This document shows positions 1-64,000 of a stretch of DNA of 64,000 bases, in pieces. A program made the translations under genes and the position numbers. The notes under the pieces are model-generated. The model searched no databases and was not told the DNA's origin. It saw nothing but the letters and a program-made list of their open reading frames with translations. Each line of letters starts with the position of its first letter. The first letter of the stretch is position 1. Source of the DNA: Colwellia sp. PAMC 21821 (GTDB lineage: Bacteria; Pseudomonadota; Gammaproteobacteria; Enterobacterales; Alteromonadaceae); assembly GCF_002077175.1 (NCBI RefSeq), contig NZ_CP014943.1:620001-684000 (forward strand), written 5' to 3'.

Positions 1-7
1 ATAAAAT

Positions 8-457
8 ATGTCAGTATTGAGAAAAGAAAGCAGAGTCACTAAAGACATTAACCTCGTTTATGACTTTTGTGAAAAACCCAACTTAAGTCAATTAAAAGCC
101 CAAGAAGATCGTGCAGTTATCGCTAAACTAAAAGCTGATTTAGTGTTACCGAACAATAAAATTTTAACGGTAGATATAGATTTTGATACCACAAGTGGCT
201 ACCATAATAATGCCATAATGGTGATGGACGATTTTGGTGTCGAAATGGTCGCCACTGCATTTGAAGTGAAATACGGGAAAGAGCATGCAGATAAAGTGCG
301 TGAGGCATGGGCAAATAAACAAAGTGAAAGCTCACCTAGAAAGCCAAGCTACCTTTTGGTGCAAAAGCCAAACCTTGTTGATGAAGTGCCAAATACTTAT
401 GCTGTATGTGGCGAAGAACGCCATCCCCCTAAAGAAGCGCCTACTAGCATCACTTAA
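8..457 (+). CDS. Hypothetical protein, possibly 5'-truncated
   Basis: I do not recognise this 149-residue protein. It is mostly polar and charged, with no signal peptide or membrane segment. The middle (residues 45-85) alternates hydrophobic and polar residues like beta strands, and the C-terminus is Pro/Glu-rich. The ATG at 8 has only seven bases of upstream sequence in the window, so no ribosome binding site can be judged and the true start may lie outside. It ends 43 bases before the next gene on the same strand. The reading frame is open and composition resembles its neighbours, so it is probably real, but no function is assigned. Confidence 0.55.
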   Translation: MSVLRKESRVTKDINLVYDFCEKPNLSQLKAQEDRAVIAKLKADLVLPNNKILTVDIDFDTTSGYHNNAIMVMDDFGVEMVATAFEVKYGKEHADKVREAWANKQSESSPRKPSYLLVQKPNLVDEVPNTYAVCGEERHPPKEAPTSIT

Positions 458-500
458 TGCGAGTTACATCCATACTTGGACAAAAAAAAATAAGCGGTGC

Positions 501-3296
501 ATGTTGGCACCTCTTATTATTATCATTGCGAGCATACACTCCTCTAGCACACTAGCAAAAAACTTAAGTAACCAATTTATTAATAGCGACGCTATTGTTC
601 AGGACAATAATGGTTTTATTTGGCTAGCGACCACCAATGGTCTAATCCGCTACGATAGTGAAAACAGCATTATCATCAACAGTAACAATAAAAATTGGCC
701 TCTGCCGTTTAATTGGATCAACGACATCCACTTGGTTGATAACGACAAGTTACTTTTAGCAACCGAGACTCATAAGCTATGGCTATTCGACACTACTAAC
801 GGTAGTGCAACGCCATTGGCAACTGACTTAGAACATCATAATAGTGTCTATCAAGTTATCGAACACCAGGGTAAGTATTATCTTAATGTACCTAATAAGC
901 TAAGTAATAAGCTGTATAGCGTTGATCCTTTATTACAGAAAAGCCAATTGTTAGCCGATAAAATTTTTATAAAATCGCTTCAACACACTCAAAAAAATGT
1001 TTATATATCGACACCTGATGCTGTATTTAAGTTGCAAGATGATAATTTAAAGGAAGTCGAAACAGGAAAAATTTCAACAATTTCGGCTGCAGGTTCAACT
1101 TTACTCATTGCAAAAGGCGATCAATTAATCGCTGTATCCGATAACAATAAAAGAATAATAAGATCCTTAAAATCACCCATTAGCGCGATAACATCGTCAC
1201 ATGATATGCGCAGTATATTTACCCTCGATAAAGCCGGTAATATTCACCAGTATAAGTTAACTGACTTAACCGAAATATTACATAGCTACCCTAAAATAGC
1301 ATCGGCTTCCGTTGACAAAATATTTCATGATAACACTGGTGTGCTATGGGTTTTATCAAATCTTGGGATAAAGAAAATCACGCAATCTATCGCTAAGAAT
1401 TACCCTAAAGTATTTGACGTTAAATTTAATGCTATTGCGTTAACTGTCCACCAAGATCAGCTGGTGCTTGGCAGTTATGGCGGAGGGTTAGGCGTATTAT
1501 CAGACCATAGCAATTTTTTACCAAAAAACATCAATGATAAATTGACCTCTAATGGCAAGGTGATCACAGATTTATATTCGACCGGTAGTATCATCTACAT
1601 CGCAACATTTGACGGTCTATGGCAGTTTGATCCCATTGCCCAAACGGTTAAACGAGTAAATTTCCCTAATAACAATATGCTACTGCTATCGATGAGGTAT
1701 AAAGACGGTGCGCTATATTTAGCCACAAATAATGATGGTTTAATAAAATATAATATTGCTAACAGCCGTGTCGAATATCATATTAAAAGTGAAACTCTAA
1801 GCTCTGGAGAGGTTATTGATGCTTTGCCACTAGCCGACAACAAACTTTGGCTGGCAACCTCCACAGGTATTAACATTGTAGATACACAAAAAAAATTAGT
1901 CACTCAAATCGACAGTTTTGGTGAAAACAAAGTTATCTCATTACTTGAATATAAAGAGAAAGTTTTTGTCTCTACCAAAGGAGACGGTTTTTTTATTTTT
2001 AACTTGCAGGGAGAATTACTTTCACACATTGCTAAAAACACCAACTTTAGTTACATGAGCTTTATAAATGGCGAAATATGGATTTCTGGACGGCCTGGTT
2101 TATATCGCCTAAATCCTGATACTTATCAACTAAAAATGGTAGCTAATACCGAACAATACTCCTTTACAAAAAAACCCGTTTTACTTAACAACAAGGTCTA
2201 TGTTGGCCATTATGGTGGTGTTATTGAAGTACCGCTGAAGGCTAAAGATACCGTACATGCAAAAATATTTATCAGTAAAACCATTACTTCTGGTAAAGCC
2301 GAATTATTAAGCACGGCTATTAATATAGATTCTCCGAATGATCTAGTTACCTTGCAACTCGCCAGTTTAGATTTTCGGCCAGGACAGGAAAAAAAATACA
2401 AATATCAAATTAATGGCAGCCATTGGAATGATATTAACGGTTCACAACTAACATTGACTGAACTGTCATCTGGCGAATATCACATTGAAATAATGGGTAC
2501 TAATAGCTTAGGGCAATGGAGTGATTTTAAAGCCTATGCTGATATTAATGTTGCCTATCCTTGGTATTGGCACCCAAATAGCCAAATATTTTACGCGACC
2601 ATCATGACTAGCTTAATTATTATTACTTTTTGGCTATTATATTTACGTTCGCGATCGATTAGTCGTATTCATAAAACCTTAAATGATGAACTCAACAGTC
2701 ATAGCCAATCTACATCGATTATTCGTCGAAAACTACTTAAAATACAAAGCCTAATTGAGCCTAGCATTGAAAGCCAGACAGCAGATAAATCATCAAATAC
2801 TGAAGCAACAAGTCCATATGTTCAATCATTGATAAGAGAGTGTTTAGATGAATTATCAACGCAGAATAGTCATGCAGCACCTAGTAGCCTATCGGGTAGC
2901 TCTTTAACCGTTGCTCTGCCCTACTTGGTTGATTACTTTCATCATCAATATCATGTGTTACTAACATTACACCTCAATATTGAAGACAGCGAAGCAAATT
3001 ATGCTATTCAAAGTGCTATTTACCGTATTATTTACGAAGCGATATTAGCTGCAATTACTAATGGTAATGGTGGAATTTTTGAGGTTCACGTTAACAGAAC
3101 TAGCGAAAAAATTTGGTTAAAAATCACTAATAACGAACAAAGCTTTGCACAATTTAACAGTAAAATTAATTTTGATATGGCGATGTATTATATTCGCCAA
3201 GTTGCCAATAAGTTTAACGCGACATTCCATACGTATGATAATCAAGAGCACGGTAGTGAAATAATTCTGTCAATTCCTTTGAGGAAAATTTCATAA
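501..3296 (+). CDS. Beta-propeller sensor protein with Y_Y_Y domain and degenerate histidine-kinase-like C-terminus
   Basis: The frame is open from 285, but the ATG at 501 gives a clean signal peptide (basic residues just before it, then MLAPLIIIIAS and cleavage near SSTLA) and avoids overlap with the upstream gene, so 501 is preferred. The 931-residue product has an N-terminal periplasmic two-component-regulator propeller with repeats such as GFIWLATTNGL and GVLWVLSNLGI. A Y_Y_Y-like Ig domain follows, then one membrane helix (FYATIMTSLIIITFWLLYL), a linker and a cytoplasmic tail resembling an HATPase fold. The tail lacks clear N and G boxes, and no convincing phospho-acceptor His is seen. 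It may be a kinase-dead sensor or scaffold. No response regulator is adjacent. Confidence 0.7.
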   Translation: MLAPLIIIIASIHSSSTLAKNLSNQFINSDAIVQDNNGFIWLATTNGLIRYDSENSIIINSNNKNWPLPFNWINDIHLVDNDKLLLATETHKLWLFDTTNGSATPLATDLEHHNSVYQVIEHQGKYYLNVPNKLSNKLYSVDPLLQKSQLLADKIFIKSLQHTQKNVYISTPDAVFKLQDDNLKEVETGKISTISAAGSTLLIAKGDQLIAVSDNNKRIIRSLKSPISAITSSHDMRSIFTLDKAGNIHQYKLTDLTEILHSYPKIASASVDKIFHDNTGVLWVLSNLGIKKITQSIAKNYPKVFDVKFNAIALTVHQDQLVLGSYGGGLGVLSDHSNFLPKNINDKLTSNGKVITDLYSTGSIIYIATFDGLWQFDPIAQTVKRVNFPNNNMLLLSMRYKDGALYLATNNDGLIKYNIANSRVEYHIKSETLSSGEVIDALPLADNKLWLATSTGINIVDTQKKLVTQIDSFGENKVISLLEYKEKVFVSTKGDGFFIFNLQGELLSHIAKNTNFSYMSFINGEIWISGRPGLYRLNPDTYQLKMVANTEQYSFTKKPVLLNNKVYVGHYGGVIEVPLKAKDTVHAKIFISKTITSGKAELLSTAINIDSPNDLVTLQLASLDFRPGQEKKYKYQINGSHWNDINGSQLTLTELSSGEYHIEIMGTNSLGQWSDFKAYADINVAYPWYWHPNSQIFYATIMTSLIIITFWLLYLRSRSISRIHKTLNDELNSHSQSTSIIRRKLLKIQSLIEPSIESQTADKSSNTEATSPYVQSLIRECLDELSTQNSHAAPSSLSGSSLTVALPYLVDYFHHQYHVLLTLHLNIEDSEANYAIQSAIYRIIYEAILAAITNGNGGIFEVHVNRTSEKIWLKITNNEQSFAQFNSKINFDMAMYYIRQVANKFNATFHTYDNQEHGSEIILSIPLRKIS

Positions 3297-3433
3297 TGCG
3301 AAAAAGCACAGTACATTTTAACGCTAGTATATTTCTAAGCTAGCATCATAGGCCAAGAAAGAGTAAAATGTGCCTCCTTAAATTCTCTAGCAAAAACTAG
3401 AATCAATTTCATAGAAAAGATTAGGCGCGAATA

Positions 3434-4876
3434 ATGAGTAAAAAGCTATACATCAAAACTTGGGGCTGTCAAATGAACGAGTATGACTCGCAGAAAATGG
3501 CAGAACTTTTAGACTCTACCCATGGCTTTGTTTTAGCCGAAGAAGCTGAAGATGCTGATGTTATTTTACTTAACACCTGCTCTATTCGCGAAAAAGCACA
3601 AGAAAAAGTATTTCATCAGTTAGGTCGTTGGAAAAATCTTAAAATAAAAAATCCTGATCTTGTGATTGGTGTTGGTGGTTGTGTTGCTTCACAAGAAGGC
3701 GATGCTATTCGTCAACGTGCTCCTTATGTCGATATGGTTTTTGGTCCTCAAACCTTGCACCGTTTACCTGAAATGATCCAACAAGTTACCGGAACTAAAG
3801 GTCATGTTGTTGATGTTAGTTTTCCTGAAATTGAGAAATTTGACCGTTTACCTGAGCCCAAAGCCGATGGTGCAACAGCCTTTGTCTCAATTATGGAAGG
3901 TTGTAGTAAATACTGTACCTTCTGTGTTGTACCTTATACCCGTGGTGAAGAAGTTAGTCGTCCGCTAGATGATGTTTTATATGAAATAGCGCAACTTTCT
4001 GAGCAAGGTGTCCGCGAAGTAAATTTACTCGGCCAAAACGTTAATGGTTACCGTGGTGATTCGCATGACGGTAGTATTTGTCGTTTTTCTGAACTCTTAC
4101 GCCTAGTTGCCACGATTGACGGTATTGACCGTATTCGTTACACCACATCGCACCCAATTGAATTTACTGATGACATCATTGATGTTTATGCCGATGTGCC
4201 AGAGCTGGTCAGTCATTTACATTTACCGGTACAAAGTGGCTCAGACCGAATTCTAACGCAAATGAAACGTGGACATACGGCATTAGAATACAAGTCTCAA
4301 ATTCGTAAATTGAAAAAAGTTCGACCAGACATTTGTATGTCATCTGATTTTATTATTGGCTTTCCAGGTGAAACCGATGCCGATTTTGAAGCGACAATGA
4401 ACCTAATTAAAGCCGTAGATTTTGATTTAAGTTTCAGCTTTATCTACAGTGCTCGCCCAGGAACACCTGCGGCCGATATGGTTGATGACATTAGTGATGA
4501 CATTAAGAAGCAACGCTTACAGATATTGCAAGACCGTATCAGTCAACAAGCGCTTCACATTGCTCGTCAGATGCTAAATACTGAACAACGTATCCTAGTT
4601 GAAGGTCCTTCAAAGAAGAATCCAATGGAGTTACGTGGTCGCACTGAAAACAATCGTATAGTGAACTTTGTTGCTCCTCATACGGTAATTGGCCAATTTG
4701 TTGATGTTAAAATTACTGATGTTTATGCCAACTCACTACGTGGTGAGTTAGTTCGCCAAGAAAGTGAAATGGGCTTACGTATAGCGCATTCACCGGCTGA
4801 TATTTTAGCGAACAGTCATCACCAAGCAGAAAAAAATTCGGTTGATGAACTCGGCGTGGCTACTTTTACACCTTAG
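3434..4876 (+). CDS. miaB: tRNA-2-methylthio-N6-dimethylallyladenosine synthase MiaB
   Basis: Radical-SAM methylthiotransferase that adds the 2-methylthio group to i6A37 of tRNAs reading UNN codons. The 480 residues follow the family order. The N-terminal UPF0004 domain has Cys12, Cys49 and Cys83, which bind the auxiliary Fe-S cluster. The radical-SAM core has CxxxCxxC at Cys157, Cys161 and Cys164 (GCSKYCTFC), and a C-terminal TRAM domain follows. Length and Cys spacing match the E. coli enzyme. It heads the conserved miaB-phoH-ybeY-corC-lnt order, but a strong terminator directly after it suggests it is at least partly transcribed apart from phoH. Confidence 0.97.
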
Positions 4877-4900
4877 ATTATAACGATGAAAGTTTAGTCT

Positions 4901-4927
4901 AAAAGCTTTGTTTCTAAGCTTTTTTTT
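4901..4927 (+). terminator. Rho-independent terminator after miaB
   Basis: An 8-bp perfect inverted repeat (AAAAGCTT at 4901-4908 and AAGCTTTT at 4916-4923) with a 7-base loop runs into an uninterrupted T tract to 4927. It lies 24 bases after the miaB stop. Confidence 0.8.
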
Positions 4928-5013
4928 CAAGTAAAGTCCATTAACCCGTATTAATGGCAAATACCGTGTATTTGCCATTTTAGCTTAATTTTTCAAGTAT
5001 TCAGGAATATCAA

Positions 5014-6093
5014 TTGAGTAAAAATACCAGTATTAACTTTGAATTATCTCCGACCGACAATAATCGCCTGGCAAATTTATGTGGCCCAATGGATGACAAT
5101 CTTAAGACAATAGAACGTCGTATGGGTGTTGAAGTAAGCTACAGAAGCCATGAGTTTAAAGTTACGGGGAAAAGTTTAAATACTGCAGCCGTTAAAAAGC
5201 TTTTAATCGACCTGTACCTTGAAACAGAAATAGTTAAAGGTAAATCAGTCACTATTACCGCTAAGATGCTTCATTTAGCCATTGTGGACGCTGGAGCCTT
5301 AGAAGCTGAACCTAGTAAAGTTGATGCTAAATACGACGACATGGTGACCATTAAAACCAAACGCGGCATTATTAAGCCACGTAACGAAAATCAGCAAAGT
5401 TATGTGCAAAACGTTATTACTAATGACATTAGCTTTGGTGTGGGTGTTGCGGGTACCGGTAAAACTTATCTCGCAGTAGCTTGTGCTGTCGATGCTTTAG
5501 AGCGTCAAGAAATTAGACGAATTTTACTGACTCGCCCTGCGGTAGAAGCTGGTGAAAAACTGGGCTTTTTACCAGGTGACTTATCACAAAAAGTCGACCC
5601 TTACTTACGTCCACTTTACGATGCACTCTTTGAAATGCTTGGTTTTGAAAAAGTTGAAAAACTTATCGAGCGAAATGTCATCGAAGTTGCGCCATTAGCT
5701 TATATGCGTGGTAGAACGTTAAACGATGCCTTTATTATTTTAGATGAAAGCCAAAATACCACAGTAGAACAAATGAAAATGTTCTTAACACGAATTGGTT
5801 TTAATTCACGCGCGGTGATCACAGGTGACATAACTCAAGTCGATTTACCACGCGGACAAAAATCAGGTTTGCGTCATGCCATTGAAGTATTGGTAGATAT
5901 TCCAGGCGTTAGCTTTAACTTTTTTCAATCAAAAGATGTCGTGCGTCACCCTGTTGTTGCGCATATAGTCGAAGCTTATGAAGCGTTTGAACAAAAAGAA
6001 AACCGTTTGAAAGCAGAGAAGCAGCAAGTGCGTGAGCAACAACAAAAAGTAGAAGCGTTAGCACGTGCAAGCGAAAGCAAACATGGCGAATAA
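5014..6093 (+). CDS. ybeZ: PhoH-like ATPase (YbeZ)
   Basis: PhoH-family P-loop NTPase, a cytoplasmic nucleotide-binding protein linked in the family to RNA metabolism and to YbeY, encoded next door. An N-terminal RNA-binding-like region (residues 1-110) precedes the PhoH core. The core has a Walker A GVAGTGKT near residue 148 and a Walker B-like [10 protein letters not shown]. The C-terminal 35 residues are charged and Gln-rich, probably a coiled coil. The start is TTG at 5014, with AGGAAT about 8 bases upstream; no ATG in frame gives a full N-terminus. It overlaps ybeY by 11 bases, which suggests translational coupling. Confidence 0.93.
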
Positions 6094-6553
6094 CACGGCT
6101 AATATTGTTGTCGATTTACAATTGGCTTGTGGTGATCAATCTGTCCCTGAAATAAATGATTTTCAAGGCTGGGTCGAGGCCGCACTTAAACCCTATAATA
6201 AATCCTTTGAGCTAACCATCCGGTTGGTGGACAGTGATGAAAGCCGTCAGCTTAACCATCAGTATCGTGGTAAAGACAAAGCAACGAATGTTTTATCATT
6301 CCCTTTTGAAGTACCTGAAGGTATTGAGCTTGATTTATTGGGTGACCTTGTCATTTGTGTTGATGTTGTCGAGCAAGAAGCGATTACTCAACAAAAAAGC
6401 TCAAACGCGCACTGGGCACACATGACGGTACATGGTTGCCTACATTTACTCGGTTTTGATCATACTGAAGATGATGAAGCAGATGAAATGGAAGCACTCG
6501 AAACTAAAATCATTACCGGCTTGGGTTTTGCGGCTCCGTATGAAATAAATTAG
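6083..6553 (+). CDS. ybeY: Endoribonuclease YbeY, 16S rRNA maturation factor
   Basis: Zinc-dependent endoribonuclease that takes part in 16S rRNA 3'-end maturation and 70S ribosome quality control. The metal-binding motif [11 protein letters not shown] is near the C-terminus and matches the H-x3-H-x5-H signature. The ATG at 6083 gives 156 residues, the normal length for the family. A GTG at 6065 in the same frame would add six residues and is less likely. The gene overlaps the end of the phoH-like gene, as is usual for this pair. Confidence 0.95.
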
Positions 6554-6565
6554 CAGAAAATAACA

Positions 6566-6601
6566 AGCCATTATTTGAACTACTCAAGTAAAATAATGGC
6601 T
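6566..6601 (+). other. Perfect 11-bp inverted repeat after ybeY
   Basis: AGCCATTATTT (6566-6576) and AAATAATGGCT (6591-6601) can form an 11-bp hairpin with a 14-base loop, starting 12 bases after the ybeY stop. No T run follows, so it is not a standard intrinsic terminator. It could be an mRNA 3'-end stabiliser or a Rho-linked site between ybeY and corC. Confidence 0.5.
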
Positions 6602-6757
6602 GAAGAAAGTAAACTTCAATTTATTACTTGAATTTATCAACAATCGGTTACAAACTGACCGAACTGTTTACATTGTAAAATATAGCAATTGAATTAAGTA
6701 AGTGAACAATTATTTATTTCACTTGATAATAAACCAACAAGGAATTAAAAAGGCTCT

Positions 6758-7636
6758 ATGAGCGACGACCAACCCCACTCTAGTAACGGTTCTTCAAATA
6801 AGTCAATCTTGGATAAAATTATGCAAGTATTTACCGGAGAACCGAGAAGCAAAGACCAGCTCGTTAATGCATTAAACGATGCTGAAGACCGTGAATTTAT
6901 CAATCCTGAAATCAAGCAAATGATCGAAGGCGTACTTGAAGTATCTGATATGAAAGTACGTGATATTATGATCCCTCGTTCGCAGATGATCACCTTAGAT
7001 ATTAATGATCCTTTAGAGAAGTCACTCGCTATTATAGTCGATTCAGGGCATTCAAGGTTTCCTGTTATCAATGAAGATATTGACGATGTTGAAGGAATAT
7101 TGTTAGCGAAGGATCTATTAGCTTACGGCTTTAATCAGGTTGAAGAAGCTTTCACTATCTCACAGGTGATTCGCCCGGCAATTATTGTACCTGAAAGTAA
7201 AAAGGTTGATCCGCTTTTAAAAGAGTTTCGCCAACAACGTTATCATATGGCGATTGTTGTTGATGAATACGGCGGAGTATCTGGTGTCGTAACCATTGAG
7301 GATATCTTAGAGTTAATCGTGGGTGAAATTGAAGACGAAACTGATGATGCCATGGAAGAGGATATTAAATATCTTGCTGGCCAAGTTTATCAAGTAAAAG
7401 CCCTGACGGACCTTACCGACTTTAATAACTACTTTAAATTTCAATTTAATGAGAGTGACGCAGACACCATTGGTGGTATTGTTATACAACACTTTGGTCA
7501 TATGCCTAAAAAAGGTGAGAAAATCACCATTAATAAAGTCATATTTAAAGTTACTGCAGCCGATAGTCGTCGTATTCAAACCTTGCAAATTACCGTACCA
7601 AAAGAACATGTTGTAGCAGGAAAAGTCGCTGATTAA
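6758..7636 (+). CDS. corC: CorC/YbeX family protein with CBS pair
   Basis: Cytoplasmic protein of the CorC/HlyC family, classically tied to Mg2+/Co2+ efflux and, as YbeX, to ribosome-related functions with YbeY. Two CBS domains span about residues 65-190 (VRDIMIPRSQM opens the first; VVDEYGGVSGVVTIEDILE is the family hallmark of the second). They are followed by a CorC_HlyC domain to the C-terminus (about residues 205-285). The length of 292 residues is normal. The ATG at 6758 is preceded by AAGGAATTAAAAAGG. It is followed six bases later by lnt, so the two are cotranscribed. Confidence 0.93.
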   Translation: MSDDQPHSSNGSSNKSILDKIMQVFTGEPRSKDQLVNALNDAEDREFINPEIKQMIEGVLEVSDMKVRDIMIPRSQMITLDINDPLEKSLAIIVDSGHSRFPVINEDIDDVEGILLAKDLLAYGFNQVEEAFTISQVIRPAIIVPESKKVDPLLKEFRQQRYHMAIVVDEYGGVSGVVTIEDILELIVGEIEDETDDAMEEDIKYLAGQVYQVKALTDLTDFNNYFKFQFNESDADTIGGIVIQHFGHMPKKGEKITINKVIFKVTAADSRRIQTLQITVPKEHVVAGKVAD

Positions 7637-7642
7637 CACTTT

Positions 7643-9211
7643 ATGCTAAAAAAAATGTTCCAACGAATCCACAGAAATATAACTGATAAAGAAAATGCCT
7701 TGAGCTTCTTTTTAGGATTGGCGTTAGTGTTGTGCTATGCGCCATTTTCTTATTATTGGCTGATGGCAATACTCTTGCCAACGTGGTTATACACATTGCA
7801 AGGAAAGTCAGCTAAAGCCGCCGCAAAACAAGGCTTTATTTTTGCTTTTGGTTGGTTTTCTGCTGGTATTAGTTGGGTACATGTCAGTATCGACCAGTTT
7901 GGCGGGCTACCGCTAGCTGTTTCGATATTACTGATGTTTTTTTTGTGTTTGTATTTAGCGTTATTTCTCGCCCTAGCTTGTTATTTCGCTGCCCGTTTTT
8001 CCTATCAAAATAAACTTAATCTTTGGCTTTTATTGCCCTTTTGGCTTCTCGCTGAGTTTTTACGCGGCGTATTATTAACTGGCTTCCCTTGGTTAACTTT
8101 AGGTTATAGCCAAATCGATGGTCCTTTAGCCGCTTTTGCTCCTGTTATAGGCGAAAAGGGGATCAGCGCGCTTATTATTTCCATCAGCATCGCTATCGTT
8201 TATATCATCAAACAGCAAAAGCGCTATCTTCATTTGGCTTTGCTTGCCGGTATAAGCGTGGCTAGTTTAGCTTTACAAAATACAGCTTGGGTAAATCCAA
8301 CAGGTAAGTCTGTCAAAACGGTTCTAGTACAAGGAAATATCAAGCAAGCAATGAAATGGGCGCCAGAACTCACTTGGCCAACCATGTTGAAGTATTTAGA
8401 CCTTACTCGACAACATTACCCCGCTGATATTATTATTTGGCCAGAATCCGCGATTACTGCGGTAGAGCCAAGTACGCAAGCGCAAGAGTTTCTAGAAATT
8501 GCTCAGAGCTCAGCCGCACTCAATAATAGCGCTATTATTTCCGGTATTATTGATTACAACTTCAATAGCAAAAACTATTACAACAATTTAATTGTACTGG
8601 GCAAAGAATCTCCTGACGACGACCAAGGGAGTTATCAATATAACAATGAAAATCGGTACGCTAAGCATCACTTATTGCCTATAGGTGAGTTTGTGCCTTT
8701 TGCAGACTGGTTAAGACCCCTAGCGCCATTTTTCAACTTACCTATGTCATCGTTTAGTCGCGGTGAATATGTTCAAAAAAACTTGCGTGCCAACGGCTAT
8801 CAATTATTGCCATTAATCTGTTTTGAAGTCGCTTTTGCAGAGCAGCTTAGCGCCAACTTTTCTAATCAAACTGACTTATTACTCACCGTAAGTAACGATG
8901 CATGGTTTGGTGACTCACACGGTCCGCACCAACATTTAGAAATTGTAAGAATGCGCGCGTTAGAATTTGGCCGGCCTTTCTTGCGAGCAACCAATAATGG
9001 CATCACTGCCGTTATTGATCATCAAGGTGATATTCTCAAAAAAATCCCACAGTTTGAACAAGCCGTACTTAGCACTCAAGTGCCGCTTGTCACTGGGCTA
9101 ACACCTTATGCACGCTATACGCGTATTATCGACTTTACCATTCCTTTATTACTCTTATTGTTGGCATTAATTCGCCGGCTGCAGCGCAAAGAAAGCCAAA
9201 ACCTTACATAG
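7643..9211 (+). CDS. lnt: Apolipoprotein N-acyltransferase Lnt
   Basis: Inner-membrane enzyme that N-acylates the terminal Cys of lipoproteins, the last step of lipoprotein maturation. About six hydrophobic helices occupy residues 18-210. A nitrilase-like periplasmic domain (about 225-490) carries the Glu-Lys-Cys triad in IWPESAI, AKHHLLPIGEFVPF and PLICFEVAF. A final membrane helix (IPLLLLLLALI) and a basic tail close the protein. The 522 residues match the family. The gene starts six bases after the corC stop. Confidence 0.96.
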   Translation: MLKKMFQRIHRNITDKENALSFFLGLALVLCYAPFSYYWLMAILLPTWLYTLQGKSAKAAAKQGFIFAFGWFSAGISWVHVSIDQFGGLPLAVSILLMFFLCLYLALFLALACYFAARFSYQNKLNLWLLLPFWLLAEFLRGVLLTGFPWLTLGYSQIDGPLAAFAPVIGEKGISALIISISIAIVYIIKQQKRYLHLALLAGISVASLALQNTAWVNPTGKSVKTVLVQGNIKQAMKWAPELTWPTMLKYLDLTRQHYPADIIIWPESAITAVEPSTQAQEFLEIAQSSAALNNSAIISGIIDYNFNSKNYYNNLIVLGKESPDDDQGSYQYNNENRYAKHHLLPIGEFVPFADWLRPLAPFFNLPMSSFSRGEYVQKNLRANGYQLLPLICFEVAFAEQLSANFSNQTDLLLTVSNDAWFGDSHGPHQHLEIVRMRALEFGRPFLRATNNGITAVIDHQGDILKKIPQFEQAVLSTQVPLVTGLTPYARYTRIIDFTIPLLLLLLALIRRLQRKESQNLT

Positions 9212-9219
9212 GTGCCTGA

Positions 9220-9244
9220 CTTTTAGCTTTTAGCTTTTAGCTTT
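9220..9244. repeat. Short tandem repeat, three copies of CTTTTAG
   Basis: Three head-to-tail copies of CTTTTAG plus CTTT sit eight bases after the lnt stop. It lies in the 285-base gap before the ABC export genes, where no terminator hairpin was recognised. It is probably replication slippage. Confidence 0.5.
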
Positions 9245-9496
9245 GATTAATCGTACTTTTCTCAATGTTATTAGCAAATGTTATTAGAAAATATTATTAG
9301 CAAAGAACTTCCCTCTCACCCAACAATAACAAGCTATCTCCTACCAGTTTTTAGTTTTTCTCAACCAGCCTATAAAAATAATTTACCTGACATTTAAACC
9401 TTTTTCATTCTCGCTGCTACTTAGTAGATATCAATGCACTTTAGCAAATGGCCTTGCTTTAGATTTTGCACTGATTTGACATTCGGGGAATAAGTC

Positions 9497-10774
9497 ATGT
9501 CTATTAAAGACACTAGTGAACAAGATATTCAAATAACAAAAAAAGCATCACCCAAAAAACGTTGGATAACCATCACCTTAACAACCATTGTTGTGGCCTG
9601 TATTATTTGGCAAGTAGCACCTTCTGCCTCTCGTTGGAGTAAAGCAGAGCAAACTATTTCGTTAGACCGTGTCCGTCTCGCTACCATTACGCAAGGCGAC
9701 TTTATTCGTGACATTTCTGTATTAGGACGCGTTGTGGCAGCAGTAAGCCCGACGGTTTATAGCCCTGCTGATGGCACCATTACTTTATTGATAGAAGCAG
9801 GTAATGAAGTTAAACAGGGACAAATTCTGGCAAAACTTGAAAGCCCAGAGCTGAATAGCCGCTTATTTCAACAGCAAACAACCTTAGAAAGTTTACAATC
9901 AAGTTTCAACCGTCAAAAAATTCAAGCAAAAAAACAACGGCTCATAGACCAAAAAGCAGTCGACTTAGCCAATGTAAAGCTTGTTACCGCCAATAGAGAA
10001 AAGCGTCGTGCAGATTTAGGCTATGAAAAAAGTGCTATTAGCCAAATTGACTATGAAAAAGCGCAAGACGAATTAGAGCAAGCCAATCTGCAACATAAGC
10101 ACGCAGTCCAAGATGCCGCCTTAAATATTGAAAGCTTAGACTTTGACAGTCAATCGTTAGATTTAGATATTAGACGCCAAAACTTATTGGTAAAAGAGTT
10201 ACAACGCCAAGTTGATGGCTTGAATATCGCTTCACCCGTTAATGGCATTGTCGGTAACCTAAGTACGAATAACAAAACCTTTTTAAGTAAAAACCAAGCC
10301 ATTTTAACCATAGTAGATTTATCACAGTTTGAAGTTGAAATTGAAATACCCGAAAGTTACGCCGATGATTTAGCCATAGGTATGGACGTTAATATTCAAT
10401 TTGAACAACAGCCCTTTCGTGCTCGTCTAGTAACGATTTCCCCCGAAATACTGAATAATCAGGTTACTGGGCGAGTACGCTTCATTAGCGAAATTCCGAA
10501 AAAGCTTCGCCAAAATCAACGCTTAAATACCCAAATTATTCTTGAGTACAAAGAAAATATATTACAAGTACAGCGGGGCCAATTTCTAGAAAGTAGCGGT
10601 GGTCGCTTTGCCTATAGAGTTAACAACGGCTTAGCCGAAAAAACCGCAATTACCACAGGCGCGCGTAGCTTAAGTCATGTTGAAATTTTACAGGGATTAA
10701 CGCTTGGCGATCAAATCATTATCTCGGGCACCGATACTTTCAATGCCGCCGAGCAAGTATTACTGAGTGATTAA
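9497..10774 (+). CDS. Periplasmic adaptor subunit of an ABC efflux system (HlyD/MacA family)
   Basis: Membrane-fusion protein expected to link an inner-membrane ABC transporter to an outer-membrane channel. A cytoplasmic N-terminus precedes one membrane helix (about residues 23-42). A split biotinyl-lipoyl-like domain follows (GTITLLIEAGNEVKQGQILAKL and a second half near NGIVGNLS). An alpha-hairpin coiled coil (about 125-235) and beta-barrel and membrane-proximal regions complete it. It is the first of four genes in one direction (adaptor, ATPase, two permeases). The substrate cannot be read from sequence; MacAB-like systems export peptides, lipids or macrolides. Confidence 0.88.
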   Translation: MSIKDTSEQDIQITKKASPKKRWITITLTTIVVACIIWQVAPSASRWSKAEQTISLDRVRLATITQGDFIRDISVLGRVVAAVSPTVYSPADGTITLLIEAGNEVKQGQILAKLESPELNSRLFQQQTTLESLQSSFNRQKIQAKKQRLIDQKAVDLANVKLVTANREKRRADLGYEKSAISQIDYEKAQDELEQANLQHKHAVQDAALNIESLDFDSQSLDLDIRRQNLLVKELQRQVDGLNIASPVNGIVGNLSTNNKTFLSKNQAILTIVDLSQFEVEIEIPESYADDLAIGMDVNIQFEQQPFRARLVTISPEILNNQVTGRVRFISEIPKKLRQNQRLNTQIILEYKENILQVQRGQFLESSGGRFAYRVNNGLAEKTAITTGARSLSHVEILQGLTLGDQIIISGTDTFNAAEQVLLSD

Positions 10775-10894
10775 ACAGTCACCAAAAAACTCAATAAAGC
10801 ATCAATGCACCCGGCACGATAAACGTACTTAAATTTCAACAGAAAATGCATAACAGTAGTACAGCACTGCTTACAAAATATAAGGGAATTCAAC

Positions 10895-11596
10895 ATGCTA
10901 GTAATGAAAAATATAAATAAAATATTCCAAACCGCAGATATTCAAACTCATGCCTTACGTGACTTTTGTTTACAGGTTAATGAAGGCGACTTTGTTAGTG
11001 TTACCGGTCCTTCTGGCTCAGGTAAAACCACTTTTTTAAATATTGCAGGCCTGCTTGAAACCTACAGTAATGGCGAATTTTTACTGGATGGTGAAGACGT
11101 TGGCAAGCTCAACGACAATGGCCGCTCTCGTATGCGTAATCAAAAAATAGGCTTTATCTTCCAAGGCTTTAATTTAATTCCTGACCTAAACCTCTATGAC
11201 AACGTTGATGTGCCACTGTGCTATCGGGGTTTTAATGCCAAAGAACGTAAGCGCCGAATTGAAGAAAATCTTGAGCGTGTCGGCCTCTCCTCGCGTATGA
11301 AGCATTTACCAAGTCAATTATCAGGAGGGCAACAACAACGTGTCGCCATTGCACGAGCTTTGGCAACTAGCCCACGCTTTCTTATAGCTGATGAACCAAC
11401 GGGAAATCTCGACTCTGAAATGGCACAAGGTGTTTTGAACTTGCTTGAAGAGATCAACCAACAAGGTACCACCATTATTATGGTGACGCATGATGCACAG
11501 TTAGCTCAACGTGCTAAACGTACCATTCAAGTTAAAGACGGCCGAGTCAGTGAGTTAGAAATAATAACACCACATATTAACCAAGCGATTGCTTAA
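10895..11596 (+). CDS. ABC transporter ATP-binding protein, MacB/LolD-like
   Basis: ATPase subunit powering the adjacent permeases. Over 233 residues it has Walker A GPSGSGKTT, the Q-loop GFIFQGFNLI, the ABC signature LSGGQQQR, Walker B FLIADEPTGNLDS and the H-loop VTHD. The QQQR signature and ADEPTGNLD form are typical of the LolD/MacB/FtsE branch. The start at 10895 follows AAGGGAATTCAAC, a good ribosome binding site. The next gene begins 60 bases after its stop. Confidence 0.94.
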   Translation: MLVMKNINKIFQTADIQTHALRDFCLQVNEGDFVSVTGPSGSGKTTFLNIAGLLETYSNGEFLLDGEDVGKLNDNGRSRMRNQKIGFIFQGFNLIPDLNLYDNVDVPLCYRGFNAKERKRRIEENLERVGLSSRMKHLPSQLSGGQQQRVAIARALATSPRFLIADEPTGNLDSEMAQGVLNLLEEINQQGTTIIMVTHDAQLAQRAKRTIQVKDGRVSELEIITPHINQAIA

Positions 11597-11656
11597 CTGA
11601 TTCAAGCGTTATTAATCAAGTTGGTATTACAGAGTACAAAAAACAAGGACAATATT

Positions 11657-12967
11657 ATGTTTAGTTATTATTTACGCCTCGCTTGGATCAGCATTCTGCG
11701 GCACTGGGGCTTAAGCCTACTTATGGTCTGTGCTATCGGCTTAGGCATAGGTACCGCCATGACTACGGTTACCGTAAACTATTTAATGTCGGCCAATCCA
11801 ATTCCCGAAAAAAGCCAGCAATTATATTATGTGCAACTCGACAGTTGGGATGTTAACGACCCATTTGACGACGGTTTAAACCCGCCCGATCAGTTAACTT
11901 ATACTGACTCAAGCAATTTAATGCGTGCTAAACAAGCTTTTCGCCAAAATGTACAAGCACAAGCCTTTGGCGTAATTGAACCTGCTGATCCTGAAATGTT
12001 GCCGTTGATTGTTAATGGCAGAGCTAACACTGCCGATTTTTTCTCAATGTTCAATGTGCCTTTTATTTACGGCAGCGGTTGGTCAAGCCAAAGTGATGAA
12101 AGTAAAGAGTTTGTGGTGGTGCTCAGTAAAGCAACCAATGACAAACTTTTTGGTGGCAAAGACTCGGTCGGTGAATCAATAAAACTTGAAGGTAATATGT
12201 TCCGTATTGTCGGCGTTATTGATACTTGGCAACCAAAACCAAGATTTTATGATATTACCACAGGCGCGTTTAACGACTCTGAAGATATATTTGTTCCCTT
12301 CCATTTAATTGCTGATGAAAAAATTTCCCGCTCGGGCAATACCAACTGCTGGAAACCCACCGGTGATGGTTTTAAAGCTTTTCTTGCTTCTGAATGTATT
12401 TGGACACAGTTTTGGGTGGAATTAAAAACTCAGCAAGATAAAGAAGATTACCTACAGTTTCTCAACGCTTATGTTGAAGAGCAAAAACAATTTGGCCGTT
12501 TTCAACGTCCAATGGATAACCGTTTAAGTAACGTGATGCAATGGTTAGAAACCCAAGAAGTGGTTGCTGATGACGCTCAAATGATGATGGCAATGTCATT
12601 TATGTTTTTGATTGTTTGTTTGTTAAATACGGTCGGTTTATTACTGGCTAAATTTTTAGGTAAAGCACCTGAAATTGGTCTACGACAAGCATTAGGTGCA
12701 AGCAAAAGCACCTTGTTTAGCCAATATATTATTGAGTCGGCCTGTATTGGTTTATTAGGAGGGATATTAGGTTTAATACTCGCTTACCTTGGCTTAAAAG
12801 GTGTTGAAGGCTTATATGGTGATTATATGAAAGGCTTAGCGAGTTTGGATACCAATATGGCGATATTAGCGGTGGTGCTCGCCCTTATATCCACTATTCT
12901 CGCCGGTTTATATCCAACCTGGCGTGCTTGTAACATCCAGCCAGCCCAGCAACTAAAAAGCCAATAA
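11657..12967 (+). CDS. ABC transporter permease, FtsX/MacB type (first of two)
   Basis: Inner-membrane permease with an N-terminal helix (about residues 15-40). A large periplasmic MacB_PCD domain follows, and then three C-terminal helices forming the FtsX domain, with the family motif EIGLRQALGASKSTLF. The ATG at 11657 sits behind AAGGACAATATT; an in-frame TTG at 11621 is discarded for lack of a ribosome binding site. It has 436 residues. With the next gene it probably forms a heterodimeric permease, in contrast to E. coli MacB, where ATPase and permease are fused and homodimeric. Confidence 0.88.
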   Translation: MFSYYLRLAWISILRHWGLSLLMVCAIGLGIGTAMTTVTVNYLMSANPIPEKSQQLYYVQLDSWDVNDPFDDGLNPPDQLTYTDSSNLMRAKQAFRQNVQAQAFGVIEPADPEMLPLIVNGRANTADFFSMFNVPFIYGSGWSSQSDESKEFVVVLSKATNDKLFGGKDSVGESIKLEGNMFRIVGVIDTWQPKPRFYDITTGAFNDSEDIFVPFHLIADEKISRSGNTNCWKPTGDGFKAFLASECIWTQFWVELKTQQDKEDYLQFLNAYVEEQKQFGRFQRPMDNRLSNVMQWLETQEVVADDAQMMMAMSFMFLIVCLLNTVGLLLAKFLGKAPEIGLRQALGASKSTLFSQYIIESACIGLLGGILGLILAYLGLKGVEGLYGDYMKGLASLDTNMAILAVVLALISTILAGLYPTWRACNIQPAQQLKSQ

Positions 12968-13011
12968 GCTTAGTGTAAATAAGCTTAATGCAAATAAAGT
13001 AAGGAATTATT

Positions 13012-14226
13012 ATGTTAGAAACCGGACTAATACTGCGCGCTTTGGCTCGTAATAAAATAGGGGCTTTGCTCATCGCACTGCAAATTGCCCTCACCATGAC
13101 TATTATGGTTAACGCTATTTTTATGATCCAAGATCGTCAACAGCAAATGCAGCGTGAAAGTGGCTTAGATGAAGCCAATACTTTTTATCTTACCAATACT
13201 ATATTTGGGCAAAACTATAATATTCAGGCTCATTTACAAACTGATTTGCACATGATCCGCAACACGCCTGGTGTTGTCGATGCCATTCAAATTAATGCAG
13301 TGCCATTAAGCGGCAGCGGTTGGTCAATGGCTTTACAACATGAGTCAGGCGAAGATAAAGATGCGGTCGGCTCAGCAATATACATGGTGGATGACCATGC
13401 TATAAACAGTATGGGCTTAGAGTTGATAGCGGGCGCTAACTTCAAACAAGCCGATATAGAATTACGTAAAGATGGGCAATCCACTTGGCCAGCAAAAACC
13501 ATAATCACCAAAGCTTTCGCTGAAAATTTATATCCTGGTGATTGGCAATCTGCGATTGGGAAAACGGTTTATATTTCACAAACACAACCGATGCAAATTA
13601 TCGGTGTTGTAAAAGCGTTACAAGCTCCGTGGAATGGCTGGAATGGTGTTGAACGCAGTATGTTAGTGCCGTTTCAACGCGAAGCCAAAGGCAGTTATTA
13701 TTTTATTCGCACGGAAGCGGGACGCCGCGACGAGTTAATGCCTATTATTGAAAAAGCACTCGCACAGAGCGATAAAGAAAGAATAATTCGTCGCGTAACA
13801 ACGGTAGAAGAAACCCGAGAACGTAGTTATCTACAGCAAAATGCGACCAATAAAATTTTAACTACGGTAGTCATTACCCTCACTTTAATCACAGGTTTTG
13901 GCATTGTCGGCTTAGCTATTTTTGGTATTAATAGTCGCACCAAACAAATTGGTACTCGCCGTGCGCTAGGGGCAACCAAAGGGCAAATAATGCGTTATTT
14001 CATGATGGAGAACTTTATTATTTCAACTTTTGGCATTGTTATTGGCTGTGTGGGTGCCGTTGCCCTTAATATGTGGTTGGTTAACAACTTTAATTTATCG
14101 CCAATTAGTGTTGAGTTAGTCGCTTTTGGCGTTGTAACGCTATTTATAGTTGGGCAATTAGCTGTGCTTTATCCGGCAAGAAAAGCCTCTATGATAGCGC
14201 CAGCAATAGCCACGAGAACCGTTTAG
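13012..14226 (+). CDS. ABC transporter permease, FtsX/MacB type (second of two)
   Basis: Paralogue of the preceding permease with the same plan: one N-terminal helix (IGALLIALQIALTMTIMVNAIFM), a MacB-like periplasmic domain and three C-terminal helices with the motif KQIGTRRALGATKGQIMRYF. It has 404 residues. The start is ATG at 13012 after AAGGAATTATT. It lies 44 bases after the first permease and ends the operon before the terminator near 14347. Confidence 0.88.
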   Translation: MLETGLILRALARNKIGALLIALQIALTMTIMVNAIFMIQDRQQQMQRESGLDEANTFYLTNTIFGQNYNIQAHLQTDLHMIRNTPGVVDAIQINAVPLSGSGWSMALQHESGEDKDAVGSAIYMVDDHAINSMGLELIAGANFKQADIELRKDGQSTWPAKTIITKAFAENLYPGDWQSAIGKTVYISQTQPMQIIGVVKALQAPWNGWNGVERSMLVPFQREAKGSYYFIRTEAGRRDELMPIIEKALAQSDKERIIRRVTTVEETRERSYLQQNATNKILTTVVITLTLITGFGIVGLAIFGINSRTKQIGTRRALGATKGQIMRYFMMENFIISTFGIVIGCVGAVALNMWLVNNFNLSPISVELVAFGVVTLFIVGQLAVLYPARKASMIAPAIATRTV

Positions 14227-14241
14227 GCAAAAGTGAGGTTT

Positions 14242-14275
14242 AAAACTGAGCTGTAAACTGAGCTGTAAACTGAGC
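14242..14275. repeat. Tandem repeat of AAACTGAGCTGT
   Basis: Two full copies and one partial copy of a 12-base unit lie just after the second permease gene. No coding or hairpin role is evident. Confidence 0.5.
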
Positions 14276-14346
14276 AATATTAACTCTGTAACAAAAATTG
14301 CCGTTCCTACTTGTTATTAACAGAGTGAAAGTGGTCAATACCATTT

Positions 14347-14379
14347 AAAAATCAAGGGCCTTCAGGCCCTTGATTTTTA
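14347..14379 (+). terminator. Rho-independent terminator of the ABC export operon
   Basis: The inverted repeat AAATCAAGGGCC / GGCCCTTGATTT with a TTCA tetraloop ends in a T run. Its symmetrical A and T flanks mean it could work in both directions. It is about 120 bases after the last ABC gene. Confidence 0.85.
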
Positions 14380-14477
14380 TTGTTAGCACTGAATATTTCG
14401 ATTATTAAATAAGGTAAATTTTTCATTATTTTCATGCTAGTATTTAGCGATAAAAAAAAGCAAATCAAGGAAGTTTA

Positions 14478-16139
14478 ATGAACAGTCTATCAAATACAGT
14501 CAAAACAGCTTTATTCATAGCAACAATGAGCCCTACGCTAGTTTTTGCAAAAACGACATTAATTACCAATATTAAAGGCTATACCATAACGGACAATAGT
14601 CTTGAGAGTTTCACCGCTATTGCATTTACCGATGACAAAATTGATAAAATTTATTCTGCTACAGACAAACTGCCAACAGCAAAAAATTTAACGGTTATTG
14701 ATGGCAAAGGAAAAACCTTGATCCCGGGTTTAATTGACTCTCATGGACATATTTTAAACTACGGATTAAGCCTTCTACGTGCAGACTTAGTTAATAGTAC
14801 TTCAGAGCAAGATGCCATTAATAAAACAGTGGCGTATGCTAAAAGCAACACTGAATTGACTTGGATACAAGGTCGCGGTTGGAATCAAACGCAATGGCCA
14901 AGTAATGCCTTCCCTAGTGCAAAAAGTTTAGATAAACAATTTCTAGACCAACCCGTCTGGCTTAAACGTATTGATGGCCACGCGGGCTGGGCAAATTCAA
15001 AAGCGATGGCAATGGCAGGGATCACCAAAGACACCGTTTCGCCTGAAGGCGGGGAGATAATTAAAGATAAAAACGGTATGCCTACCGGGGTTTTTATTGA
15101 TAATGCCATGGCATTAATTGATAACGGTATTGCGCCTTTAACTATCAAACAACAAAAACAAGTGTTAGTCAAAGCTATGGACTCGCTTGCCAGTTATGGC
15201 CTGACTAGTGTGCATGACGCCGGCATTGATACTGATAACTTAACTGCTTTTAAAGAATTAAGCCAAGAACATGCCATGAGTATTCGCGTCAATGCTATGT
15301 TGTATTTACCGTCGGCTAAATGGCAACAAACTTTAGCAGGCGGCAAGTATCGCAGTAAAGATGATATGTTCACTTTTAATAGTGTAAAAATTCAAGCTGA
15401 TGGCGCTTTAGGTAGTCGCGGGGCGGCATTAATTGAAGATTATTCTGACCATTCAGGTCACAAAGGATTATTGCTCAATACGCCAAAAGAGTTCGAAGAA
15501 TTAGTCAATACGTCGATGCGCCAAGGCTTTCAAGTTAATAGCCATGCGATTGGTGATAATGCGAATAAACTTGTCTTAGATACTTACGAAAAATATATCA
15601 AAGCGACTAAAAGCAAAGATTTACGCCACCGTGTAGAGCATGCTCAAGTATTACGCATTGCAGACATTCCAAGATTTGCAGAGCTAGATATTATTGCTGC
15701 CATGCAAGCAACCCATGCGACAAGTGATAAAAATATGGCACAAGACAGACTTGGGCCAACGAGAATATTAGGCGCATATGCTTGGAGAAAGCTACTAGAT
15801 GCTAATGCAATCATAGCTGCTGGCTCAGATTTCCCAGTAGAATCGCCAAATCCTTTCTTTGGTCTTCATGCTTCAATTACTCGCCAAGATCATAAAAACA
15901 GCCCACAAGGTGGTTGGTTTGCTGATCAGAAAATGACACCTTTAGAAGCGTTTAGAAGCTTTACTTTAGATGCTGCTTACTCTGGCCACCAAGAAAATAT
16001 TATTGGTAGCTTAGCCAAAGGTAAAAAAGCTGATTTTGTACTACTCGACAATAATTTATTCACCATGCCTGAGCAAAATATTTGGCAAATAGGCGTTGAA
16101 AAAACGTGGGTTAATGGCAAGTTGGTGTATAAAAAATAA
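14478..16139 (+). CDS. Exported amidohydrolase, YtcJ-like (amidohydrolase 3 family)
   Basis: Metal-dependent hydrolase of the amidohydrolase superfamily. An N-terminal signal peptide (about residues 1-24, ending VFA-K) predicts export to the periplasm. The metal motif DSHGHI occurs near residue 86. Further signatures are RIDGHAGWANS, SHAIGDNAN, HRVEHAQV and a C-terminal GSDFPVESPNPF, all of the YtcJ/Amidohydro_3 group. It has 553 residues. The natural substrate is unknown; members act on amide or ester bonds and are often annotated only by superfamily. A VanZ-like gene follows two bases later. Confidence 0.87.
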   Translation: MNSLSNTVKTALFIATMSPTLVFAKTTLITNIKGYTITDNSLESFTAIAFTDDKIDKIYSATDKLPTAKNLTVIDGKGKTLIPGLIDSHGHILNYGLSLLRADLVNSTSEQDAINKTVAYAKSNTELTWIQGRGWNQTQWPSNAFPSAKSLDKQFLDQPVWLKRIDGHAGWANSKAMAMAGITKDTVSPEGGEIIKDKNGMPTGVFIDNAMALIDNGIAPLTIKQQKQVLVKAMDSLASYGLTSVHDAGIDTDNLTAFKELSQEHAMSIRVNAMLYLPSAKWQQTLAGGKYRSKDDMFTFNSVKIQADGALGSRGAALIEDYSDHSGHKGLLLNTPKEFEELVNTSMRQGFQVNSHAIGDNANKLVLDTYEKYIKATKSKDLRHRVEHAQVLRIADIPRFAELDIIAAMQATHATSDKNMAQDRLGPTRILGAYAWRKLLDANAIIAAGSDFPVESPNPFFGLHASITRQDHKNSPQGGWFADQKMTPLEAFRSFTLDAAYSGHQENIIGSLAKGKKADFVLLDNNLFTMPEQNIWQIGVEKTWVNGKLVYKK

Positions 16140-16141
16140 TT

Positions 16142-16510
16142 ATGGTTAGCGTAATAACGAGCTTCATTAAGCAGTTTTGGCAAGGTATTACCTTAGTAAT
16201 ATTAGCACTGATAACACTTGGGTCATTGTTTCCTGTAGAACATTTGCCAGCAGCACCTGGTAGCGACAAAACGCACCATTTTATTGCCTATTGTGCGTTA
16301 ATGTTACCGGCGGCATTACGAAGACCGAAATATTGGCTAGGCTATGCTTTATTATTCATTGCATGGAGTGGCTTAATTGAACTGATTCAGCCATATGTTA
16401 ATCGCTATGGTGAATGGTTAGATATGGCGGCTAATGCTGGTGGTGTGCTAATAGCGATAATGATTAGCCAAGGATTACGGTGGTTAATATCATCACGTAA
16501 CAGTCATTAA
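16142..16510 (+). CDS. VanZ-like membrane protein
   Basis: A 122-residue membrane protein with about four hydrophobic segments and the VanZ-family core DKTHHFIAYCALM plus a later ELIQPYVNRYGEWLDMAANAGGV. The biochemical function of the family is not settled. The start at 16142 is two bases after the amidohydrolase stop, so the two are probably cotranscribed, although the functional link is unclear. Confidence 0.75.
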   Translation: MVSVITSFIKQFWQGITLVILALITLGSLFPVEHLPAAPGSDKTHHFIAYCALMLPAALRRPKYWLGYALLFIAWSGLIELIQPYVNRYGEWLDMAANAGGVLIAIMISQGLRWLISSRNSH

Positions 16511-16639
16511 TCAGTCAATTTTAAGCAGCATTTTAGCGCTATAGCATAATGTTAGTTAATTGCTTTAGTCGCTAGAATGCTATTTTTATTGCTATAAAAA
16601 GTAATGAAATAAGTTAAATGCTTCTAGCTTGAAGCTACA

Positions 16640-17599
16640 TCACGCTTTATAAACGCTGACTCTGTTTCGGCCATTGTTTTTCGATTCATATAATGTATTG
16701 TCTACATTTTCAAGCCACTGTGTTACTGACTTATAAGTTGGGAGAACTTCTGCAATCCCGATGCTAATCGTGTATTTAATTTCAATGTCGTTATAAATAA
16801 ACACTGACTCCTCAACGGTTTTGCGCAAACGCTCAGTAAATATTAGCGCGTCATTGGTATGGGTATCTGCTAATAAAATTACAAACTCTTCGCCACCATA
16901 GCGTCCCGTAATATCCGTTTCTCGTACTTGTTCACGAATAACTTTCGCTAAATGCTTAATCACATCATCGCCAACTTTATGGCCATAATTATCATTTACC
17001 ACCTTGAATTTATCAATATCTAACATGACTAAGGTACTTGTATGATGATTTCGAATATAACGTTTAAATTCTTTTTCTAAGCACTTTTGCCAATGATTAC
17101 GATTAAATAATTGCGTTAAGCCATCAGTTTGACTCAACACAGCTAGGTCGGTATTGGCTTTTTCCAGCTCCTTTTTATGGGTAGCATTATCAGTGACATC
17201 GTAAACTAACAAACATAAATGAGAAACATCCCCCGTTGTCGACACCAAAGGAATAAAGGTAGTGTTTTGATACATAAAATCAGCGGTGCCGGTAATGGGG
17301 CGATAATTGTTAAATTTGAATACATAAGGTCGCTGCTCCCATATGGTAAACGCTTTATTTTTCAATAAAAATACCGAGTCTGCTTTGCGACGAAACCAGT
17401 CTTCGGGTATTTCATCAAAAAGATTAAATAGTGACTTACCTTTAACATCTCGTGGTAGCAGACCACTATGGTTTTCCATGAAACCATTCCAAATTTGAAT
17501 AGTATAATTACGGTCAAGAACTACCAGCCCGACATCGATGGTATGGAGCATCTCCATCATCCAGTGTAATTCATTTAACTGTTGTGCTTCTAATGACAT
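16640..17599 (-). CDS. Diguanylate cyclase with N-terminal PAS domain
   Basis: Cytoplasmic signalling enzyme predicted to make cyclic di-GMP from two GTP. Residues 10-130 form a PAS domain (VVLDRNYTIQIWNGFMENHSG). Residues 150-315 form a GGDEF domain with an intact GGEEF active site (GRYGGEEFVILLAD) and the N-terminal DGLTQLFNRNHW motif. No membrane segment is present. It lies two bases after the receiver-CheC gene on the same strand, so both are probably translated from one message and form a signalling pair. Confidence 0.92.
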   Translation of the reverse strand: MSLEAQQLNELHWMMEMLHTIDVGLVVLDRNYTIQIWNGFMENHSGLLPRDVKGKSLFNLFDEIPEDWFRRKADSVFLLKNKAFTIWEQRPYVFKFNNYRPITGTADFMYQNTTFIPLVSTTGDVSHLCLLVYDVTDNATHKKELEKANTDLAVLSQTDGLTQLFNRNHWQKCLEKEFKRYIRNHHTSTLVMLDIDKFKVVNDNYGHKVGDDVIKHLAKVIREQVRETDITGRYGGEEFVILLADTHTNDALIFTERLRKTVEESVFIYNDIEIKYTISIGIAEVLPTYKSVTQWLENVDNTLYESKNNGRNRVSVYKA

Positions 17600-17601
17600 G
17601 A

Positions 17602-18717
17602 TTAATCCAATAAGTAAGCAATTTTGTTATTCAGGGTAGCTACTGACGCTTCTGTAAAGAGCAAAAGTAAGTCGCATTTAATGGCGTAATTTTCAATACT
17701 GTAACTTATCTCAACAGCGAGCGTTTTCTTCCATTTTTTGGCATTGGTTGCGATTAATTCTGAAATTTTTCTATGCTGACCTAAGACTACCGGATGACCT
17801 TGACTAAATGACATATCAAGCTGCGACGAAATACCATTTAAACAAGCCCCAATCAGTATATTAGCCATGTCCATTAATAACTCTAATTCGATGTTATCAT
17901 CAAAAGTATGTTCATATTTCATTAGTGAGGCGATGTCTTTAAAGCTAGAGTCATTGAGAATTAATAGCGCTTCGCCTGAAATACCAGCACCGATAAAGCC
18001 CTGACAAATACCCGAGGTAGTATCTTTACTTTCAACGTCAGTAAGTGCCATGGTGAGTTCGCTTACTTCAATAAAGTTAACATTGGGAATAGGCAGCACA
18101 ACAAAAACATCTAACAAACGGGCTAATAAATCCCCCGCTTGCCCCATTGCCACGTTAGCAATCTCCTGATAACAATCAAGCATCTCACTATTTACTTTGA
18201 GATCTTTTTGTTCAGTCTTCTCTACTTGCTGTGATGATTTCACTGCTGAGTTTTGAGTGTCAGTAGCCTCAAGGTCCGTTATCGAAGGTACCGCTTGCTT
18301 TACCCCTTGTGAGGTTAATATCTCAGTTTCATTAACCTTACTCCCATCTTGACTAAAAACACCGTAAGCATGTAACACCTCGCTAAGTTTGTTTTTATCT
18401 ATGGGCTTTTTAATAAAGTCTAATGCTCCTAAGGCCCTTACTCTTTGCAGTGCTTCAGGTTGAATATCGCCAGAAATAACTATAGCTAATGTCGGTAAGT
18501 CTTGTTTAACAATAGTTTCAAGCACTTGATAGCCATCCATTTCTGGCATATTTAAATCAAGTAATAATATATCTCCTTTGCCCGATTTAATGGCTGCTAT
18601 CGCTTCCATACCATTGCTCGCAAAGGTTATATCGACATTCCAACCACTTGGCAGGGACTGTACGACTTGTTTTTTCGCCATAGTAGAGTCGTCGCATATA
18701 AGTAAAGCAGTTGGCAT
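17602..18717 (-). CDS. Response regulator fused to a CheC-like domain
   Basis: Residues 1-120 are a receiver domain with acidic pocket CDDS and phospho-acceptor Asp in LLLDLNMPEMDG. An acidic linker leads to a CheC/CheX-like domain (about 180-371). There DCYQEIANVAMG, followed by a Pro 22 residues after the Asn, fits the CheC phosphatase signature D-x3-E-x2-N-x22-P. A second half-site has MDMANILIG with Asp in place of Glu. CheC-type domains dephosphorylate CheY-like receivers, so this could be a self-limiting regulator of the diguanylate cyclase encoded next. No chemoreceptor or CheA gene lies nearby. Confidence 0.85.
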   Translation of the reverse strand: MPTALLICDDSTMAKKQVVQSLPSGWNVDITFASNGMEAIAAIKSGKGDILLLDLNMPEMDGYQVLETIVKQDLPTLAIVISGDIQPEALQRVRALGALDFIKKPIDKNKLSEVLHAYGVFSQDGSKVNETEILTSQGVKQAVPSITDLEATDTQNSAVKSSQQVEKTEQKDLKVNSEMLDCYQEIANVAMGQAGDLLARLLDVFVVLPIPNVNFIEVSELTMALTDVESKDTTSGICQGFIGAGISGEALLILNDSSFKDIASLMKYEHTFDDNIELELLMDMANILIGACLNGISSQLDMSFSQGHPVVLGQHRKISELIATNAKKWKKTLAVEISYSIENYAIKCDLLLLFTEASVATLNNKIAYLLD

Positions 18718-18948
18718 AACGGGAAAAGTCCTATGTTGCTAGAGCAGAGGTAGCTTAATAAAAATCCTCGTAAGGTATACTCAGTTATAAAGTTCACGAG
18801 ACTATTCGCACGACTAAACACTCAATATAAACTCACGCCACTTTAATAAATCATAGTTTGATTTTAAAAATAAAACACGATTAATTCGCATTTATTCCTC
18901 CACAAAGGTAAGCTTAAAAGCTATTTAATTCTTAGTAATATCCAAATT

Positions 18949-19593
18949 ATGAATATTTTAAAATTACCGGCAGTTGTACTTCTTAGCTCAGTATTTGTGT
19001 TTTCATCTTCCGCTGATATTTCTGTACCTGAACTAACAGAAACCACCAATTTAGTTATGGCGGGTAATAAATACGTCACCTTACTTGGCAATCAAGTAAA
19101 CTTGGGTGATGAAGCACCTGACTTTAAAGTAGTCACTGAGTCATTTTCACCTGTTACATTATCTGAATTTAAACATAAGTCGGTATTAATTTCAGTGGTA
19201 CCAAGTTTAGATACGGGTGTTTGTTCAATTCAAACTAAGCGCTTTAATGACGAGGTCGCAAACTTACCCGAAGACGTTGTAATGTTAACAATAAGCAATG
19301 ATTTACCTTTTGCTCAAAAACGCTTTTGTAAAACAGAAAAAGTAGACAATATCAGAGTTTTATCTGACGCTGTTTGGCGCGATTTCGGCCATAATTACGG
19401 TTTACTTATTAAAGATATGGGCTTGTTAACACGCGCTATCATTATCATCGATGCTGACGGAAAAATAGCTTATAAAGAATTAGTGGCTAATATTTCTCAA
19501 CACCCAGATTATGAAACAGCGTTAACAAAATTAAAATCAATGAGTCAAACAGTTAAACCCGCTGAATCGACAACAAACGAGCAATCAGAATAA
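18949..19593 (+). CDS. tpx: Exported atypical 2-Cys thiol peroxidase (Tpx family)
   Basis: Peroxiredoxin reducing hydroperoxides with thioredoxin-type reductants. It has the Tpx-specific peroxidatic Cys site PSLDTGVCSIQTKRF, the resolving Cys in KRFCKTEKVDN and the N-terminal strand NLGDEAPDFKV. Unlike the usual Tpx of about 165 residues, it has 214. An N-terminal hydrophobic signal-like segment (residues 1-22) precedes the domain and a polar tail of about 15 residues follows. It is therefore probably periplasmic. No strong ribosome binding site is visible before the ATG at 18949, so the start is moderately certain. Confidence 0.9.
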   Translation: MNILKLPAVVLLSSVFVFSSSADISVPELTETTNLVMAGNKYVTLLGNQVNLGDEAPDFKVVTESFSPVTLSEFKHKSVLISVVPSLDTGVCSIQTKRFNDEVANLPEDVVMLTISNDLPFAQKRFCKTEKVDNIRVLSDAVWRDFGHNYGLLIKDMGLLTRAIIIIDADGKIAYKELVANISQHPDYETALTKLKSMSQTVKPAESTTNEQSE

Positions 19594-19741
19594 CCGTTAC
19601 AGAAACTATTAAGTGGTAAGAGTAAATTGAAACCAACTAGCTCTTGCCATTTACCTGTGATAACACCTCATAAATAAAACCTTTAATATCAATAAAATAA
19701 CATAAAACTCTACAATTTATTTAAAATAAACCAACATTCCT

Positions 19742-19769
19742 CTTGAAATTAAATTCATTAATCCCATCT
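19742..19769 (+). promoter_or_regulatory. Sigma-32 heat-shock promoter of the small heat-shock gene
   Basis: CTTGAAA (19742-19748) and CCCATCT (19763-19769), separated by 14 bases, match both halves of the RpoH consensus (CTTGAAA, 11-15 bases, CCCATNT) without a mismatch. Transcription would begin near 19776 and give a leader of about 170 bases. The rest of the 353-base gap from 19594 shows nothing else recognised apart from the thermometer hairpin at its end. Confidence 0.85.
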
Positions 19770-19915
19770 TTAATAGTGTAGTCGCCGATAGGGTCTACAT
19801 AAACCGCCTGTTCAATATTGAAAGGCACAATTAAACTCTGAAAAGATTAAATTTCAGATGTAATAATTCGCAGCATTAGCTGGTTTTAGCATCAGAAAGA
19901 TATTTCCAGAGACAA

Positions 19916-19942
19916 CATATTGCTAAACTTAGATAGGATATG
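19916..19942 (+). promoter_or_regulatory. ROSE-like RNA thermometer hairpin over the ibpA ribosome binding site
   Basis: CATATTGCT (19916-19924) pairs with AGGATATG (19935-19942). Eight pairs leave one unpaired G at 19922 opposite the Shine-Dalgarno sequence AGGA (19935-19938), which is eight bases before the ATG at 19947. UUGCU pairing with the SD around a bulged G is the hallmark of ROSE thermometers that control small heat-shock genes. The loop is 10 bases. The pairing is seen directly; the temperature response is inferred. Confidence 0.75.
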
Positions 19943-19946
19943 AATT

Positions 19947-20414
19947 ATGCGTACAACTACAGATTTCAGCCCACTTTACCGCTCATTTATCGGATTCGAC
20001 CACTTAGCCGGATTAATCGATAAAGCATCAAGAGCAGATAAACAATCATCTTACCCTCCGTATAACGTAGAGTTAATTGGGGAAGATCAATATCGTATTA
20101 CCATGGCTATTGCCGGGTTTGCAGAACAAGAGTTAGACATTGAATCAAAGCAAGACACGCTAATTGTTACAGGAACAAAAACCAGTAACGATAGTAATAA
20201 AGAACGTAGATTTTTGCACCAAGGTATCGCAGATCGCAACTTTGAACGTAAATTTCAATTAGGTGAACATGTTAAAGTCATCGGCGCGTTTATAGAGCAT
20301 GGTTTACTGTCCATAGATTTAGAGCGAGAAATACCGGAAGCATTAAAGCCAAGAAAAATTGCTATTAATGGTAAAAGTTTATTACAACAACGTGATGTTA
20401 TAGAGAAAAGTTAA
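19947..20414 (+). CDS. Small heat-shock protein, IbpA/Hsp20 family
   Basis: ATP-independent holdase chaperone of 155 residues. The N-terminus FSPLYRSFIGFDHLAGLID matches IbpA/IbpB. The alpha-crystallin domain runs from about residue 33 to 125 (YPPYNVELIGEDQYRITMAIAGF, then the strand-9 region IEHGLLSIDLEREIPE), and a C-terminal tail with an IAI-type element follows (RKIAINGK). Transcription from a sigma-32 promoter and translation behind a ROSE-like hairpin are both predicted from sequence. A terminator follows directly. Confidence 0.94.
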   Translation: MRTTTDFSPLYRSFIGFDHLAGLIDKASRADKQSSYPPYNVELIGEDQYRITMAIAGFAEQELDIESKQDTLIVTGTKTSNDSNKERRFLHQGIADRNFERKFQLGEHVKVIGAFIEHGLLSIDLEREIPEALKPRKIAINGKSLLQQRDVIEKS

Positions 20415-20449
20415 CGCTCTACATTGATTACTCTCCCCCCTTTTGTTTT

Positions 20450-20474
20450 GCCCAGTCTATGACTGGGCTTTTTT
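20450..20474 (+). terminator. Rho-independent terminator of the heat-shock gene
   Basis: GCCCAGTC (20450-20457) and GACTGGGC (20461-20468) form a perfect 8-bp stem with a three-base loop, followed by six T's. Confidence 0.9.
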
Positions 20475-20479
20475 ATGAG

Positions 20480-21435
20480 TAAATTAATATTGATAAAATA
20501 GCTAGCCACTCACCATTTGCGTTTTTTAAGTAAATTTAAAGCTTTCAAAAACAAACTAATACCTTCAAATCAAACTATTTTCTAAGAGATAATCCATAAT
20601 AATCTAATTTGGTATACAATTATTAAAAGCGATAATACAAAAGGATTTGTTCTTGGGCATCACAGTTAAAAATAAACGAAAACTAGGACTGCTGTTATTT
20701 GTAGTTTTATTTTCTCGCAGCGCTATTTCGGCCAGTATCAATATTGTTACTGAACATCTGGCACCATTCCAAATTGTTAAAGATAATGCAATCAGTGGGC
20801 TTTCAACTCAAATTATCGAGGCAACATTAAAGGAAGCAAACATTGCTTATCAAATAGATGCTCTCCCTTGGTCGCTATCTTATAATCTTGCGTTAAAAGA
20901 AGAAAACACCTGTATATACTCAATAGTGCGAATTCCACAACGAGATGCGCTTTTTCAATGGGTAGGACACATCGCAACCAGCTCAACTTCATTCTACTCT
21001 TTAAGAAATAATCCTATCAAACTCAGTTCTTTAGAACAGGCAAAAGATTATAAAGTTGCGGTTATAAAGGATGATATTGCGCACCATTATCTGCTATCGA
21101 AAGGCTTTATTGAAAACAAAAACATCTATGTTATGGATAATAATGAAGCGTTACTCAAGTTACTTGAAGTCCCTAGTCGTCAAATTGATTTAATCGTAAT
21201 TAATGACGATTTACTCACTAACAGAGTAAATAATGCTATTGAATCATCTAAATATAAAAATGTGCATACCTTTGATAATTTCAAATTTGAGTTTTATTTT
21301 GCCTGCAGTTTGAAAACAGATAAATCAATTATTCAATCGCTTAGCAAAGCCATGGATAAATTAGAAAAAGAGGGTGTTTTTGCTAGCATAAAAAGAAAGT
21401 GGCAACACAGGATGGGTAATATAATCTAAGTAATA
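20480..21435. repeat. Tandem duplication, unit 1 (956 bp)
   Basis: This segment recurs almost unchanged at 21690-22645, offset by exactly 1210 bases. It covers the whole leader and coding region of the solute-binding protein gene. Only about a dozen base differences were noticed, most of them near the signal-peptide codons. Confidence 0.9.
20653..21429 (+). CDS. Periplasmic solute-binding protein family 3 (copy 1)
   Basis: A 258-residue exported protein of the SBP_bac_3 amino-acid-binding type. A signal peptide (about residues 1-27, ending SAISA-SI) precedes a two-lobed binding fold, with NIVTEHLAPFQIV near the start and a C-terminal LEKEGVFASIKRKW. No permease or ATPase gene is near, so it may be an orphan binding protein of the kind found in gammaproteobacterial signalling or moonlighting. 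The TTG at 20653 is preferred because AAGGA lies seven bases upstream. An in-frame TTG at 20647 is too close to it, and no ATG exists nearby. Confidence 0.82.
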   Translation: MGITVKNKRKLGLLLFVVLFSRSAISASINIVTEHLAPFQIVKDNAISGLSTQIIEATLKEANIAYQIDALPWSLSYNLALKEENTCIYSIVRIPQRDALFQWVGHIATSSTSFYSLRNNPIKLSSLEQAKDYKVAVIKDDIAHHYLLSKGFIENKNIYVMDNNEALLKLLEVPSRQIDLIVINDDLLTNRVNNAIESSKYKNVHTFDNFKFEFYFACSLKTDKSIIQSLSKAMDKLEKEGVFASIKRKWQHRMGNII

Positions 21436-21691
21436 CCAAATGTAATAAGTTATTGACCAATTTTAAGCGAGGATAAATTGTTCAAGAATACATGTTTATT
21501 GTTCCAGACTAAACATAAGTACCTGCATCCCCGCAGGCAAGGCGTTTGATTGATTAGGGCATGGATGCCCGTAAGTAGAACAATGCAGGAGCAATTGTCG
21601 AGTAATAGCGGGCGTGTGTGATTGAAAAAAACGCAGTTATTGACGATTTAAACCGCCTTAAAATGATCGATTATTTATTTCAATTGGTATA
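21434..21691. repeat. 258-bp MITE-like repeat, intact copy
   Basis: The element begins TACCAAATGTAATAAGTTATT and ends in its imperfect inverse (AATAAATTTGATCGG-like arm, then CAATTGGTATA). Inside are nested palindromes: CCTGCATCCCCGCAGG near 21525, GGGCAT-GG-ATGCCC near 21558, and ATTGTTC/GAACAAT arms. A second copy, split by an insertion sequence, lies at 45494-47163. It has no coding capacity. It sits exactly at the junction of the duplicated binding-protein gene. A non-autonomous transposon (MITE) is the simplest reading, and a structured RNA is possible. Confidence 0.8.
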
Positions 21692-22645
21692 AATTAATAT
21701 TGATAAAATAGCTAGCCACTCACCATTTGTGTTTTTTAAGTAAATTTAAAGCTTTCAAAAACAAACTAATACCTTCAAATCAAACTATTTTCTAAGAGAT
21801 AATCCATAATAATCTAATTTGGTATACAATTATTAAAAGCGATAATACAAAAGGATTTGTTCTTGGGCATCACAGTTAAAAATAAGCTAAAGTTAGGACT
21901 GCTGTTATTTGTAGTTTTATTTTCTCGCAGCGCTATTTCCGCGAGTATCAATATTGTTACTGAACATCTGGCACCATTCCAAATTGTTAAAGATAATGCA
22001 ATCAGTGGGCTTTCAACTCAAATTATCGAGGCAACATTAAAGGAAGCAAACATTGCTTATCAAATAGATGCTCTCCCTTGGTCGCTATCTTATAATCTTG
22101 CGTTAAAAGAAGAAAACACCTGTATATACTCAATAGTGCGAATTCCACAACGAGATGCGCTTTTTCAATGGGTAGGACACATCGCAACCAGTTCAACTTC
22201 ATTCTACTCTTTAAGAAATAATCCTATCAAACTCAGTTCTTTAGAACAGGCAAAAGATTATAAAGTTGCGGTTATAAAAGATGATATTGCGCACCATTAT
22301 CTGCTATCGAAAGGCTTTATTGAAAACAAAAACATCTATGTTATGGATAATAATGAAGCGTTACTCAAGTTACTTGAAGTCCCTAGTCGTCAAATTGATT
22401 TAATCGTAATTAATGACGATTTACTCACTAACAGAGTAAATAATGCTATTGAATCATCTAAATATAAAAATGTGCATACCTTTGATAATTTCAAATTTGA
22501 GTTTTATTTTGCCTGCAGTTTGAAAACAGATAAATCAATTATTCAATCGCTTAGCAAAGCCATGGATAAATTAGAAAAAGAGGGTGTTTTTGCTAGCATA
22601 AAAAGAAAGTGGCAACACAGGATGGGTAATATAATCTAAGTAATA
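21690..22645. repeat. Tandem duplication, unit 2 (956 bp)
   Basis: Second copy of the 20480-21435 unit. The two copies share sequence up to TAAGTAATA after the stop codon; beyond that, copy 1 enters the 258-bp repeat and copy 2 enters unique DNA. Confidence 0.9.
21863..22639 (+). CDS. Periplasmic solute-binding protein family 3 (copy 2)
   Basis: Near-identical to the gene at 20653: the 258-residue product differs by one residue in the signal peptide (Leu for Arg in the KNKLKLG stretch), and its mature region looks unchanged. It has the same leader, ribosome binding site and TTG start at 21863. The near-identity implies a recent duplication or ongoing gene conversion. Expected location is the periplasm; the ligand is unknown, probably an amino acid or similar small polar molecule. 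Confidence 0.82.
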   Translation: MGITVKNKLKLGLLLFVVLFSRSAISASINIVTEHLAPFQIVKDNAISGLSTQIIEATLKEANIAYQIDALPWSLSYNLALKEENTCIYSIVRIPQRDALFQWVGHIATSSTSFYSLRNNPIKLSSLEQAKDYKVAVIKDDIAHHYLLSKGFIENKNIYVMDNNEALLKLLEVPSRQIDLIVINDDLLTNRVNNAIESSKYKNVHTFDNFKFEFYFACSLKTDKSIIQSLSKAMDKLEKEGVFASIKRKWQHRMGNII

Positions 22646-22779
22646 TGCTGAATAATGGCCTGCTGCAACCATTCATCAGCAGAAATGTTAATCAAACTAG
22701 CCTATTAAAAAATCAGAACAAGCAGAGCGCTTCTAAGCAATGCTTGTTCAATATTCTTTGCTAATATTCTTTGCTAATA

Positions 22780-24117
22780 TTACTTCGCCATTATATCAAG
22801 CAGTGCATGCACAGTCGCTTCAACACCTGATTTAACCGCTGCATCGGGCTCTATTTTAAATTGTGGACTGTGATGACTCCCCACTTGTGGACCACCGGCA
22901 GCTGCGCGTTCAATATCAGCTTTTGCGGTGCCACCCACTTTAAAGTAAACACTAGGAATATAAGGCTTAGTTGTAAAGAAACCAAAATCTTCTGCCCCCA
23001 TCCCCTCTTCCGTAGGCGATATTAGTGCATCAGCGCCCATCTTTTCACTCAGTACACCTTTCAAGTGTTTAGCAAGTTTTTGATCGTTAAAAGTCGGTGG
23101 AAATGAAAAATCATTAACAACTACTTCAGGTAATTTATCTTCAGGCACACCGGCTGTACGTGCAGTTCCAATGGCAATGCGCTTAATTGCTGATAACAAT
23201 TGTTCACGTACTTCTGGTGTTAAACTGCGAACCGTTAACTGTAGTTTGGCTTCATCCGAAATAATATTATGCTTAGTGCCGGCATGAAATGCCCCCACCG
23301 TGATAACACCTGCATGCCTAGGGGCTAATTCACGACTAATAATAGTTTGCAGGTTATTAATAATTTGGGCGCCAATGACAATCGGGTCTTTACCTTGATG
23401 CGGATAGGCACCATGCGCGCCAATACCATGTACTGTTATATCAACGGTATCTGCTCCTGCATAAGGAGAGCCTTCATCAATAATGACTTTACCCGCCTCG
23501 GTATTGGCAATAACATGAAAGGCTAAAGCATAATCCGGTTGACCAAAACGCTGCCATAAATTATCTGCCATCATTGCTGAGGCACCAGGGCCTTTTTCTT
23601 CTGCTGGTTGGCCTATCAACATTAAAGTTCCAGACCATTGATTTTTATGCTCTGCCATATAGCGGGCAGTCCCTACTAAACCGGTTATATGAACATCGTG
23701 ACCACAAGCGTGCATAACGCCAACTAATTCACCGTTCCAATCTTTCATTTTTACCGTTGATGCGTTAGCTAAACCTGATTCTTCAACGACTGGCAATCCG
23801 TCCATGTCAGCTCGAACCATAACCATTGGACCTTCGCCATTTTTCATCATAGCGACAATACCCGTTCCGCCGACACCTTGCGTAACTTCATAGCCAACTG
23901 AACTCAACTCTTGAGCTAAACGTTTAGCTGTTTTAGTTTCCATTAATGACAATTCAGGATTACGGTGAAAATGATCCCATAGCGGAGCTAAGTGCTGTTT
24001 ATAATCTTTAGCAATATAGTCTGCAGTATTCTGCTCAAATGCTAAAACATTACTCGCAGTAAAAGACGAGGCGGTCAGTGCTGATGCAATTAAGATAGAT
24101 AGTACTTTACGGTTCAT
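22780..24117 (-). CDS. Exported M20-family amidohydrolase
   Basis: Zinc-dependent peptidase/deacylase of the M20D group (hippurate or IAA-amino-acid hydrolase-like), 445 residues. The signal peptide (residues 1-26, ending VLAFEQ) predicts periplasmic export. Metal-site motifs include VRADMDGLPV, HACGHDVH and a C-terminal EEGMGAEDFGFF; the dimerisation domain lies in the middle. Members cleave N-acyl amino acids; the exact substrate is open. It is transcribed away from the tryptophan-degradation genes, and a functional tie to them is possible but unproven. Confidence 0.88.
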   Translation of the reverse strand: MNRKVLSILIASALTASSFTASNVLAFEQNTADYIAKDYKQHLAPLWDHFHRNPELSLMETKTAKRLAQELSSVGYEVTQGVGGTGIVAMMKNGEGPMVMVRADMDGLPVVEESGLANASTVKMKDWNGELVGVMHACGHDVHITGLVGTARYMAEHKNQWSGTLMLIGQPAEEKGPGASAMMADNLWQRFGQPDYALAFHVIANTEAGKVIIDEGSPYAGADTVDITVHGIGAHGAYPHQGKDPIVIGAQIINNLQTIISRELAPRHAGVITVGAFHAGTKHNIISDEAKLQLTVRSLTPEVREQLLSAIKRIAIGTARTAGVPEDKLPEVVVNDFSFPPTFNDQKLAKHLKGVLSEKMGADALISPTEEGMGAEDFGFFTTKPYIPSVYFKVGGTAKADIERAAAGGPQVGSHHSPQFKIEPDAAVKSGVEATVHALLDIMAK

Positions 24118-24660
24118 TTTGGCTCCCTGTGTGATTCAATTAACGTTCGGTTTTTATAACAACTAGCTTTGAAGTTCATCATTACAGCTAACGGTTAGTC
24201 TAGTGATTAACTTTACCTAGGCTGATTAGTAAAGTCTTGTTGTTTTCGTTAATCTGCAGACATTCAGCGACCGGCACCTTAATTTAGTTCAAATACTGAC
24301 CGTATAGTTGCTTGTAATTAAAGCTATTGTTAACCGCACAAAGCTCAGCCATATCGTTTATTCAACGCACATTTCGATTAATGAACATACTAATTAGTAA
24401 CTCATTTGCTTACTTCTTGATTTATGAATCTCGGGGATAAGATTTTTTTAACAACAAATAGCGCTTATTTAAGCTGCGGAAATTTAACCTGACACAAGCG
24501 ACAATAGTTTGCACAATTATTGTCGAGGTTTTACTGACATTAAATATTTTATTGTGCTAAAAAAGTGCTTATAAAAGAATGGTTGTTGAAATTTACACGT
24601 TATACTTTTAACGTTTTCTCGATACATTCGATAATAAAAAATACAACATTAAGGTCAAAA
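24118..24660. other. 543-base divergent intergenic region
   Basis: It separates the M20 gene (minus strand) from the SDR gene (plus strand), so it must hold both promoters. An inverted repeat ACGTTA (24597-24602) / TAACGT (24609-24614) lies about 45 bases before the SDR start and could be an operator. No gene, RNA or terminator was recognised. Confidence 0.4.
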
Positions 24661-25449
24661 ATGGATATTAACTTAGCATCAAAAAAAGCGTTAGTGTGTG
24701 GTAGTAGCCAAGGTATTGGGCGAGCTTGCGCAATAGAACTTGCTAACTTAGGCGCCAGCGTCACCCTATTTTCACGTAATCCTGAAAGGCTTGAAGCGGT
24801 TAAAAATGAGCTTAATTGTTCACAAGGGCAAAAGCATCAGGTGCTTATTGCCGACTTTTCCCAGCCGGAACAAGTTAATAAAGTTATTCTCGCTGATGTG
24901 GCTGCCAATGGCGGTTTTGATATTCTGATTAATAATACCGGTGGCCCAGCCCCCGGACCGGCAAGTACCACTGATGCTAGTGCCTTTATTGACGCTTTTA
25001 ATTTGCATCTCGTGACCAATCATCACTTAGTACAAGCGCTTATACCTGCCATGAAAGAAAAACAATATGGCCGTATCATCAATGTTATTTCTACCTCAGT
25101 AAAACAACCTATTCCTGGCTTGGGTGTTTCAAACACTATTCGAGGCGCAGTTGCTAGTTGGTCTAAAACATTGGCCAATGAACTCGGTCCTTTCGGTATA
25201 ACCGTGAACAATGTTTTACCCGGTGCTACTGCAACAGCGCGCTTAGACGCAATTATTGCCGGTAAGGCGCAAAAACAGAATATCTCTATTGAACAGGCCA
25301 CTACCAACGAAAAAGCACAAATACCTATGCGTCGTTTCGCAGCACCGGAAGAGTTTGCTGCTGCCGCCGCATTTTTAGCTTCGCCGGCTGCAGGCTATAT
25401 TACTGGCATTAACTTACCTGTTGATGGCGGTCGAACTAGCTGTCTTTAG
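24661..25449 (+). CDS. SDR-family oxidoreductase in the tryptophan-degradation cluster
   Basis: NAD(P)-dependent short-chain dehydrogenase of 262 residues. It has a Rossmann motif GSSQGIGRA, the NNTGG stretch, and C-terminal VDGGRTSCL. The active-site region reads NVISTSVKQPIPGLGVSN: the usual YxxxK Tyr is not evident, as in the divergent SDRs often called 3-oxoacyl-ACP reductase-like. The ATG at 24661 is chosen because the upstream 32 residues have no SDR character. It lies 10 bases before the aldehyde dehydrogenase gene. Its reaction in the pathway is not established. Confidence 0.8.
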   Translation: MDINLASKKALVCGSSQGIGRACAIELANLGASVTLFSRNPERLEAVKNELNCSQGQKHQVLIADFSQPEQVNKVILADVAANGGFDILINNTGGPAPGPASTTDASAFIDAFNLHLVTNHHLVQALIPAMKEKQYGRIINVISTSVKQPIPGLGVSNTIRGAVASWSKTLANELGPFGITVNNVLPGATATARLDAIIAGKAQKQNISIEQATTNEKAQIPMRRFAAPEEFAAAAAFLASPAAGYITGINLPVDGGRTSCL

Positions 25450-25459
25450 GGAGTAATTA

Positions 25460-26902
25460 ATGGATATTATTGCAAACTTTATTGACGGCCAATACCAAGC
25501 GCCATGCCAACAGCAATATCTAGATAATATTGAGCCTGCAACCGGTAAGGTTTATGGTCAAATTCCTGATAGTGGCGATGAAGATGTTGAATTAGCTGTC
25601 GCCGCCGCGAAAAAAGCCTTACCTGCTTGGCGTGCCTTACCACTGGAAGAACGTGCAGACTATTTAACTGCCATTGCACAGGAAATTGAGCAACGTATAG
25701 AAGAGCTTGCTCTGGCTGAAGCAATTGACAACGGTAAACCGGTTAGCCTTGCGCGTAGCGTTGATATACCTCGCGCCGCAAGTAATTTTAAATTTTTTGC
25801 TCATGCTTGTTCACAGTTTGCAAGCGAGTCTCACGCTATGGCAGGCAATGCCATTAACTATACGTTGCGACAACCGGTTGGCGTGGTTGGCTGTATTTCA
25901 CCGTGGAATTTACCGCTTTATTTATTTACTTGGAAAATAGCGCCTGCGTTAGCGGCGGGTAATTGCGTTATTGCTAAACCTTCAGAAATAACCCCAAAAA
26001 CCGCTGCTATGCTCGGCGAAATATGCCAAAAAGTTGGTTTACCTCGCGGCGTATTAAATATTTTGCATGGTACTGGCGCAACTGTCGGGCAGGCTATTTG
26101 CGAGCACGACGACGTAAAAGCGATTTCATTTACTGGCGGCACCGCCACTGGCGCTGCTATAGCACAACTTTTAGCGCCAAAATTTAAAAAATTGTCGCTC
26201 GAACTCGGCGGTAAAAACCCAGCATTAATTTTTGCTGACTGTGATTTTGATACTACTGTCGAACAAGTCTTTCGCGCCAGCTTTGCCAATCAAGGGCAAA
26301 TTTGTTTATGCGCATCACGGCTCTATATCGAACGCCCTATTTATGAAAAATTTGAACAGGCCTTAGTTGCTAAAGCGCAAGCGTTACAACCTATTGATCC
26401 ACTACTAGATACCAGTGAAATGGGCGCTATTGTTTCTAGTTCACATTTACAAAAAATACTGAGCTATATTGAAGATGCTAAAGCTCAAGGCGGTAAAATT
26501 TTAATCGGTGGTGAGCAAGTTAAGCTTAGCGGACGTTGCCAAGAAGGATACTTCTTACAAGCAACGATTATTGAAGGTTTAGCAAATGATGCTCGTTGTA
26601 ATCAAGAAGAGATTTTTGGCCCAGTGATCACCATTCAACCTTTTGACACTGACCATGAAGCCTTAGCACTAGCAAATGACAGTAATTACGGATTAGCCGC
26701 GACTGTTTGGACGAATCATTTAGGCCGAGCGCATTTCCTAGCCGAAAATATAAATACCGGAATTGTTTGGATAAACTGTTGGCTACTAAGAGATTTACGC
26801 ACACCCTTTGGCGGCATGAATCATTCTGGCCTCGGCCGAGAAGGTGGCGATGAAGCCATGCGCTTCTTTACCGAAAGCAAAAATGTCTGCGTGAAGTATT
26901 AA
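25460..26902 (+). CDS. 2-aminomuconate semialdehyde dehydrogenase-like aldehyde dehydrogenase
   Basis: NAD-dependent aldehyde dehydrogenase, 480 residues. It has the nucleotide-binding SFTGGTATG, catalytic Glu in LELGGKNP and nucleophilic Cys in NQGQICLC. By context it should oxidise 2-aminomuconate 6-semialdehyde, made spontaneously and by ACMS decarboxylase, to 2-aminomuconate. The related 2-hydroxymuconic semialdehyde dehydrogenases of meta-cleavage pathways are very similar, so the assignment depends on the neighbours. ATG at 25460 follows AGGGAGTAATT, a strong ribosome binding site. Confidence 0.88.
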   Translation: MDIIANFIDGQYQAPCQQQYLDNIEPATGKVYGQIPDSGDEDVELAVAAAKKALPAWRALPLEERADYLTAIAQEIEQRIEELALAEAIDNGKPVSLARSVDIPRAASNFKFFAHACSQFASESHAMAGNAINYTLRQPVGVVGCISPWNLPLYLFTWKIAPALAAGNCVIAKPSEITPKTAAMLGEICQKVGLPRGVLNILHGTGATVGQAICEHDDVKAISFTGGTATGAAIAQLLAPKFKKLSLELGGKNPALIFADCDFDTTVEQVFRASFANQGQICLCASRLYIERPIYEKFEQALVAKAQALQPIDPLLDTSEMGAIVSSSHLQKILSYIEDAKAQGGKILIGGEQVKLSGRCQEGYFLQATIIEGLANDARCNQEEIFGPVITIQPFDTDHEALALANDSNYGLAATVWTNHLGRAHFLAENINTGIVWINCWLLRDLRTPFGGMNHSGLGREGGDEAMRFFTESKNVCVKY

Positions 26903-27066
26903 TATGAGCCAAACATGTTGTAAATTTAAATCATCAGGAGCGATATTTGCTAGTGTGTTAGGCTGCAAATGGACCTTGATCTGATTTGATCCAACCCTGC
27001 CCTATTTTTAAACTCGGCTACCATTATAAGAGTCGGGTAAATATCAGTAATAATTCTTCTGTTGGT

Positions 27067-27094
27067 AATTTTCCGATATTGCGCGGAAAAAATT
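27067..27094 (+). promoter_or_regulatory. Candidate operator upstream of the deaminase operon
   Basis: Inverted repeat TTTTCCG (27069-27075) / CGGAAAA (27084-27090) with an eight-base centre, in the 228-base gap between the aldehyde dehydrogenase and RidA-type genes. No T run follows, so an operator is more likely than a terminator. The binding protein is unknown. Confidence 0.3.
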
Positions 27095-27130
27095 GCCTAA
27101 ACAGTTAAAAGTAATACTAAAAATCAGTAA

Positions 27131-27574
27131 ATGGACAAAACAATGTCAACAATATTTAATTCTGCACAAGCACCAAAACCCGTAGGTTTATATCCACATG
27201 CACGCCAAGTAGGTAATTTATTATTTTTATCTGGTGTTGGGCCTCGCCAAGCTGGCAGCTCAGATATCCCCGGAGTCGTACTCGACGAACATGGTGAAAT
27301 CATCAGTTACGATATTGAAGCCCAATGCCATAGTGTTTTTCAAAATGTTAGTACAATATTAGCCTCAGCAGGTGCTGATTGGATGGACTTAGTGGATGTT
27401 ACCGTTTTTCTGACCAATATGAAGGATGATTTTGCTATCTACAATCGTATTTACGCCGAGTATTTTTCAGAAAACCTACCTTGTCGTACCACAGTCGAAA
27501 TTAATAAATTACCCACGCCGATTGCCATCGAATTAAAGTGCATTGCGGCACTCCCCGTTACTTCGCATAAGTAA
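27131..27574 (+). CDS. RidA-family protein, probable 2-aminomuconate deaminase
   Basis: YjgF/YER057c/UK114 (RidA) fold enzyme of 147 residues with the conserved C-terminal region PCRTTVEINKLPTPIAIELK; its Arg binds the carboxylate of imine/enamine substrates. In cluster context it should hydrolyse 2-aminomuconate to 2-oxo-3-hexenedioate and ammonium, as AmnD/NbaF-type deaminases do. A second in-frame ATG at 27143 could be the start; no good ribosome binding site favours either. The 3-hydroxyanthranilate dioxygenase gene follows 12 bases later. Confidence 0.83.
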   Translation: MDKTMSTIFNSAQAPKPVGLYPHARQVGNLLFLSGVGPRQAGSSDIPGVVLDEHGEIISYDIEAQCHSVFQNVSTILASAGADWMDLVDVTVFLTNMKDDFAIYNRIYAEYFSENLPCRTTVEINKLPTPIAIELKCIAALPVTSHK

Positions 27575-27586
27575 GGAGTATAAATT

Positions 27587-28180
27587 ATGGCTAAATTTTC
27601 TTTGCCTTTTAACCTGCAACAATGGATTGATGATCATCGAGAGCAGCTCAAGCCGCCAGTATGTAACAAGCAAATATTTGAGCAAGACGATTATATTGTC
27701 ATGGTGGTTGGCGGGCCGAATAATCGCAGCGATTTTCATTATAACGAAACTCCCGAGCTTTTTTACCAACTTGAAGGCGAAATGGTACTGCGTGTTGTTA
27801 ATGAAGATGCTGATGATACTCATAGTACTCAAAAGAGCTATACACAGCTAAATGAAGAAATTGAACAGTCGCCAAATAAAGCCTTTGAAATTACTGATAT
27901 TTCAATTAAAGCTGGGGAAATATTTTTGCTGCCGCCTAAGGTATTACATTCACCGCAACGTTTTGAACACAGCGTTGGCCTAGTGGTTGAGCAAAAAAGA
28001 GCACAAGGCCAGCAAGATGCGCTTTTTTGGTTTTGCGAAGGTTGTAAAGCCCCTTTATACAATGAACAGTTTACCTTAGACAATATAGAAACCGATTTAC
28101 CCAAAGTGTTCAGTAACTTTTATGATAATAGCCAAAACTGCCAATGTAAAAAGTGCGGTCACAGCGCCAAAAAGTCATAA
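27587..28180 (+). CDS. nbaC: 3-hydroxyanthranilate 3,4-dioxygenase
   Basis: Cupin extradiol dioxygenase that opens 3-hydroxyanthranilate to 2-amino-3-carboxymuconate semialdehyde. His51 and Glu57 (RSDFHYNETPE) are two Fe(II) ligands; the third is His121 in VLHSPQRF. The C-terminal Cys pairs (CEGCKAPL and CQCKKCG) form the rubredoxin-like second metal site of bacterial enzymes. Compared with the usual protein, in which the third ligand is near residue 95, about 26 extra residues (roughly 74-100) are inserted. ATG at 27587 follows AAGGAGTATAAATT. Confidence 0.93.
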   Translation: MAKFSLPFNLQQWIDDHREQLKPPVCNKQIFEQDDYIVMVVGGPNNRSDFHYNETPELFYQLEGEMVLRVVNEDADDTHSTQKSYTQLNEEIEQSPNKAFEITDISIKAGEIFLLPPKVLHSPQRFEHSVGLVVEQKRAQGQQDALFWFCEGCKAPLYNEQFTLDNIETDLPKVFSNFYDNSQNCQCKKCGHSAKKS

Positions 28181-28189
28181 GGAGGCAAG

Positions 28190-29200
28190 ATGTTAAAAAT
28201 AGATATTCATACCCATATTCTTCCAAAAACCTGGCCTAACTTACGCGAAAAGTATGGTTATGGCGGTTTTGTTAGCTTAGATCATCATAAATGTGGTTGT
28301 GCTCGCATGATGGTGGACGAGAAGTTTTTCCGCGAAATAGATCATAACTGCTGGGATCCAAAAGTTCGCTTAAAAGACTGCGAACAGCACAAAGTTGATG
28401 TACAAGTGCTCTCTACAGTCCCGGTAATGTTTAATTACTGGGCAAAACCTCGCGACACTTTAGATTTATCTAAATATTTAAATGATCATATTGCGGGTAT
28501 TGTGAACGATCATCCGAAACGTTTTATTGGCCTTGGCACTTTACCAATGCAAGCCCCTGACTTAGCGATAAAAGAGTTAGAACGTTGTGTAAACGACATC
28601 GGCTTAGCGGGCGTTCAAATAGGCTCGCATATTAATGATTGGAACTTAGATCATGAACAGCTCTTTCCTATATTCGAAGCCGCACAAGATTTAGGGGCGG
28701 CGGTATTTGTTCATCCTTGGGACATGATGGCGAAAGAAAAAATGCCAAAATACTGGTTACCTTGGTTAGTGGGAATGCCAGCAGAGTCTAGCTTAGCTAT
28801 TTGTTCGATGATTTTTGGTGGTGTACTGCAACGTTTACCGAAACTTAAAATTGCCTTTGCTCATGGTGGTGGTTCATTTCCCGCCACTATTGGCCGTATT
28901 GAGCACGGTTTTAATGTTCGTCCTGATCTTTGTGCGGTTGATTGCCCGGTAAATCCGCGTGATTTTCTTAAACAAATTTATTTAGATTCATTAGTGCATG
29001 ACCCATTAGCTTTAAAATATTTGGTTGATTTGATGGGCCCAGACAATATTGCCCTAGGCACAGATTACCCCTTTCCTTTAGGTGAACTTAGCCCTGGTAA
29101 GTTGATTGAGGAAAGCCACTTTAGCGATGACATTAAAGCTAAGTTATTACATGGCAGTGCGCTCAATTGGCTAGGTTTAACTAAGGAGCAGTTTTTATGA
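28190..29200 (+). CDS. nbaD: 2-amino-3-carboxymuconate-6-semialdehyde decarboxylase (ACMSD)
   Basis: Zinc-dependent non-oxidative decarboxylase of the amidohydrolase superfamily, which diverts ACMS from quinolinate formation toward 2-aminomuconate semialdehyde. Metal ligands are visible as His7 and His9 (IDIHTHILP), a middle His in VFVHPWDM, and Asp in GTDYPFPLGE. FAHGGGSFP supplies the His next to the metal site. The 336 residues match the family. It starts nine bases after the dioxygenase gene, with AAGGAGGCAAG before the ATG. Confidence 0.95.
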   Translation: MLKIDIHTHILPKTWPNLREKYGYGGFVSLDHHKCGCARMMVDEKFFREIDHNCWDPKVRLKDCEQHKVDVQVLSTVPVMFNYWAKPRDTLDLSKYLNDHIAGIVNDHPKRFIGLGTLPMQAPDLAIKELERCVNDIGLAGVQIGSHINDWNLDHEQLFPIFEAAQDLGAAVFVHPWDMMAKEKMPKYWLPWLVGMPAESSLAICSMIFGGVLQRLPKLKIAFAHGGGSFPATIGRIEHGFNVRPDLCAVDCPVNPRDFLKQIYLDSLVHDPLALKYLVDLMGPDNIALGTDYPFPLGELSPGKLIEESHFSDDIKAKLLHGSALNWLGLTKEQFL

Positions 29201-29261
29201 TGATCCTTACTGCACCAACCTTAAATAAGCCAAGTATTTTAAACATTGTTAGGAGTGAGCA

Positions 29262-30107
29262 ATGAAAGTAGCCATAACGCTGGGAGACAAACACTATAAC
29301 GTTAATACCGATTTTGGCCATTCTTTAGCTATCGCTTTAGACTTTCAACAAAGTGACAATCAACCCAATCACTTTGGTGCAACGCCCGCCATGGCAAAGC
29401 CGATGCAAGTTAGTGGCTTTATGGGGGATACAGAACAAGGTGGCAGCTGCAATGTTAACGAATTAAGCTTTAATCCCCATTGTAACGGCACCCATACCGA
29501 AACTATTCGTCATATATGCGATGCCGATAACACCTTAGCACTTAGTATTTCAGCGCTTGAATTACCGCCCTTAATACCATGCCCATTGATTTCAATTACC
29601 CCGATAAACGCTAGCGATACGAACGACGATTATACGCCTAGTTTTGAAGTAAATGATCGGGTGATTACGCGCGCGCAACTCGAACAGCTACTCACGCCTT
29701 ATCATGATCAACAATTACAGAGTTTAGCGGTTAGAACACTGCCCAATACCGCTGATAAATGTCAGGCCAACTATAATGAAACTAACCAACCAGCCTTTTT
29801 CAGCCGAGATGCAGTGCTTTATCTCAAAGAGCGTGGTGTTGAACACCTTATTCTAGATCTGCCATCACTTGACCGACTCAACGATGATGGACTGCTGACT
29901 TGTCATCATTTATTTTGGCAAGTTATGGAGGGAGCGCATCAGCCGAGTCCAAATAGTTTAATCAATAAAACCATTACTGAAATGGCTTATATCGACAACA
30001 CAATAACCGATGGTTTCTATTTTCTGAATTTACAAACGCCAGCTTTTATTAACGATGCGGCGCCAAGTCGCCCGATGTTATATCAAGCAGAGCTTTTAGA
30101 TTGCTAA
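29262..30107 (+). CDS. Divergent cyclase-family protein, probable kynurenine formamidase
   Basis: Likely hydrolyses N-formylkynurenine to kynurenine and formate, filling the only otherwise missing step of the cluster. The metal-binding motif of the cyclase/KynB family (HxGTHxDxP) is present in altered form as HCNGTHTET, with an extra residue and no Asp-Pro. At 281 residues it is clearly longer than KynB (about 210). Later regions (LILDLPSLDRLND) also fit the cyclase fold. Function is inferred from context and the partial motif. Confidence 0.72.
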   Translation: MKVAITLGDKHYNVNTDFGHSLAIALDFQQSDNQPNHFGATPAMAKPMQVSGFMGDTEQGGSCNVNELSFNPHCNGTHTETIRHICDADNTLALSISALELPPLIPCPLISITPINASDTNDDYTPSFEVNDRVITRAQLEQLLTPYHDQQLQSLAVRTLPNTADKCQANYNETNQPAFFSRDAVLYLKERGVEHLILDLPSLDRLNDDGLLTCHHLFWQVMEGAHQPSPNSLINKTITEMAYIDNTITDGFYFLNLQTPAFINDAAPSRPMLYQAELLDC

Positions 30108-30237
30108 ACAGCACTGACATCACTGAAATAGCGAATCAAATAAGCACAACTGAGCTTATAAATAGCACTTATTAACAGTGTTTATAAAAATTACTTATAA
30201 ATAAAGCGATTCAATAATAATTAAAAACGAGTACATC

Positions 30238-31554
30238 ATGAGCAACAAAAGCAATGAGAGTAATAACGAATCAACGACTGAAGCGAATATAAATTCTTTA
30301 GCTTACGCACAAAACTTAGATCGTAACGATCCCCTCAAAGCAATGCGTGAGCAATTCTCCATTCCTAAGCAGTCAGATGGTTCTGACGAATATTACTTCA
30401 CCGGAAATTCACTAGGACTTCAACCTAAATTAGCTCGCGCCGCTGTAATAGAGTTACTTGATTCGTGGCAAGCACGGGGCGTTAAAGGCCATTTCGAAGG
30501 GGATTTCCCTTGGCTGCCTTATCATGAATTCTTAACTGAACAAGCCGCAGAAATTGTCGGTGCATTGCCAAAAGAAGTGGTGATGATGAACTCACTTACC
30601 GCTAATTTACATTTTATGATGGCGAGCTTTTATCAACCTACTCAGCAGCGTTCAAAGATCTTAATCGAAGATCATGCCTTTCCATCTGATCATTATGCGG
30701 TTGAGTCACAGCTCAAACATCACAGTAAAAATGTCGATGACAACTTACTACTATGGACACCAAGAGATGGTGAAGAGTTATTAAATTATCAAGATCTTTG
30801 GCAGTTAATCGAACAACATGGCGATGAAATAGCGCTAATTTTACTCCCTGGCGTGCAATATTACACCGGCCAAGTATTAGATATGCAGCGCATTACCGAA
30901 GTCGCCCATGCCAGAGGTATTAAAGTCGGTTTCGACCTTGCACATGCTGCGGGTAACATTGAATTATCTTTACATAAGTGGCAAGTCGACTTTGCTTGTT
31001 GGTGTAGTTATAAATATCTTAACAGCGGTGCTGGTTCAGTAGCAGGTTGTTTTGTCCATCAAAGACACGTAGAAAATACCGAACTTAACCGTCTTGCCGG
31101 TTGGTGGGGGCATGACAAGTCTAGTCGCTTTAAAATGGAAAATACTTTTAAACCGATCCCAACTGCCGAGGGCTGGCAATTATCGAACCCACCCGTACTG
31201 TCGCTTGCTGCTGTTCGTGGCTCTTTCGATACCATTGAGCTTGCCGGTGGTATGCCTGCCCTGCGCAAGAAATCGTTGTTATTAACTCACTATATGATGA
31301 CATTAATAAGCGCTGAGCTAGGCGAAAAAATTCGTATTATCACGCCACAAAACCCGACAGAGCGCGGCTGTCAATTGTCGCTCATGATTAATGTGCCGGG
31401 TCTTGATGGCAAAGCTATGTTTACTGCGTTAGAAAATAATGGTGTTACTACCGATTGGCGTGAGCCTAATGTTATTCGTGTAGCGCCAGTGCCTTTATAC
31501 AATAGTTTTCAAGATGTTTATCATTTTGTCAGAATATTAAAGGAGTGTATTTAA
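30238..31554 (+). CDS. kynU: Kynureninase
   Basis: PLP-dependent hydrolase that cleaves kynurenine or 3-hydroxykynurenine to anthranilate or 3-hydroxyanthranilate plus alanine. The 438-residue fold-type I enzyme has the expected GNSLGLQP near the N-terminus, GFDLAHAAGN for the cofactor ring and CSYKYLNSGAGSVAG with the PLP Lys. With the dioxygenase and monooxygenase encoded here, 3-hydroxykynurenine should be its main substrate. Its TAA overlaps the kmo ATG by one base, suggesting coupled translation. Confidence 0.96.
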   Translation: MSNKSNESNNESTTEANINSLAYAQNLDRNDPLKAMREQFSIPKQSDGSDEYYFTGNSLGLQPKLARAAVIELLDSWQARGVKGHFEGDFPWLPYHEFLTEQAAEIVGALPKEVVMMNSLTANLHFMMASFYQPTQQRSKILIEDHAFPSDHYAVESQLKHHSKNVDDNLLLWTPRDGEELLNYQDLWQLIEQHGDEIALILLPGVQYYTGQVLDMQRITEVAHARGIKVGFDLAHAAGNIELSLHKWQVDFACWCSYKYLNSGAGSVAGCFVHQRHVENTELNRLAGWWGHDKSSRFKMENTFKPIPTAEGWQLSNPPVLSLAAVRGSFDTIELAGGMPALRKKSLLLTHYMMTLISAELGEKIRIITPQNPTERGCQLSLMINVPGLDGKAMFTALENNGVTTDWREPNVIRVAPVPLYNSFQDVYHFVRILKECI

Positions 31555-32960
31555 TGTCAGCAAGCGAAAAAATAACTATTGCCGGTGCTGGTCCCGTTGG
31601 TACCTTACTTGCGGTGATATTAGCTCGCCAAGGCCATCCCGTTAAACTGTTTGAGTCGCGACCTGACTCACGCAGCCATAATATTTATCAAGGAAAGTCG
31701 ATCAACATTGCCCTTTCAGATAGGGGTTGGCTAGCGTTAAAGTCGGTTGGAATTGAAGCAGAGGTCAAACAGCATGCCATAGCGATGAAAAAGCGTGTAA
31801 TGCATGCTATTGACGGTACGATAACCGAGCAAGCTTATGGCCAAGAAGGACAAGCTATTTGGTCAGTTTCGCGCTCAGGTATTAATGAACAACTACTTGA
31901 ATTGGCGGAACAAGAATCCTTAATCGATATTAAGTTTGAACAACGCCTAATTGACGTAGATTTTAGCAATGCCAGCGCCAGTTTTAGCCATGAACATAAG
32001 ATTAAAAAAGTATCAGCAGATATTTTATTTGGCGCAGATGGCGCGTATTCCAAGGTGCGACGATTAGCACAAGAAACGCCACGTTTTAGTTATAGCCAGT
32101 CATATATGCCGCAAAGTTATATTGAATTGCACATTCCAGCTAACAAAGATGGCTCATTTAAAATGGCCAAAGATGCCTTACATATTTGGCCACGTAAAAC
32201 ATTTATGCTCATTGCTTTACCGAACCCCGACGGTTCGTTCACTTGCACTTTATTTTTAGACTATCAAGGTGAGATTTCATTTTTGTCATTAACTAAACGT
32301 GCTGACGTAACTCAATTTTTTGAAGAAAACTTTGCCGATGCCATGCCTTTACTGGACAACCCAATAGATGAGTTTCTGGATAAAACTGCCAACCCGTTAT
32401 TTTTGCTTAAAGTTGACCCTTGGGTGATTAACGAAAAAGTCGCCTTAATTGGTGATGCGGCGCATGCTATGGTGCCGTTTTATGGTCAAGGCATGAACTG
32501 CGGCTTTGAAGATTGTCGTGTTTTAGATGAATTAATTACAGAACATCAACAAGACTGGTCAAAAATATTTCCGGCCTATCAAACAGCGAGAAAGATCAAT
32601 GCCGATGCCATTACTGAATTAGCCCAACGTAATTTTGTCGAAATGAGTGAACTCGCTGGACAGGCAAGTTTTTTATTACAAAAGAAAATTGAAGCAGAGT
32701 TTCATCAGCGCCATCCAACACTTTGGACACCACTCTATTCTATGGTGACTTTTTCACCTTTACTGCCTTATGCTCAAGCCCTAGCTATTGGCGATATTCA
32801 ACAAGAGATTATGCAGAAGATCATGCAAATCCCTGATATTGAAAACTGCTGGCAAGCCGACTTTGTTTATGAAAAATTACAGCAATTAGCGCAAGCGGCG
32901 TTTGGCTCTAATAAAAACTTAACAACTGAGACAAACTCGGGAGAGCAAGGTAATGACTAA
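31554..32960 (+). CDS. kmo: Kynurenine 3-monooxygenase
   Basis: FAD-dependent aromatic hydroxylase that makes 3-hydroxykynurenine using NADPH and O2. The N-terminal Rossmann motif is GAGPVGTLLAV; the second FAD motif is LIGDAAHAMVPFYGQGMNCGFED. The 468 residues include a hydrophobic C-terminal region typical of KMO. The ATG at 31554 has AAAGGAG eight bases upstream, making the GTG at 31545 unlikely. It overlaps kynU by one base and the tryptophan dioxygenase gene by eight. Confidence 0.95.
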   Translation: MSASEKITIAGAGPVGTLLAVILARQGHPVKLFESRPDSRSHNIYQGKSINIALSDRGWLALKSVGIEAEVKQHAIAMKKRVMHAIDGTITEQAYGQEGQAIWSVSRSGINEQLLELAEQESLIDIKFEQRLIDVDFSNASASFSHEHKIKKVSADILFGADGAYSKVRRLAQETPRFSYSQSYMPQSYIELHIPANKDGSFKMAKDALHIWPRKTFMLIALPNPDGSFTCTLFLDYQGEISFLSLTKRADVTQFFEENFADAMPLLDNPIDEFLDKTANPLFLLKVDPWVINEKVALIGDAAHAMVPFYGQGMNCGFEDCRVLDELITEHQQDWSKIFPAYQTARKINADAITELAQRNFVEMSELAGQASFLLQKKIEAEFHQRHPTLWTPLYSMVTFSPLLPYAQALAIGDIQQEIMQKIMQIPDIENCWQADFVYEKLQQLAQAAFGSNKNLTTETNSGEQGND

Positions 32961-33924
32961 AGCTAACTCAAACTCAAACTCAAATACAAATACAAACACG
33001 GCTAACTCAAAGCACACTGAAACAAAAAATAAAGCCAACCGCGAGAGCAAGGCGACGGGTTGCCCTTTTCATCAGCAAGCTAGCGAGGTTGATGATAATT
33101 CTCGTCCGCTAGAAGACGGTATTCATCAAGGCCTTGATAATGAAATGTCATACGGTGATTACTTACAACTAGAAAGCGTGCTGTCGGCGCAAAAACCGTT
33201 AAGCGGTGAACACGACGAAATGCTTTTTATCATTATTCATCAAACCAGTGAATTATGGTTAAAGCTTGCGGGTCATGAACTGCAAAGTGCCATTGATTAT
33301 ATAAAAGCTGAAAACTTTGGCCCCGCTTTTAAAGTTATTGCGCGAGTAAAGCAGATATTTATGCAACTGACGCAGTCTTGGAATATTTTATCGACCTTAA
33401 CGCCAAGCGATTATTTAAAGTTTCGTGATGACTTAGGTCGCTCATCAGGCATTCAATCTTGTGGATATCGTAAATTAGAATTTTTACTGGGCAATAAAAA
33501 CGCCGATATGCTGAAAATTCATCAAACAGGCAGCACGGCATATCAAGAGCTAGATAAACTGTTAAACAAAAATAGCCTCTACGATGAAGTGATTATAGCG
33601 TTAGAAAAAGCTGGATTTGATATTGATAAAACCATCAGTCAACGCGATATTACTTTGCCCTATCAACGTAACGACAGCGTATTAGCGGCATGGCTTAATG
33701 TCTATCAACAGCCCGAAACCTATTTTGAACTTTATGAATTAGCAGAAAAATTGGTTGATATTGAAGATGCCTTTCAACAGTGGCGTTTCAAGCATATGTA
33801 TACTGTGCAGCGAATTATTGGTTATAAAAAAGGCACAGGCGGATCATCAGGCGTTGGATTCTTGAAAAAGGCACTCGATGTAAGCTTTTTCCCTGAGTTG
33901 TTTGAAGTCAGAACGCATTTATAA
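32953..33924 (+). CDS. kynA: Tryptophan 2,3-dioxygenase
   Basis: Haem enzyme that opens the indole ring of L-tryptophan to N-formylkynurenine, the first step of the pathway. The family core is complete, including GEHDEMLFIIIHQTSELWLKL and LGRSSGIQSCGYRKLEF. The N-terminus carries an unusual extension of about 40 residues rich in Asn, Ser and Thr (encoded by six-base repeats) and then a GCPFH motif. The start at 32953 overlaps the end of kmo. It is the last gene of the cluster; no terminator hairpin was recognised after it. Confidence 0.95.
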   Translation: MTKANSNSNSNTNTNTANSKHTETKNKANRESKATGCPFHQQASEVDDNSRPLEDGIHQGLDNEMSYGDYLQLESVLSAQKPLSGEHDEMLFIIIHQTSELWLKLAGHELQSAIDYIKAENFGPAFKVIARVKQIFMQLTQSWNILSTLTPSDYLKFRDDLGRSSGIQSCGYRKLEFLLGNKNADMLKIHQTGSTAYQELDKLLNKNSLYDEVIIALEKAGFDIDKTISQRDITLPYQRNDSVLAAWLNVYQQPETYFELYELAEKLVDIEDAFQQWRFKHMYTVQRIIGYKKGTGGSSGVGFLKKALDVSFFPELFEVRTHL

Positions 33925-33967
33925 AAATATCAAACGAGCGCCGAACGGCCACTTGGCTTAGTTTGGC

Positions 33968-33993
33968 GCATTTGACGCATTTGACGCATTTGG
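33968..33993. repeat. Nine-base tandem repeat GCATTTGAC
   Basis: Two full copies and one altered copy (GCATTTGG) lie between kynA and the alkyltransferase-like gene. This is probably slippage; no hairpin is formed. Confidence 0.5.
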
Positions 33994-34007
33994 CGAGAAT
34001 AAAAACA

Positions 34008-34400
34008 TTAACCTTCCAAAACAAATAACAATTCAGCTAAGTCAGGTTGCCATTGAAAGGTTGTTAATTTTATACGTGCACCAATAACCACAACTTGTTC
34101 ATCTTGCAGTAAGTCTCGTTGTTGATCAAAATGCTCGCTGCCCGGTGCAAATGAAATTTTTCCTTGTGAGTTAACCACCCGATACCAGGGCACCTTTTTC
34201 CCACGCCAACCATTTTTAGGCACCGCACCTAACGCTTTCCCTACTAGCCGAGCACGCCCAGGCAAGCCAGCTAAATCAGCAATTTGACCATAGCAGGCGA
34301 CTTTACCCAAAGGGATCGCCTGAACAGCTTGCCATATTTTTATATGTTTACTATTAATTGGCTTGGTGTATTCAGATGCTATATTGGTTTTATTTACCAA
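34008..34400 (-). CDS. atl: Alkyltransferase-like protein (ATL)
   Basis: Protein of the O6-methylguanine-DNA methyltransferase family, 130 residues, with the C-terminal DNA-binding fold (QAVQAIPLGKVACYGQIADLAG). The active-site motif PCHRV is replaced by PWYRV, so the acceptor Cys is missing. ATL proteins with Trp at this place bind alkylated guanine and hand lesions to nucleotide excision repair without repairing them directly. Its 5' end overlaps the 3' end of the upstream SDR gene by seven bases. Confidence 0.88.
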   Translation of the reverse strand: MVNKTNIASEYTKPINSKHIKIWQAVQAIPLGKVACYGQIADLAGLPGRARLVGKALGAVPKNGWRGKKVPWYRVVNSQGKISFAPGSEHFDQQRDLLQDEQVVVIGARIKLTTFQWQPDLAELLFVLEG

Positions 34401-35059
34401 GGAAGCACACTACCATTGGAATGTTTAAACACCCCACTTTCAGCCATGGTGAGTTGGTTAATTAATCCCACCAATTTTTTAGCTGAGTCACTGGCGCTGA
34501 TATCGCCACCATAATTCACCATTTCGGTTTGCACATAGCCAGGATGATATATACCAACAGCAACATGGTTACTAGCAAGATCATGACTCAACGACATGGC
34601 TGCTGCATTTAATGCTGCCTTCGACATTCTGTAACCATAACGCCCGCCTGAACCATTATCGCTAATAGAGCCCATTCTGGACGTGATAAGCGCTATTTTT
34701 GCACCTTGGTTCAGTTGTTTTTGCAGGCTAGCAACTACTCTTAGCGGTGCTAGCGCATTAACTTCAAACTGTTCGCGCATGGTATCTAAGTTAAGTTGAA
34801 CTAGGCTTTCATCACGTAAAATACCGGCATTACACACCAGTACATCAATATCGACAGACCCTAATGCTGACACCATATTAGCGATACCAAGATCACTTGC
34901 TACATCGATATCTTCAATAATATTAACCGCAAGGCTTTCTAGCTCAGTAGACGATTTTCGACACAGCGCATAAACATTATCTCCTTGCGCTTTAAAATGC
35001 TTGCACATAGCTAACCCTATGCCACGATTGGCGCCGGTAATAACAATATTGTTGCTCAT
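34394..35059 (-). CDS. SDR-family oxidoreductase (C-factor-like)
   Basis: Short-chain dehydrogenase of 221 residues with TGANRGIGLAM cofactor motif, the NAG motif (VCNAGIL) and the catalytic YGYRMSKAA (Tyr-x3-Lys). It resembles the CsgA/C-factor-like SDR subgroup. It is transcribed with the ATL gene. Substrate unknown. Confidence 0.85.
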   Translation of the reverse strand: MSNNIVITGANRGIGLAMCKHFKAQGDNVYALCRKSSTELESLAVNIIEDIDVASDLGIANMVSALGSVDIDVLVCNAGILRDESLVQLNLDTMREQFEVNALAPLRVVASLQKQLNQGAKIALITSRMGSISDNGSGGRYGYRMSKAALNAAAMSLSHDLASNHVAVGIYHPGYVQTEMVNYGGDISASDSAKKLVGLINQLTMAESGVFKHSNGSVLPW

Positions 35060-35110
35060 TTATCTTTCCTTAATTTTTAGAGTGTAAATAATTATTCAGC
35101 ATTAAAACTA

Positions 35111-35138
35111 AAAAACCACTTCAAGTGAAGTGGTTTTT
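35111..35138 (-). terminator. Bidirectional terminator hairpin after the Cys-repeat gene
   Basis: AAAAACCACTTC (35111-35122) and GAAGTGGTTTTT (35127-35138) form a 12-bp perfect stem with a four-base loop. On the minus strand it ends the 35180-35599 gene and separates it from the SDR gene. Confidence 0.85.
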
Positions 35139-35179
35139 ATATGCTATCAAACGATAAGCTTAACTACTAAGCGTTAGAC

Positions 35180-35599
35180 TTATTCGCCACACTTGCCTTC
35201 TTTAGCTTTTGCGGCTTTACCTTCACCACATTTGCCTTCGCCACATTTACCTTTGGCTTTATCTTTCATTTTACCTTCGCCACATTTACCTTTGGCTTCG
35301 TGCTTCATTTTACCTTCACCACATTTGCCTTCGCCGCATTTACCTTTGGCTTTGTCTTTCATTTTTCCTTCGCCGCACTTGCCTTCACCGCATTTGCCTT
35401 TGGCTTTGTCTTTCATTTTTCCTTCACCACATTTGCCTTCGCCACACTTGCCTTTTTCGTGATCGTCAGCAGACACTATGGTCATTACATCTTGGACAGC
35501 AAATGGGTTAGTTTCTGCTTTTACTGGCATTGTTGCCGCCACCGTTAATGCAAACAAGCCTAATAAGGCCGCAATTGAAGATTTTTTGATTAATTTCAT
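35180..35599 (-). CDS. HvfA/bufferin-like Cys-repeat RiPP metallophore precursor
   Basis: A 139-residue exported peptide. The signal peptide (about residues 1-28, ending PVKA-E) precedes a low-complexity region with ten GKCG units, five of them exact EGKCG, spaced by KMKDKAK segments. This pattern matches HvfA-family precursors. In that family, Cys of EGKCG is converted by a DUF692 (MNIO) enzyme to thiooxazole/oxazolone-type groups that bind copper. No DUF692 or DUF2063 partner gene lies in this window, so it is orphan here. The ATG at 35599 has AAGGAAAACAGT upstream; the 35623 start is less likely. Repeat number may vary between strains. Confidence 0.8.
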   Translation of the reverse strand: MKLIKKSSIAALLGLFALTVAATMPVKAETNPFAVQDVMTIVSADDHEKGKCGEGKCGEGKMKDKAKGKCGEGKCGEGKMKDKAKGKCGEGKCGEGKMKHEAKGKCGEGKMKDKAKGKCGEGKCGEGKAAKAKEGKCGE

Positions 35600-35762
35600 A
35601 CTGTTTTCCTTTTGTTTTATCAATTAGACACTACATCTATACGTATAGCTACTTACAAAGACCACACACAATGAAAATAAATTTCAAGCGCTGTAAATTT
35701 TTTTCAATTAATTTTAATAACTGTTCTGTTTTTACAACACAATTGAGCCTAGCTTTATCTCC

Positions 35763-36716
35763 ATGAAACCACAAGCAAAAAAAATAATCTTAGCCCCTAT
35801 GGAAGGTGTGGCTGATGAACTAATGAGGCATTTATTAACATCGTTAAACAATTATGACTTTTGTGTAACGGAATTTGTTCGCGTTGTTGATGCTTTATTT
35901 CCAAAGCATGTATTTAGAAAAATTTGTCCAGAATTAGACCATGGTTGTAGGACTCAAAGCGGCACCCCTTTAAGAATGCAGTTACTGGGCCAAGAACCTG
36001 ATTGGATGGCTGAAAATGCAGTCAGAGCACTCGCTATGGGCTCACATGGTATTGACGTTAATTTTGGCTGCCCTGCTAAGGCGGTGAACGAAAGCAAAGG
36101 CGGCGCTGTATTACTAAATGAGCCTGAAAAAATACATCAAATAATGGCTAAAATGAGGAATGCTATTGGTACAGACGCAATCTTGTCTGCAAAAATAAGA
36201 CTTGGATTTACTGATGCCTCAAAATTAGATGAAATTGTTAGTGCGGTGCAATCTGCCAATGTTAATCAATTAACTATTCATGCCAGAACAAAACAAGATG
36301 GCTATCGCCCTCCTGCTTATTGGCACTTTATTGCCGAAGTTAGAAAGAAATATGATATTGAGATTTTTGCTAACGGTGAAATTTGGAATAAAAATGACGC
36401 CGAAAACTGTATAAGTCAAAGCCAAACGCCTAATTTAATGCTTGGCCGTGGTGCACTAGCTTTGCCAAATTTAGCAAATGTGATTAAGTTTGATGAAGCC
36501 CCCATGCCTTGGTCTGAACTTAGCAACATATTAATACGCTACAGTGAATTAGAGTTACAAGGTGATAAAAGTTTTTATTTTTCAAGTCGTTTAAAACAAT
36601 GGCTGCGCTATTTGAAACTACAATATCCGCAAGCAGAAAATTTATTTAATGCGATAAAACTGTTAAAAAATAAAGATGAAATTCTTCATCAAATAGATCT
36701 TGCGGCATCGACATAA
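35763..36716 (+). CDS. dusC: tRNA-dihydrouridine(16) synthase DusC
   Basis: FMN-dependent reductase forming dihydrouridine in the tRNA D-loop. APMEGVADELMR at the N-terminus, the VNFGCPAKAVN motif with the catalytic Cys, TIHARTK and NGEIW are the Dus signatures, and the form of these motifs is closest to DusC (position 16). The length of 317 residues is usual. It is transcribed divergently from the Cys-repeat gene, with about 160 bases between the starts. Confidence 0.92.
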   Translation: MKPQAKKIILAPMEGVADELMRHLLTSLNNYDFCVTEFVRVVDALFPKHVFRKICPELDHGCRTQSGTPLRMQLLGQEPDWMAENAVRALAMGSHGIDVNFGCPAKAVNESKGGAVLLNEPEKIHQIMAKMRNAIGTDAILSAKIRLGFTDASKLDEIVSAVQSANVNQLTIHARTKQDGYRPPAYWHFIAEVRKKYDIEIFANGEIWNKNDAENCISQSQTPNLMLGRGALALPNLANVIKFDEAPMPWSELSNILIRYSELELQGDKSFYFSSRLKQWLRYLKLQYPQAENLFNAIKLLKNKDEILHQIDLAAST

Positions 36717-36864
36717 CGATATAAACCGCGCCTGATATCCTTATTAACATTCTGTCCAATTTTGAGAAAATAATTATTAGACTAACGCTGATTTTTACCA
36801 GGCAACAAGGTAAGATAATTGTTATTAAAGACAATTAATTTACCTTAAATAAGAAGTAACGATA

Positions 36865-37842
36865 GTGAAGAATGGTTCAGAGCTAAAAGCACGATATAAT
36901 GACGTCAATCGTGGCGTATACTTTATCGGCACAACACCGCCTAAAAGTGATACCCCTACCGAGCAAGTATCAACAATTGCAGACAAGTTACTTGAGCGAG
37001 TTAGCGATATCGACTTTGACGGTCTAATTGTTTATGACATTCAAAATGAAGATTCTCGTACTTCAAAGCCGCGCCCTTTTCCATTTAAGTCGACGCATGA
37101 TCCTCGACTTTATTCCTCACTTTTACAGCAGAAGTCAAACCGGCCCGTGATCACTTACAAGAGTGTCGTGCAATCAAATGGTGATGATTTTAATCAATGG
37201 GCTAACGAAGCTTGGCATGACTATGGTATTCGCGACATTGTACTGGTAGGCAGTCCTTCACAGCAAAATAATATTAGCTTGCCTCTGGGCGAGGCCTATA
37301 AAACGTTAGTGAGCAACGAAAACAATTTTTTTATTGGTGGTATTACTATCGCTGAGCGCCATGCGAATAAAGGTAATGAGCATGCGAAATTAATTGAAAA
37401 ACATCAACAAGGCTGTAACTTTTTTATCTCGCAAGCTATTTATAACGCTCAGGCAACCATTGATATGTTGACCCGTTATGCTATTGAGTGTCAGCAACAA
37501 GGTCTTAAGCCACAGCGAATCATTTTAACCTTCTCGCCTTGTGGTAGTAAGAAAACCTTAGAGTTTATTGAATGGCTTGGTGTTAGTGTTCCTGAAGCAA
37601 CGAGTTTACGCATTTTAAATGCTGAAAAGCCATTATACGAATCAATTCGAATTTGCAGCAATACCTTAGTACAAATACTCGATGCTGTATTACCCTACAA
37701 ATTACCTTTAGGGCTTAATATTGAGAGTTTAACTAACCGTAAAGAAGAAATTGACGGTTCAATACTGCTCTACAAACTGTTACGTTCAACAATGGATAAT
37801 TATTTAGCTAAGCAAGAGCTCAGCGGACTTTTTACTAAATAG
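36865..37842 (+). CDS. Methylenetetrahydrofolate-reductase-like TIM-barrel protein
   Basis: A 325-residue protein with a likely TIM-barrel fold related to MetF. IVYDIQNEDSRT near residue 55 corresponds to the family region after the second strand, and FFISQAIYN near residue 192 resembles the MetF FFQPQFxxD-type stretch. It is not the standard MetF, as several flavin-site residues differ. The start is GTG at 36865, with no strong ribosome binding site. Substrate and pathway partners are unknown. Confidence 0.6.
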   Translation: MKNGSELKARYNDVNRGVYFIGTTPPKSDTPTEQVSTIADKLLERVSDIDFDGLIVYDIQNEDSRTSKPRPFPFKSTHDPRLYSSLLQQKSNRPVITYKSVVQSNGDDFNQWANEAWHDYGIRDIVLVGSPSQQNNISLPLGEAYKTLVSNENNFFIGGITIAERHANKGNEHAKLIEKHQQGCNFFISQAIYNAQATIDMLTRYAIECQQQGLKPQRIILTFSPCGSKKTLEFIEWLGVSVPEATSLRILNAEKPLYESIRICSNTLVQILDAVLPYKLPLGLNIESLTNRKEEIDGSILLYKLLRSTMDNYLAKQELSGLFTK

Positions 37843-37968
37843 TGCACAGTTTTTATCTTATTTAGGCGGAAAGTTTAAAGCATGTAATTAAGCAATTTTA
37901 GGTGTTTTTTATATAGATAAGCTATGCTTAATTTGATTGTTTTTATCAGATATAAAGGAGGTCTAGGT

Positions 37969-38211
37969 ATGTCGGGTACAGCGATGGTTGTGGCAATTGT
38001 GTTTATCTCTGTTGGTTTTGGTGTGTTATTTGACATGTACAAAAAGCATTTAGAATTTAAAGAAAAAACCTTAAACCACAATAGCCAACATAATGAACAA
38101 GCGATAGCGATGATAAAACAAGTTCAAGCACTTGAAGAGCGCATGCAAGTGTTAGAAAAAATTGTTACTGATGAAGGTTATGACGTCCAAAAAGAAATTA
38201 ACAAACTTTAG
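37969..38211 (+). CDS. Small PspB-like membrane protein
   Basis: An 80-residue protein with one N-terminal membrane helix (MVVAIVFISVGFGVLF) and a C-terminal coiled coil (QVQALEERMQVLEKIV, ending YDVQKEINKL). This is close to the architecture and C-terminal motif of phage-shock protein B, but pspA, pspC and pspF are not adjacent. The ATG at 37969 follows the perfect ribosome binding site AGGAGG; the frame is open to an ATG at 37924 that lacks one. Confidence 0.65.
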   Translation: MSGTAMVVAIVFISVGFGVLFDMYKKHLEFKEKTLNHNSQHNEQAIAMIKQVQALEERMQVLEKIVTDEGYDVQKEINKL

Positions 38212-38261
38212 CTGATCGCTATTAATCGCATGAAATTGCTAATAACACTTAAAGTGTAAAT

Positions 38262-38465
38262 ATGAAATTAATCATGAGAACTGAATTTGACAATTTACGA
38301 AAAAATCCACTTAATGGTTACCAAAGTGATGTAAATGGTGAAAAGCAAGTTGTTAAAATATATCGAAATGAGCAGCTTATTGCGAAAAGAATTACACTAA
38401 AAAAGTCTATTCGCTACTTTGCTGTCAGCGGCTATCAACAATTTTTAACCGAGGAAGTACAATAA
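38262..38465 (+). CDS. Small hypothetical protein
   Basis: A 67-residue basic protein, no signal or membrane segment, not recognised. It lies 50 bases after the PspB-like gene in the same direction and may be cotranscribed. Residues 28-60 alternate hydrophobic and charged residues like a small beta sheet. It could be a chance frame. Confidence 0.45.
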   Translation: MKLIMRTEFDNLRKNPLNGYQSDVNGEKQVVKIYRNEQLIAKRITLKKSIRYFAVSGYQQFLTEEVQ

Positions 38466-38647
38466 AGTCATATCTTAGCTCACCAGAATAACAATGTACT
38501 TCCTAAGTTAATTACAGCACTCAAGTCCTTTGGAGCAAACTAGGGTAATTCGTATTGCCTATGGCTCCCTTTCAACTGACATTAAAATGTAGAAATTAAG
38601 CACTAACTAAACATTATGATTTAATGTCATTAGCTAATTCAGGCCAA

Positions 38648-39037
38648 TTAATCTTCAAAAGGGTCAGTCAAAGAAGCTAACGTTTTACCGTGTGGGATCG
38701 GGAGTTTAGTTTCAGGATCCACTTGAACAAAAACAATATCATCAGCTAAACATATAGTTTTTTTAGTAATTTTGTTACGCATCATACAAGTAATGGTAAT
38801 CGACGTTTTACCAACCGACTTAGTTGATAACCCAAACTCTACGACATCACCTTGTTGAGCAGGCGATTCAAAATTAATCGCACCGATGTGCTTAGTGACC
38901 AAACAGTTTGTTTCAAGTTGACATATTGCATAGATGGCAGCTTCTTCGTCAATCCAAGCTAGTGCTCTGCCACCAAATAATGAATTGGCATAATTTAAAT
39001 CATTCGGCAAAATTAGCCGACGAGAGAGAAAGCGCAT
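38648..39037 (-). CDS. Acyl-CoA thioesterase (YciA-like hotdog fold)
   Basis: A 129-residue single hotdog-domain protein with the family sequence FGGRALAWIDEEAAI near residue 22 (catalytic Asp) and VEFGLSTKSVGKTSITI. It should hydrolyse acyl-CoA esters in the cytoplasm. It lies 55 bases after the FabH-like gene on the same strand, so a shared acyl-thioester role is possible. Confidence 0.85.
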   Translation of the reverse strand: MRFLSRRLILPNDLNYANSLFGGRALAWIDEEAAIYAICQLETNCLVTKHIGAINFESPAQQGDVVEFGLSTKSVGKTSITITCMMRNKITKKTICLADDIVFVQVDPETKLPIPHGKTLASLTDPFED

Positions 39038-39092
39038 GGGTATCCTTACTTATAGCGAGAAGCCAACACAACTGTGTGTTGGCTGATAAATT

Positions 39093-40163
39093 TTAAACAG
39101 ATTTGGCAGCAATAATATCTTGAACTAGTGCTAAACCAGATTGTTTACATTCGGGTAAATCAACATCTGTTGTTGATAAAGCATGGGTTCTATCGCCCCA
39201 TTTTACGACATGGGCGCTCCAGGTTAAACCACCACCAAAGGCAGGAAGCAACACATAAGACTGCTTAGCAATAAAACCTTCTTCTATCGCTTCTACAAAT
39301 GCCACTAAGGTTGTTGCCGCCGACATATTGCCATATTTATGAATATTGATAAATACTTTATCTTTGTCTACTTTTAAACGTTTTACTAAGGTATCAATGA
39401 TGCGTAAATTAGCTTGGTGAGGAACAACACTTGATATTTGGTCGGCACTCAATTGCGCTTGCGTTAATGCTTTATCACACGCTTGAGCCATGCCAGCAAC
39501 TGCTTTTTTGAAAATTTCTTGCCCTAAAAACGCCCAATTGCTTTGACCGAGCAAACGGCCTTTGTTGGCATATTTCATGCCCCAGCCTTGAACGGAAAGA
39601 ATATCTCTAGATTCACCATAGCAGCCTAAAGCTTGTGTTATAACACCCGTTTCTTCAGCACTTTCTTCTAAATAAAGTGCTGCAGCGCCATCACCAAATA
39701 ATACAGCGACATCTCGATTACTCCAGTCCATAATAGGTGAAATAGTTTCAGCACCTATTATCAATGCAGATTTAACCACACCACTTTTGATCATAGATGT
39801 TGCAACACTTAAGCTATACATACCACCGGTACATGCCGTACTTACATCGATACAAGCGGCATTTTCAGCCCCCAGTAAACGTTGAACATTTGAGGCTGCA
39901 TTAGGACAAATTTCATCAAATGTCGTGCTACCAAACACAATTAACTCAACATCTTTAGCTGTTTTTCCCGCAGCAGCCAATGCTCGTGCACAGGCAACAT
40001 GCGCTAATTCACTCACGGTAACATGAGAAATTCTTCGCTCTTTCATGCCGGTTCTAGAAGTGATCCATTCATCATCTGTTTCTAGAAACGTCGCTAAGTC
40101 ATCATTGGTAAGGATAGCGGGCGGTAAGCACTTGCCCCAACCGGTAATTGCTGCGTATGTCAT
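39093..40163 (-). CDS. 3-oxoacyl-ACP synthase III family protein (FabH-like)
   Basis: Beta-ketoacyl-ACP synthase III, 356 residues, with the Cys-His-Asn triad seen in DVSTACTGGMYS, VVPHQANLRI and HKYGNMSAAT. It condenses an acyl-CoA with malonyl-ACP, or performs a related reaction. It is not in a fab cluster and is longer than E. coli FabH (317), so it may be an accessory enzyme for a special fatty acid rather than the housekeeping one. Confidence 0.87.
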   Translation of the reverse strand: MTYAAITGWGKCLPPAILTNDDLATFLETDDEWITSRTGMKERRISHVTVSELAHVACARALAAAGKTAKDVELIVFGSTTFDEICPNAASNVQRLLGAENAACIDVSTACTGGMYSLSVATSMIKSGVVKSALIIGAETISPIMDWSNRDVAVLFGDGAAALYLEESAEETGVITQALGCYGESRDILSVQGWGMKYANKGRLLGQSNWAFLGQEIFKKAVAGMAQACDKALTQAQLSADQISSVVPHQANLRIIDTLVKRLKVDKDKVFINIHKYGNMSAATTLVAFVEAIEEGFIAKQSYVLLPAFGGGLTWSAHVVKWGDRTHALSTTDVDLPECKQSGLALVQDIIAAKSV

Positions 40164-40320
40164 AGTAAGCCTTTTTTGCTGTTTTTTACTTTAAGAAGCT
40201 TTTACTTTAAGAAGCAAATAAAAATCTATTTTTTATAATATTATGATACTACAAAATATCAGTTTTTTGACGATTTTTTACGGTATTTATCGTCTATATT
40301 TAACATAAACGTCGCTTAAA

Positions 40321-40929
40321 CTAAATTTTGGATAATATTAACTCATAGCTTTTACGCCAATCTTTATAATCGATGGGGATTGTATTAGTAGCATGATTTT
40401 GAACTAACACTAAAGAGGGAAAGCCGTTGAACGACAAATTTCTCATTGTTGTCATTTCTTTTTTGAAAATATGATCAACTTGAGCGCTATTCATTTGTGT
40501 TAAAAAGTCACTACTGTCTAAACCAATTTCAACGGCCAATGCATGTAATGTATCTAAATCTGATGGATTTTTTGCATGCAAATAATAAGCGTGCTGAATA
40601 GCCGTTAACATGGCCTGCTCTTTGTCACTGCCTCTTGCAACTATTGTCGCTCGACAAGCTGGATAAGTAGATCGCCTTGGTAGACATTGTTGCCAAAAAT
40701 CATAATTGAATTCCGTACCTAACTGTTGAGAGATATTGCGCCAAGTTTGCTGTAAGAAGGTTTGCATTTCTTCGGGCATGATTTCATCACTGTCTTTTGC
40801 CAATCCACCAAGACCATAAATAATATCAACATGAGGCGCGAGCTCTTTTTTCAGTCGTTGCCATGTAGGAGCATACCCCCAACACCAACTGCACATGGGA
40901 TCGTAAATATAATAAAGTTGCGGTTTCAA
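40321..40929 (-). CDS. DsbA-family thioredoxin-fold protein (FrnE-like)
   Basis: A 202-residue thioredoxin-fold protein with a CSWC active site at the N-terminus (YIYDPMCSWCWGY) and the inserted helical domain of the DsbA/2-hydroxychromene isomerase family. No signal peptide is present, so it probably works in the cytoplasm, as FrnE-type oxidoreductases do. Confidence 0.85.
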   Translation of the reverse strand: MKPQLYYIYDPMCSWCWGYAPTWQRLKKELAPHVDIIYGLGGLAKDSDEIMPEEMQTFLQQTWRNISQQLGTEFNYDFWQQCLPRRSTYPACRATIVARGSDKEQAMLTAIQHAYYLHAKNPSDLDTLHALAVEIGLDSSDFLTQMNSAQVDHIFKKEMTTMRNLSFNGFPSLVLVQNHATNTIPIDYKDWRKSYELILSKI

Positions 40930-40992
40930 ATTTTTATCTCCTAAAACATTGGTTTTAATAAATTCATGGCTACTACCACCAAAATATTATGC

Positions 40993-41035
40993 CAAATTGA
41001 TTAATTAAGTGATCTATTTTTTCATGCGGAAAATG
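40993..41035 (+). repeat. Dispersed repeat, copy A
   Basis: A roughly 43-base segment with the core TTGATTAATTAAGTGATCTA, then a T run, ATGCGGAAAATG. It recurs in inverted orientation at 45371-45415 with about four differences. TTGGTATTA/TAATACCAA-like ends occur close by (41055-41100). It lies in the intergenic space upstream of the DsbA-like gene. Confidence 0.6.
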
Positions 41036-41146
41036 AGCAGTTAATTAATTAACTTGGTATTAATCAACTTAGTATTACTCAACATTGTGTATACCAAGGT
41101 TATAGCGAGTTGAATAATTACCTGAACTAGTCGACGCTAGATAACA

Positions 41147-41171
41147 AAAAGCCCAGCATGGCTGGGCTTTA
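41147..41171 (-). terminator. Terminator of the apt-dnaX-ybaB group
   Basis: AAAGCCCAGC and GCTGGGCTTT form a 10-bp stem with a three-base loop. Read on the minus strand it ends in a T run, about 50 bases after the ybaB stop. Confidence 0.88.
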
Positions 41172-41218
41172 ATTCAATAAGCTTAACGAAAAGGTTATTA
41201 CAGTTTTATAAAACAGGA

Positions 41219-41545
41219 TTAAAACGGCATTTTCATCCCTGGAGGCATTTGCATTCCACCAGTTAGTGCACCCATCTTATCTTTATTTTGCTCTTCTACA
41301 CGACGCACAGCATCATTCATTGCTGCTGCGACTAGATCTTCAAGCATATCTTTGTCATCGGCCATTAAGCTATCGTCGATAACTACGCGACGAACGTTAT
41401 GGTTACCTGTCATAGTCACTTTAACCATGCCGGCACCAGACTCGCCCGTTACTTCCATATTGGCTAGCTCTTCTTGTGCTTTTGCCATTTTAGCTTGCAT
41501 TTGTTGGGCTTGCTTCATTAAGTTGCCCATGCCACCTTTCATCAT
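41219..41545 (-). CDS. ybaB: Nucleoid-associated protein YbaB/EbfC
   Basis: DNA-binding dimer of 108 residues. It has the typical N-terminus [18 protein letters not shown], the central [18 protein letters not shown] and a Met/Gly-rich tail. The place directly after dnaX is conserved in gammaproteobacteria. It lies 67 bases after dnaX. Confidence 0.96.
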
Positions 41546-41612
41546 AATTTTTCACTCCAAATGTAATATGCCGCCAAAGATAGTAGTTAACGGCTAAAAA
41601 TTCAAGTAGCGA

Positions 41613-43886
41613 TTATCGCGCTACGATAGTTTCTTGATCAAGCTCAGCTTGAAATTGTTGTTGCAAGGCAATTACTATTTCATCATCAGCTAACACTTGC
41701 TTTGCGTATTCATAACGTTTCGCATTAATATCTGATTGAATTTGATAGGGATCAGCCACTGTTTTTTCAACAATATTTAATTCAACGGTAACCTGTCGCT
41801 GTAAATATTCAGATATTCTTGCTTCTAATTGCTTATGTGCTGCATCACTATTTAAGTGCTTTATCGATTGATCTAATTGTAATATCAACACATCGTCTGT
41901 CGAGGCTTCATCAACCGTCGCATGAATGGCTAACTGCCTTAAACGAGCGATTAAGGACATGCTGTCAATCATGTGTGCCCATTTATCGACCTGGTTTGCT
42001 AACTTTATGGTTGCGGGATTAATAACATCTTCGCTATAAGGTTGCTCAGGTAATGTGGCTAAATCAGGTACATTGGGCTGTTCTACAACATTATTTGTAA
42101 CCGCTTCCACACTCGTATCGTCACTTGTCTCTGATATGGGACGCACTTTAGCCCCATTAGGCTTTTTTCCGCCCTCCTCCATCGACTTTTTCCTGCTTCT
42201 CAACATATTACGAGTAGCGATTGCAGCAGCCACTGGCGATGAAAATGACTTTTTATCGTTATTACCTTGTGGTAAATCAGCAATTTCGTTAGTTGTAGAA
42301 ACAACCGATCTGTCATCTTCTATAGCGGCAGTGTTTTGATGAGAAATACTTTCATCGGTAATATTCTGCTGAGGTTGTAATATTTGCGACTCAGGTATTT
42401 GCTCAGTAAGCGAACCGGCTTGCTGCTCAATTGCTAACATCTCTGCTGCTAATGCGTCATTGGTCTTAGATTCATGCTCTGACAACATGCTAGTATCTTC
42501 ACTCGCCGTATTTTCTACTTGAAGAGCACTAGCATGTGGTTGTGCTGCATTACTATCCATCGGTGCTGTATCCGTAAAATCTGAATTAAACGGGTCGTTT
42601 CCTAATAATACGTCTTCTTGCGTTGAATGCGACAGCTCTGGCTCAGAGATAGTTATACTATTTGTAGTCTGAAGGTTGTTAGCTGCTAAATCATCAGCTA
42701 TGACTATTGATGCTGACTCACCAAGTGTCAGTTGATCAAGTTCTTTATTTATCAGTTCATTAGATTCTTCAATCACTGCAACCGGTAAATCTTGATTATT
42801 GACAACGGGTTTGAACGCTAACAACCTTAATAGCATCATGTCAAATGCAGCCTGTTCATCATCTGCATAAGGTAAATCTTTTCTAGCTGTTAAAACTATC
42901 TGATAATAAAGCTGAACATCTTCAGGCGACATTAATTGGCAAAATCGGGTTAACAGTTGTTGATGCTCTGTCGGTAAACTAAAGTTAGCTTCAACGACTT
43001 GTGTCATTGCTATTTGGTGTAACAATTGGATCAGCTCTGCGGATAATCGGCTGTAACTTGGTGCATATGAAGCAATTGACAGGGAAAGCTGCATTAAAGC
43101 TGTGGCGTCTTGTTTTAATAAAGCGACGAGAATTTTAAATACCCAGTCTCTGTCAACTCCGCCTAACATTTGCTGCACGTCAACTCGGGTAATATTGCCA
43201 TTACCTTGCGCAATGCATTGGTCTGTTAAACTTAAGCAGTCACGCATACTACCGCGTGCAGCTTTAGCTAAAAGTGCTATAGCTTCGTCATCAAATGATA
43301 CCGATTCTTGATGTAGAATCTCTATCACTTTATCGCTAATTTGATTAATTGTTAGCGCTTTTAAGTGAAATTGTAAACAGCGAGAAAGCACTGTGACTGG
43401 TAGCTTTTGGGGATCAGTCGTGGCAAGAATAAACTTAACATGCTCTGGCGGCTCTTCCAGTGTCTTTAATAAGGCATTGAAACTGCTTTTTGACAGCATA
43501 TGCACTTCATCAATTAAGTAGACCTTATATCGGCCTCTTGTTGGCGCATATTGTACGTTGTCTAATATTTCACGTGTATCGTCAACTTTTGTGCGAGAAG
43601 CTGCATCAATTTCAAGTAAATCAACAAATTTACCTTGGTCAATATCAACACAAGCGTCACAAACTCCACAAGGTGTTGCTGTGATACCTGTTTCGCAATT
43701 TAGGCTTTTAGCAAAAATTCTCGCAATGGTCGTTTTACCAACACCTCGCGTTCCAGTGAATAAATAGGCGTGATGTAAACGCTTTTGGGTGAGTGCATTA
43801 ACCAAAACAGTAACGACATGCTCTTGGCCCATTAGCTCACTAAAGGATTTGGGTCGCCATTTTCTTGCTAAAACCTGATAGCTCAT
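41613..43886 (-). CDS. dnaX: DNA polymerase III subunits tau and gamma (DnaX)
   Basis: Clamp-loader ATPase and replisome organiser, 757 residues as tau. It has Walker A GTRGVGKTT near residue 50, zinc-binding Cys (CETGITATPCGVCDAC), DEVHMLS and the sensor-1 stretch FILATTDPQKL. A long acidic, low-complexity linker (about 375-600) and the tau C-terminal domain that binds alpha and DnaB follow. A complete programmed -1 frameshift signal at codons 574-575 predicts a shorter gamma form of about 576 residues. It starts nine bases after apt. Confidence 0.97.
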   Translation of the reverse strand: MSYQVLARKWRPKSFSELMGQEHVVTVLVNALTQKRLHHAYLFTGTRGVGKTTIARIFAKSLNCETGITATPCGVCDACVDIDQGKFVDLLEIDAASRTKVDDTREILDNVQYAPTRGRYKVYLIDEVHMLSKSSFNALLKTLEEPPEHVKFILATTDPQKLPVTVLSRCLQFHLKALTINQISDKVIEILHQESVSFDDEAIALLAKAARGSMRDCLSLTDQCIAQGNGNITRVDVQQMLGGVDRDWVFKILVALLKQDATALMQLSLSIASYAPSYSRLSAELIQLLHQIAMTQVVEANFSLPTEHQQLLTRFCQLMSPEDVQLYYQIVLTARKDLPYADDEQAAFDMMLLRLLAFKPVVNNQDLPVAVIEESNELINKELDQLTLGESASIVIADDLAANNLQTTNSITISEPELSHSTQEDVLLGNDPFNSDFTDTAPMDSNAAQPHASALQVENTASEDTSMLSEHESKTNDALAAEMLAIEQQAGSLTEQIPESQILQPQQNITDESISHQNTAAIEDDRSVVSTTNEIADLPQGNNDKKSFSSPVAAAIATRNMLRSRKKSMEEGGKKPNGAKVRPISETSDDTSVEAVTNNVVEQPNVPDLATLPEQPYSEDVINPATIKLANQVDKWAHMIDSMSLIARLRQLAIHATVDEASTDDVLILQLDQSIKHLNSDAAHKQLEARISEYLQRQVTVELNIVEKTVADPYQIQSDINAKRYEYAKQVLADDEIVIALQQQFQAELDQETIVAR
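42136..42180 (-). promoter_or_regulatory. Programmed -1 ribosomal frameshift signal in dnaX
   Basis: On the minus strand, in order: an internal Shine-Dalgarno GGAGGAGG (42180-42173); the slippery heptamer A AAA AAG (42168-42162) in the correct frame (Gly573-Lys574-Lys575); a four-base spacer; and a 7-bp hairpin ATGGGGC / GTCCCAT (42157-42151 and 42142-42136) with an eight-base loop. After a -1 slip the frame reads GCC TAA and stops at 42159-42157. These are the same elements as in E. coli dnaX. Confidence 0.88.
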
Positions 43887-43895
43887 TCTTCAGCC

Positions 43896-44441
43896 TTAAT
43901 CGCCAGCATATTGCAATAATGAAAATACAGATAAATTCATATCTTCGAGTTTTTTTTCACCGCCTAAGTCCGGTAAAGATATAACAAATGCAGCATCAGT
44001 TACTTTTGCACCTAAGCGTCTTATCAACTTGGTTGTAGCTTCTATAGTGCCACCAGTCGCCAGTAAGTCATCGACAATCAAAACATTATCGTGCTCTGTT
44101 AGCGCATCTTGATGGATTTCTAAAGTGTCGTGCCCATACTCTAGCTGATAATCTTGCATATAAGTAGCTCTTGGCAACTTACCTGGCTTACGTACAGGAA
44201 CAAATCCTAAGCCCATTGCTAGTGCTAATGGCGCACCAAAAAGAAACCCTCGCGCTTCAGTACCAACAATTTTGGTATAGCCACCATCTTTAAATTTATC
44301 AGCTAAAATATCTATGGTGAGTTTGAATGCGTCTGCATCATCCAATATCCCGGTTACGTCTCTAAACATAATACCGATTTTAGGATAATCAGGAATGGTG
44401 TGAATTGCGGATTTGAGTGTGTTAATTTCTGTTTCAGTCAT
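43896..44441 (-). CDS. apt: Adenine phosphoribosyltransferase
   Basis: Purine-salvage enzyme converting adenine and PRPP to AMP. It has 181 residues with the PRPP-binding motif [13 protein letters not shown] and the N-terminal [14 protein letters not shown], both typical of Apt. It lies upstream of dnaX in the conserved apt-dnaX-ybaB order, nine bases apart. Confidence 0.97.
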
Positions 44442-44495
44442 GTTCTAAAAGTCAAAAGATATTTTAGTTACAGAATAAAGCAATTCACTGAAAAT

Positions 44496-44879
44496 TTATA
44501 GTAACTGAAGGCGAGAATTTGGCGATAGTAAGTCATTTATCAATTTAAGCAGGTTTTGCTCATCTATTGGCTTATCAATGATTGCCGAAAACAAACTGAT
44601 ATCGCAAATATGCTTAACCGTTTTACGCCCTTGTGTGGTCATAAATATCACTGGCGTGTCTGCATACACTTCATGCTGACGAATATGTTTAGTTAATTGA
44701 ATACCATTCATAATCGGCATTAAGTGATCGATTATAACTAAATCATAGCAACTACTTTGCAGTTTTTCAGATGCCGCAAGGCCATGACTTGCAGTATTTA
44801 TAAAGTAACCTTGAGCAGATAATAATGCACTAAGGCTGTCGAGTATTGCCGGGTTATCGTCTACAACGAGTATTTTCAT
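44496..44879 (-). CDS. Single-domain response regulator
   Basis: A 127-residue receiver domain without an output domain: VVDDNPAI acidic pocket, phospho-acceptor Asp in LVIIDHLMPIMNG, the Thr in IFMTTQG and the Lys in IIDKPID. The ATG at 44879 gives the normal receiver start; the frame continues to 44924 without receiver character. No kinase gene is adjacent. It follows a 40-residue membrane peptide gene with 20 bases between. Confidence 0.85.
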   Translation of the reverse strand: MKILVVDDNPAILDSLSALLSAQGYFINTASHGLAASEKLQSSCYDLVIIDHLMPIMNGIQLTKHIRQHEVYADTPVIFMTTQGRKTVKHICDISLFSAIIDKPIDEQNLLKLINDLLSPNSRLQLL

Positions 44880-44899
44880 GCTACTACAAGGGTCTTTGA

Positions 44900-45022
44900 T
44901 TAATTTGATAACAATGTAAACCAACCGGCTAACATTGGTAATAACGGCGCGGCAAACATTACTAAGACTGCTAAAAGTATATGAACGAGTGATGTGTTAT
45001 CTTTAAAGTTTTCTTCTGACAT
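44900..45022 (-). CDS. Small 40-residue membrane protein upstream of the response regulator
   Basis: An open frame of 41 codons encoding a soluble acidic N-terminus (MSEENFKDNT) and one strong membrane helix (SLVHILLAVLVMFAAPLLPM), with the tail LAGWFTLLSN. AGGA stands seven to eight bases before the ATG at 45022; another ATG at 45028 is too close to it. It ends 20 bases before the response-regulator start. The frame, ribosome binding site and hydrophobic pattern support a real gene of unknown function. Confidence 0.6.
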   Translation of the reverse strand: MSEENFKDNTSLVHILLAVLVMFAAPLLPMLAGWFTLLSN

Positions 45023-45493
45023 GAGCATTCCTTTCGATTGATTAATCGGCGCGGATTGTAGACTAAAAGTGCTTTAAAAGGTAGTGTTATTTGATTTCGT
45101 AAAGTGAAATACTTAAACCTTTGATACTTTAATTATCAGCAATCTATGGTACTGAGGTGATAGATCATATTGCATTGTTAATGGCTAGTATATTAGTCGT
45201 TAGTCTTAGGCATCATAAGCACCCAATATCTGCGATACCGAACGGTTGTTCGTACTTACACCAAGTTGATTCATTCGCGGCTCATTTTTAATGATTAAAA
45301 TGAATAACTACGGCGTTATATAATTTATAAGTAGCATAACTACTGACTAAATTATATGCCTTGTCATTATCCATTTTTCCACATAAAAAAGTAGATCACT
45401 TAATTAATCAAATTGATATCACCCCTTAATGTGATTAATGCTCAGCGCTATCTTATACGTAGTAAAACGACTAAATATTAGCGTTTATTTAAA
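45023..45493. other. Intergenic region with no recognised gene
   Basis: About 470 AT-rich bases between the small membrane protein gene and the split repeat. It holds copy B of the dispersed repeat (45371-45415) and a CACCAAGTTGATTCATTCGC stretch near 45260 that may be its other end. Nothing else was recognised. Confidence 0.5.
45371..45415 (-). repeat. Dispersed repeat, copy B (inverted)
   Basis: Reverse-complement copy of the 40993-41035 segment, sharing TTGATTAATTAAGTGATCTA and the following T run and GGAAAA. The two copies lie 4.3 kb apart, flanking ybaB-dnaX-apt and the response-regulator gene. Confidence 0.6.
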
Positions 45494-45591
45494 TAATACC
45501 AAATGTAATAAGTTATTGACCAATTTTAAGCGAGGATAAATTGTTCAAGAATACATGTTTATTGTTCCAGACTAAACATAAGTACCTGCAT

Positions 45592-45888
45592 ATATGGACC
45601 CACTCCGTTTGCAAGACATTTAATCGTTATGTAAGAGAAAATCATTGCTCTCATATATCCGGCCTGTTTATGAAGGATTTTTACCTTCTGGCCCCGATGG
45701 TTGTTTGCGCTCACACTCCTCATCATCCCTCCGGCTTTTTTATTAGCCAATGCAGGTACCAGGTTTTGTGCAAGCCAGTCTGACTATCTTACCATCCGAT
45801 TAATTTATCTTTTGCAACTGAAGTAAAAGGGTTTTACTGTTATCTCATCACTGAAACCAATCTAACTTGCTTCAGTTTTGAGCTTTAT
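45592..45888 (-). ncRNA. Candidate bridge RNA of the IS110/IS1111 element
   Basis: The non-coding end downstream of the transposase. ATGCAGGTAC (45750-45759) is the exact reverse complement of the left target flank GTACCTGCAT (45582-45591). CATCCCT (45724-45730) equals the right side of the rejoined target, including the core. Between them GGCT (45733-45736) and AGCC (45745-45748) form a small hairpin. In a minus-strand transcript this gives left guide, hairpin and right guide, pairing with opposite target strands, as in published IS110 bridge RNAs. The exact RNA ends and the donor loop were not resolved. Confidence 0.65.
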
Positions 45889-46905
45889 TTATATAGCCGG
45901 GCGATAACTTTCCCCCTTCGCCATTATTACCCAAGCCATTCTTGCTATTTTATTCGCCACAGCAACGCATGCTTTGTTGTGTCCTCGTCGGGATTTTAAC
46001 GCTTGTGCCCACAAACTAAATCGGTCAGTTTTGTTTTCACTGTGCCTTAATACTGCCCGGGCCCCGTGGATGTATAGTGTTCTTAAATAACTATTACCGC
46101 GTTTACTTATACCGAGTAAGGTGGCCTTTCCACCCGTTGAATGCTGCCCAGGAACAAGCCCAAGCCATGCCGAAAAATGTCGACCATTTACAAAGTCTTT
46201 TCCATCTCCTGCAGCTGCATAAGTAGCGCTAGCTGTGATTGCTCCAATACCTAATATTTCATCTAAGCGAACACATATTTCATTTTCTTTATTCATCGTG
46301 TTTAAGCGAACTTCACACGCTTTAAACTTCACTTCTGTGACTTGAAATTCAAGCCATAACTCATTAAATATCTCCCGACTTAAATACGTTAACTCATTTG
46401 TCGCATCCTCTAAAATATCCGGCAGTTCATTGCGAATTGCAGAAATACCTTTATTGATGACAATGCCATATTCTCCTAACAAGCCTCGTACCTGACTTGC
46501 TAATGCTTTACGTTCTTTCTTTATGCGTTCACGTTGTCGATGGAAGTTTTGAATATCTTGTTGTTCTATCGATTTAATTGGCACAAACCTCATGGTCGGG
46601 CGTTGCGCTGCCTCTGCAATACCTTCGGCATCGTTATAATCATTTTTATTGCCTTTAACGAAGGGTTTTACATATTGAGGCGCAATAAGTTTTACTTGGT
46701 GCCCCAATTCAATAAATTTTCTAGCCCAGTAGTTCGCACTGCCACAAGCTTCCATTACAATTAGGCAAGGCTCTAATGTTGCCATGAAACTCAACACTTG
46801 TTTTCTTCTTAATTGTTTCTTTTTTACAAATCGCCCATTTTTATTCACAGCGAACATGTGAAAAATTGATTTTGCAATGTCTAAACCGATTGTAGTAATC
46901 TTCAT
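45889..46905 (-). CDS. IS110-family DEDD transposase (recombinase)
   Basis: A 338-residue enzyme with an N-terminal RuvC-like DEDD domain: Asp9 (GLDIAK), Glu in IVMEACGSANYWAR and the Asp pair in KNDYNDAEGIAEA. A coiled-coil middle leads to a C-terminal Transposase_20 domain. That domain contains LGIGAITASA, LGLVPGQHSTGGK (Ser is the proposed nucleophile region) and GNSYLRTLYIHGARAV. All key residues appear intact, so the element may be active. GGAG lies upstream of the ATG at 46905. Confidence 0.93.
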   Translation of the reverse strand: MKITTIGLDIAKSIFHMFAVNKNGRFVKKKQLRRKQVLSFMATLEPCLIVMEACGSANYWARKFIELGHQVKLIAPQYVKPFVKGNKNDYNDAEGIAEAAQRPTMRFVPIKSIEQQDIQNFHRQRERIKKERKALASQVRGLLGEYGIVINKGISAIRNELPDILEDATNELTYLSREIFNELWLEFQVTEVKFKACEVRLNTMNKENEICVRLDEILGIGAITASATYAAAGDGKDFVNGRHFSAWLGLVPGQHSTGGKATLLGISKRGNSYLRTLYIHGARAVLRHSENKTDRFSLWAQALKSRRGHNKACVAVANKIARMAWVIMAKGESYRPAI

Positions 46906-47374
46906 GTTGATCCACTCCGCTTTTATAAATGATTGTTATCACTTTCATTTTGGCCCTAAAGAGGCCGGAAATAAAGTTGGAGTGGGTCCATACCATTATC
47001 CCTGCAGGCAAGGCGTTTGATTGATTAGGGCATGGATGCCCGTAAGTAGAACAATGCAGGAGCAATTGTCGAGTAATAGAGGGCGTGTGTGATTGAAAAC
47101 AAAGCAGTTATTGACGATTTAAACCGCCTTAAAATGATCGATTATTTATTTCAATTGGTATAACCAGTGGTTTCGAGAATATGCGCTTACATGGCCTGAT
47201 AAGCAAAACCACGCAACGATAATTAATCCGATGGTTATAACCACCTAAAGCTAGTTGCAGCGTTCCCCGCAGTTATGAAGACTTTACTATGTTAACACTT
47301 CCTTAATGTCATGCAGACTTCACTAAAGTTAAAGTTAAAGTTAACGTTAACAAGTACACCAGTTCTTCAAACAT

Positions 47375-47403
47375 AAAAAAACCAGCCTAGTTGGCTGGTT
47401 TTT
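47375..47403 (-). terminator. Terminator of the TonB2 operon
   Basis: AAAACCAGCC and GGCTGGTTTT form a 10-bp stem around a five-base loop, with A and T tracts on the two sides. It lies 55 bases after the TPR gene stop on the minus strand. Confidence 0.85.
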
Positions 47404-47428
47404 AGTGTCATGCTATCTAATTTTAAAT

Positions 47429-47463
47429 TTTTAGTTCTAAATTTTTAGTTCTAAATTTTTAGA
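47429..47463. repeat. Tandem repeat of AAATTTTTAGTTCT
   Basis: About two and a half copies of a 14-base unit reach into the stop codon of the TPR gene. They are likely slippage products and could vary the 3' end. Confidence 0.5.
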
Positions 47464-48718
47464 TAGAGACTTTTTTACGTTGTGCTGTGTCTTTAATAAA
47501 GCTTTCCCAACCCTTCGCCGACTTGCGGGTCTTAGGGTCTTTCATGGCTAAACTAATGGCTTTATAAGCTTGTTTATATTGCTCTAAATAAAAATGAGAC
47601 TCTGCGATACTCATTTGCAGTCTACCTTCATTCTTATCACCAAGCTCAATCGCTTTATTCAAAGCAACAATCGCTGATTTAAACTGCTCATCTTGCTTTA
47701 ATAACATACCTTGCTTGCTGTAATGCTTGGCAAGATTAGTCATTTTAGCCAATTCACCGTAGTACTTAGCCGCTTTATCGATATGTTGAGCTGCATGCCA
47801 AGCGTTAGCTAGTGAAGATAAATTCTTATCATCACGAGCGACTAAACCAGAGTCAATATGCTTTTCTAGCAATAAAGCCGCTTTGTAAGGCACTGCATTT
47901 TGCGAGTATAGACTAGCGAGTGTTTTAATTTCAGATTCTTTAACAAGGAAACCTTGTTTATAAGCTAGGTCAAGTGTTTCTAGACCTTTCTGATAATCTT
48001 CAACTAGCAAGTAAAACATGCCAAGTTGAGTCCACCACGTTTTGTCTTCTGGAAATATTTGGATTACAGTTTCAAGCGTTTTAACAGCATCTTTATATTT
48101 TTTACTTTCATAAAATGAAGTAACTTTCAAAATATAAGGATTTTTGTTTTGCTTGTCACCGTAAGCTGCAATCGCATTATCTGCTGGCACAATCATTTTA
48201 TCTAATTGTTTCAACGCATAATGTGCATTAGCTATTTTAGTCCAAGTATCACCGTCTGATTTACCCGTAAAATCCATCCAAGCTTTATAATTAACTAGGG
48301 CTTCTTCATACGCTTTGGTTTGCATCTGTAAATCAGCTAGCAACTTAATCGCGTCACCATGATCACCCTCATTGAGAATGTCAGGTTCAACAGCAATTTT
48401 TAGGTATTTGATAGCGTTAGCTTCTTCATCACCCTTAGTTGCATACATAACCGCTATAAAACGAGCAACATAAGCTTTGTCGTAATCTTTCTTAGCATCA
48501 ATGTCTAAAAGAATAGCTAAAGCGCCTGGAATATCTTCCTCTGAATAAGATTCAAAGGCTTTACCTACTTTTTTACCAACACTAGGTCCAACAAGCTGAG
48601 TTTTACGTTTTGGCTTTTCTGAATCTTCAGCGCCGGCTGCAGACACTGCTGCAACCATTGGCAATTGAATTAGAACAACTGAAATAATTAACAGTAAAGA
48701 TGAAAAAATCTTATTCAT
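47459..48718 (-). CDS. TPR protein of the TonB2 system
   Basis: Exported 419-residue protein. A signal peptide (about residues 1-28, ending AVSAAG) precedes roughly nine TPR-like helical pairs (for example AIKYLKIAVEP, ALVNYKAWMDF, AIVALNKAIELGDKN). Such TPR proteins close TonB2/ExbB/ExbD operons in Alteromonadales and Vibrionales and are thought to support complex assembly in the periplasm. It starts two bases after the tonB stop. Confidence 0.87.
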   Translation of the reverse strand: MNKIFSSLLLIISVVLIQLPMVAAVSAAGAEDSEKPKRKTQLVGPSVGKKVGKAFESYSEEDIPGALAILLDIDAKKDYDKAYVARFIAVMYATKGDEEANAIKYLKIAVEPDILNEGDHGDAIKLLADLQMQTKAYEEALVNYKAWMDFTGKSDGDTWTKIANAHYALKQLDKMIVPADNAIAAYGDKQNKNPYILKVTSFYESKKYKDAVKTLETVIQIFPEDKTWWTQLGMFYLLVEDYQKGLETLDLAYKQGFLVKESEIKTLASLYSQNAVPYKAALLLEKHIDSGLVARDDKNLSSLANAWHAAQHIDKAAKYYGELAKMTNLAKHYSKQGMLLKQDEQFKSAIVALNKAIELGDKNEGRLQMSIAESHFYLEQYKQAYKAISLAMKDPKTRKSAKGWESFIKDTAQRKKVSI

Positions 48719-48720
48719 TA

Positions 48721-49338
48721 CTAATTCCCTCCGTCCATTTTAAAGTCAAGTCGAACAGTCAAACCTGGTTGTCTCATAGCTTTACCATCAACAACTTTCG
48801 GTTTGTACTTCCATTTTCGCAAAGCTCTTTTAGCTTCTTTGTCGAAAACGCGCTTTGGCTCAGCTTCAATAACATCAACGTCTTCTACACCACCAATCTC
48901 ATTGATAGTAAATGAAAGCGTAACCCAACCTTCTTTACCATCACGAGCAGCTTGTATTGGGTATTTAGGCTCAATACGAACTATCGGTGTTGCATCTCCG
49001 TCACGACCAAATCCAGCACCAGGTGCAGAAATACCCGCATTTGCTCCGGCTAACTGTACACCAGGCATATTAAACGTTAATCCACCTGAGTCGTTATTAG
49101 TCTCAGGCTCTGGAGCTTGAGGCTTAGGTGGCGTTTTAGGCGGCGGCGGCGGCGGCGGCGGAACACGTTGACGGCGTTCTGCAGCTGACTTAGGTGGCGT
49201 CGTATTAACTTCTACTATGATGTTTTCTAAGGCTTCTTCCTTGGTTCTATCACCGCTAGAAACAAGGAACGCCATAAAAGCAAACAAAGCAAATGTTACT
49301 GCCGCGCCTAGTAGTATAGATACTAAAAAGCGAACCAT
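48721..49338 (-). CDS. tonB: Energy transducer TonB (TonB2 type)
   Basis: Links the proton-motive force of the ExbB/ExbD motor to outer-membrane receptors. It has an N-terminal membrane anchor (residues 5-28), a Pro-rich spacer (eight successive Pro in PPPPPPPPKTPPKPQAPEPE) and a C-terminal TonB domain (VRIEPKYPIQAARDGKEGWV). At 205 residues with a short spacer it is the TonB2 form. The CCG-repeat coding for the Pro run is a possible slippage site. Confidence 0.93.
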   Translation of the reverse strand: MVRFLVSILLGAAVTFALFAFMAFLVSSGDRTKEEALENIIVEVNTTPPKSAAERRQRVPPPPPPPPKTPPKPQAPEPETNNDSGGLTFNMPGVQLAGANAGISAPGAGFGRDGDATPIVRIEPKYPIQAARDGKEGWVTLSFTINEIGGVEDVDVIEAEPKRVFDKEAKRALRKWKYKPKVVDGKAMRQPGLTVRLDFKMDGGN

Positions 49339-49341
49339 AAA

Positions 49342-49743
49342 CTACCCCTTAGCTGCAGCGATAGAAATTCTGTCTATGCCCGCTTCTTTAATTGCATCCA
49401 TTACTTTAACAACTACGCCATGTTTTGCGTCTTTGTCAGCTTGAATGATTACAACGTCAGTTGGTTGCTCAGCCAATAATTTTTCAATATTGGCCGCTAC
49501 GCGTTCAACATCTACACGACGCTTGTCTAACCAAATTTCGCCATTATCTTTTATTGCAACAAAGATATTAGCTGACTTTTGTTTAGATTGATTTGCCGCT
49601 TTAGGTTTATTAACTTCAATACCAGCTTCTTTAACAAAAGAAGTAGTTACGATAAAGAAAATCAGCATAATGAATACGATGTCAAGCATCGGTGTCATAT
49701 CTATAACTGCTTCTTCGTCCTCACGAATACGTTTACGTGCCAT
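49342..49743 (-). CDS. exbD: ExbD-type biopolymer transport protein
   Basis: Motor subunit of 133 residues. A cytoplasmic N-terminus leads to one membrane helix with the proton-conducting Asp in IDMTPMLDIVFIMLIFF, and a periplasmic domain (VVIIQADKDAKHGVVVKVMD). It begins 12 bases after exbB and ends three bases before tonB. Confidence 0.95.
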   Translation of the reverse strand: MARKRIREDEEAVIDMTPMLDIVFIMLIFFIVTTSFVKEAGIEVNKPKAANQSKQKSANIFVAIKDNGEIWLDKRRVDVERVAANIEKLLAEQPTDVVIIQADKDAKHGVVVKVMDAIKEAGIDRISIAAAKG

Positions 49744-49755
49744 TCGAATATCTCT

Positions 49756-50280
49756 CTAGTGATGAGGTAAACTGTCAACCAGTTTAGCCTTTGCTAGTTT
49801 AACTTTAGCGTCTAACCTTGAACTGAAAAACACTCCTGATAATGCTGCAACCATGCCCGCCATAGTGGGAATTGTTGCCATTGATATACCAGACGCCATC
49901 AGACGCGGATTACCAGTACCTTGTTGTGCCATTACTTCAAACACACCGATCATGCCGGTTACGGTACCAAGTAAACCAATTAGTGGACACATTGCCACCA
50001 AGGTTCTAATTGTGAGCATACGTTGCTCTAGTAGTTCTGTCGCTTCGGAGATCCAAGTATCTCTAATTCGATGTGCATACCAAGAAGTAGTATCTTCTCT
50101 CGCATCCCAACGTCCGACGATATCGTCTTTCATTTTTGGATAAACTTTTGATAAGAACCAATAACGTTCTATCATCATTATCCACATCAATAAGAGTGCG
50201 AAGGCAACAACGTACAGCACGTTACCGCCAGTCGCAATAAAACTCCTGACAGATTCCCAAAGCTCTATCAGGAATAACAT
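49756..50280 (-). CDS. exbB: ExbB-type proton channel protein
   Basis: A 174-residue MotA/TolQ/ExbB protein with three membrane helices. The last two carry the conserved LIGLLGTVTGMIGVFE and GISMATIPTMAGMVAALSGVFF. It forms the motor with ExbD. Its start codon overlaps the stop codon of the preceding TolQ-like gene (TAATG), indicating coupled translation. Confidence 0.95.
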   Translation of the reverse strand: MLFLIELWESVRSFIATGGNVLYVVAFALLLMWIMMIERYWFLSKVYPKMKDDIVGRWDAREDTTSWYAHRIRDTWISEATELLEQRMLTIRTLVAMCPLIGLLGTVTGMIGVFEVMAQQGTGNPRLMASGISMATIPTMAGMVAALSGVFFSSRLDAKVKLAKAKLVDSLPHH

Positions 50281-51623
50281 TATTTAGACTCCTTCTCGGC
50301 AATAGCAGCGATTAAGCCAGCGCTTTGCTCGTCTAATTTTTGTAGTACAGATTTACTTCTACCAGCTACGATGCTGTGGATTAAGATTAGTGGTAATGCA
50401 CAAATCAGACCTAGAGCAGTTGTTACAAGTGCTAGTGAGATGTTACCCGCCATAATTTTCGGGTCACCTGTACCAAACAATGTAATCGTTTGGAACGTCA
50501 TAATCATACCGATTACTGTACCTAATAGACCCATTAGTGGTGCAATTGCAGCGAACATTTTGATTAAGTTAATACCACGGTCAACTTTCGGTGTTTCACG
50601 TAAGATAGCTTCATCAAGTTTAAGTTCAAGTGTTTCTGCATCAACCGATTTGTTGTCAAAGTAAACTTTTAACAAACGGCCAAGTGGATTGTTGTCATTC
50701 GGTTGATCAAGGTTCTTCTCTTGAGTGCGAATTTTAGAACTCATGTTACCAAGAACAATCATACGCTCTAAAGCAATAAGTAGACCAATAACTAACAATA
50801 CAGTGATAGCATAACCAACTTCTTTACCTTCATGGTAGAATTCCATTAGTGTTTTCTTACGCGTTTCAAGCGTTAAGATAGCACCACGAGATGGATCCAC
50901 ATATACAGGAGCGTAACCTGAAGTTACACCGAAGAAAGAAGAAGCTGCACCAGCAATATAACCAGCAGGTTGCTTAGCTAAAGGCTGTACTTGACCCACT
51001 TCATCGTTGTAGTTTAGGTAACCGTTTTCAGATACTAAGTTGAAAGTACCGATACGTGTTACTGATTCAGTTGACTTTGAACCATCTAAGTTAGTTACTT
51101 CTGTAGTAAACTTAGAAACTTCACCTGATTGAGTCATTTCAGTTTGCAAAGCAAACCATAACTCTTCAAGTTGCTCAAGTTCAGGAATGGCTTTTGAGTT
51201 AGCAATCTTGTCTAACGTTTCACCACGACCTGGATATTCAGCTGAAACAATTGATGTAACAATTGAACCGTAAGCATTAGCTGCAGCTGCACGACTTACA
51301 CCGAACATTTCACCTAAAGTACCTTGGGCATTGTCTAACTCTACAGCTTTTTGCGCTAATGTAATTTCGTTAGCGGCATACTCTTTCGTTAAACGTTTGT
51401 TTCTTGCTTGTTGATTTGCTAGTTCTGTTTTAGCTGTATTTAATAATGCTTGCTTGTCAGAACGTGCAGAAGTAAATTCCGCTTCGCGTTTTTTATCAAT
51501 TTTAGCTTCAGAAATACGATCATTTTTGACTTGTTTTAATAAGTCATCTAACTGATTCGCCGAAGCTGAAGCTGCTACTGTCATTGAAGCAGCAAATAAT
51601 ACGAAATTAATAACTTTTTTCAT
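50280..51623 (-). CDS. Long MotA/TolQ/ExbB-family protein (TtpC-like)
   Basis: A 447-residue inner-membrane protein. A signal peptide (residues 1-22) and a long periplasmic coiled-coil region (about 25-260) are followed by three membrane helices in the TolQ/ExbB arrangement with LMGLLGTVIGMIMTFQTITLFG. This is the extra ExbB-like subunit found in TonB2 systems (TtpC in Vibrio), required for TonB2-dependent uptake. It overlaps both neighbours at TAATG junctions. Confidence 0.92.
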   Translation of the reverse strand: MKKVINFVLFAASMTVAASASANQLDDLLKQVKNDRISEAKIDKKREAEFTSARSDKQALLNTAKTELANQQARNKRLTKEYAANEITLAQKAVELDNAQGTLGEMFGVSRAAAANAYGSIVTSIVSAEYPGRGETLDKIANSKAIPELEQLEELWFALQTEMTQSGEVSKFTTEVTNLDGSKSTESVTRIGTFNLVSENGYLNYNDEVGQVQPLAKQPAGYIAGAASSFFGVTSGYAPVYVDPSRGAILTLETRKKTLMEFYHEGKEVGYAITVLLVIGLLIALERMIVLGNMSSKIRTQEKNLDQPNDNNPLGRLLKVYFDNKSVDAETLELKLDEAILRETPKVDRGINLIKMFAAIAPLMGLLGTVIGMIMTFQTITLFGTGDPKIMAGNISLALVTTALGLICALPLILIHSIVAGRSKSVLQKLDEQSAGLIAAIAEKESK

Positions 51624-52402
51624 TATTTTGCTCCTGCTGCAAATACGGGTAGTTTAGCTAGATCAAGTGGTAATTGCTTACGAGCCATACGAACGGCATC
51701 CGTCACAGGTTTCAAGTATTCGTCACCTAAAGCTTCCCATGCACGTTTCTCATTGTTCCAAACCCAAGAGTTTTTCATGTCAAGTGATTGAGCAACAAAT
51801 GAAATACGACCCATGTGAACGAAGTCTGCAGTAATCATACGATCACCTAAGTCAAGCTCACCTTGATACACACCGAATATAGTGCCGTAACTGGCTTCAA
51901 TCTCGTAAGCTTCAAGTACTAAACGAAATTGTTCAGATACTGAAACGTCTGAGTCACCCATTACATCACGTAAACCAGCAATACGCTCTTTACGTGCATC
52001 AATGTTCATAGGAACATCAAGGTCAACAAACTTCTCTAACGTGTCAATCATTTTGTACATTAAAGGTACTACGCCTTGCTTGGTTTTATCTATACCAGCA
52101 ATTTGCTTTTGTAATGATTGGATATTAGCTTTTTGATCGTCAACCATAAGTTGAACGTGATCGTTATAGCCACTTAACACGTCAGCTTCATCTACAGTAT
52201 TACGGTACTCAGCTAACAACTCTTGAGTTTGTCCGTAAATATTGTCTATTTTGCTTTGTGATTTACTTGAAGCTTTAAAAATTTGAGCTTCGGCTTTTTG
52301 TAGTTCTGTTAATGCGTCTGCAGCAGCGAAGTTGCTTGCTGAAAATGCTAGTGCGCCAATAATCGTCGATGCGATAAGGCTTTTCTTGCTTAATTTGGAC
52401 AT
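51623..52402 (-). CDS. DUF3450 periplasmic protein of the TonB2 operon
   Basis: An exported 259-residue protein: signal peptide ending SNFAAADA, then a coiled coil (about residues 30-110) and a globular end. DUF3450 proteins are the first gene of many TonB2 operons and are presumed to act with the TtpC-like subunit. The ATG at 52402 gives the natural signal peptide; the frame is open to 52438. Its stop overlaps the next start by one base. Confidence 0.88.
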   Translation of the reverse strand: MSKLSKKSLIASTIIGALAFSASNFAAADALTELQKAEAQIFKASSKSQSKIDNIYGQTQELLAEYRNTVDEADVLSGYNDHVQLMVDDQKANIQSLQKQIAGIDKTKQGVVPLMYKMIDTLEKFVDLDVPMNIDARKERIAGLRDVMGDSDVSVSEQFRLVLEAYEIEASYGTIFGVYQGELDLGDRMITADFVHMGRISFVAQSLDMKNSWVWNNEKRAWEALGDEYLKPVTDAVRMARKQLPLDLAKLPVFAAGAK

Positions 52403-52996
52403 AGTTCCCAACCAATTGCTATTGAATTTTGATAACAAGCTTATTGTTAACGCAAATTTAATAATCTGCCATTTTAAGTTTTAATTTCTTAGAATAAAAC
52501 CATGCAATATTCCCAGACGACAGCCTAACTGTCAACTAAGTACATTAAAAAGAATGTTTATTTTGCTCTTAAAGAGCGCTGTAAACTTTTTGTAACCTGA
52601 CGTTAAACATTAGATTCAATAAGTAAAGAACATGAATGTTTTAATCAATGTTACAGAAGTCCTTTTAATTGTAAAAATATGTGCTCCCTATGTTTTACTA
52701 ACTCTTTCGTAGTAAGTCAAATATTATTATTGAATTGCTGCGTAAATTCGCTAATTAGCTTTTTAATTGAACAATTAGAAATCATTAAGCACTTTCGGTG
52801 TTCGCAAAGTCTAGTGTTTAAAAGCCAGTATTACGATGCAATTAGACGTTCAACGCGGCTAAATACTCGCTCAATATAATCGTAATATAACCTCGAAAAT
52901 AACGAGTTAATGAAAAAGCGTTGAACTTGCCGTTATTTTAGTGTTTATGCTCCATAACGTGATTAGCTATTTATTTAAAATACCTGTTTTCTTCAG
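52403..52996. other. 594-base intergenic region
   Basis: It separates the TonB2 operon from the methyltransferase gene, both on the minus strand, and must contain the TonB2 promoter. No Fur box, terminator or RNA was recognised. A short plus-strand frame inside (52679-52879) looks like chance. Confidence 0.4.
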
Positions 52997-54271
52997 TTAA
53001 CTCGCTCTCAATAATATCCAATCTAGTTGTATAAACGGCTTGAAACACTGGCTTATATAAGTCACTAATTGCTCATTATTTAAGGCTTCACTTTTTAGCT
53101 CTTTTCTAACCTCTTCAAAAATAATTTGTAAGGTGTTTTTACCATCAATATTTTTAAATATTGCATAATTCAACTGAGAAGCACTCAGATCGAATTCAAA
53201 ACCACTGCTGTGTTTCATAGAGATAACTTTATTTGGACTGGCTAAAATAGCATTCGCTAACTGATTACCTAAATTTTTATAATGCTCAGCTGGAAAGAAA
53301 AATGGGATATTTGATAATTCTGTAAAACTTGCCTTCGTATCTGTACTAACCGCGGCATAAAACTCATGTTTTTTAAACGCGCCTACTAATAATTCAGCAA
53401 TGCCATGCTGCTCGATAATAGGTCGCTGTTTTATAACCTTAAGTAAACTACTATCCTTGATATATTGTTCAGGACGATATGACATCCTCATTTTAACATC
53501 ACTAAACTCAACAAATTTTAACGCAGACTGCTCTAGTAATTGATAAACATCTACAATACTGTATGCCCGATCTTGTTCGTGTAACAAGAGGTCAACTAAG
53601 CCGTTGTCTTCGCCATTAATATGATCAACTAAAAATTTTTCATTATGAGTAAACCAATTGGTTTCTGGCAAGTTAGCTAATATTTTTTTAGTGTTTATGA
53701 CCTTATTTGCTAAGTGGTTTTCGTTCACATTGATCATTTTCATCAATTGCTGCATTTGATAAACGCCTGTACGTCCATACTCACCGTATAGCATCAGACC
53801 CATGGCACCATTATCATTTAATAAATTTTTAAGTGTTTGTAGCCCTAACAAAGGGTCATCTAAATGATGTAATACCCCAGTGCAGCTTATATAGTCAAAT
53901 TTACCAATATTTGCATCAAGTGATAGTAGTGAGGTGTGCAGCCAATTTATATTGCTCAAATTCCTTTGTTTAGCCCGCTGTTTAGCTATAGCCATAGAAG
54001 CTTGGCTAATATCTACATACCATACTTCTGCCGTTGTATGCTTTAACTGCTCAGCTAAAAAAATGACAGAATCTCCCGTTCCTCCACCCGCCACCAACAC
54101 TCTAAATTGATTAAAGTCACAAGCGCCTTTAAAGCAATAAAAGTTGATCAAATCTAGGCGTTCAATACCTATTTCAACTAATCTATGGCTCTCCTGGGAC
54201 GGATCTCTAAAAGGATATGGATAACTTTCATATTGATCTCTTACTTTTTTTAAATACGGCTTATTATCCAT
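52997..54271 (-). CDS. Class I SAM-dependent methyltransferase with C-terminal extension
   Basis: A 424-residue protein. Residues 50-180 are a Rossmann methyltransferase domain with motif I VLVAGGGTGDSVIFLAE, the post-I acidic strand VWYVDIS and motif IV YISCTGVLHHLDDPLLGL. The N-terminus RDQYESYPYPFRDP resembles SAM-methyltransferases that act with sugar or small-molecule substrates. The C-terminal 230 residues are not recognised. Substrate unknown. Confidence 0.8.
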   Translation of the reverse strand: MDNKPYLKKVRDQYESYPYPFRDPSQESHRLVEIGIERLDLINFYCFKGACDFNQFRVLVAGGGTGDSVIFLAEQLKHTTAEVWYVDISQASMAIAKQRAKQRNLSNINWLHTSLLSLDANIGKFDYISCTGVLHHLDDPLLGLQTLKNLLNDNGAMGLMLYGEYGRTGVYQMQQLMKMINVNENHLANKVINTKKILANLPETNWFTHNEKFLVDHINGEDNGLVDLLLHEQDRAYSIVDVYQLLEQSALKFVEFSDVKMRMSYRPEQYIKDSSLLKVIKQRPIIEQHGIAELLVGAFKKHEFYAAVSTDTKASFTELSNIPFFFPAEHYKNLGNQLANAILASPNKVISMKHSSGFEFDLSASQLNYAIFKNIDGKNTLQIIFEEVRKELKSEALNNEQLVTYISQCFKPFIQLDWILLRAS

Positions 54272-54691
54272 AACTATCTGCTCACATTATTATTTTCAGT
54301 TCAGAATAAGCTTTGTTATTTGACCTGTATAGAATATTTAATATTATTTTATATTTTTGTCCTTTGTTACAAATTTATTATTTACAGACTCGTAACAAAT
54401 AATAGTCTAGACTTTATTAACCGCTATTTATAAAGAAATATAATAAAAGCCTTGTTAATGATGCTAACTTTCAATATCGATTACGGCACAGTTGTAAGTT
54501 AGTGTGGATTTACTACAATTCAACTGTATTGACCTCACAGGATGGTCTTTGCCGTTAAGAAAGTAATAATTAAAACAGTATTAAAACAGTAATTAAAACA
54601 GTAATAAGGCAGGTTAACGCCCTGTAGAAACTTATTAAACTTAGTAAATATACAACTATACAATAACTATAAAATAACTATGGAGCTCAAT
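54272..54691. other. 420-base intergenic region with a triple repeat
   Basis: Divergent space between the methyltransferase and the small lipoprotein genes. TTAAAACAGTA(A) occurs three times head to tail at 54570-54604. No RNA, hairpin terminator or operator was recognised. Confidence 0.45.
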
Positions 54692-54964
54692 ATGTTTAAA
54701 CAAATATCACTGATTAGCCTTGCAGTATTATTAGTCGCTTGTAGTGCGACTGACCCAAGTAAATCTAAAGCAAAAGATGCAATGTATGACAAAATGGCAA
54801 AAGATAAAGATATGGTTTGTGAATATAGACCAACGACAGGTAGCCATAGAAAAAAACGTACTTGTATGAAGAAAGAACTCGCTGACGAGGTAAGAAGAAG
54901 AAACCAAGAAGCGCTTAGATCTCAAGAATACAAAAGTCAAACTAGTGCAGGGTCAACAATTTAG
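54692..54964 (+). CDS. Small lipoprotein
   Basis: A 90-residue protein with a lipoprotein signal peptide: KQISLISLAVLLVAC-S, Cys near residue 17. The mature part is basic and polar (YRPTTGSHRKKRTC). The ATG at 54692 has GGAG six bases upstream; an ATG at 54680 lies within that signal. Function unknown. A terminator follows. Confidence 0.78.
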   Translation: MFKQISLISLAVLLVACSATDPSKSKAKDAMYDKMAKDKDMVCEYRPTTGSHRKKRTCMKKELADEVRRRNQEALRSQEYKSQTSAGSTI

Positions 54965-55023
54965 CGCGAACATAAAGTGCTAAAGTTAATTATTAGTATC
55001 CAGAACAACCTCCCCCATATATT

Positions 55024-55058
55024 AAAAATCCTTACTCGTTAGCTTAGTAAGGATTTTT
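55024..55058 (+). terminator. Terminator after the small lipoprotein
   Basis: AAAAATCCTTACT pairs with AGTAAGGATTTTT around a nine-base loop and runs into T-rich sequence, about 60 bases after the stop codon. Confidence 0.82.
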
Positions 55059-55115
55059 ATTTTTCATTATAAATAGGTACTCCTGTTGTCCCTATTTACT
55101 CATTATTATTTTATT

Positions 55116-55161
55116 TATAAGTGCTATAACGCCATATATATAAGTGCTATTACGCCATATT
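55116..55161. repeat. 23-bp tandem repeat, two copies
   Basis: TATAAGTGCTATAACGCCAT-type units at 55116-55138 and 55139-55161 differ at two positions. They lie next to the palindromic element at 55163. Confidence 0.6.
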
Positions 55162-55162
55162 T

Positions 55163-55210
55163 ATACCAATTTCATCAATTAGAAGATCAGATAATAAATG
55201 AGATTGGTAT
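55163..55210. repeat. Small palindromic element with TACCAAT ends
   Basis: ATACCAATTTCAT (55163-55175) and ATGAGATTGGTAT (55198-55210) are inverted repeats with one mismatch around a 22-base centre. The ACCAAT/ATTGGT ends recall the termini of the 258-bp repeat, so it may be a short derivative. Confidence 0.5.
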
Positions 55211-55234
55211 TATACCTTTTATAAATGCTGAACA

Positions 55235-55267
55235 AAAAAAACCATTGAGTAAATCTCAATGGTTTTT
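55235..55267 (-). terminator. Terminator of the TonB-dependent receptor gene
   Basis: AAAAAACCATTGAG and CTCAATGGTTTTT form a 13-bp stem with a five-base loop. Read on the minus strand it follows the receptor stop by about 30 bases and ends in a T run. Confidence 0.88.
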
Positions 55268-55294
55268 ATATGGTTTACTTAATTTAAAACTATC

Positions 55295-58189
55295 TTAGAA
55301 AGACAATCCTAAAGTTACGTAAACGTGGCGACCTGAAGTATTATAAGTACGCGGGTCTGTATTATCATTGAAGCCAGTATCTGCATACGGTGGATCTTCA
55401 TCAAATACGTTATTAAGACCGATAGTTGCTGTCATGTTGTCCATGAAGTAACTAAAACGTGCGTCATTAATAATTTGCTCATCAATGGTACGTGAAGAAT
55501 CACCAAACGGCTCATCTACTTGACCGATGTAACGAACTGACCAAGCTGCAGACCAATTATCGCTTGTATAGCGAACGTCAGCATTAGTTTTCCATTCAGG
55601 GAAGTTACCATCACCGCTATTACGTAGGAACTGACCCGCATTTTCAATTACATCGCCATTGGCTTGTGTAATATCATATGTATCGTAATAAGTTGTGTCT
55701 ACATTGAAAGTTATTGTGCCACCTTCAAGGTCTGTAGAGTAACGAATGTTAAAGTCGTAACCTGATGATTCTACACCACCAACGTTAGTTGTACGGTCGT
55801 CAATATCTATTGAGTTACCGTAAAGTGGGCTAGTTGAACCAAAACGTGTGATCTTCTCACAATGTTCGCCAGTAGCAGCACAGGTGTCTAAGATTAGCTG
55901 TTCACCTAAAGTACTAATTGCACTAGTAATTTCAATATCCCAGTAATCTAACGTTAATGATAAACCTTCCATGAAGTCAGGGCTATATACGATACCAGCG
56001 GTAAAGATATCAGCTTCTTCAGGTTGAAGTTCTGAATTACCACCACGAGTTGAAGACAATTGGTCACCAATTGGTTCAAAACCTGCAGCAGGAACACCAT
56101 CAGCGATACAGAATGCTGTTGGGTTAGTATTACATGGATCTATAACTTCAGGACTGTTATCTGAAGAACCAGCAAACAAGTCAGATGTAGATGGAGCACG
56201 GAATGCTGTTGAAGACGTACCACGAACCATTAGGCCGTCAAATGGAACCCAACGAACACCAATTTTGTGGTTAGTTGTATCACCAAAAGTATTGTAATCA
56301 GAGAAACGAACCGCTAAATCAACTTCTAATACTTCAGCGCCAGCAACACCACTTAATAATGGAACATTCGTTTCAAGGAATATTTCATCTACTTCGTAGC
56401 TACCTACCGTTGATGTACGTGATGAACCAGATGTAATACCTAGTGCAATAAGTGCGTCAGGATAATCAGCACCTTTTTCTTCACGATGTTCAATACCCGC
56501 TGCGAAACCAACAGTACCAGCTGGTAATTCAAATGCATCACCAAAAATACTTGCTGACATGATTTGTTGTTCGTTAGAACCCACATCATGAGCTTCAAAT
56601 AAGATGTAATCCATCATTTCTTGACTGATTTCACCGTCAGTACCTGGCGTACCAAAAGTATTTAATGATACACAACCTGCGATTGGTGCAGCTTCAGTAC
56701 CACAAACCACATTGCCTAGATCATCCATAAAAGATGGTCCAACTGCTGCGCTAACTTTTTCAAAGTTTACACCACCAGCACCTTGAGTGGCTGAATCGTT
56801 ACGACCAAAGATGTAGCTAGCTTCCCAGCCCCAACCATTGTCAAATTCACCATCGATACCAAACATGGCGCGAACAGTTTCAATACGGAATTGAGAATCA
56901 CGACCACCCGTTTCAACCATACGACGACGCCAATCAGCAATTTCTACTGTATCGCCATTCAGGTCTTTAGGGCCAAATTGTTGGTTATAGTAGTTATCTG
57001 CAGAATATGATGCATCGCTCCAACCAAAGAATGCTAAAGGCGCTAATGGTAAAGGCGCTAATTTAGTTTTTGATGTACGACGGTTAAAGCTTAGTTCAGT
57101 AAATACACGTGTAGTGTCAGTGATTTCATAAGAACCTGAAGCAAATATGCCGTAACGCTCTTGTGGCGTTAAGTGATAGTTAGCAGGCGCAAAGTTATAG
57201 GTGTCTTTATCCCAATCCCAACAATCGTAACCCGTCGCGTTTGCAGGGTTAGTTGGATCTGATTGACCCGGACCATTTGCTGCACCATGAGTAAATGAGT
57301 TACAAGTACCTGTAGGTAAATCAAATTGTTGGTTGCCATCTGTATCTAGATCAGGATTACCATCTTTATCTAAACGAAGTTGTGTAAAGTTAGCAGGGTT
57401 AACAGAGTTCAAGCCATTATAACGTCCCCATGGTGGAGCCGAAGAGCCACCTGGAATAAGTTCACCGTCACCATTCAGGCCGTAATCGAATTTAGACCAA
57501 TCACGATCTCCAGACCATTGTGCGCCCTGCTGAACATAGTATGCGTTTACAACTGCATTACCTTTGTCACCAGAAAAACCAATGGTTAAGTCCATATTTT
57601 TAGTTTCGCCATCCCACTCTTCAGTGCCGATGTCATAACCAGCATTGAATTCGAAACCTTCAAAGTCATCACGAGTGATAATGTTAACAACACCACCAAT
57701 TGCATCTGACCCATAAATAGCTGACGCGCCATCTTTTAAAACTTCAACACGTTTTACTATTGCAGTTGGGATAGTACTTAAATCAACCGAACTGTCTGCA
57801 CCAGTACCCGAGGCAACCATACGGCGACCATTTAAAAGTACTAATGTACGAGGAGAACCTAAACCACGCAATGAAACACGAATTGCACCTGAACCACCGT
57901 TGTTGATCGCGGTATTAGTTGCGGCACCAGCTACAGATGGTATTTCTTGTAAAATATCACCCATATTAGAGATACCTGATGCAACAAGGTCTTGACGAGT
58001 GATAACTTGGACAGGGTTTGCACCTTCCATATCAGCACGTTTGATACGTGAACCTGTTACTTCGATACGTTCTACGCTTTCAGCGCCTTCTTCAGCTGAA
58101 AATGCAGGTGCTGAAATTGCTGCAGCTGCGCCGGCACCAAACATCATGGCAACGCGCACTGCTTTAGCTATTTTGCTATTACTATACAT
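55295..58189 (-). CDS. TonB-dependent outer-membrane receptor
   Basis: A 964-residue outer-membrane receptor. The signal peptide ends APAFSAEEG. A plug domain (about residues 40-165) carries VERIEVTGSRIKR, LRGLGSPRTLVLLNGRRM and GASAIYGSDAIGGVVNIIT. A 22-strand barrel follows and ends in an aromatic residue (HVYVTLGLSF). It lacks a clear TonB box between signal and plug beyond the EVTGSRI region. The large size and plug style resemble receptors for oligopeptides, polysaccharide fragments or related nutrients in Alteromonadales. AGGGAG stands before the ATG. Ligand unknown. Confidence 0.93.
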   Translation of the reverse strand: MYSNSKIAKAVRVAMMFGAGAAAAISAPAFSAEEGAESVERIEVTGSRIKRADMEGANPVQVITRQDLVASGISNMGDILQEIPSVAGAATNTAINNGGSGAIRVSLRGLGSPRTLVLLNGRRMVASGTGADSSVDLSTIPTAIVKRVEVLKDGASAIYGSDAIGGVVNIITRDDFEGFEFNAGYDIGTEEWDGETKNMDLTIGFSGDKGNAVVNAYYVQQGAQWSGDRDWSKFDYGLNGDGELIPGGSSAPPWGRYNGLNSVNPANFTQLRLDKDGNPDLDTDGNQQFDLPTGTCNSFTHGAANGPGQSDPTNPANATGYDCWDWDKDTYNFAPANYHLTPQERYGIFASGSYEITDTTRVFTELSFNRRTSKTKLAPLPLAPLAFFGWSDASYSADNYYNQQFGPKDLNGDTVEIADWRRRMVETGGRDSQFRIETVRAMFGIDGEFDNGWGWEASYIFGRNDSATQGAGGVNFEKVSAAVGPSFMDDLGNVVCGTEAAPIAGCVSLNTFGTPGTDGEISQEMMDYILFEAHDVGSNEQQIMSASIFGDAFELPAGTVGFAAGIEHREEKGADYPDALIALGITSGSSRTSTVGSYEVDEIFLETNVPLLSGVAGAEVLEVDLAVRFSDYNTFGDTTNHKIGVRWVPFDGLMVRGTSSTAFRAPSTSDLFAGSSDNSPEVIDPCNTNPTAFCIADGVPAAGFEPIGDQLSSTRGGNSELQPEEADIFTAGIVYSPDFMEGLSLTLDYWDIEITSAISTLGEQLILDTCAATGEHCEKITRFGSTSPLYGNSIDIDDRTTNVGGVESSGYDFNIRYSTDLEGGTITFNVDTTYYDTYDITQANGDVIENAGQFLRNSGDGNFPEWKTNADVRYTSDNWSAAWSVRYIGQVDEPFGDSSRTIDEQIINDARFSYFMDNMTATIGLNNVFDEDPPYADTGFNDNTDPRTYNTSGRHVYVTLGLSF

Positions 58190-58928
58190 AATATACTCCC
58201 TGGACCACTTTCGTGATACTAGTGTTTAAATTCAAGACTATGTTGCCTTGTTGTTGATTAATTTTGCTCTTAGAGCCAATCTTTCACTTAAGATAATAAA
58301 CTTAATAATGTTAACGGGCAACACAAACAGTTACAACTCGATTACACTCGACGTTAGCATCGCAGATAAATCATATAAAAAATGTACAATATTTTCTAAA
58401 AACAATAAGATAATAAAAATGTATGTATAAGTAAAAACTTACACAACAATCTCATTGACATTAATCGCCATCTACACAAAAAAAACCATTAAGTCTGTTA
58501 AAGCAATAAGTTACACTTCAATTGTTATTGTAGTTTGAAAGGTGATTTTAAAAAAACATAATAATGGTAAAATATATTCCAAAAATAACAAAAAAAAATA
58601 AACTAATATTTACAGTAACTTAATCAACAGCCCAAAAATGTAAACAAAATGGAACAGTTGCTCCATATTCATATAAATTATTTTTCACTTAGCTTATAAT
58701 TTGATGACAATTCACTGCGCTAGCAGGCTCTGTTTATGACTTACGGTTAGCACAACCGCTTAATTTAATCGCCAACAACTACTTTTACAGAGTAAATGTG
58801 TAAGTTATGTTTAATTAATACACAATAACGACAAACTGACTATTTATTAGAAATTTGAAGAAATATGGCCATCGAATCGAGCGTTCTCTGTGTTATAGTT
58901 GCAGCAAATTTACTGTGCAAAAGTTTCT
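58190..58928. other. 739-base divergent intergenic region
   Basis: Very AT-rich space between the receptor (minus) and TSUP (plus) genes, so it should hold two promoters. Short frames inside lack ribosome binding sites. No Fur box, riboswitch or repeat was recognised. Confidence 0.4.
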
Positions 58929-59711
58929 ATGGTTATTGATCCCGTCCTAGACATGAGTTTATGGATAACTTTATGTAGTGTCGGCTTCGTCGCGGGGCTT
59001 ATTGATGCCATCGCTGGTGGTGGTGGGATGCTAACAGTTCCAACATTATTAACTTCGGGTTTACCGCCTCATGTTGCCTTGGGTACAAATAAACTCGCCG
59101 CCTCTTTTGGTTCATTCACGGCATCATTTACCTTCTATCGAAAAAATCTTTTCAATCCTAAATATTGGCGATTAGCTTTAATTACTACTGCAATAGGTGC
59201 CATTTTAGGTACCATCATTGTCAACTTCTTATCTGTAGAATTTTTAGATAAATATATACCTGTGCTGATAGTGATGACCGCTATATATACCTTACTTTCA
59301 AAGTCAGTCACTAACGAAATACAGGGACTACCTATACAGTCAATACAGATTAAAGTTAAACAGGTAGTGCAAGGATTAATTCTAGGTTTTTATGATGGTG
59401 TTGCTGGCCCTGGTACCGGTGCATTTTGGGTTAGCTCGTCTAATGCTATCTATAGAATAAACATTCTTTTAAGCTCTGGTTTAGCTCGTTCAACCAACTT
59501 TGTCAGCAATTTTTTTAGCTTATTAACTTTTATCTATCTTGGCCATGTAAATTTTGTATTAGGTATTTCTATGGGAATATTTATTATGCTGGGTGCATGG
59601 GTCGGCGCACATTGGGCGATTAAATTTGGTAGTAAGTTTATTCGCCCCGTTTTTATCACCGTTGTCATTCTAATGTCTGTTAACTTGGCTTATCAAGCTT
59701 GGCTAAAATAG
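58929..59711 (+). CDS. TSUP (TauE/SafE) family membrane transporter
   Basis: A 260-residue membrane protein with about seven helices, typical motifs FVAGLIDAIAGGGGMLTVP (first half) and LGFYDGVAGPGTGAFW (second half), and the LGTNKLAASFGS segment. TSUP proteins move sulfur-containing or organic anions; the substrate is not determined here. The ATG at 58929 is chosen over a TTG at 58899. The priC gene follows 12 bases later. Confidence 0.88.
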   Translation: MVIDPVLDMSLWITLCSVGFVAGLIDAIAGGGGMLTVPTLLTSGLPPHVALGTNKLAASFGSFTASFTFYRKNLFNPKYWRLALITTAIGAILGTIIVNFLSVEFLDKYIPVLIVMTAIYTLLSKSVTNEIQGLPIQSIQIKVKQVVQGLILGFYDGVAGPGTGAFWVSSSNAIYRINILLSSGLARSTNFVSNFFSLLTFIYLGHVNFVLGISMGIFIMLGAWVGAHWAIKFGSKFIRPVFITVVILMSVNLAYQAWLK

Positions 59712-59723
59712 GAAATATTATTT

Positions 59724-60326
59724 ATGCAAAGTGCAATTAATAAAATTCATGCCATTCTTGATCAGCTTGATGAGCAAGCCAAGCAAGTGGATCAACAAAA
59801 TAAACATTCAAAATCACATAAAATAATTCAAGAAAATGATATTTTCTCTGAAAAACTATTTAACACTCACAGCGACCTTTTCCACCCATACATTGCTGAA
59901 GTAAAAAGTAAAACAAATGAACTTTCTCGCTTATTAATCGCGAACAAAAACGCATTGGCTCACAGCCGTTTGCTAATAATAGAGCAGCAAATATCAGCAT
60001 TGCGTAATGCGTTGAACGCAAATGGCGCATTACATAAAGAGCCCGAGCAAAGACTTGTTGCAATGAAAGCTAGGCGCTATAAAAAAGCAGCCCAAGCGGT
60101 AATGCAATCGAGCCACAACTTACACAAACAACTGAATGAAACATTTGAATTTGAACGACGGTTATTGGAAATGATCCAAATACGTGAACGACAAAGTCAT
60201 AATATTAGTGCGAAACAAACAAAACAATTTACTGAAGAAATTCTCGCGCTGCATCAACGCCTTGGCCGATGTCGTCAAGCCATTTCCAAATTAGAGCGTG
60301 AAATAGCACAATCTGAGAAATTTTAG
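59724..60326 (+). CDS. priC: Primosomal replication protein PriC
   Basis: Restart protein that helps load DnaB at stalled forks. The 200-residue, highly helical, basic-acidic protein begins KIHAILDQLDEQAKQVD, and its C-terminal half (FEFERRLLEMIQIRERQ) matches PriC. It is slightly longer than the E. coli protein (175). It is probably cotranscribed with the TSUP gene. Confidence 0.8.
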   Translation: MQSAINKIHAILDQLDEQAKQVDQQNKHSKSHKIIQENDIFSEKLFNTHSDLFHPYIAEVKSKTNELSRLLIANKNALAHSRLLIIEQQISALRNALNANGALHKEPEQRLVAMKARRYKKAAQAVMQSSHNLHKQLNETFEFERRLLEMIQIRERQSHNISAKQTKQFTEEILALHQRLGRCRQAISKLEREIAQSEKF

Positions 60327-60451
60327 TCTACCTGCCCCCTGCACTTCATTATTTTGTTAAATAATTTGCCTATACGCATAAAAAAGGTTGGTGTTTTCAT
60401 TGCACTAGCATTAGTCTTGAAAATATACTTTTTAAAATAAGCATCGCAGAC

Positions 60452-60712
60452 ATGAGAATTTCTGATGATATTCATAACTACTACGAAAAATTAGTTGCTC
60501 AACACTTTACAGATTTAAACCTAGAAGATAACTACAGTGCTGACTTTATAGACGATTTAGTTTGCGTGGTGTTAAACCAATTACCTACTCGCTACATTCG
60601 CCATGAAGTAGATATGGCTTTTTATTTATCGGCATCTGAGCGTTTTGAAATGGTAAACAGCGTGCAAATTACGGTGTCTAAATCTTTAGAATTTATGAAA
60701 GAGCATGATTAA
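60452..60712 (+). CDS. ComFB-family protein
   Basis: An 86-residue helical protein with the ComFB signature IDDLVCVVLNQLPTRYIRHEVDMAFYLS. The family takes its name from a Bacillus competence operon gene, and some members have been reported as cyclic-dinucleotide receptors. No competence genes are nearby. It stands alone with a weak ribosome binding site. Confidence 0.78.
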   Translation: MRISDDIHNYYEKLVAQHFTDLNLEDNYSADFIDDLVCVVLNQLPTRYIRHEVDMAFYLSASERFEMVNSVQITVSKSLEFMKEHD

Positions 60713-60787
60713 TACTTTATACATATCGCTGCCGCTTTCTATCGGTTCGTTTCACAAATAAATAACTTAATATACTTGGTGTAGCCT

Positions 60788-62617
60788 TTGAATATTCCAG
60801 ATATCCCTAACAATCATGCATTAGCTGTTTTGCTAATTACTGTACTGGCATTGTATTTATTTCGTCGAGAAGATGTCCCCTTAGAAACGTCCTCACTTGC
60901 TGTTATTGCGATATTAAGTGTAATGTTTGCTGTATTTCCATTTTATGTCGATGATGTTCACTTCGAACCCAGTTCTTTATTCTTTGGTTTTGGCCATGAA
61001 GCCCTAGTTACTGTTTGCTCATTGATGATTATCGGCCACGGAATCGTGCGTACCGGCGCCCTTGAGCCTATAGGCAGATACTTAGCCAAACTATGGAAAA
61101 TAAGCCCCGCATTATCTTTATTGATAACGCTTGTACTTGCTGGTGGCTTAAGTGCGTTTATAAACAACACACCTGTTGTCGTATTATTACTGCCCATTTT
61201 GATCAGTGTGTCATTACGCACTAAAACAGACTCATCACCCATGTTGCTCCCTATGGGGCTTGCAACACTCGTTGGTGGTATGGCAACCACTATTGGTACC
61301 TCAACAAACTTACTTGTGGTCAGTATTGCAAAGAATATGGGCGCTGCTGAATTTGGCCTATTTGACTTTGCTCAGCCAGCACTAATTGCTTCGGTAGTGG
61401 CGATAATTTACTTATGGCTGATTGCACCAAAGCTTTTACCGAGTAGATCACCTTCAATGCCTGATACTTCGCCGCGTATCTTTAGTGCTTACCTCAATAT
61501 TAACGAAGAAAGTGCCGTTAACGAAAAAACGATTACCGAAATAATTGCCTTAACGGATGGCCAACTCAAAATTGAGAGTATTCAACGAGGTCCCGACAAC
61601 CGAAATATTGTCCCCCTCCCTGACACTGTGCTTATTGTGGGTGATAGGTTGAAAGTACATGACTACCCTGATCGCCTTAAAGAATATGAGACGGTATTAG
61701 GCGCAACCTTATTTTCTGGACAGTATAAAGTTGATGATGAACATCCCTTAAATGCCGAAAAACAAACATTGGCTGAGATAGTTATCATCGCTGGTTCAGG
61801 TATAGAAGGGCGAACCTTACAACAAGCAAATTTCATTAATAAACACGCTTTAACCGTTGTGGCATTACATAGAGCAGGTAAAGCAATGGAAATAGGCCGG
61901 AATGGCATAGGTAACACCCGTATGCAAATCGGAGATGTTTTACTCGTGCAAGGTGAAGTTGAGCAAATCAGTTTGCTAAAAAACAAGCCTGGCCTGTTAA
62001 TCATTGATGGTGCTGAATCACTGCCTCAAACCAGTAAAGCGCCTATAGCTTTATTAACATTACTAGGTGTTGTTGTTTCCTCAGCACTGGGTATTTTACC
62101 TATTGAGATTAGTTCTGTATGTGGCGTGCTAATATTACTAATGACTAAATGCTTAGATTGGCAAGAAGCTGCATCAGCGCTTAGTACTCAGGTTATTTTA
62201 ATTGTTGCTGCTTCCTTAGCGTTAGGCTCTGCAATGATGATGACGGGAGGTGCTGAGTATATTGCCCAAGTGTTTGTCGCATTATCAAGTGGATTGCCTC
62301 CAGGCGGTATTTTAGCGGCTTTGATGTTGTTATTAGCCATATTAACCAATATTGTTTCTAACAATGCAGCAGCCGTTATTGGTACTCCTATCGCCATTTC
62401 TGTTGCTAGCCAATTAAACCTTTCACCTGAGCCGTTTATTCTAGCAGTGTTATTTGGTGCTAACTTAAGCTACGCCACACCAATGGCTTATAAAACTAAC
62501 TTATTAGTAATGAACGCAGGCGGTTATAAATTCTCTGACTTTATGCGCGTAGGTATTCCGTTAATCATATTAATGTGGATAACACTTTCGTTACTGCTAA
62601 ATTGGATGTACCTATAA
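60788..62617 (+). CDS. SLC13-family permease with two TrkA-C domains
   Basis: A 609-residue membrane transporter of the DASS/SLC13 type. Membrane helices form two halves (about residues 10-215 and 410-609), with the signature SAFINNTPVVVLLLPI in the first and NIVSNNAAAVIGTPIAIS in the second. Between them lie two TrkA-C (RCK_C) ligand-binding domains (about 220-390). It may carry dicarboxylate, sulfate or a related anion, gated by a cytoplasmic ligand. The start is TTG at 60788; the next in-frame Met lies inside a helix. Confidence 0.87.
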   Translation: MNIPDIPNNHALAVLLITVLALYLFRREDVPLETSSLAVIAILSVMFAVFPFYVDDVHFEPSSLFFGFGHEALVTVCSLMIIGHGIVRTGALEPIGRYLAKLWKISPALSLLITLVLAGGLSAFINNTPVVVLLLPILISVSLRTKTDSSPMLLPMGLATLVGGMATTIGTSTNLLVVSIAKNMGAAEFGLFDFAQPALIASVVAIIYLWLIAPKLLPSRSPSMPDTSPRIFSAYLNINEESAVNEKTITEIIALTDGQLKIESIQRGPDNRNIVPLPDTVLIVGDRLKVHDYPDRLKEYETVLGATLFSGQYKVDDEHPLNAEKQTLAEIVIIAGSGIEGRTLQQANFINKHALTVVALHRAGKAMEIGRNGIGNTRMQIGDVLLVQGEVEQISLLKNKPGLLIIDGAESLPQTSKAPIALLTLLGVVVSSALGILPIEISSVCGVLILLMTKCLDWQEAASALSTQVILIVAASLALGSAMMMTGGAEYIAQVFVALSSGLPPGGILAALMLLLAILTNIVSNNAAAVIGTPIAISVASQLNLSPEPFILAVLFGANLSYATPMAYKTNLLVMNAGGYKFSDFMRVGIPLIILMWITLSLLLNWMYL

Positions 62618-62940
62618 TCTAGTCGTAAAATAAATATATACGTTAAGGCAAAGTATCGAACTTACTGATACTTTGCCACATAACTTAAAACAACTTATTG
62701 TATTCAAATAAAAATATACACATTCTAAATACCTAATATCAATCCATTATCGAAAGCGCCTAGTTGTGCTTGCATATGATATTTAATGATAACAACTGCA
62801 ATATCTCCCAAGACTATTTTCTAGATGATGAGAATCTCCTAATATACAGTGATGACTTAGTGTTAACTTAAATTAAAATGCAATATCCAAAGGATGTGTA
62901 CTAATATTGAGGGTATAAATTAATAAGCAAAGGACAGGCT
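62618..62940. other. 323-base intergenic region with a hairpin
   Basis: GGCAAAGTATC (62647-62657) and GATACTTTGCC (62667-62677) form a perfect 11-bp stem with a nine-base loop, about 30 bases after the SLC13 stop. No T run follows, so its terminator role is uncertain. The remainder is AT-rich with no other feature. Confidence 0.55.
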
Positions 62941-63444
62941 ATGGTGACGTTTACGTTAAATGGCAAAAATGTTGAATCTAATTCCCCACAAGATACACCA
63001 CTACTTTGGGTTATACGGGATGAATTAGGCTTCAAAGGCACCAAATTTGGCTGTGGCATAGCGATGTGTGGCGCATGCACAATTCATATCGACGAACAAG
63101 CTGTGCGCTCTTGCAACTTCCCCCTTAAACAAGCGCAAGGTAAAATTATTACCACCATTGAAGGACTTAACGATTCCCATCCATTACAAAAAGCCTGGGT
63201 AGAAGAACAAGTACCACAATGTGGCTATTGTCAGTCTGGACAAATTATGCAAGCGGCTACCCTGCTAAAATACTATCCTTCGCCAACAGATGAGCAAATT
63301 GTCACTCATATGAATGGCAATTTATGTCGTTGTATGGCTTATGTTCGGATTAAAAAAGCGATTAAGCGCGCCGCAAAAGTAACAGAAACCGATATCAGTG
63401 GTGTTAATATTTTTCATCCGGATGAACAGGAGGTTCAATCATGA
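62941..63444 (+). CDS. iorA: Isoquinoline 1-oxidoreductase-like alpha subunit (2Fe-2S)
   Basis: The small electron-transfer subunit of a molybdenum hydroxylase, 167 residues. The plant-type [2Fe-2S] site is seen in GCGIAMCGACTIH and a Cys about 20 residues on; the second cluster is in QCGYCQSGQ and NLCRCMAY. It starts at ATG 62941 and overlaps the next gene by four bases (ATGA). The actual aldehyde or heterocycle substrate is unknown. Confidence 0.88.
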   Translation: MVTFTLNGKNVESNSPQDTPLLWVIRDELGFKGTKFGCGIAMCGACTIHIDEQAVRSCNFPLKQAQGKIITTIEGLNDSHPLQKAWVEEQVPQCGYCQSGQIMQAATLLKYYPSPTDEQIVTHMNGNLCRCMAYVRIKKAIKRAAKVTETDISGVNIFHPDEQEVQS

Positions 63445-64000
63445 GCATCTCAGATAACGGCAAAGACAACATCGACCTTTCTCGACGCAACTTAATGATA
63501 GGGTCAGTAGGTGCTGCTTTTGTAGTGGCTTTTGCACCCGCGCTATTTGCTCAGCAATCTTCGGTTAAAAAAATGATAGCGGAGAAAAATTTTTCTCCAA
63601 CAGTTTGGTATGAAATAGATCAAAACGGCGTAATCAAAGTTAATATCGCGCGCGCTGAAATGGGTCAGCATGTAGGAACCGCTTTGGCTAAAATTGTCGC
63701 TGAGGAACTAGGTGCAGATTGGAATAACGTTATTATTGAGCATGTGAACACTAATCCTAAGTGGGGATATATGGTCACAGGTGGCTCTTGGTCAGTATTT
63801 CAAAGTTATGAGCCATTGTCACGCGCGGGTGCTGCTGGCAGAGCTATTCTCATTGAAGCAGGCGCAAAAGCGTTAAATAAATCAATAGCAGATTGTCAGG
63901 CAGAAAATGGCTTTGTCGTTTGTGGTCAGCAGCGCATCAGCTTCGCTGAGTTGATTAAAACACAACAATTTAATAAAACAGTTTCCGCTGACGAGCTTAA
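63441..64000 (+). CDS. iorB: Isoquinoline 1-oxidoreductase-like beta subunit, 5' part (runs off the window)
   Basis: The first 186 codons of the molybdopterin-binding subunit. The N-terminus has a Tat signal (SRRNLMIGSVGAAFVVAFAPALFA), so the enzyme is expected in the periplasm. The start of the molybdopterin domain is visible (VWYEIDQNGVIKVNIARAEMGQHVGTALAKIVAEEL, in two parts). The gene continues beyond 64000. It overlaps iorA at ATGA, with AGGAGG before the start. Confidence 0.88.
   Translation, partial: MSISDNGKDNIDLSRRNLMIGSVGAAFVVAFAPALFAQQSSVKKMIAEKNFSPTVWYEIDQNGVIKVNIARAEMGQHVGTALAKIVAEELGADWNNVIIEHVNTNPKWGYMVTGGSWSVFQSYEPLSRAGAAGRAILIEAGAKALNKSIADCQAENGFVVCGQQRISFAELIKTQQFNKTVSADEL

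Follow-up and report, generated by a model that had tools for sequence, protein, structure and literature searches.

How an insertion sequence comes to occupy the same short site throughout one genome is the question raised by positions 45592-46999 of the window, the stretch of 64,000 nucleotides from Colwellia sp. PAMC 21821 analysed here. A preliminary description of this DNA had proposed that target guides can be read from the non-coding segment beside the transposase gene, and the matches on which it was built were found as described. The segment at 45750-45759 (ATGCAGGTAC) is the exact reverse complement of 45582-45591 (GTACCTGCAT), and the GGCT (45733-45736) and AGCC (45745-45748) arms of a hairpin sit between this motif and CATCCCT at 45724-45730. 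The latter is identical to the core plus the right flank, as follows from empty sites elsewhere in the genome, which read GTACCTGCATCCCTGCAGG. An IS1111-group insertion sequence whose RNA guides set its landing site is, with a high degree of confidence, the best explanation of the whole.

An IS1111-group element with one preferred site

The element is an IS110-family member of the IS1111 group (Table 1). It measures 1408 bp if the AT core is included at one end only, that of the transposase start. The encoded protein, which also matches the NCBI model 'IS110 family RNA-guided transposase', is a DEDD transposase with the C-terminal Transposase_20 domain that marks the family and group. The two inverted repeats, both TATGGACCCACTCC, are subterminal as in IS1111 elements, lying just inside the element ends with short asymmetric extensions, the longer at the gene-start side; repeats in the group are usually 11-13 bp according to the available part of the published account (PMC11187229). 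The long downstream non-coding region typical of the group is present as a 297-nt stretch (45592-45888) that runs from the stop codon to the right end and contains only short chance frames. The leader between the left end and the transposase (46920-46978) contains a GGCC-rich inverted repeat that by eye recurs in relatives, with a possible regulatory or RNA-pairing role.

Table 1 Features of the element and its target, in window coordinates
Feature	Position	Strand	Evidence
Whole IS1111-type element	45592..46999	-	25 occupied and 18 unoccupied sites compared
Transposase, 338 aa, DEDD_Tnp_IS110 + Transposase_20	45889..46905	-	Pfam; NCBIfam NF033542, E 4.5e-103
Subterminal inverted repeat, element right end (3' of gene)	45593..45606	-	perfect 14-bp inverted repeat with 46979-46992
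Subterminal inverted repeat, element left end (5' of gene)	46979..46992	-	pairs with 45593-45606
Predicted bridge RNA / long seekRNA	45641..45798	-	covariance model R1, 167.8 bits, E 8e-35; compensatory changes, 15 elements
Putative 5' target guide GUACCUGCAU	45750..45759	-	exact 10-nt match; covariation test
Putative 3' target guide AGGGAUG	45724..45730	-	sequence match; covariation test
Hairpin between guides (GGCU...AGCC)	45733..45748	-	helix 4 of conserved structure
Target-loop closing stem, 5' arm GCUUGCAC	45768..45775	-	helix 2
Target-loop closing stem, 3' arm GUGUGAGC	45709..45716	-	helix 2, 7/8 pairs changed on both sides
Candidate donor guide AUAUAUG	45652..45658	-	covaries with right end, 23 distinct types
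TTGCAA, -35-like, promoter only upon end joining	45609..45614	-	window's own ends joined by script
Left target flank GTACCTGC + core AT	45582..45591	+	sequence; occupied and unoccupied sites compared
Core AT + right target flank CCCTGCAGG	46998..47008	+	sequence; occupied and unoccupied sites compared
MITE-like repeat with target, ~262 bp without element	45494..47163	.	24 occupied and 18 unoccupied copies compared

The genome, a single contig of 4.88 Mb, carries 25 full copies and one truncated copy. The full copies are nearly identical to one another, and all 25 have full-length transposase frames without stops. Their junctions are alike, with GTACCTGCAT before and ATCCCTGCAGG after the element (ATCCATGCAGG in L024), and all 25 share one orientation, as is typical of IS1111 elements, although the site GTACCTGCAT / CCCTGCAGG is nearly palindromic. 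Because unoccupied sites read GTACCTGCATCCCTGCAGG, 11 of them exactly, only AT is common to both junctions and is hence the core; the target duplication is limited to this 2-bp AT, present twice, again as in IS1111. The copy of the repeat at 21434, which had been called intact, has one changed target base (GTACCTGCATCCCCGCAGG), in contrast to the 11 exact sites. Copies with the same guides next to different flanks were sought, and the same target was found in 25/25, in one case with a one-base difference.

By setting, 24 full copies lie in a MITE-like repeat with ends TAATACCAA / TTGGTATAA (outer ends read by eye). The remaining copy, L024, was inserted into another repeat, whose likeness to the first is confined to ~30-40 bp around the site and which differs at one target base; a single mismatch within the guided stretch is thus compatible with insertion. 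Since 25 sites are filled and 18 repeat copies are unfilled, the genome amounts to a natural specificity assay. The truncated copy (L034, G000 2339 kb) lacks the right end and the entire RNA through a deletion that begins at the target boundary. The flanks of L024 and L060 contain similar clusters of several palindromes (GTGCATGGATGCAC, TGTACAGGATGTAC) a few tens of bases apart. The left-end sequence had no exact match in the viral contigs scanned.

A predicted conserved RNA downstream of the transposase gene

From an alignment of 15 homologous regions (mean column identity 75%) we obtained a consensus fold that comprises two stems (an outer one and one of 8 bp), a target loop, a hairpin separating the guides, and a second arm; the guides occupy the same two loop strands across this fold. 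On the 15 rows, 97.1% of the cells of its 31 pairs are paired and 16/31 pairs show both-sided changes. Doubly changed cells number 52, against a mean of 14.7 in shuffled alignments, with 0/500 shuffles reaching 52, and against at most 9 when the partners are slid by 1-3 columns, a comparison in which the structure is favoured because it was derived from the same 15-row alignment. The conserved fold that the preliminary description had suggested looking for is therefore found in the homologues, with compensatory changes in the 15 aligned elements. Single-sequence folding was weak for a 111-nt piece (z -1.38, 16/200 shuffles as good), so that comparative evidence was needed; the whole region gave z -3.75.

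The covariance model R1 was built from the 15 rows, and its score for 45641..45798 is that of a training member. Among 75 other loci searched, which partly overlap and in which L165 duplicates a training member, R1 found the RNA at E <=0.01 in 52; in the other 23 it was not found by R1, many of these being pieces at contig ends that retain no more than the left end or part of the gene, and one, L139, having a full-length gene. In the element's own genome, R1 identified 25 places, which are the 25 full copies (150 of 1,107 first-look candidates scored). A match at window positions 24221-24321 (E 0.58) was weak and treated as chance. In Rfam no family was found within the element, and two sub-threshold hits both lie outside it.

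In element orientation, the target reads CCTGCAGGG-AT on the left and AT-GCAGGTAC on the right. GUACCUGCAU, the first guide, is complementary to the right flank (top strand), and AGGGAUG, the second, to the left flank (bottom strand); each includes the core AT. The RNA thus combines a conserved structure with two target-matching stretches, as seekRNAs and bridge RNAs do, and a guide RNA role is predicted for 45641-45798. A top-strand match 5' of the bottom-strand match is the order of IS1111 seekRNAs, reversed in IS110, in the available part of the published account (PMC11187229), and the order here is that of IS1111. The preliminary description had rightly likened the 3'-side placement to IS1111, but had judged the guides in window orientation and so named the order of IS110; the IS110 arrangement, with the guides in reversed order in an RNA located 5' of the gene, does not apply.

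Joined in silico, the ends of the element would read TTGCAA, 16 nt, TATAAT across the junction, and a junction promoter has been published for ISEc11 (PMC11187229, available part). A consensus scan gave no terminator and two promoter-like sites, both antisense to the gene, compared with a higher mean of 4.7 in shuffles; this would fit a promoter that arises in the circle alone.

Guides covary with flanks across relatives

Among Markov-sampled non-coding regions, 17 of 1,500 had a match of at least 10 to either 20-nt flank on either strand. The guide match at the 45592-46999 locus alone is only moderately improbable; it is decisive together with a comparison of 41 elements. These were kept from 67 RNA rows (66 loci), with 40 entering each test, since L058 is without a right flank and L078 without a left flank. 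Scored as the longest exact match, with no register chosen, the 5' guide matched its own right flank over a mean of 6.25 nt against 3.48 in shuffled pairings (n=40). For the 3' guide with its own left flank, the corresponding values were 6.15 and 3.85 (n=40). For either guide, 0/20,000 shuffles reached the observed match, whether overall, within three end-sequence groups or in each group alone (group C being a mixed remainder); the relatives are not independent samples, which the within-group shuffle only partly answers.

The expectation that guides track flanks across relatives thus held, with exceptions. The own flank was not the best match in 11/40 elements for the 5' guide and 17/40 for the 3' guide. 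Poor 5' guide matches include L057, L072 and L075 of the element's own group and L151, L157 and L158 of another, and poor 3' guide matches include L135 and L187; in the 3' guides of the element's own group, a constant GGAT makes up much of the match. Retargeting is clear in L078, from Thalassotalea: this relative, very similar in its RNA scaffold, has GGUACAAACCA against GGUACCUGCAU here, and its CAAACCA is matched by the flank TGGTTTG. Further clear cases are L146 (CCAAAGCG against CGCTTTGG), L144 (CCATTGCG against CGCAATGG), L172 and L173 (eight bases), and L145 and L168 (nine bases).

Before the count, 26 rows were dropped for four reasons: no usable repeat pair or a cut contig (L073, L186, L066, L147, L160, L096, L166, L084, L138, L085 twice, L136, L137, L175, L086, L161, L155, L149, L081, L167), a wrong repeat pair (L150), no aligned row (L082, with coordinates entered by analogy), and a guide loop misaligned in divergent hairpins (L142, L080, L094, L107, as well as several rows without a usable repeat pair). 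Part of this loss came from the automatic inverted-repeat search, which was unsuccessful or wrong for several relatives. Flanks were entered by hand for L075, L078, L140 and the short left flank of L070.

Two observations concern the targets of relatives. Those of the group L057-L075, L112 and L132-L134 are mostly palindromes by eye, with a CANGGATG centre and variable arms, and the contigs carrying them have very different host labels, many being metagenome bins with uncertain labels. L082, L094 and L107 (G014), relatives at 42% identity with a different loop hairpin, have copies that share only short flanks (~GGTG / TGTC), possibly indicating a looser target choice.

A candidate donor segment

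Just after the second arm, the segment AUAUAUG has the same sense as the right end, the core and the first target base. Its counterparts in other elements (AUCUAUG, AUGUACG, AUAUACG, AUAUAAG, AUACAUU, AUAGAUGU, AUGUAG) are each present in their own right end. Over 40 elements with 23 distinct types, an effective number that is lower since donor types group by family, the mean match to the own right end was 6.96 against 4.88 in shuffles (0/20,000). Only five bases match in L057, L059, L156 and L182; in L057, also an outlier for the 5' guide, the right end departs from the donor segment. A partner for the left end was sought by eye in the RNA and none was found, so the donor match concerns the right end only. 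That the match runs into the target is our own reading of these alignments. If so, the third guide would span the right end, the core and at least the first target base, and so would check the integrated state and not only the circle.

Target changes in unoccupied repeats

Pattern searches that limited the allowed differences gave 18 unoccupied repeat copies. Four have a single substitution in the 19-bp target, in each case inside the 14 bp covered by the guides; two share a GTACCATTAT form, which has the bases of the element's own end, and one has the AT doubled. A target change was present in 0/24 occupied and 7/18 unoccupied MITE-like repeats (Fisher 0.0012, small numbers), and in 0/24 and 4/15 when three scar-like sites were excluded (Fisher 0.017). 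In the 15 unoccupied repeats without a scar-like change, 4/285 target sites differ, compared with 3/1,425 flanking sites (Fisher 0.017), with flanks of 80 bp and 15 bp on the two sides. Mutations that spoil pairing and errors of excision would both yield this excess. Flank differences were more frequent in the 24 occupied repeats (19/2,280 sites) than in the 18 empty ones (3/1,710). L053 and L054 (G000 815 kb, 3059 kb) read GTACCATTATCCC and L056 (508 kb) reads GTACCTGCATATCCC, and all three resemble scars left by excision or deletion of the element. The target and the element end have TACC in common.

We consider it possible, leaning slightly towards doubt, that in IS1111 RNAs the third guide reads the product junction and so checks the integrated state, and that repeat copies in this genome escape the element via target changes or excision scars. 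If true, excision would need a check of the integrated state, and a single genome would hold a readable record of guide pressure.

Discussion

At the level of sequence, our analysis establishes the anatomy and ends of the element, its conserved RNA fold, the covariation of guides and flanks, and 25 insertions at the same site. Published work on IS1111 and IS110 suggests how these parts may act together. Excision would join the element ends into a circle, creating the TTGCAA-16-TATAAT promoter at the junction; transcripts would extend past the transposase gene into the downstream non-coding region, and the guide RNA would be cut from them. The two strands of GTACCTGC-AT-CCCTGCAGG would each be paired with one guide of the target loop, GUACCUGCAU or AGGGAU(G), both covering the AT core, and the DEDD transposase would recombine the circle at the target in a single orientation, while the separate AUAUAUG segment would read the right end and core of the element.

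Alternatively, the transposase protein or a folded, palindromic target could determine the site preference, with the RNA-flank matches as by-products. The mostly palindromic targets of the element's own group, seen by eye to have a CANGGATG centre, point in this direction, as do the folded or repeated targets (attC, REP) reported for IS1111 relatives in the available part of PMC11187229. We nevertheless regard it as highly improbable: guides change with flanks despite very similar RNA scaffolds (L078; L144, L145, L146, L172, L173, L178), shuffles within end-sequence groups never reach the observed match, and a single orientation in a near-palindrome requires a cue beyond the fold. Even further from being credible is the idea that the guide matches arose by chance, or that the element simply picked up its 5' guide from a target during movement. 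A 10-nt match is indeed reached by 1.1% of sampled regions, but the conserved fold, with guides in the same two loop strands, and the covariation in 41 elements contradict it.

The 25 copies could instead represent few events if they had spread as passengers of the MITE-like repeat, without independent guided insertion, as might be supposed from the location of 24/25 copies inside that repeat and from their near identity. This is unlikely, since one copy occupies the same site in another repeat, and the same shortened repeat form is occupied in L026 and empty in L043, so that this form was probably hit separately; moreover, covariation across elements is independent of the number of events in this genome.

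The guide-flank pairs of ~40 natural elements provide a tested rule for reading IS1111 RNAs, covering both the location of the guides and the part of the right end that is read, which is useful for target prediction in uncharacterised elements and for the search for programmable recombinases. RNA-guided IS1111 elements and their natural retargeting have already been published; the present element is a new example, for which the natural evidence is unusually good.

Comparison with known systems

The comparisons below refer to the available parts of the published accounts. The recombinase is of the same family as that of IS621, as indicated by PDB sequence matches to IS621 (8wt6, E 6e-5) and ISCro4 (9t56, E 4.2e-6), and the IS621 bridge RNA resembles the RNA predicted here in having two target guides in one loop and a separate donor segment (PMC11208160). 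By contrast, most IS110-group elements carry the RNA on the 5' side, with the guide order reversed, whereas here it lies on the 3' side, and their inverted repeats are 2-3 bp (PMC11208160), compared with 14 bp here.

The seekRNA elements ISEc11, ISPa11, ISKpn4 and ISPst6 are closer in plan, with subterminal inverted repeats and a 3' non-coding region, the top-strand match first and overlapping target matches, as here (PMC11187229). The promoter formed at the circle junction of ISEc11 is comparable to the junction promoter predicted here, and ISKpn4 and ISPa11 have folded or repeated targets to which the present target bears a likeness (PMC11187229). The present element differs from these four in its target, which lies in a MITE-like repeat, and in that the RNA was sequenced for the published IS1111 elements (PMC11187229), whereas here it is deduced by comparison. 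The natural retargeting seen between ISXne4 and ISEc11, in which similar scaffolds carry different guides that match different flanks (PMC11187229), recurs among the relatives analysed here, with the difference that it has now been tested on 41 elements with shuffled controls.
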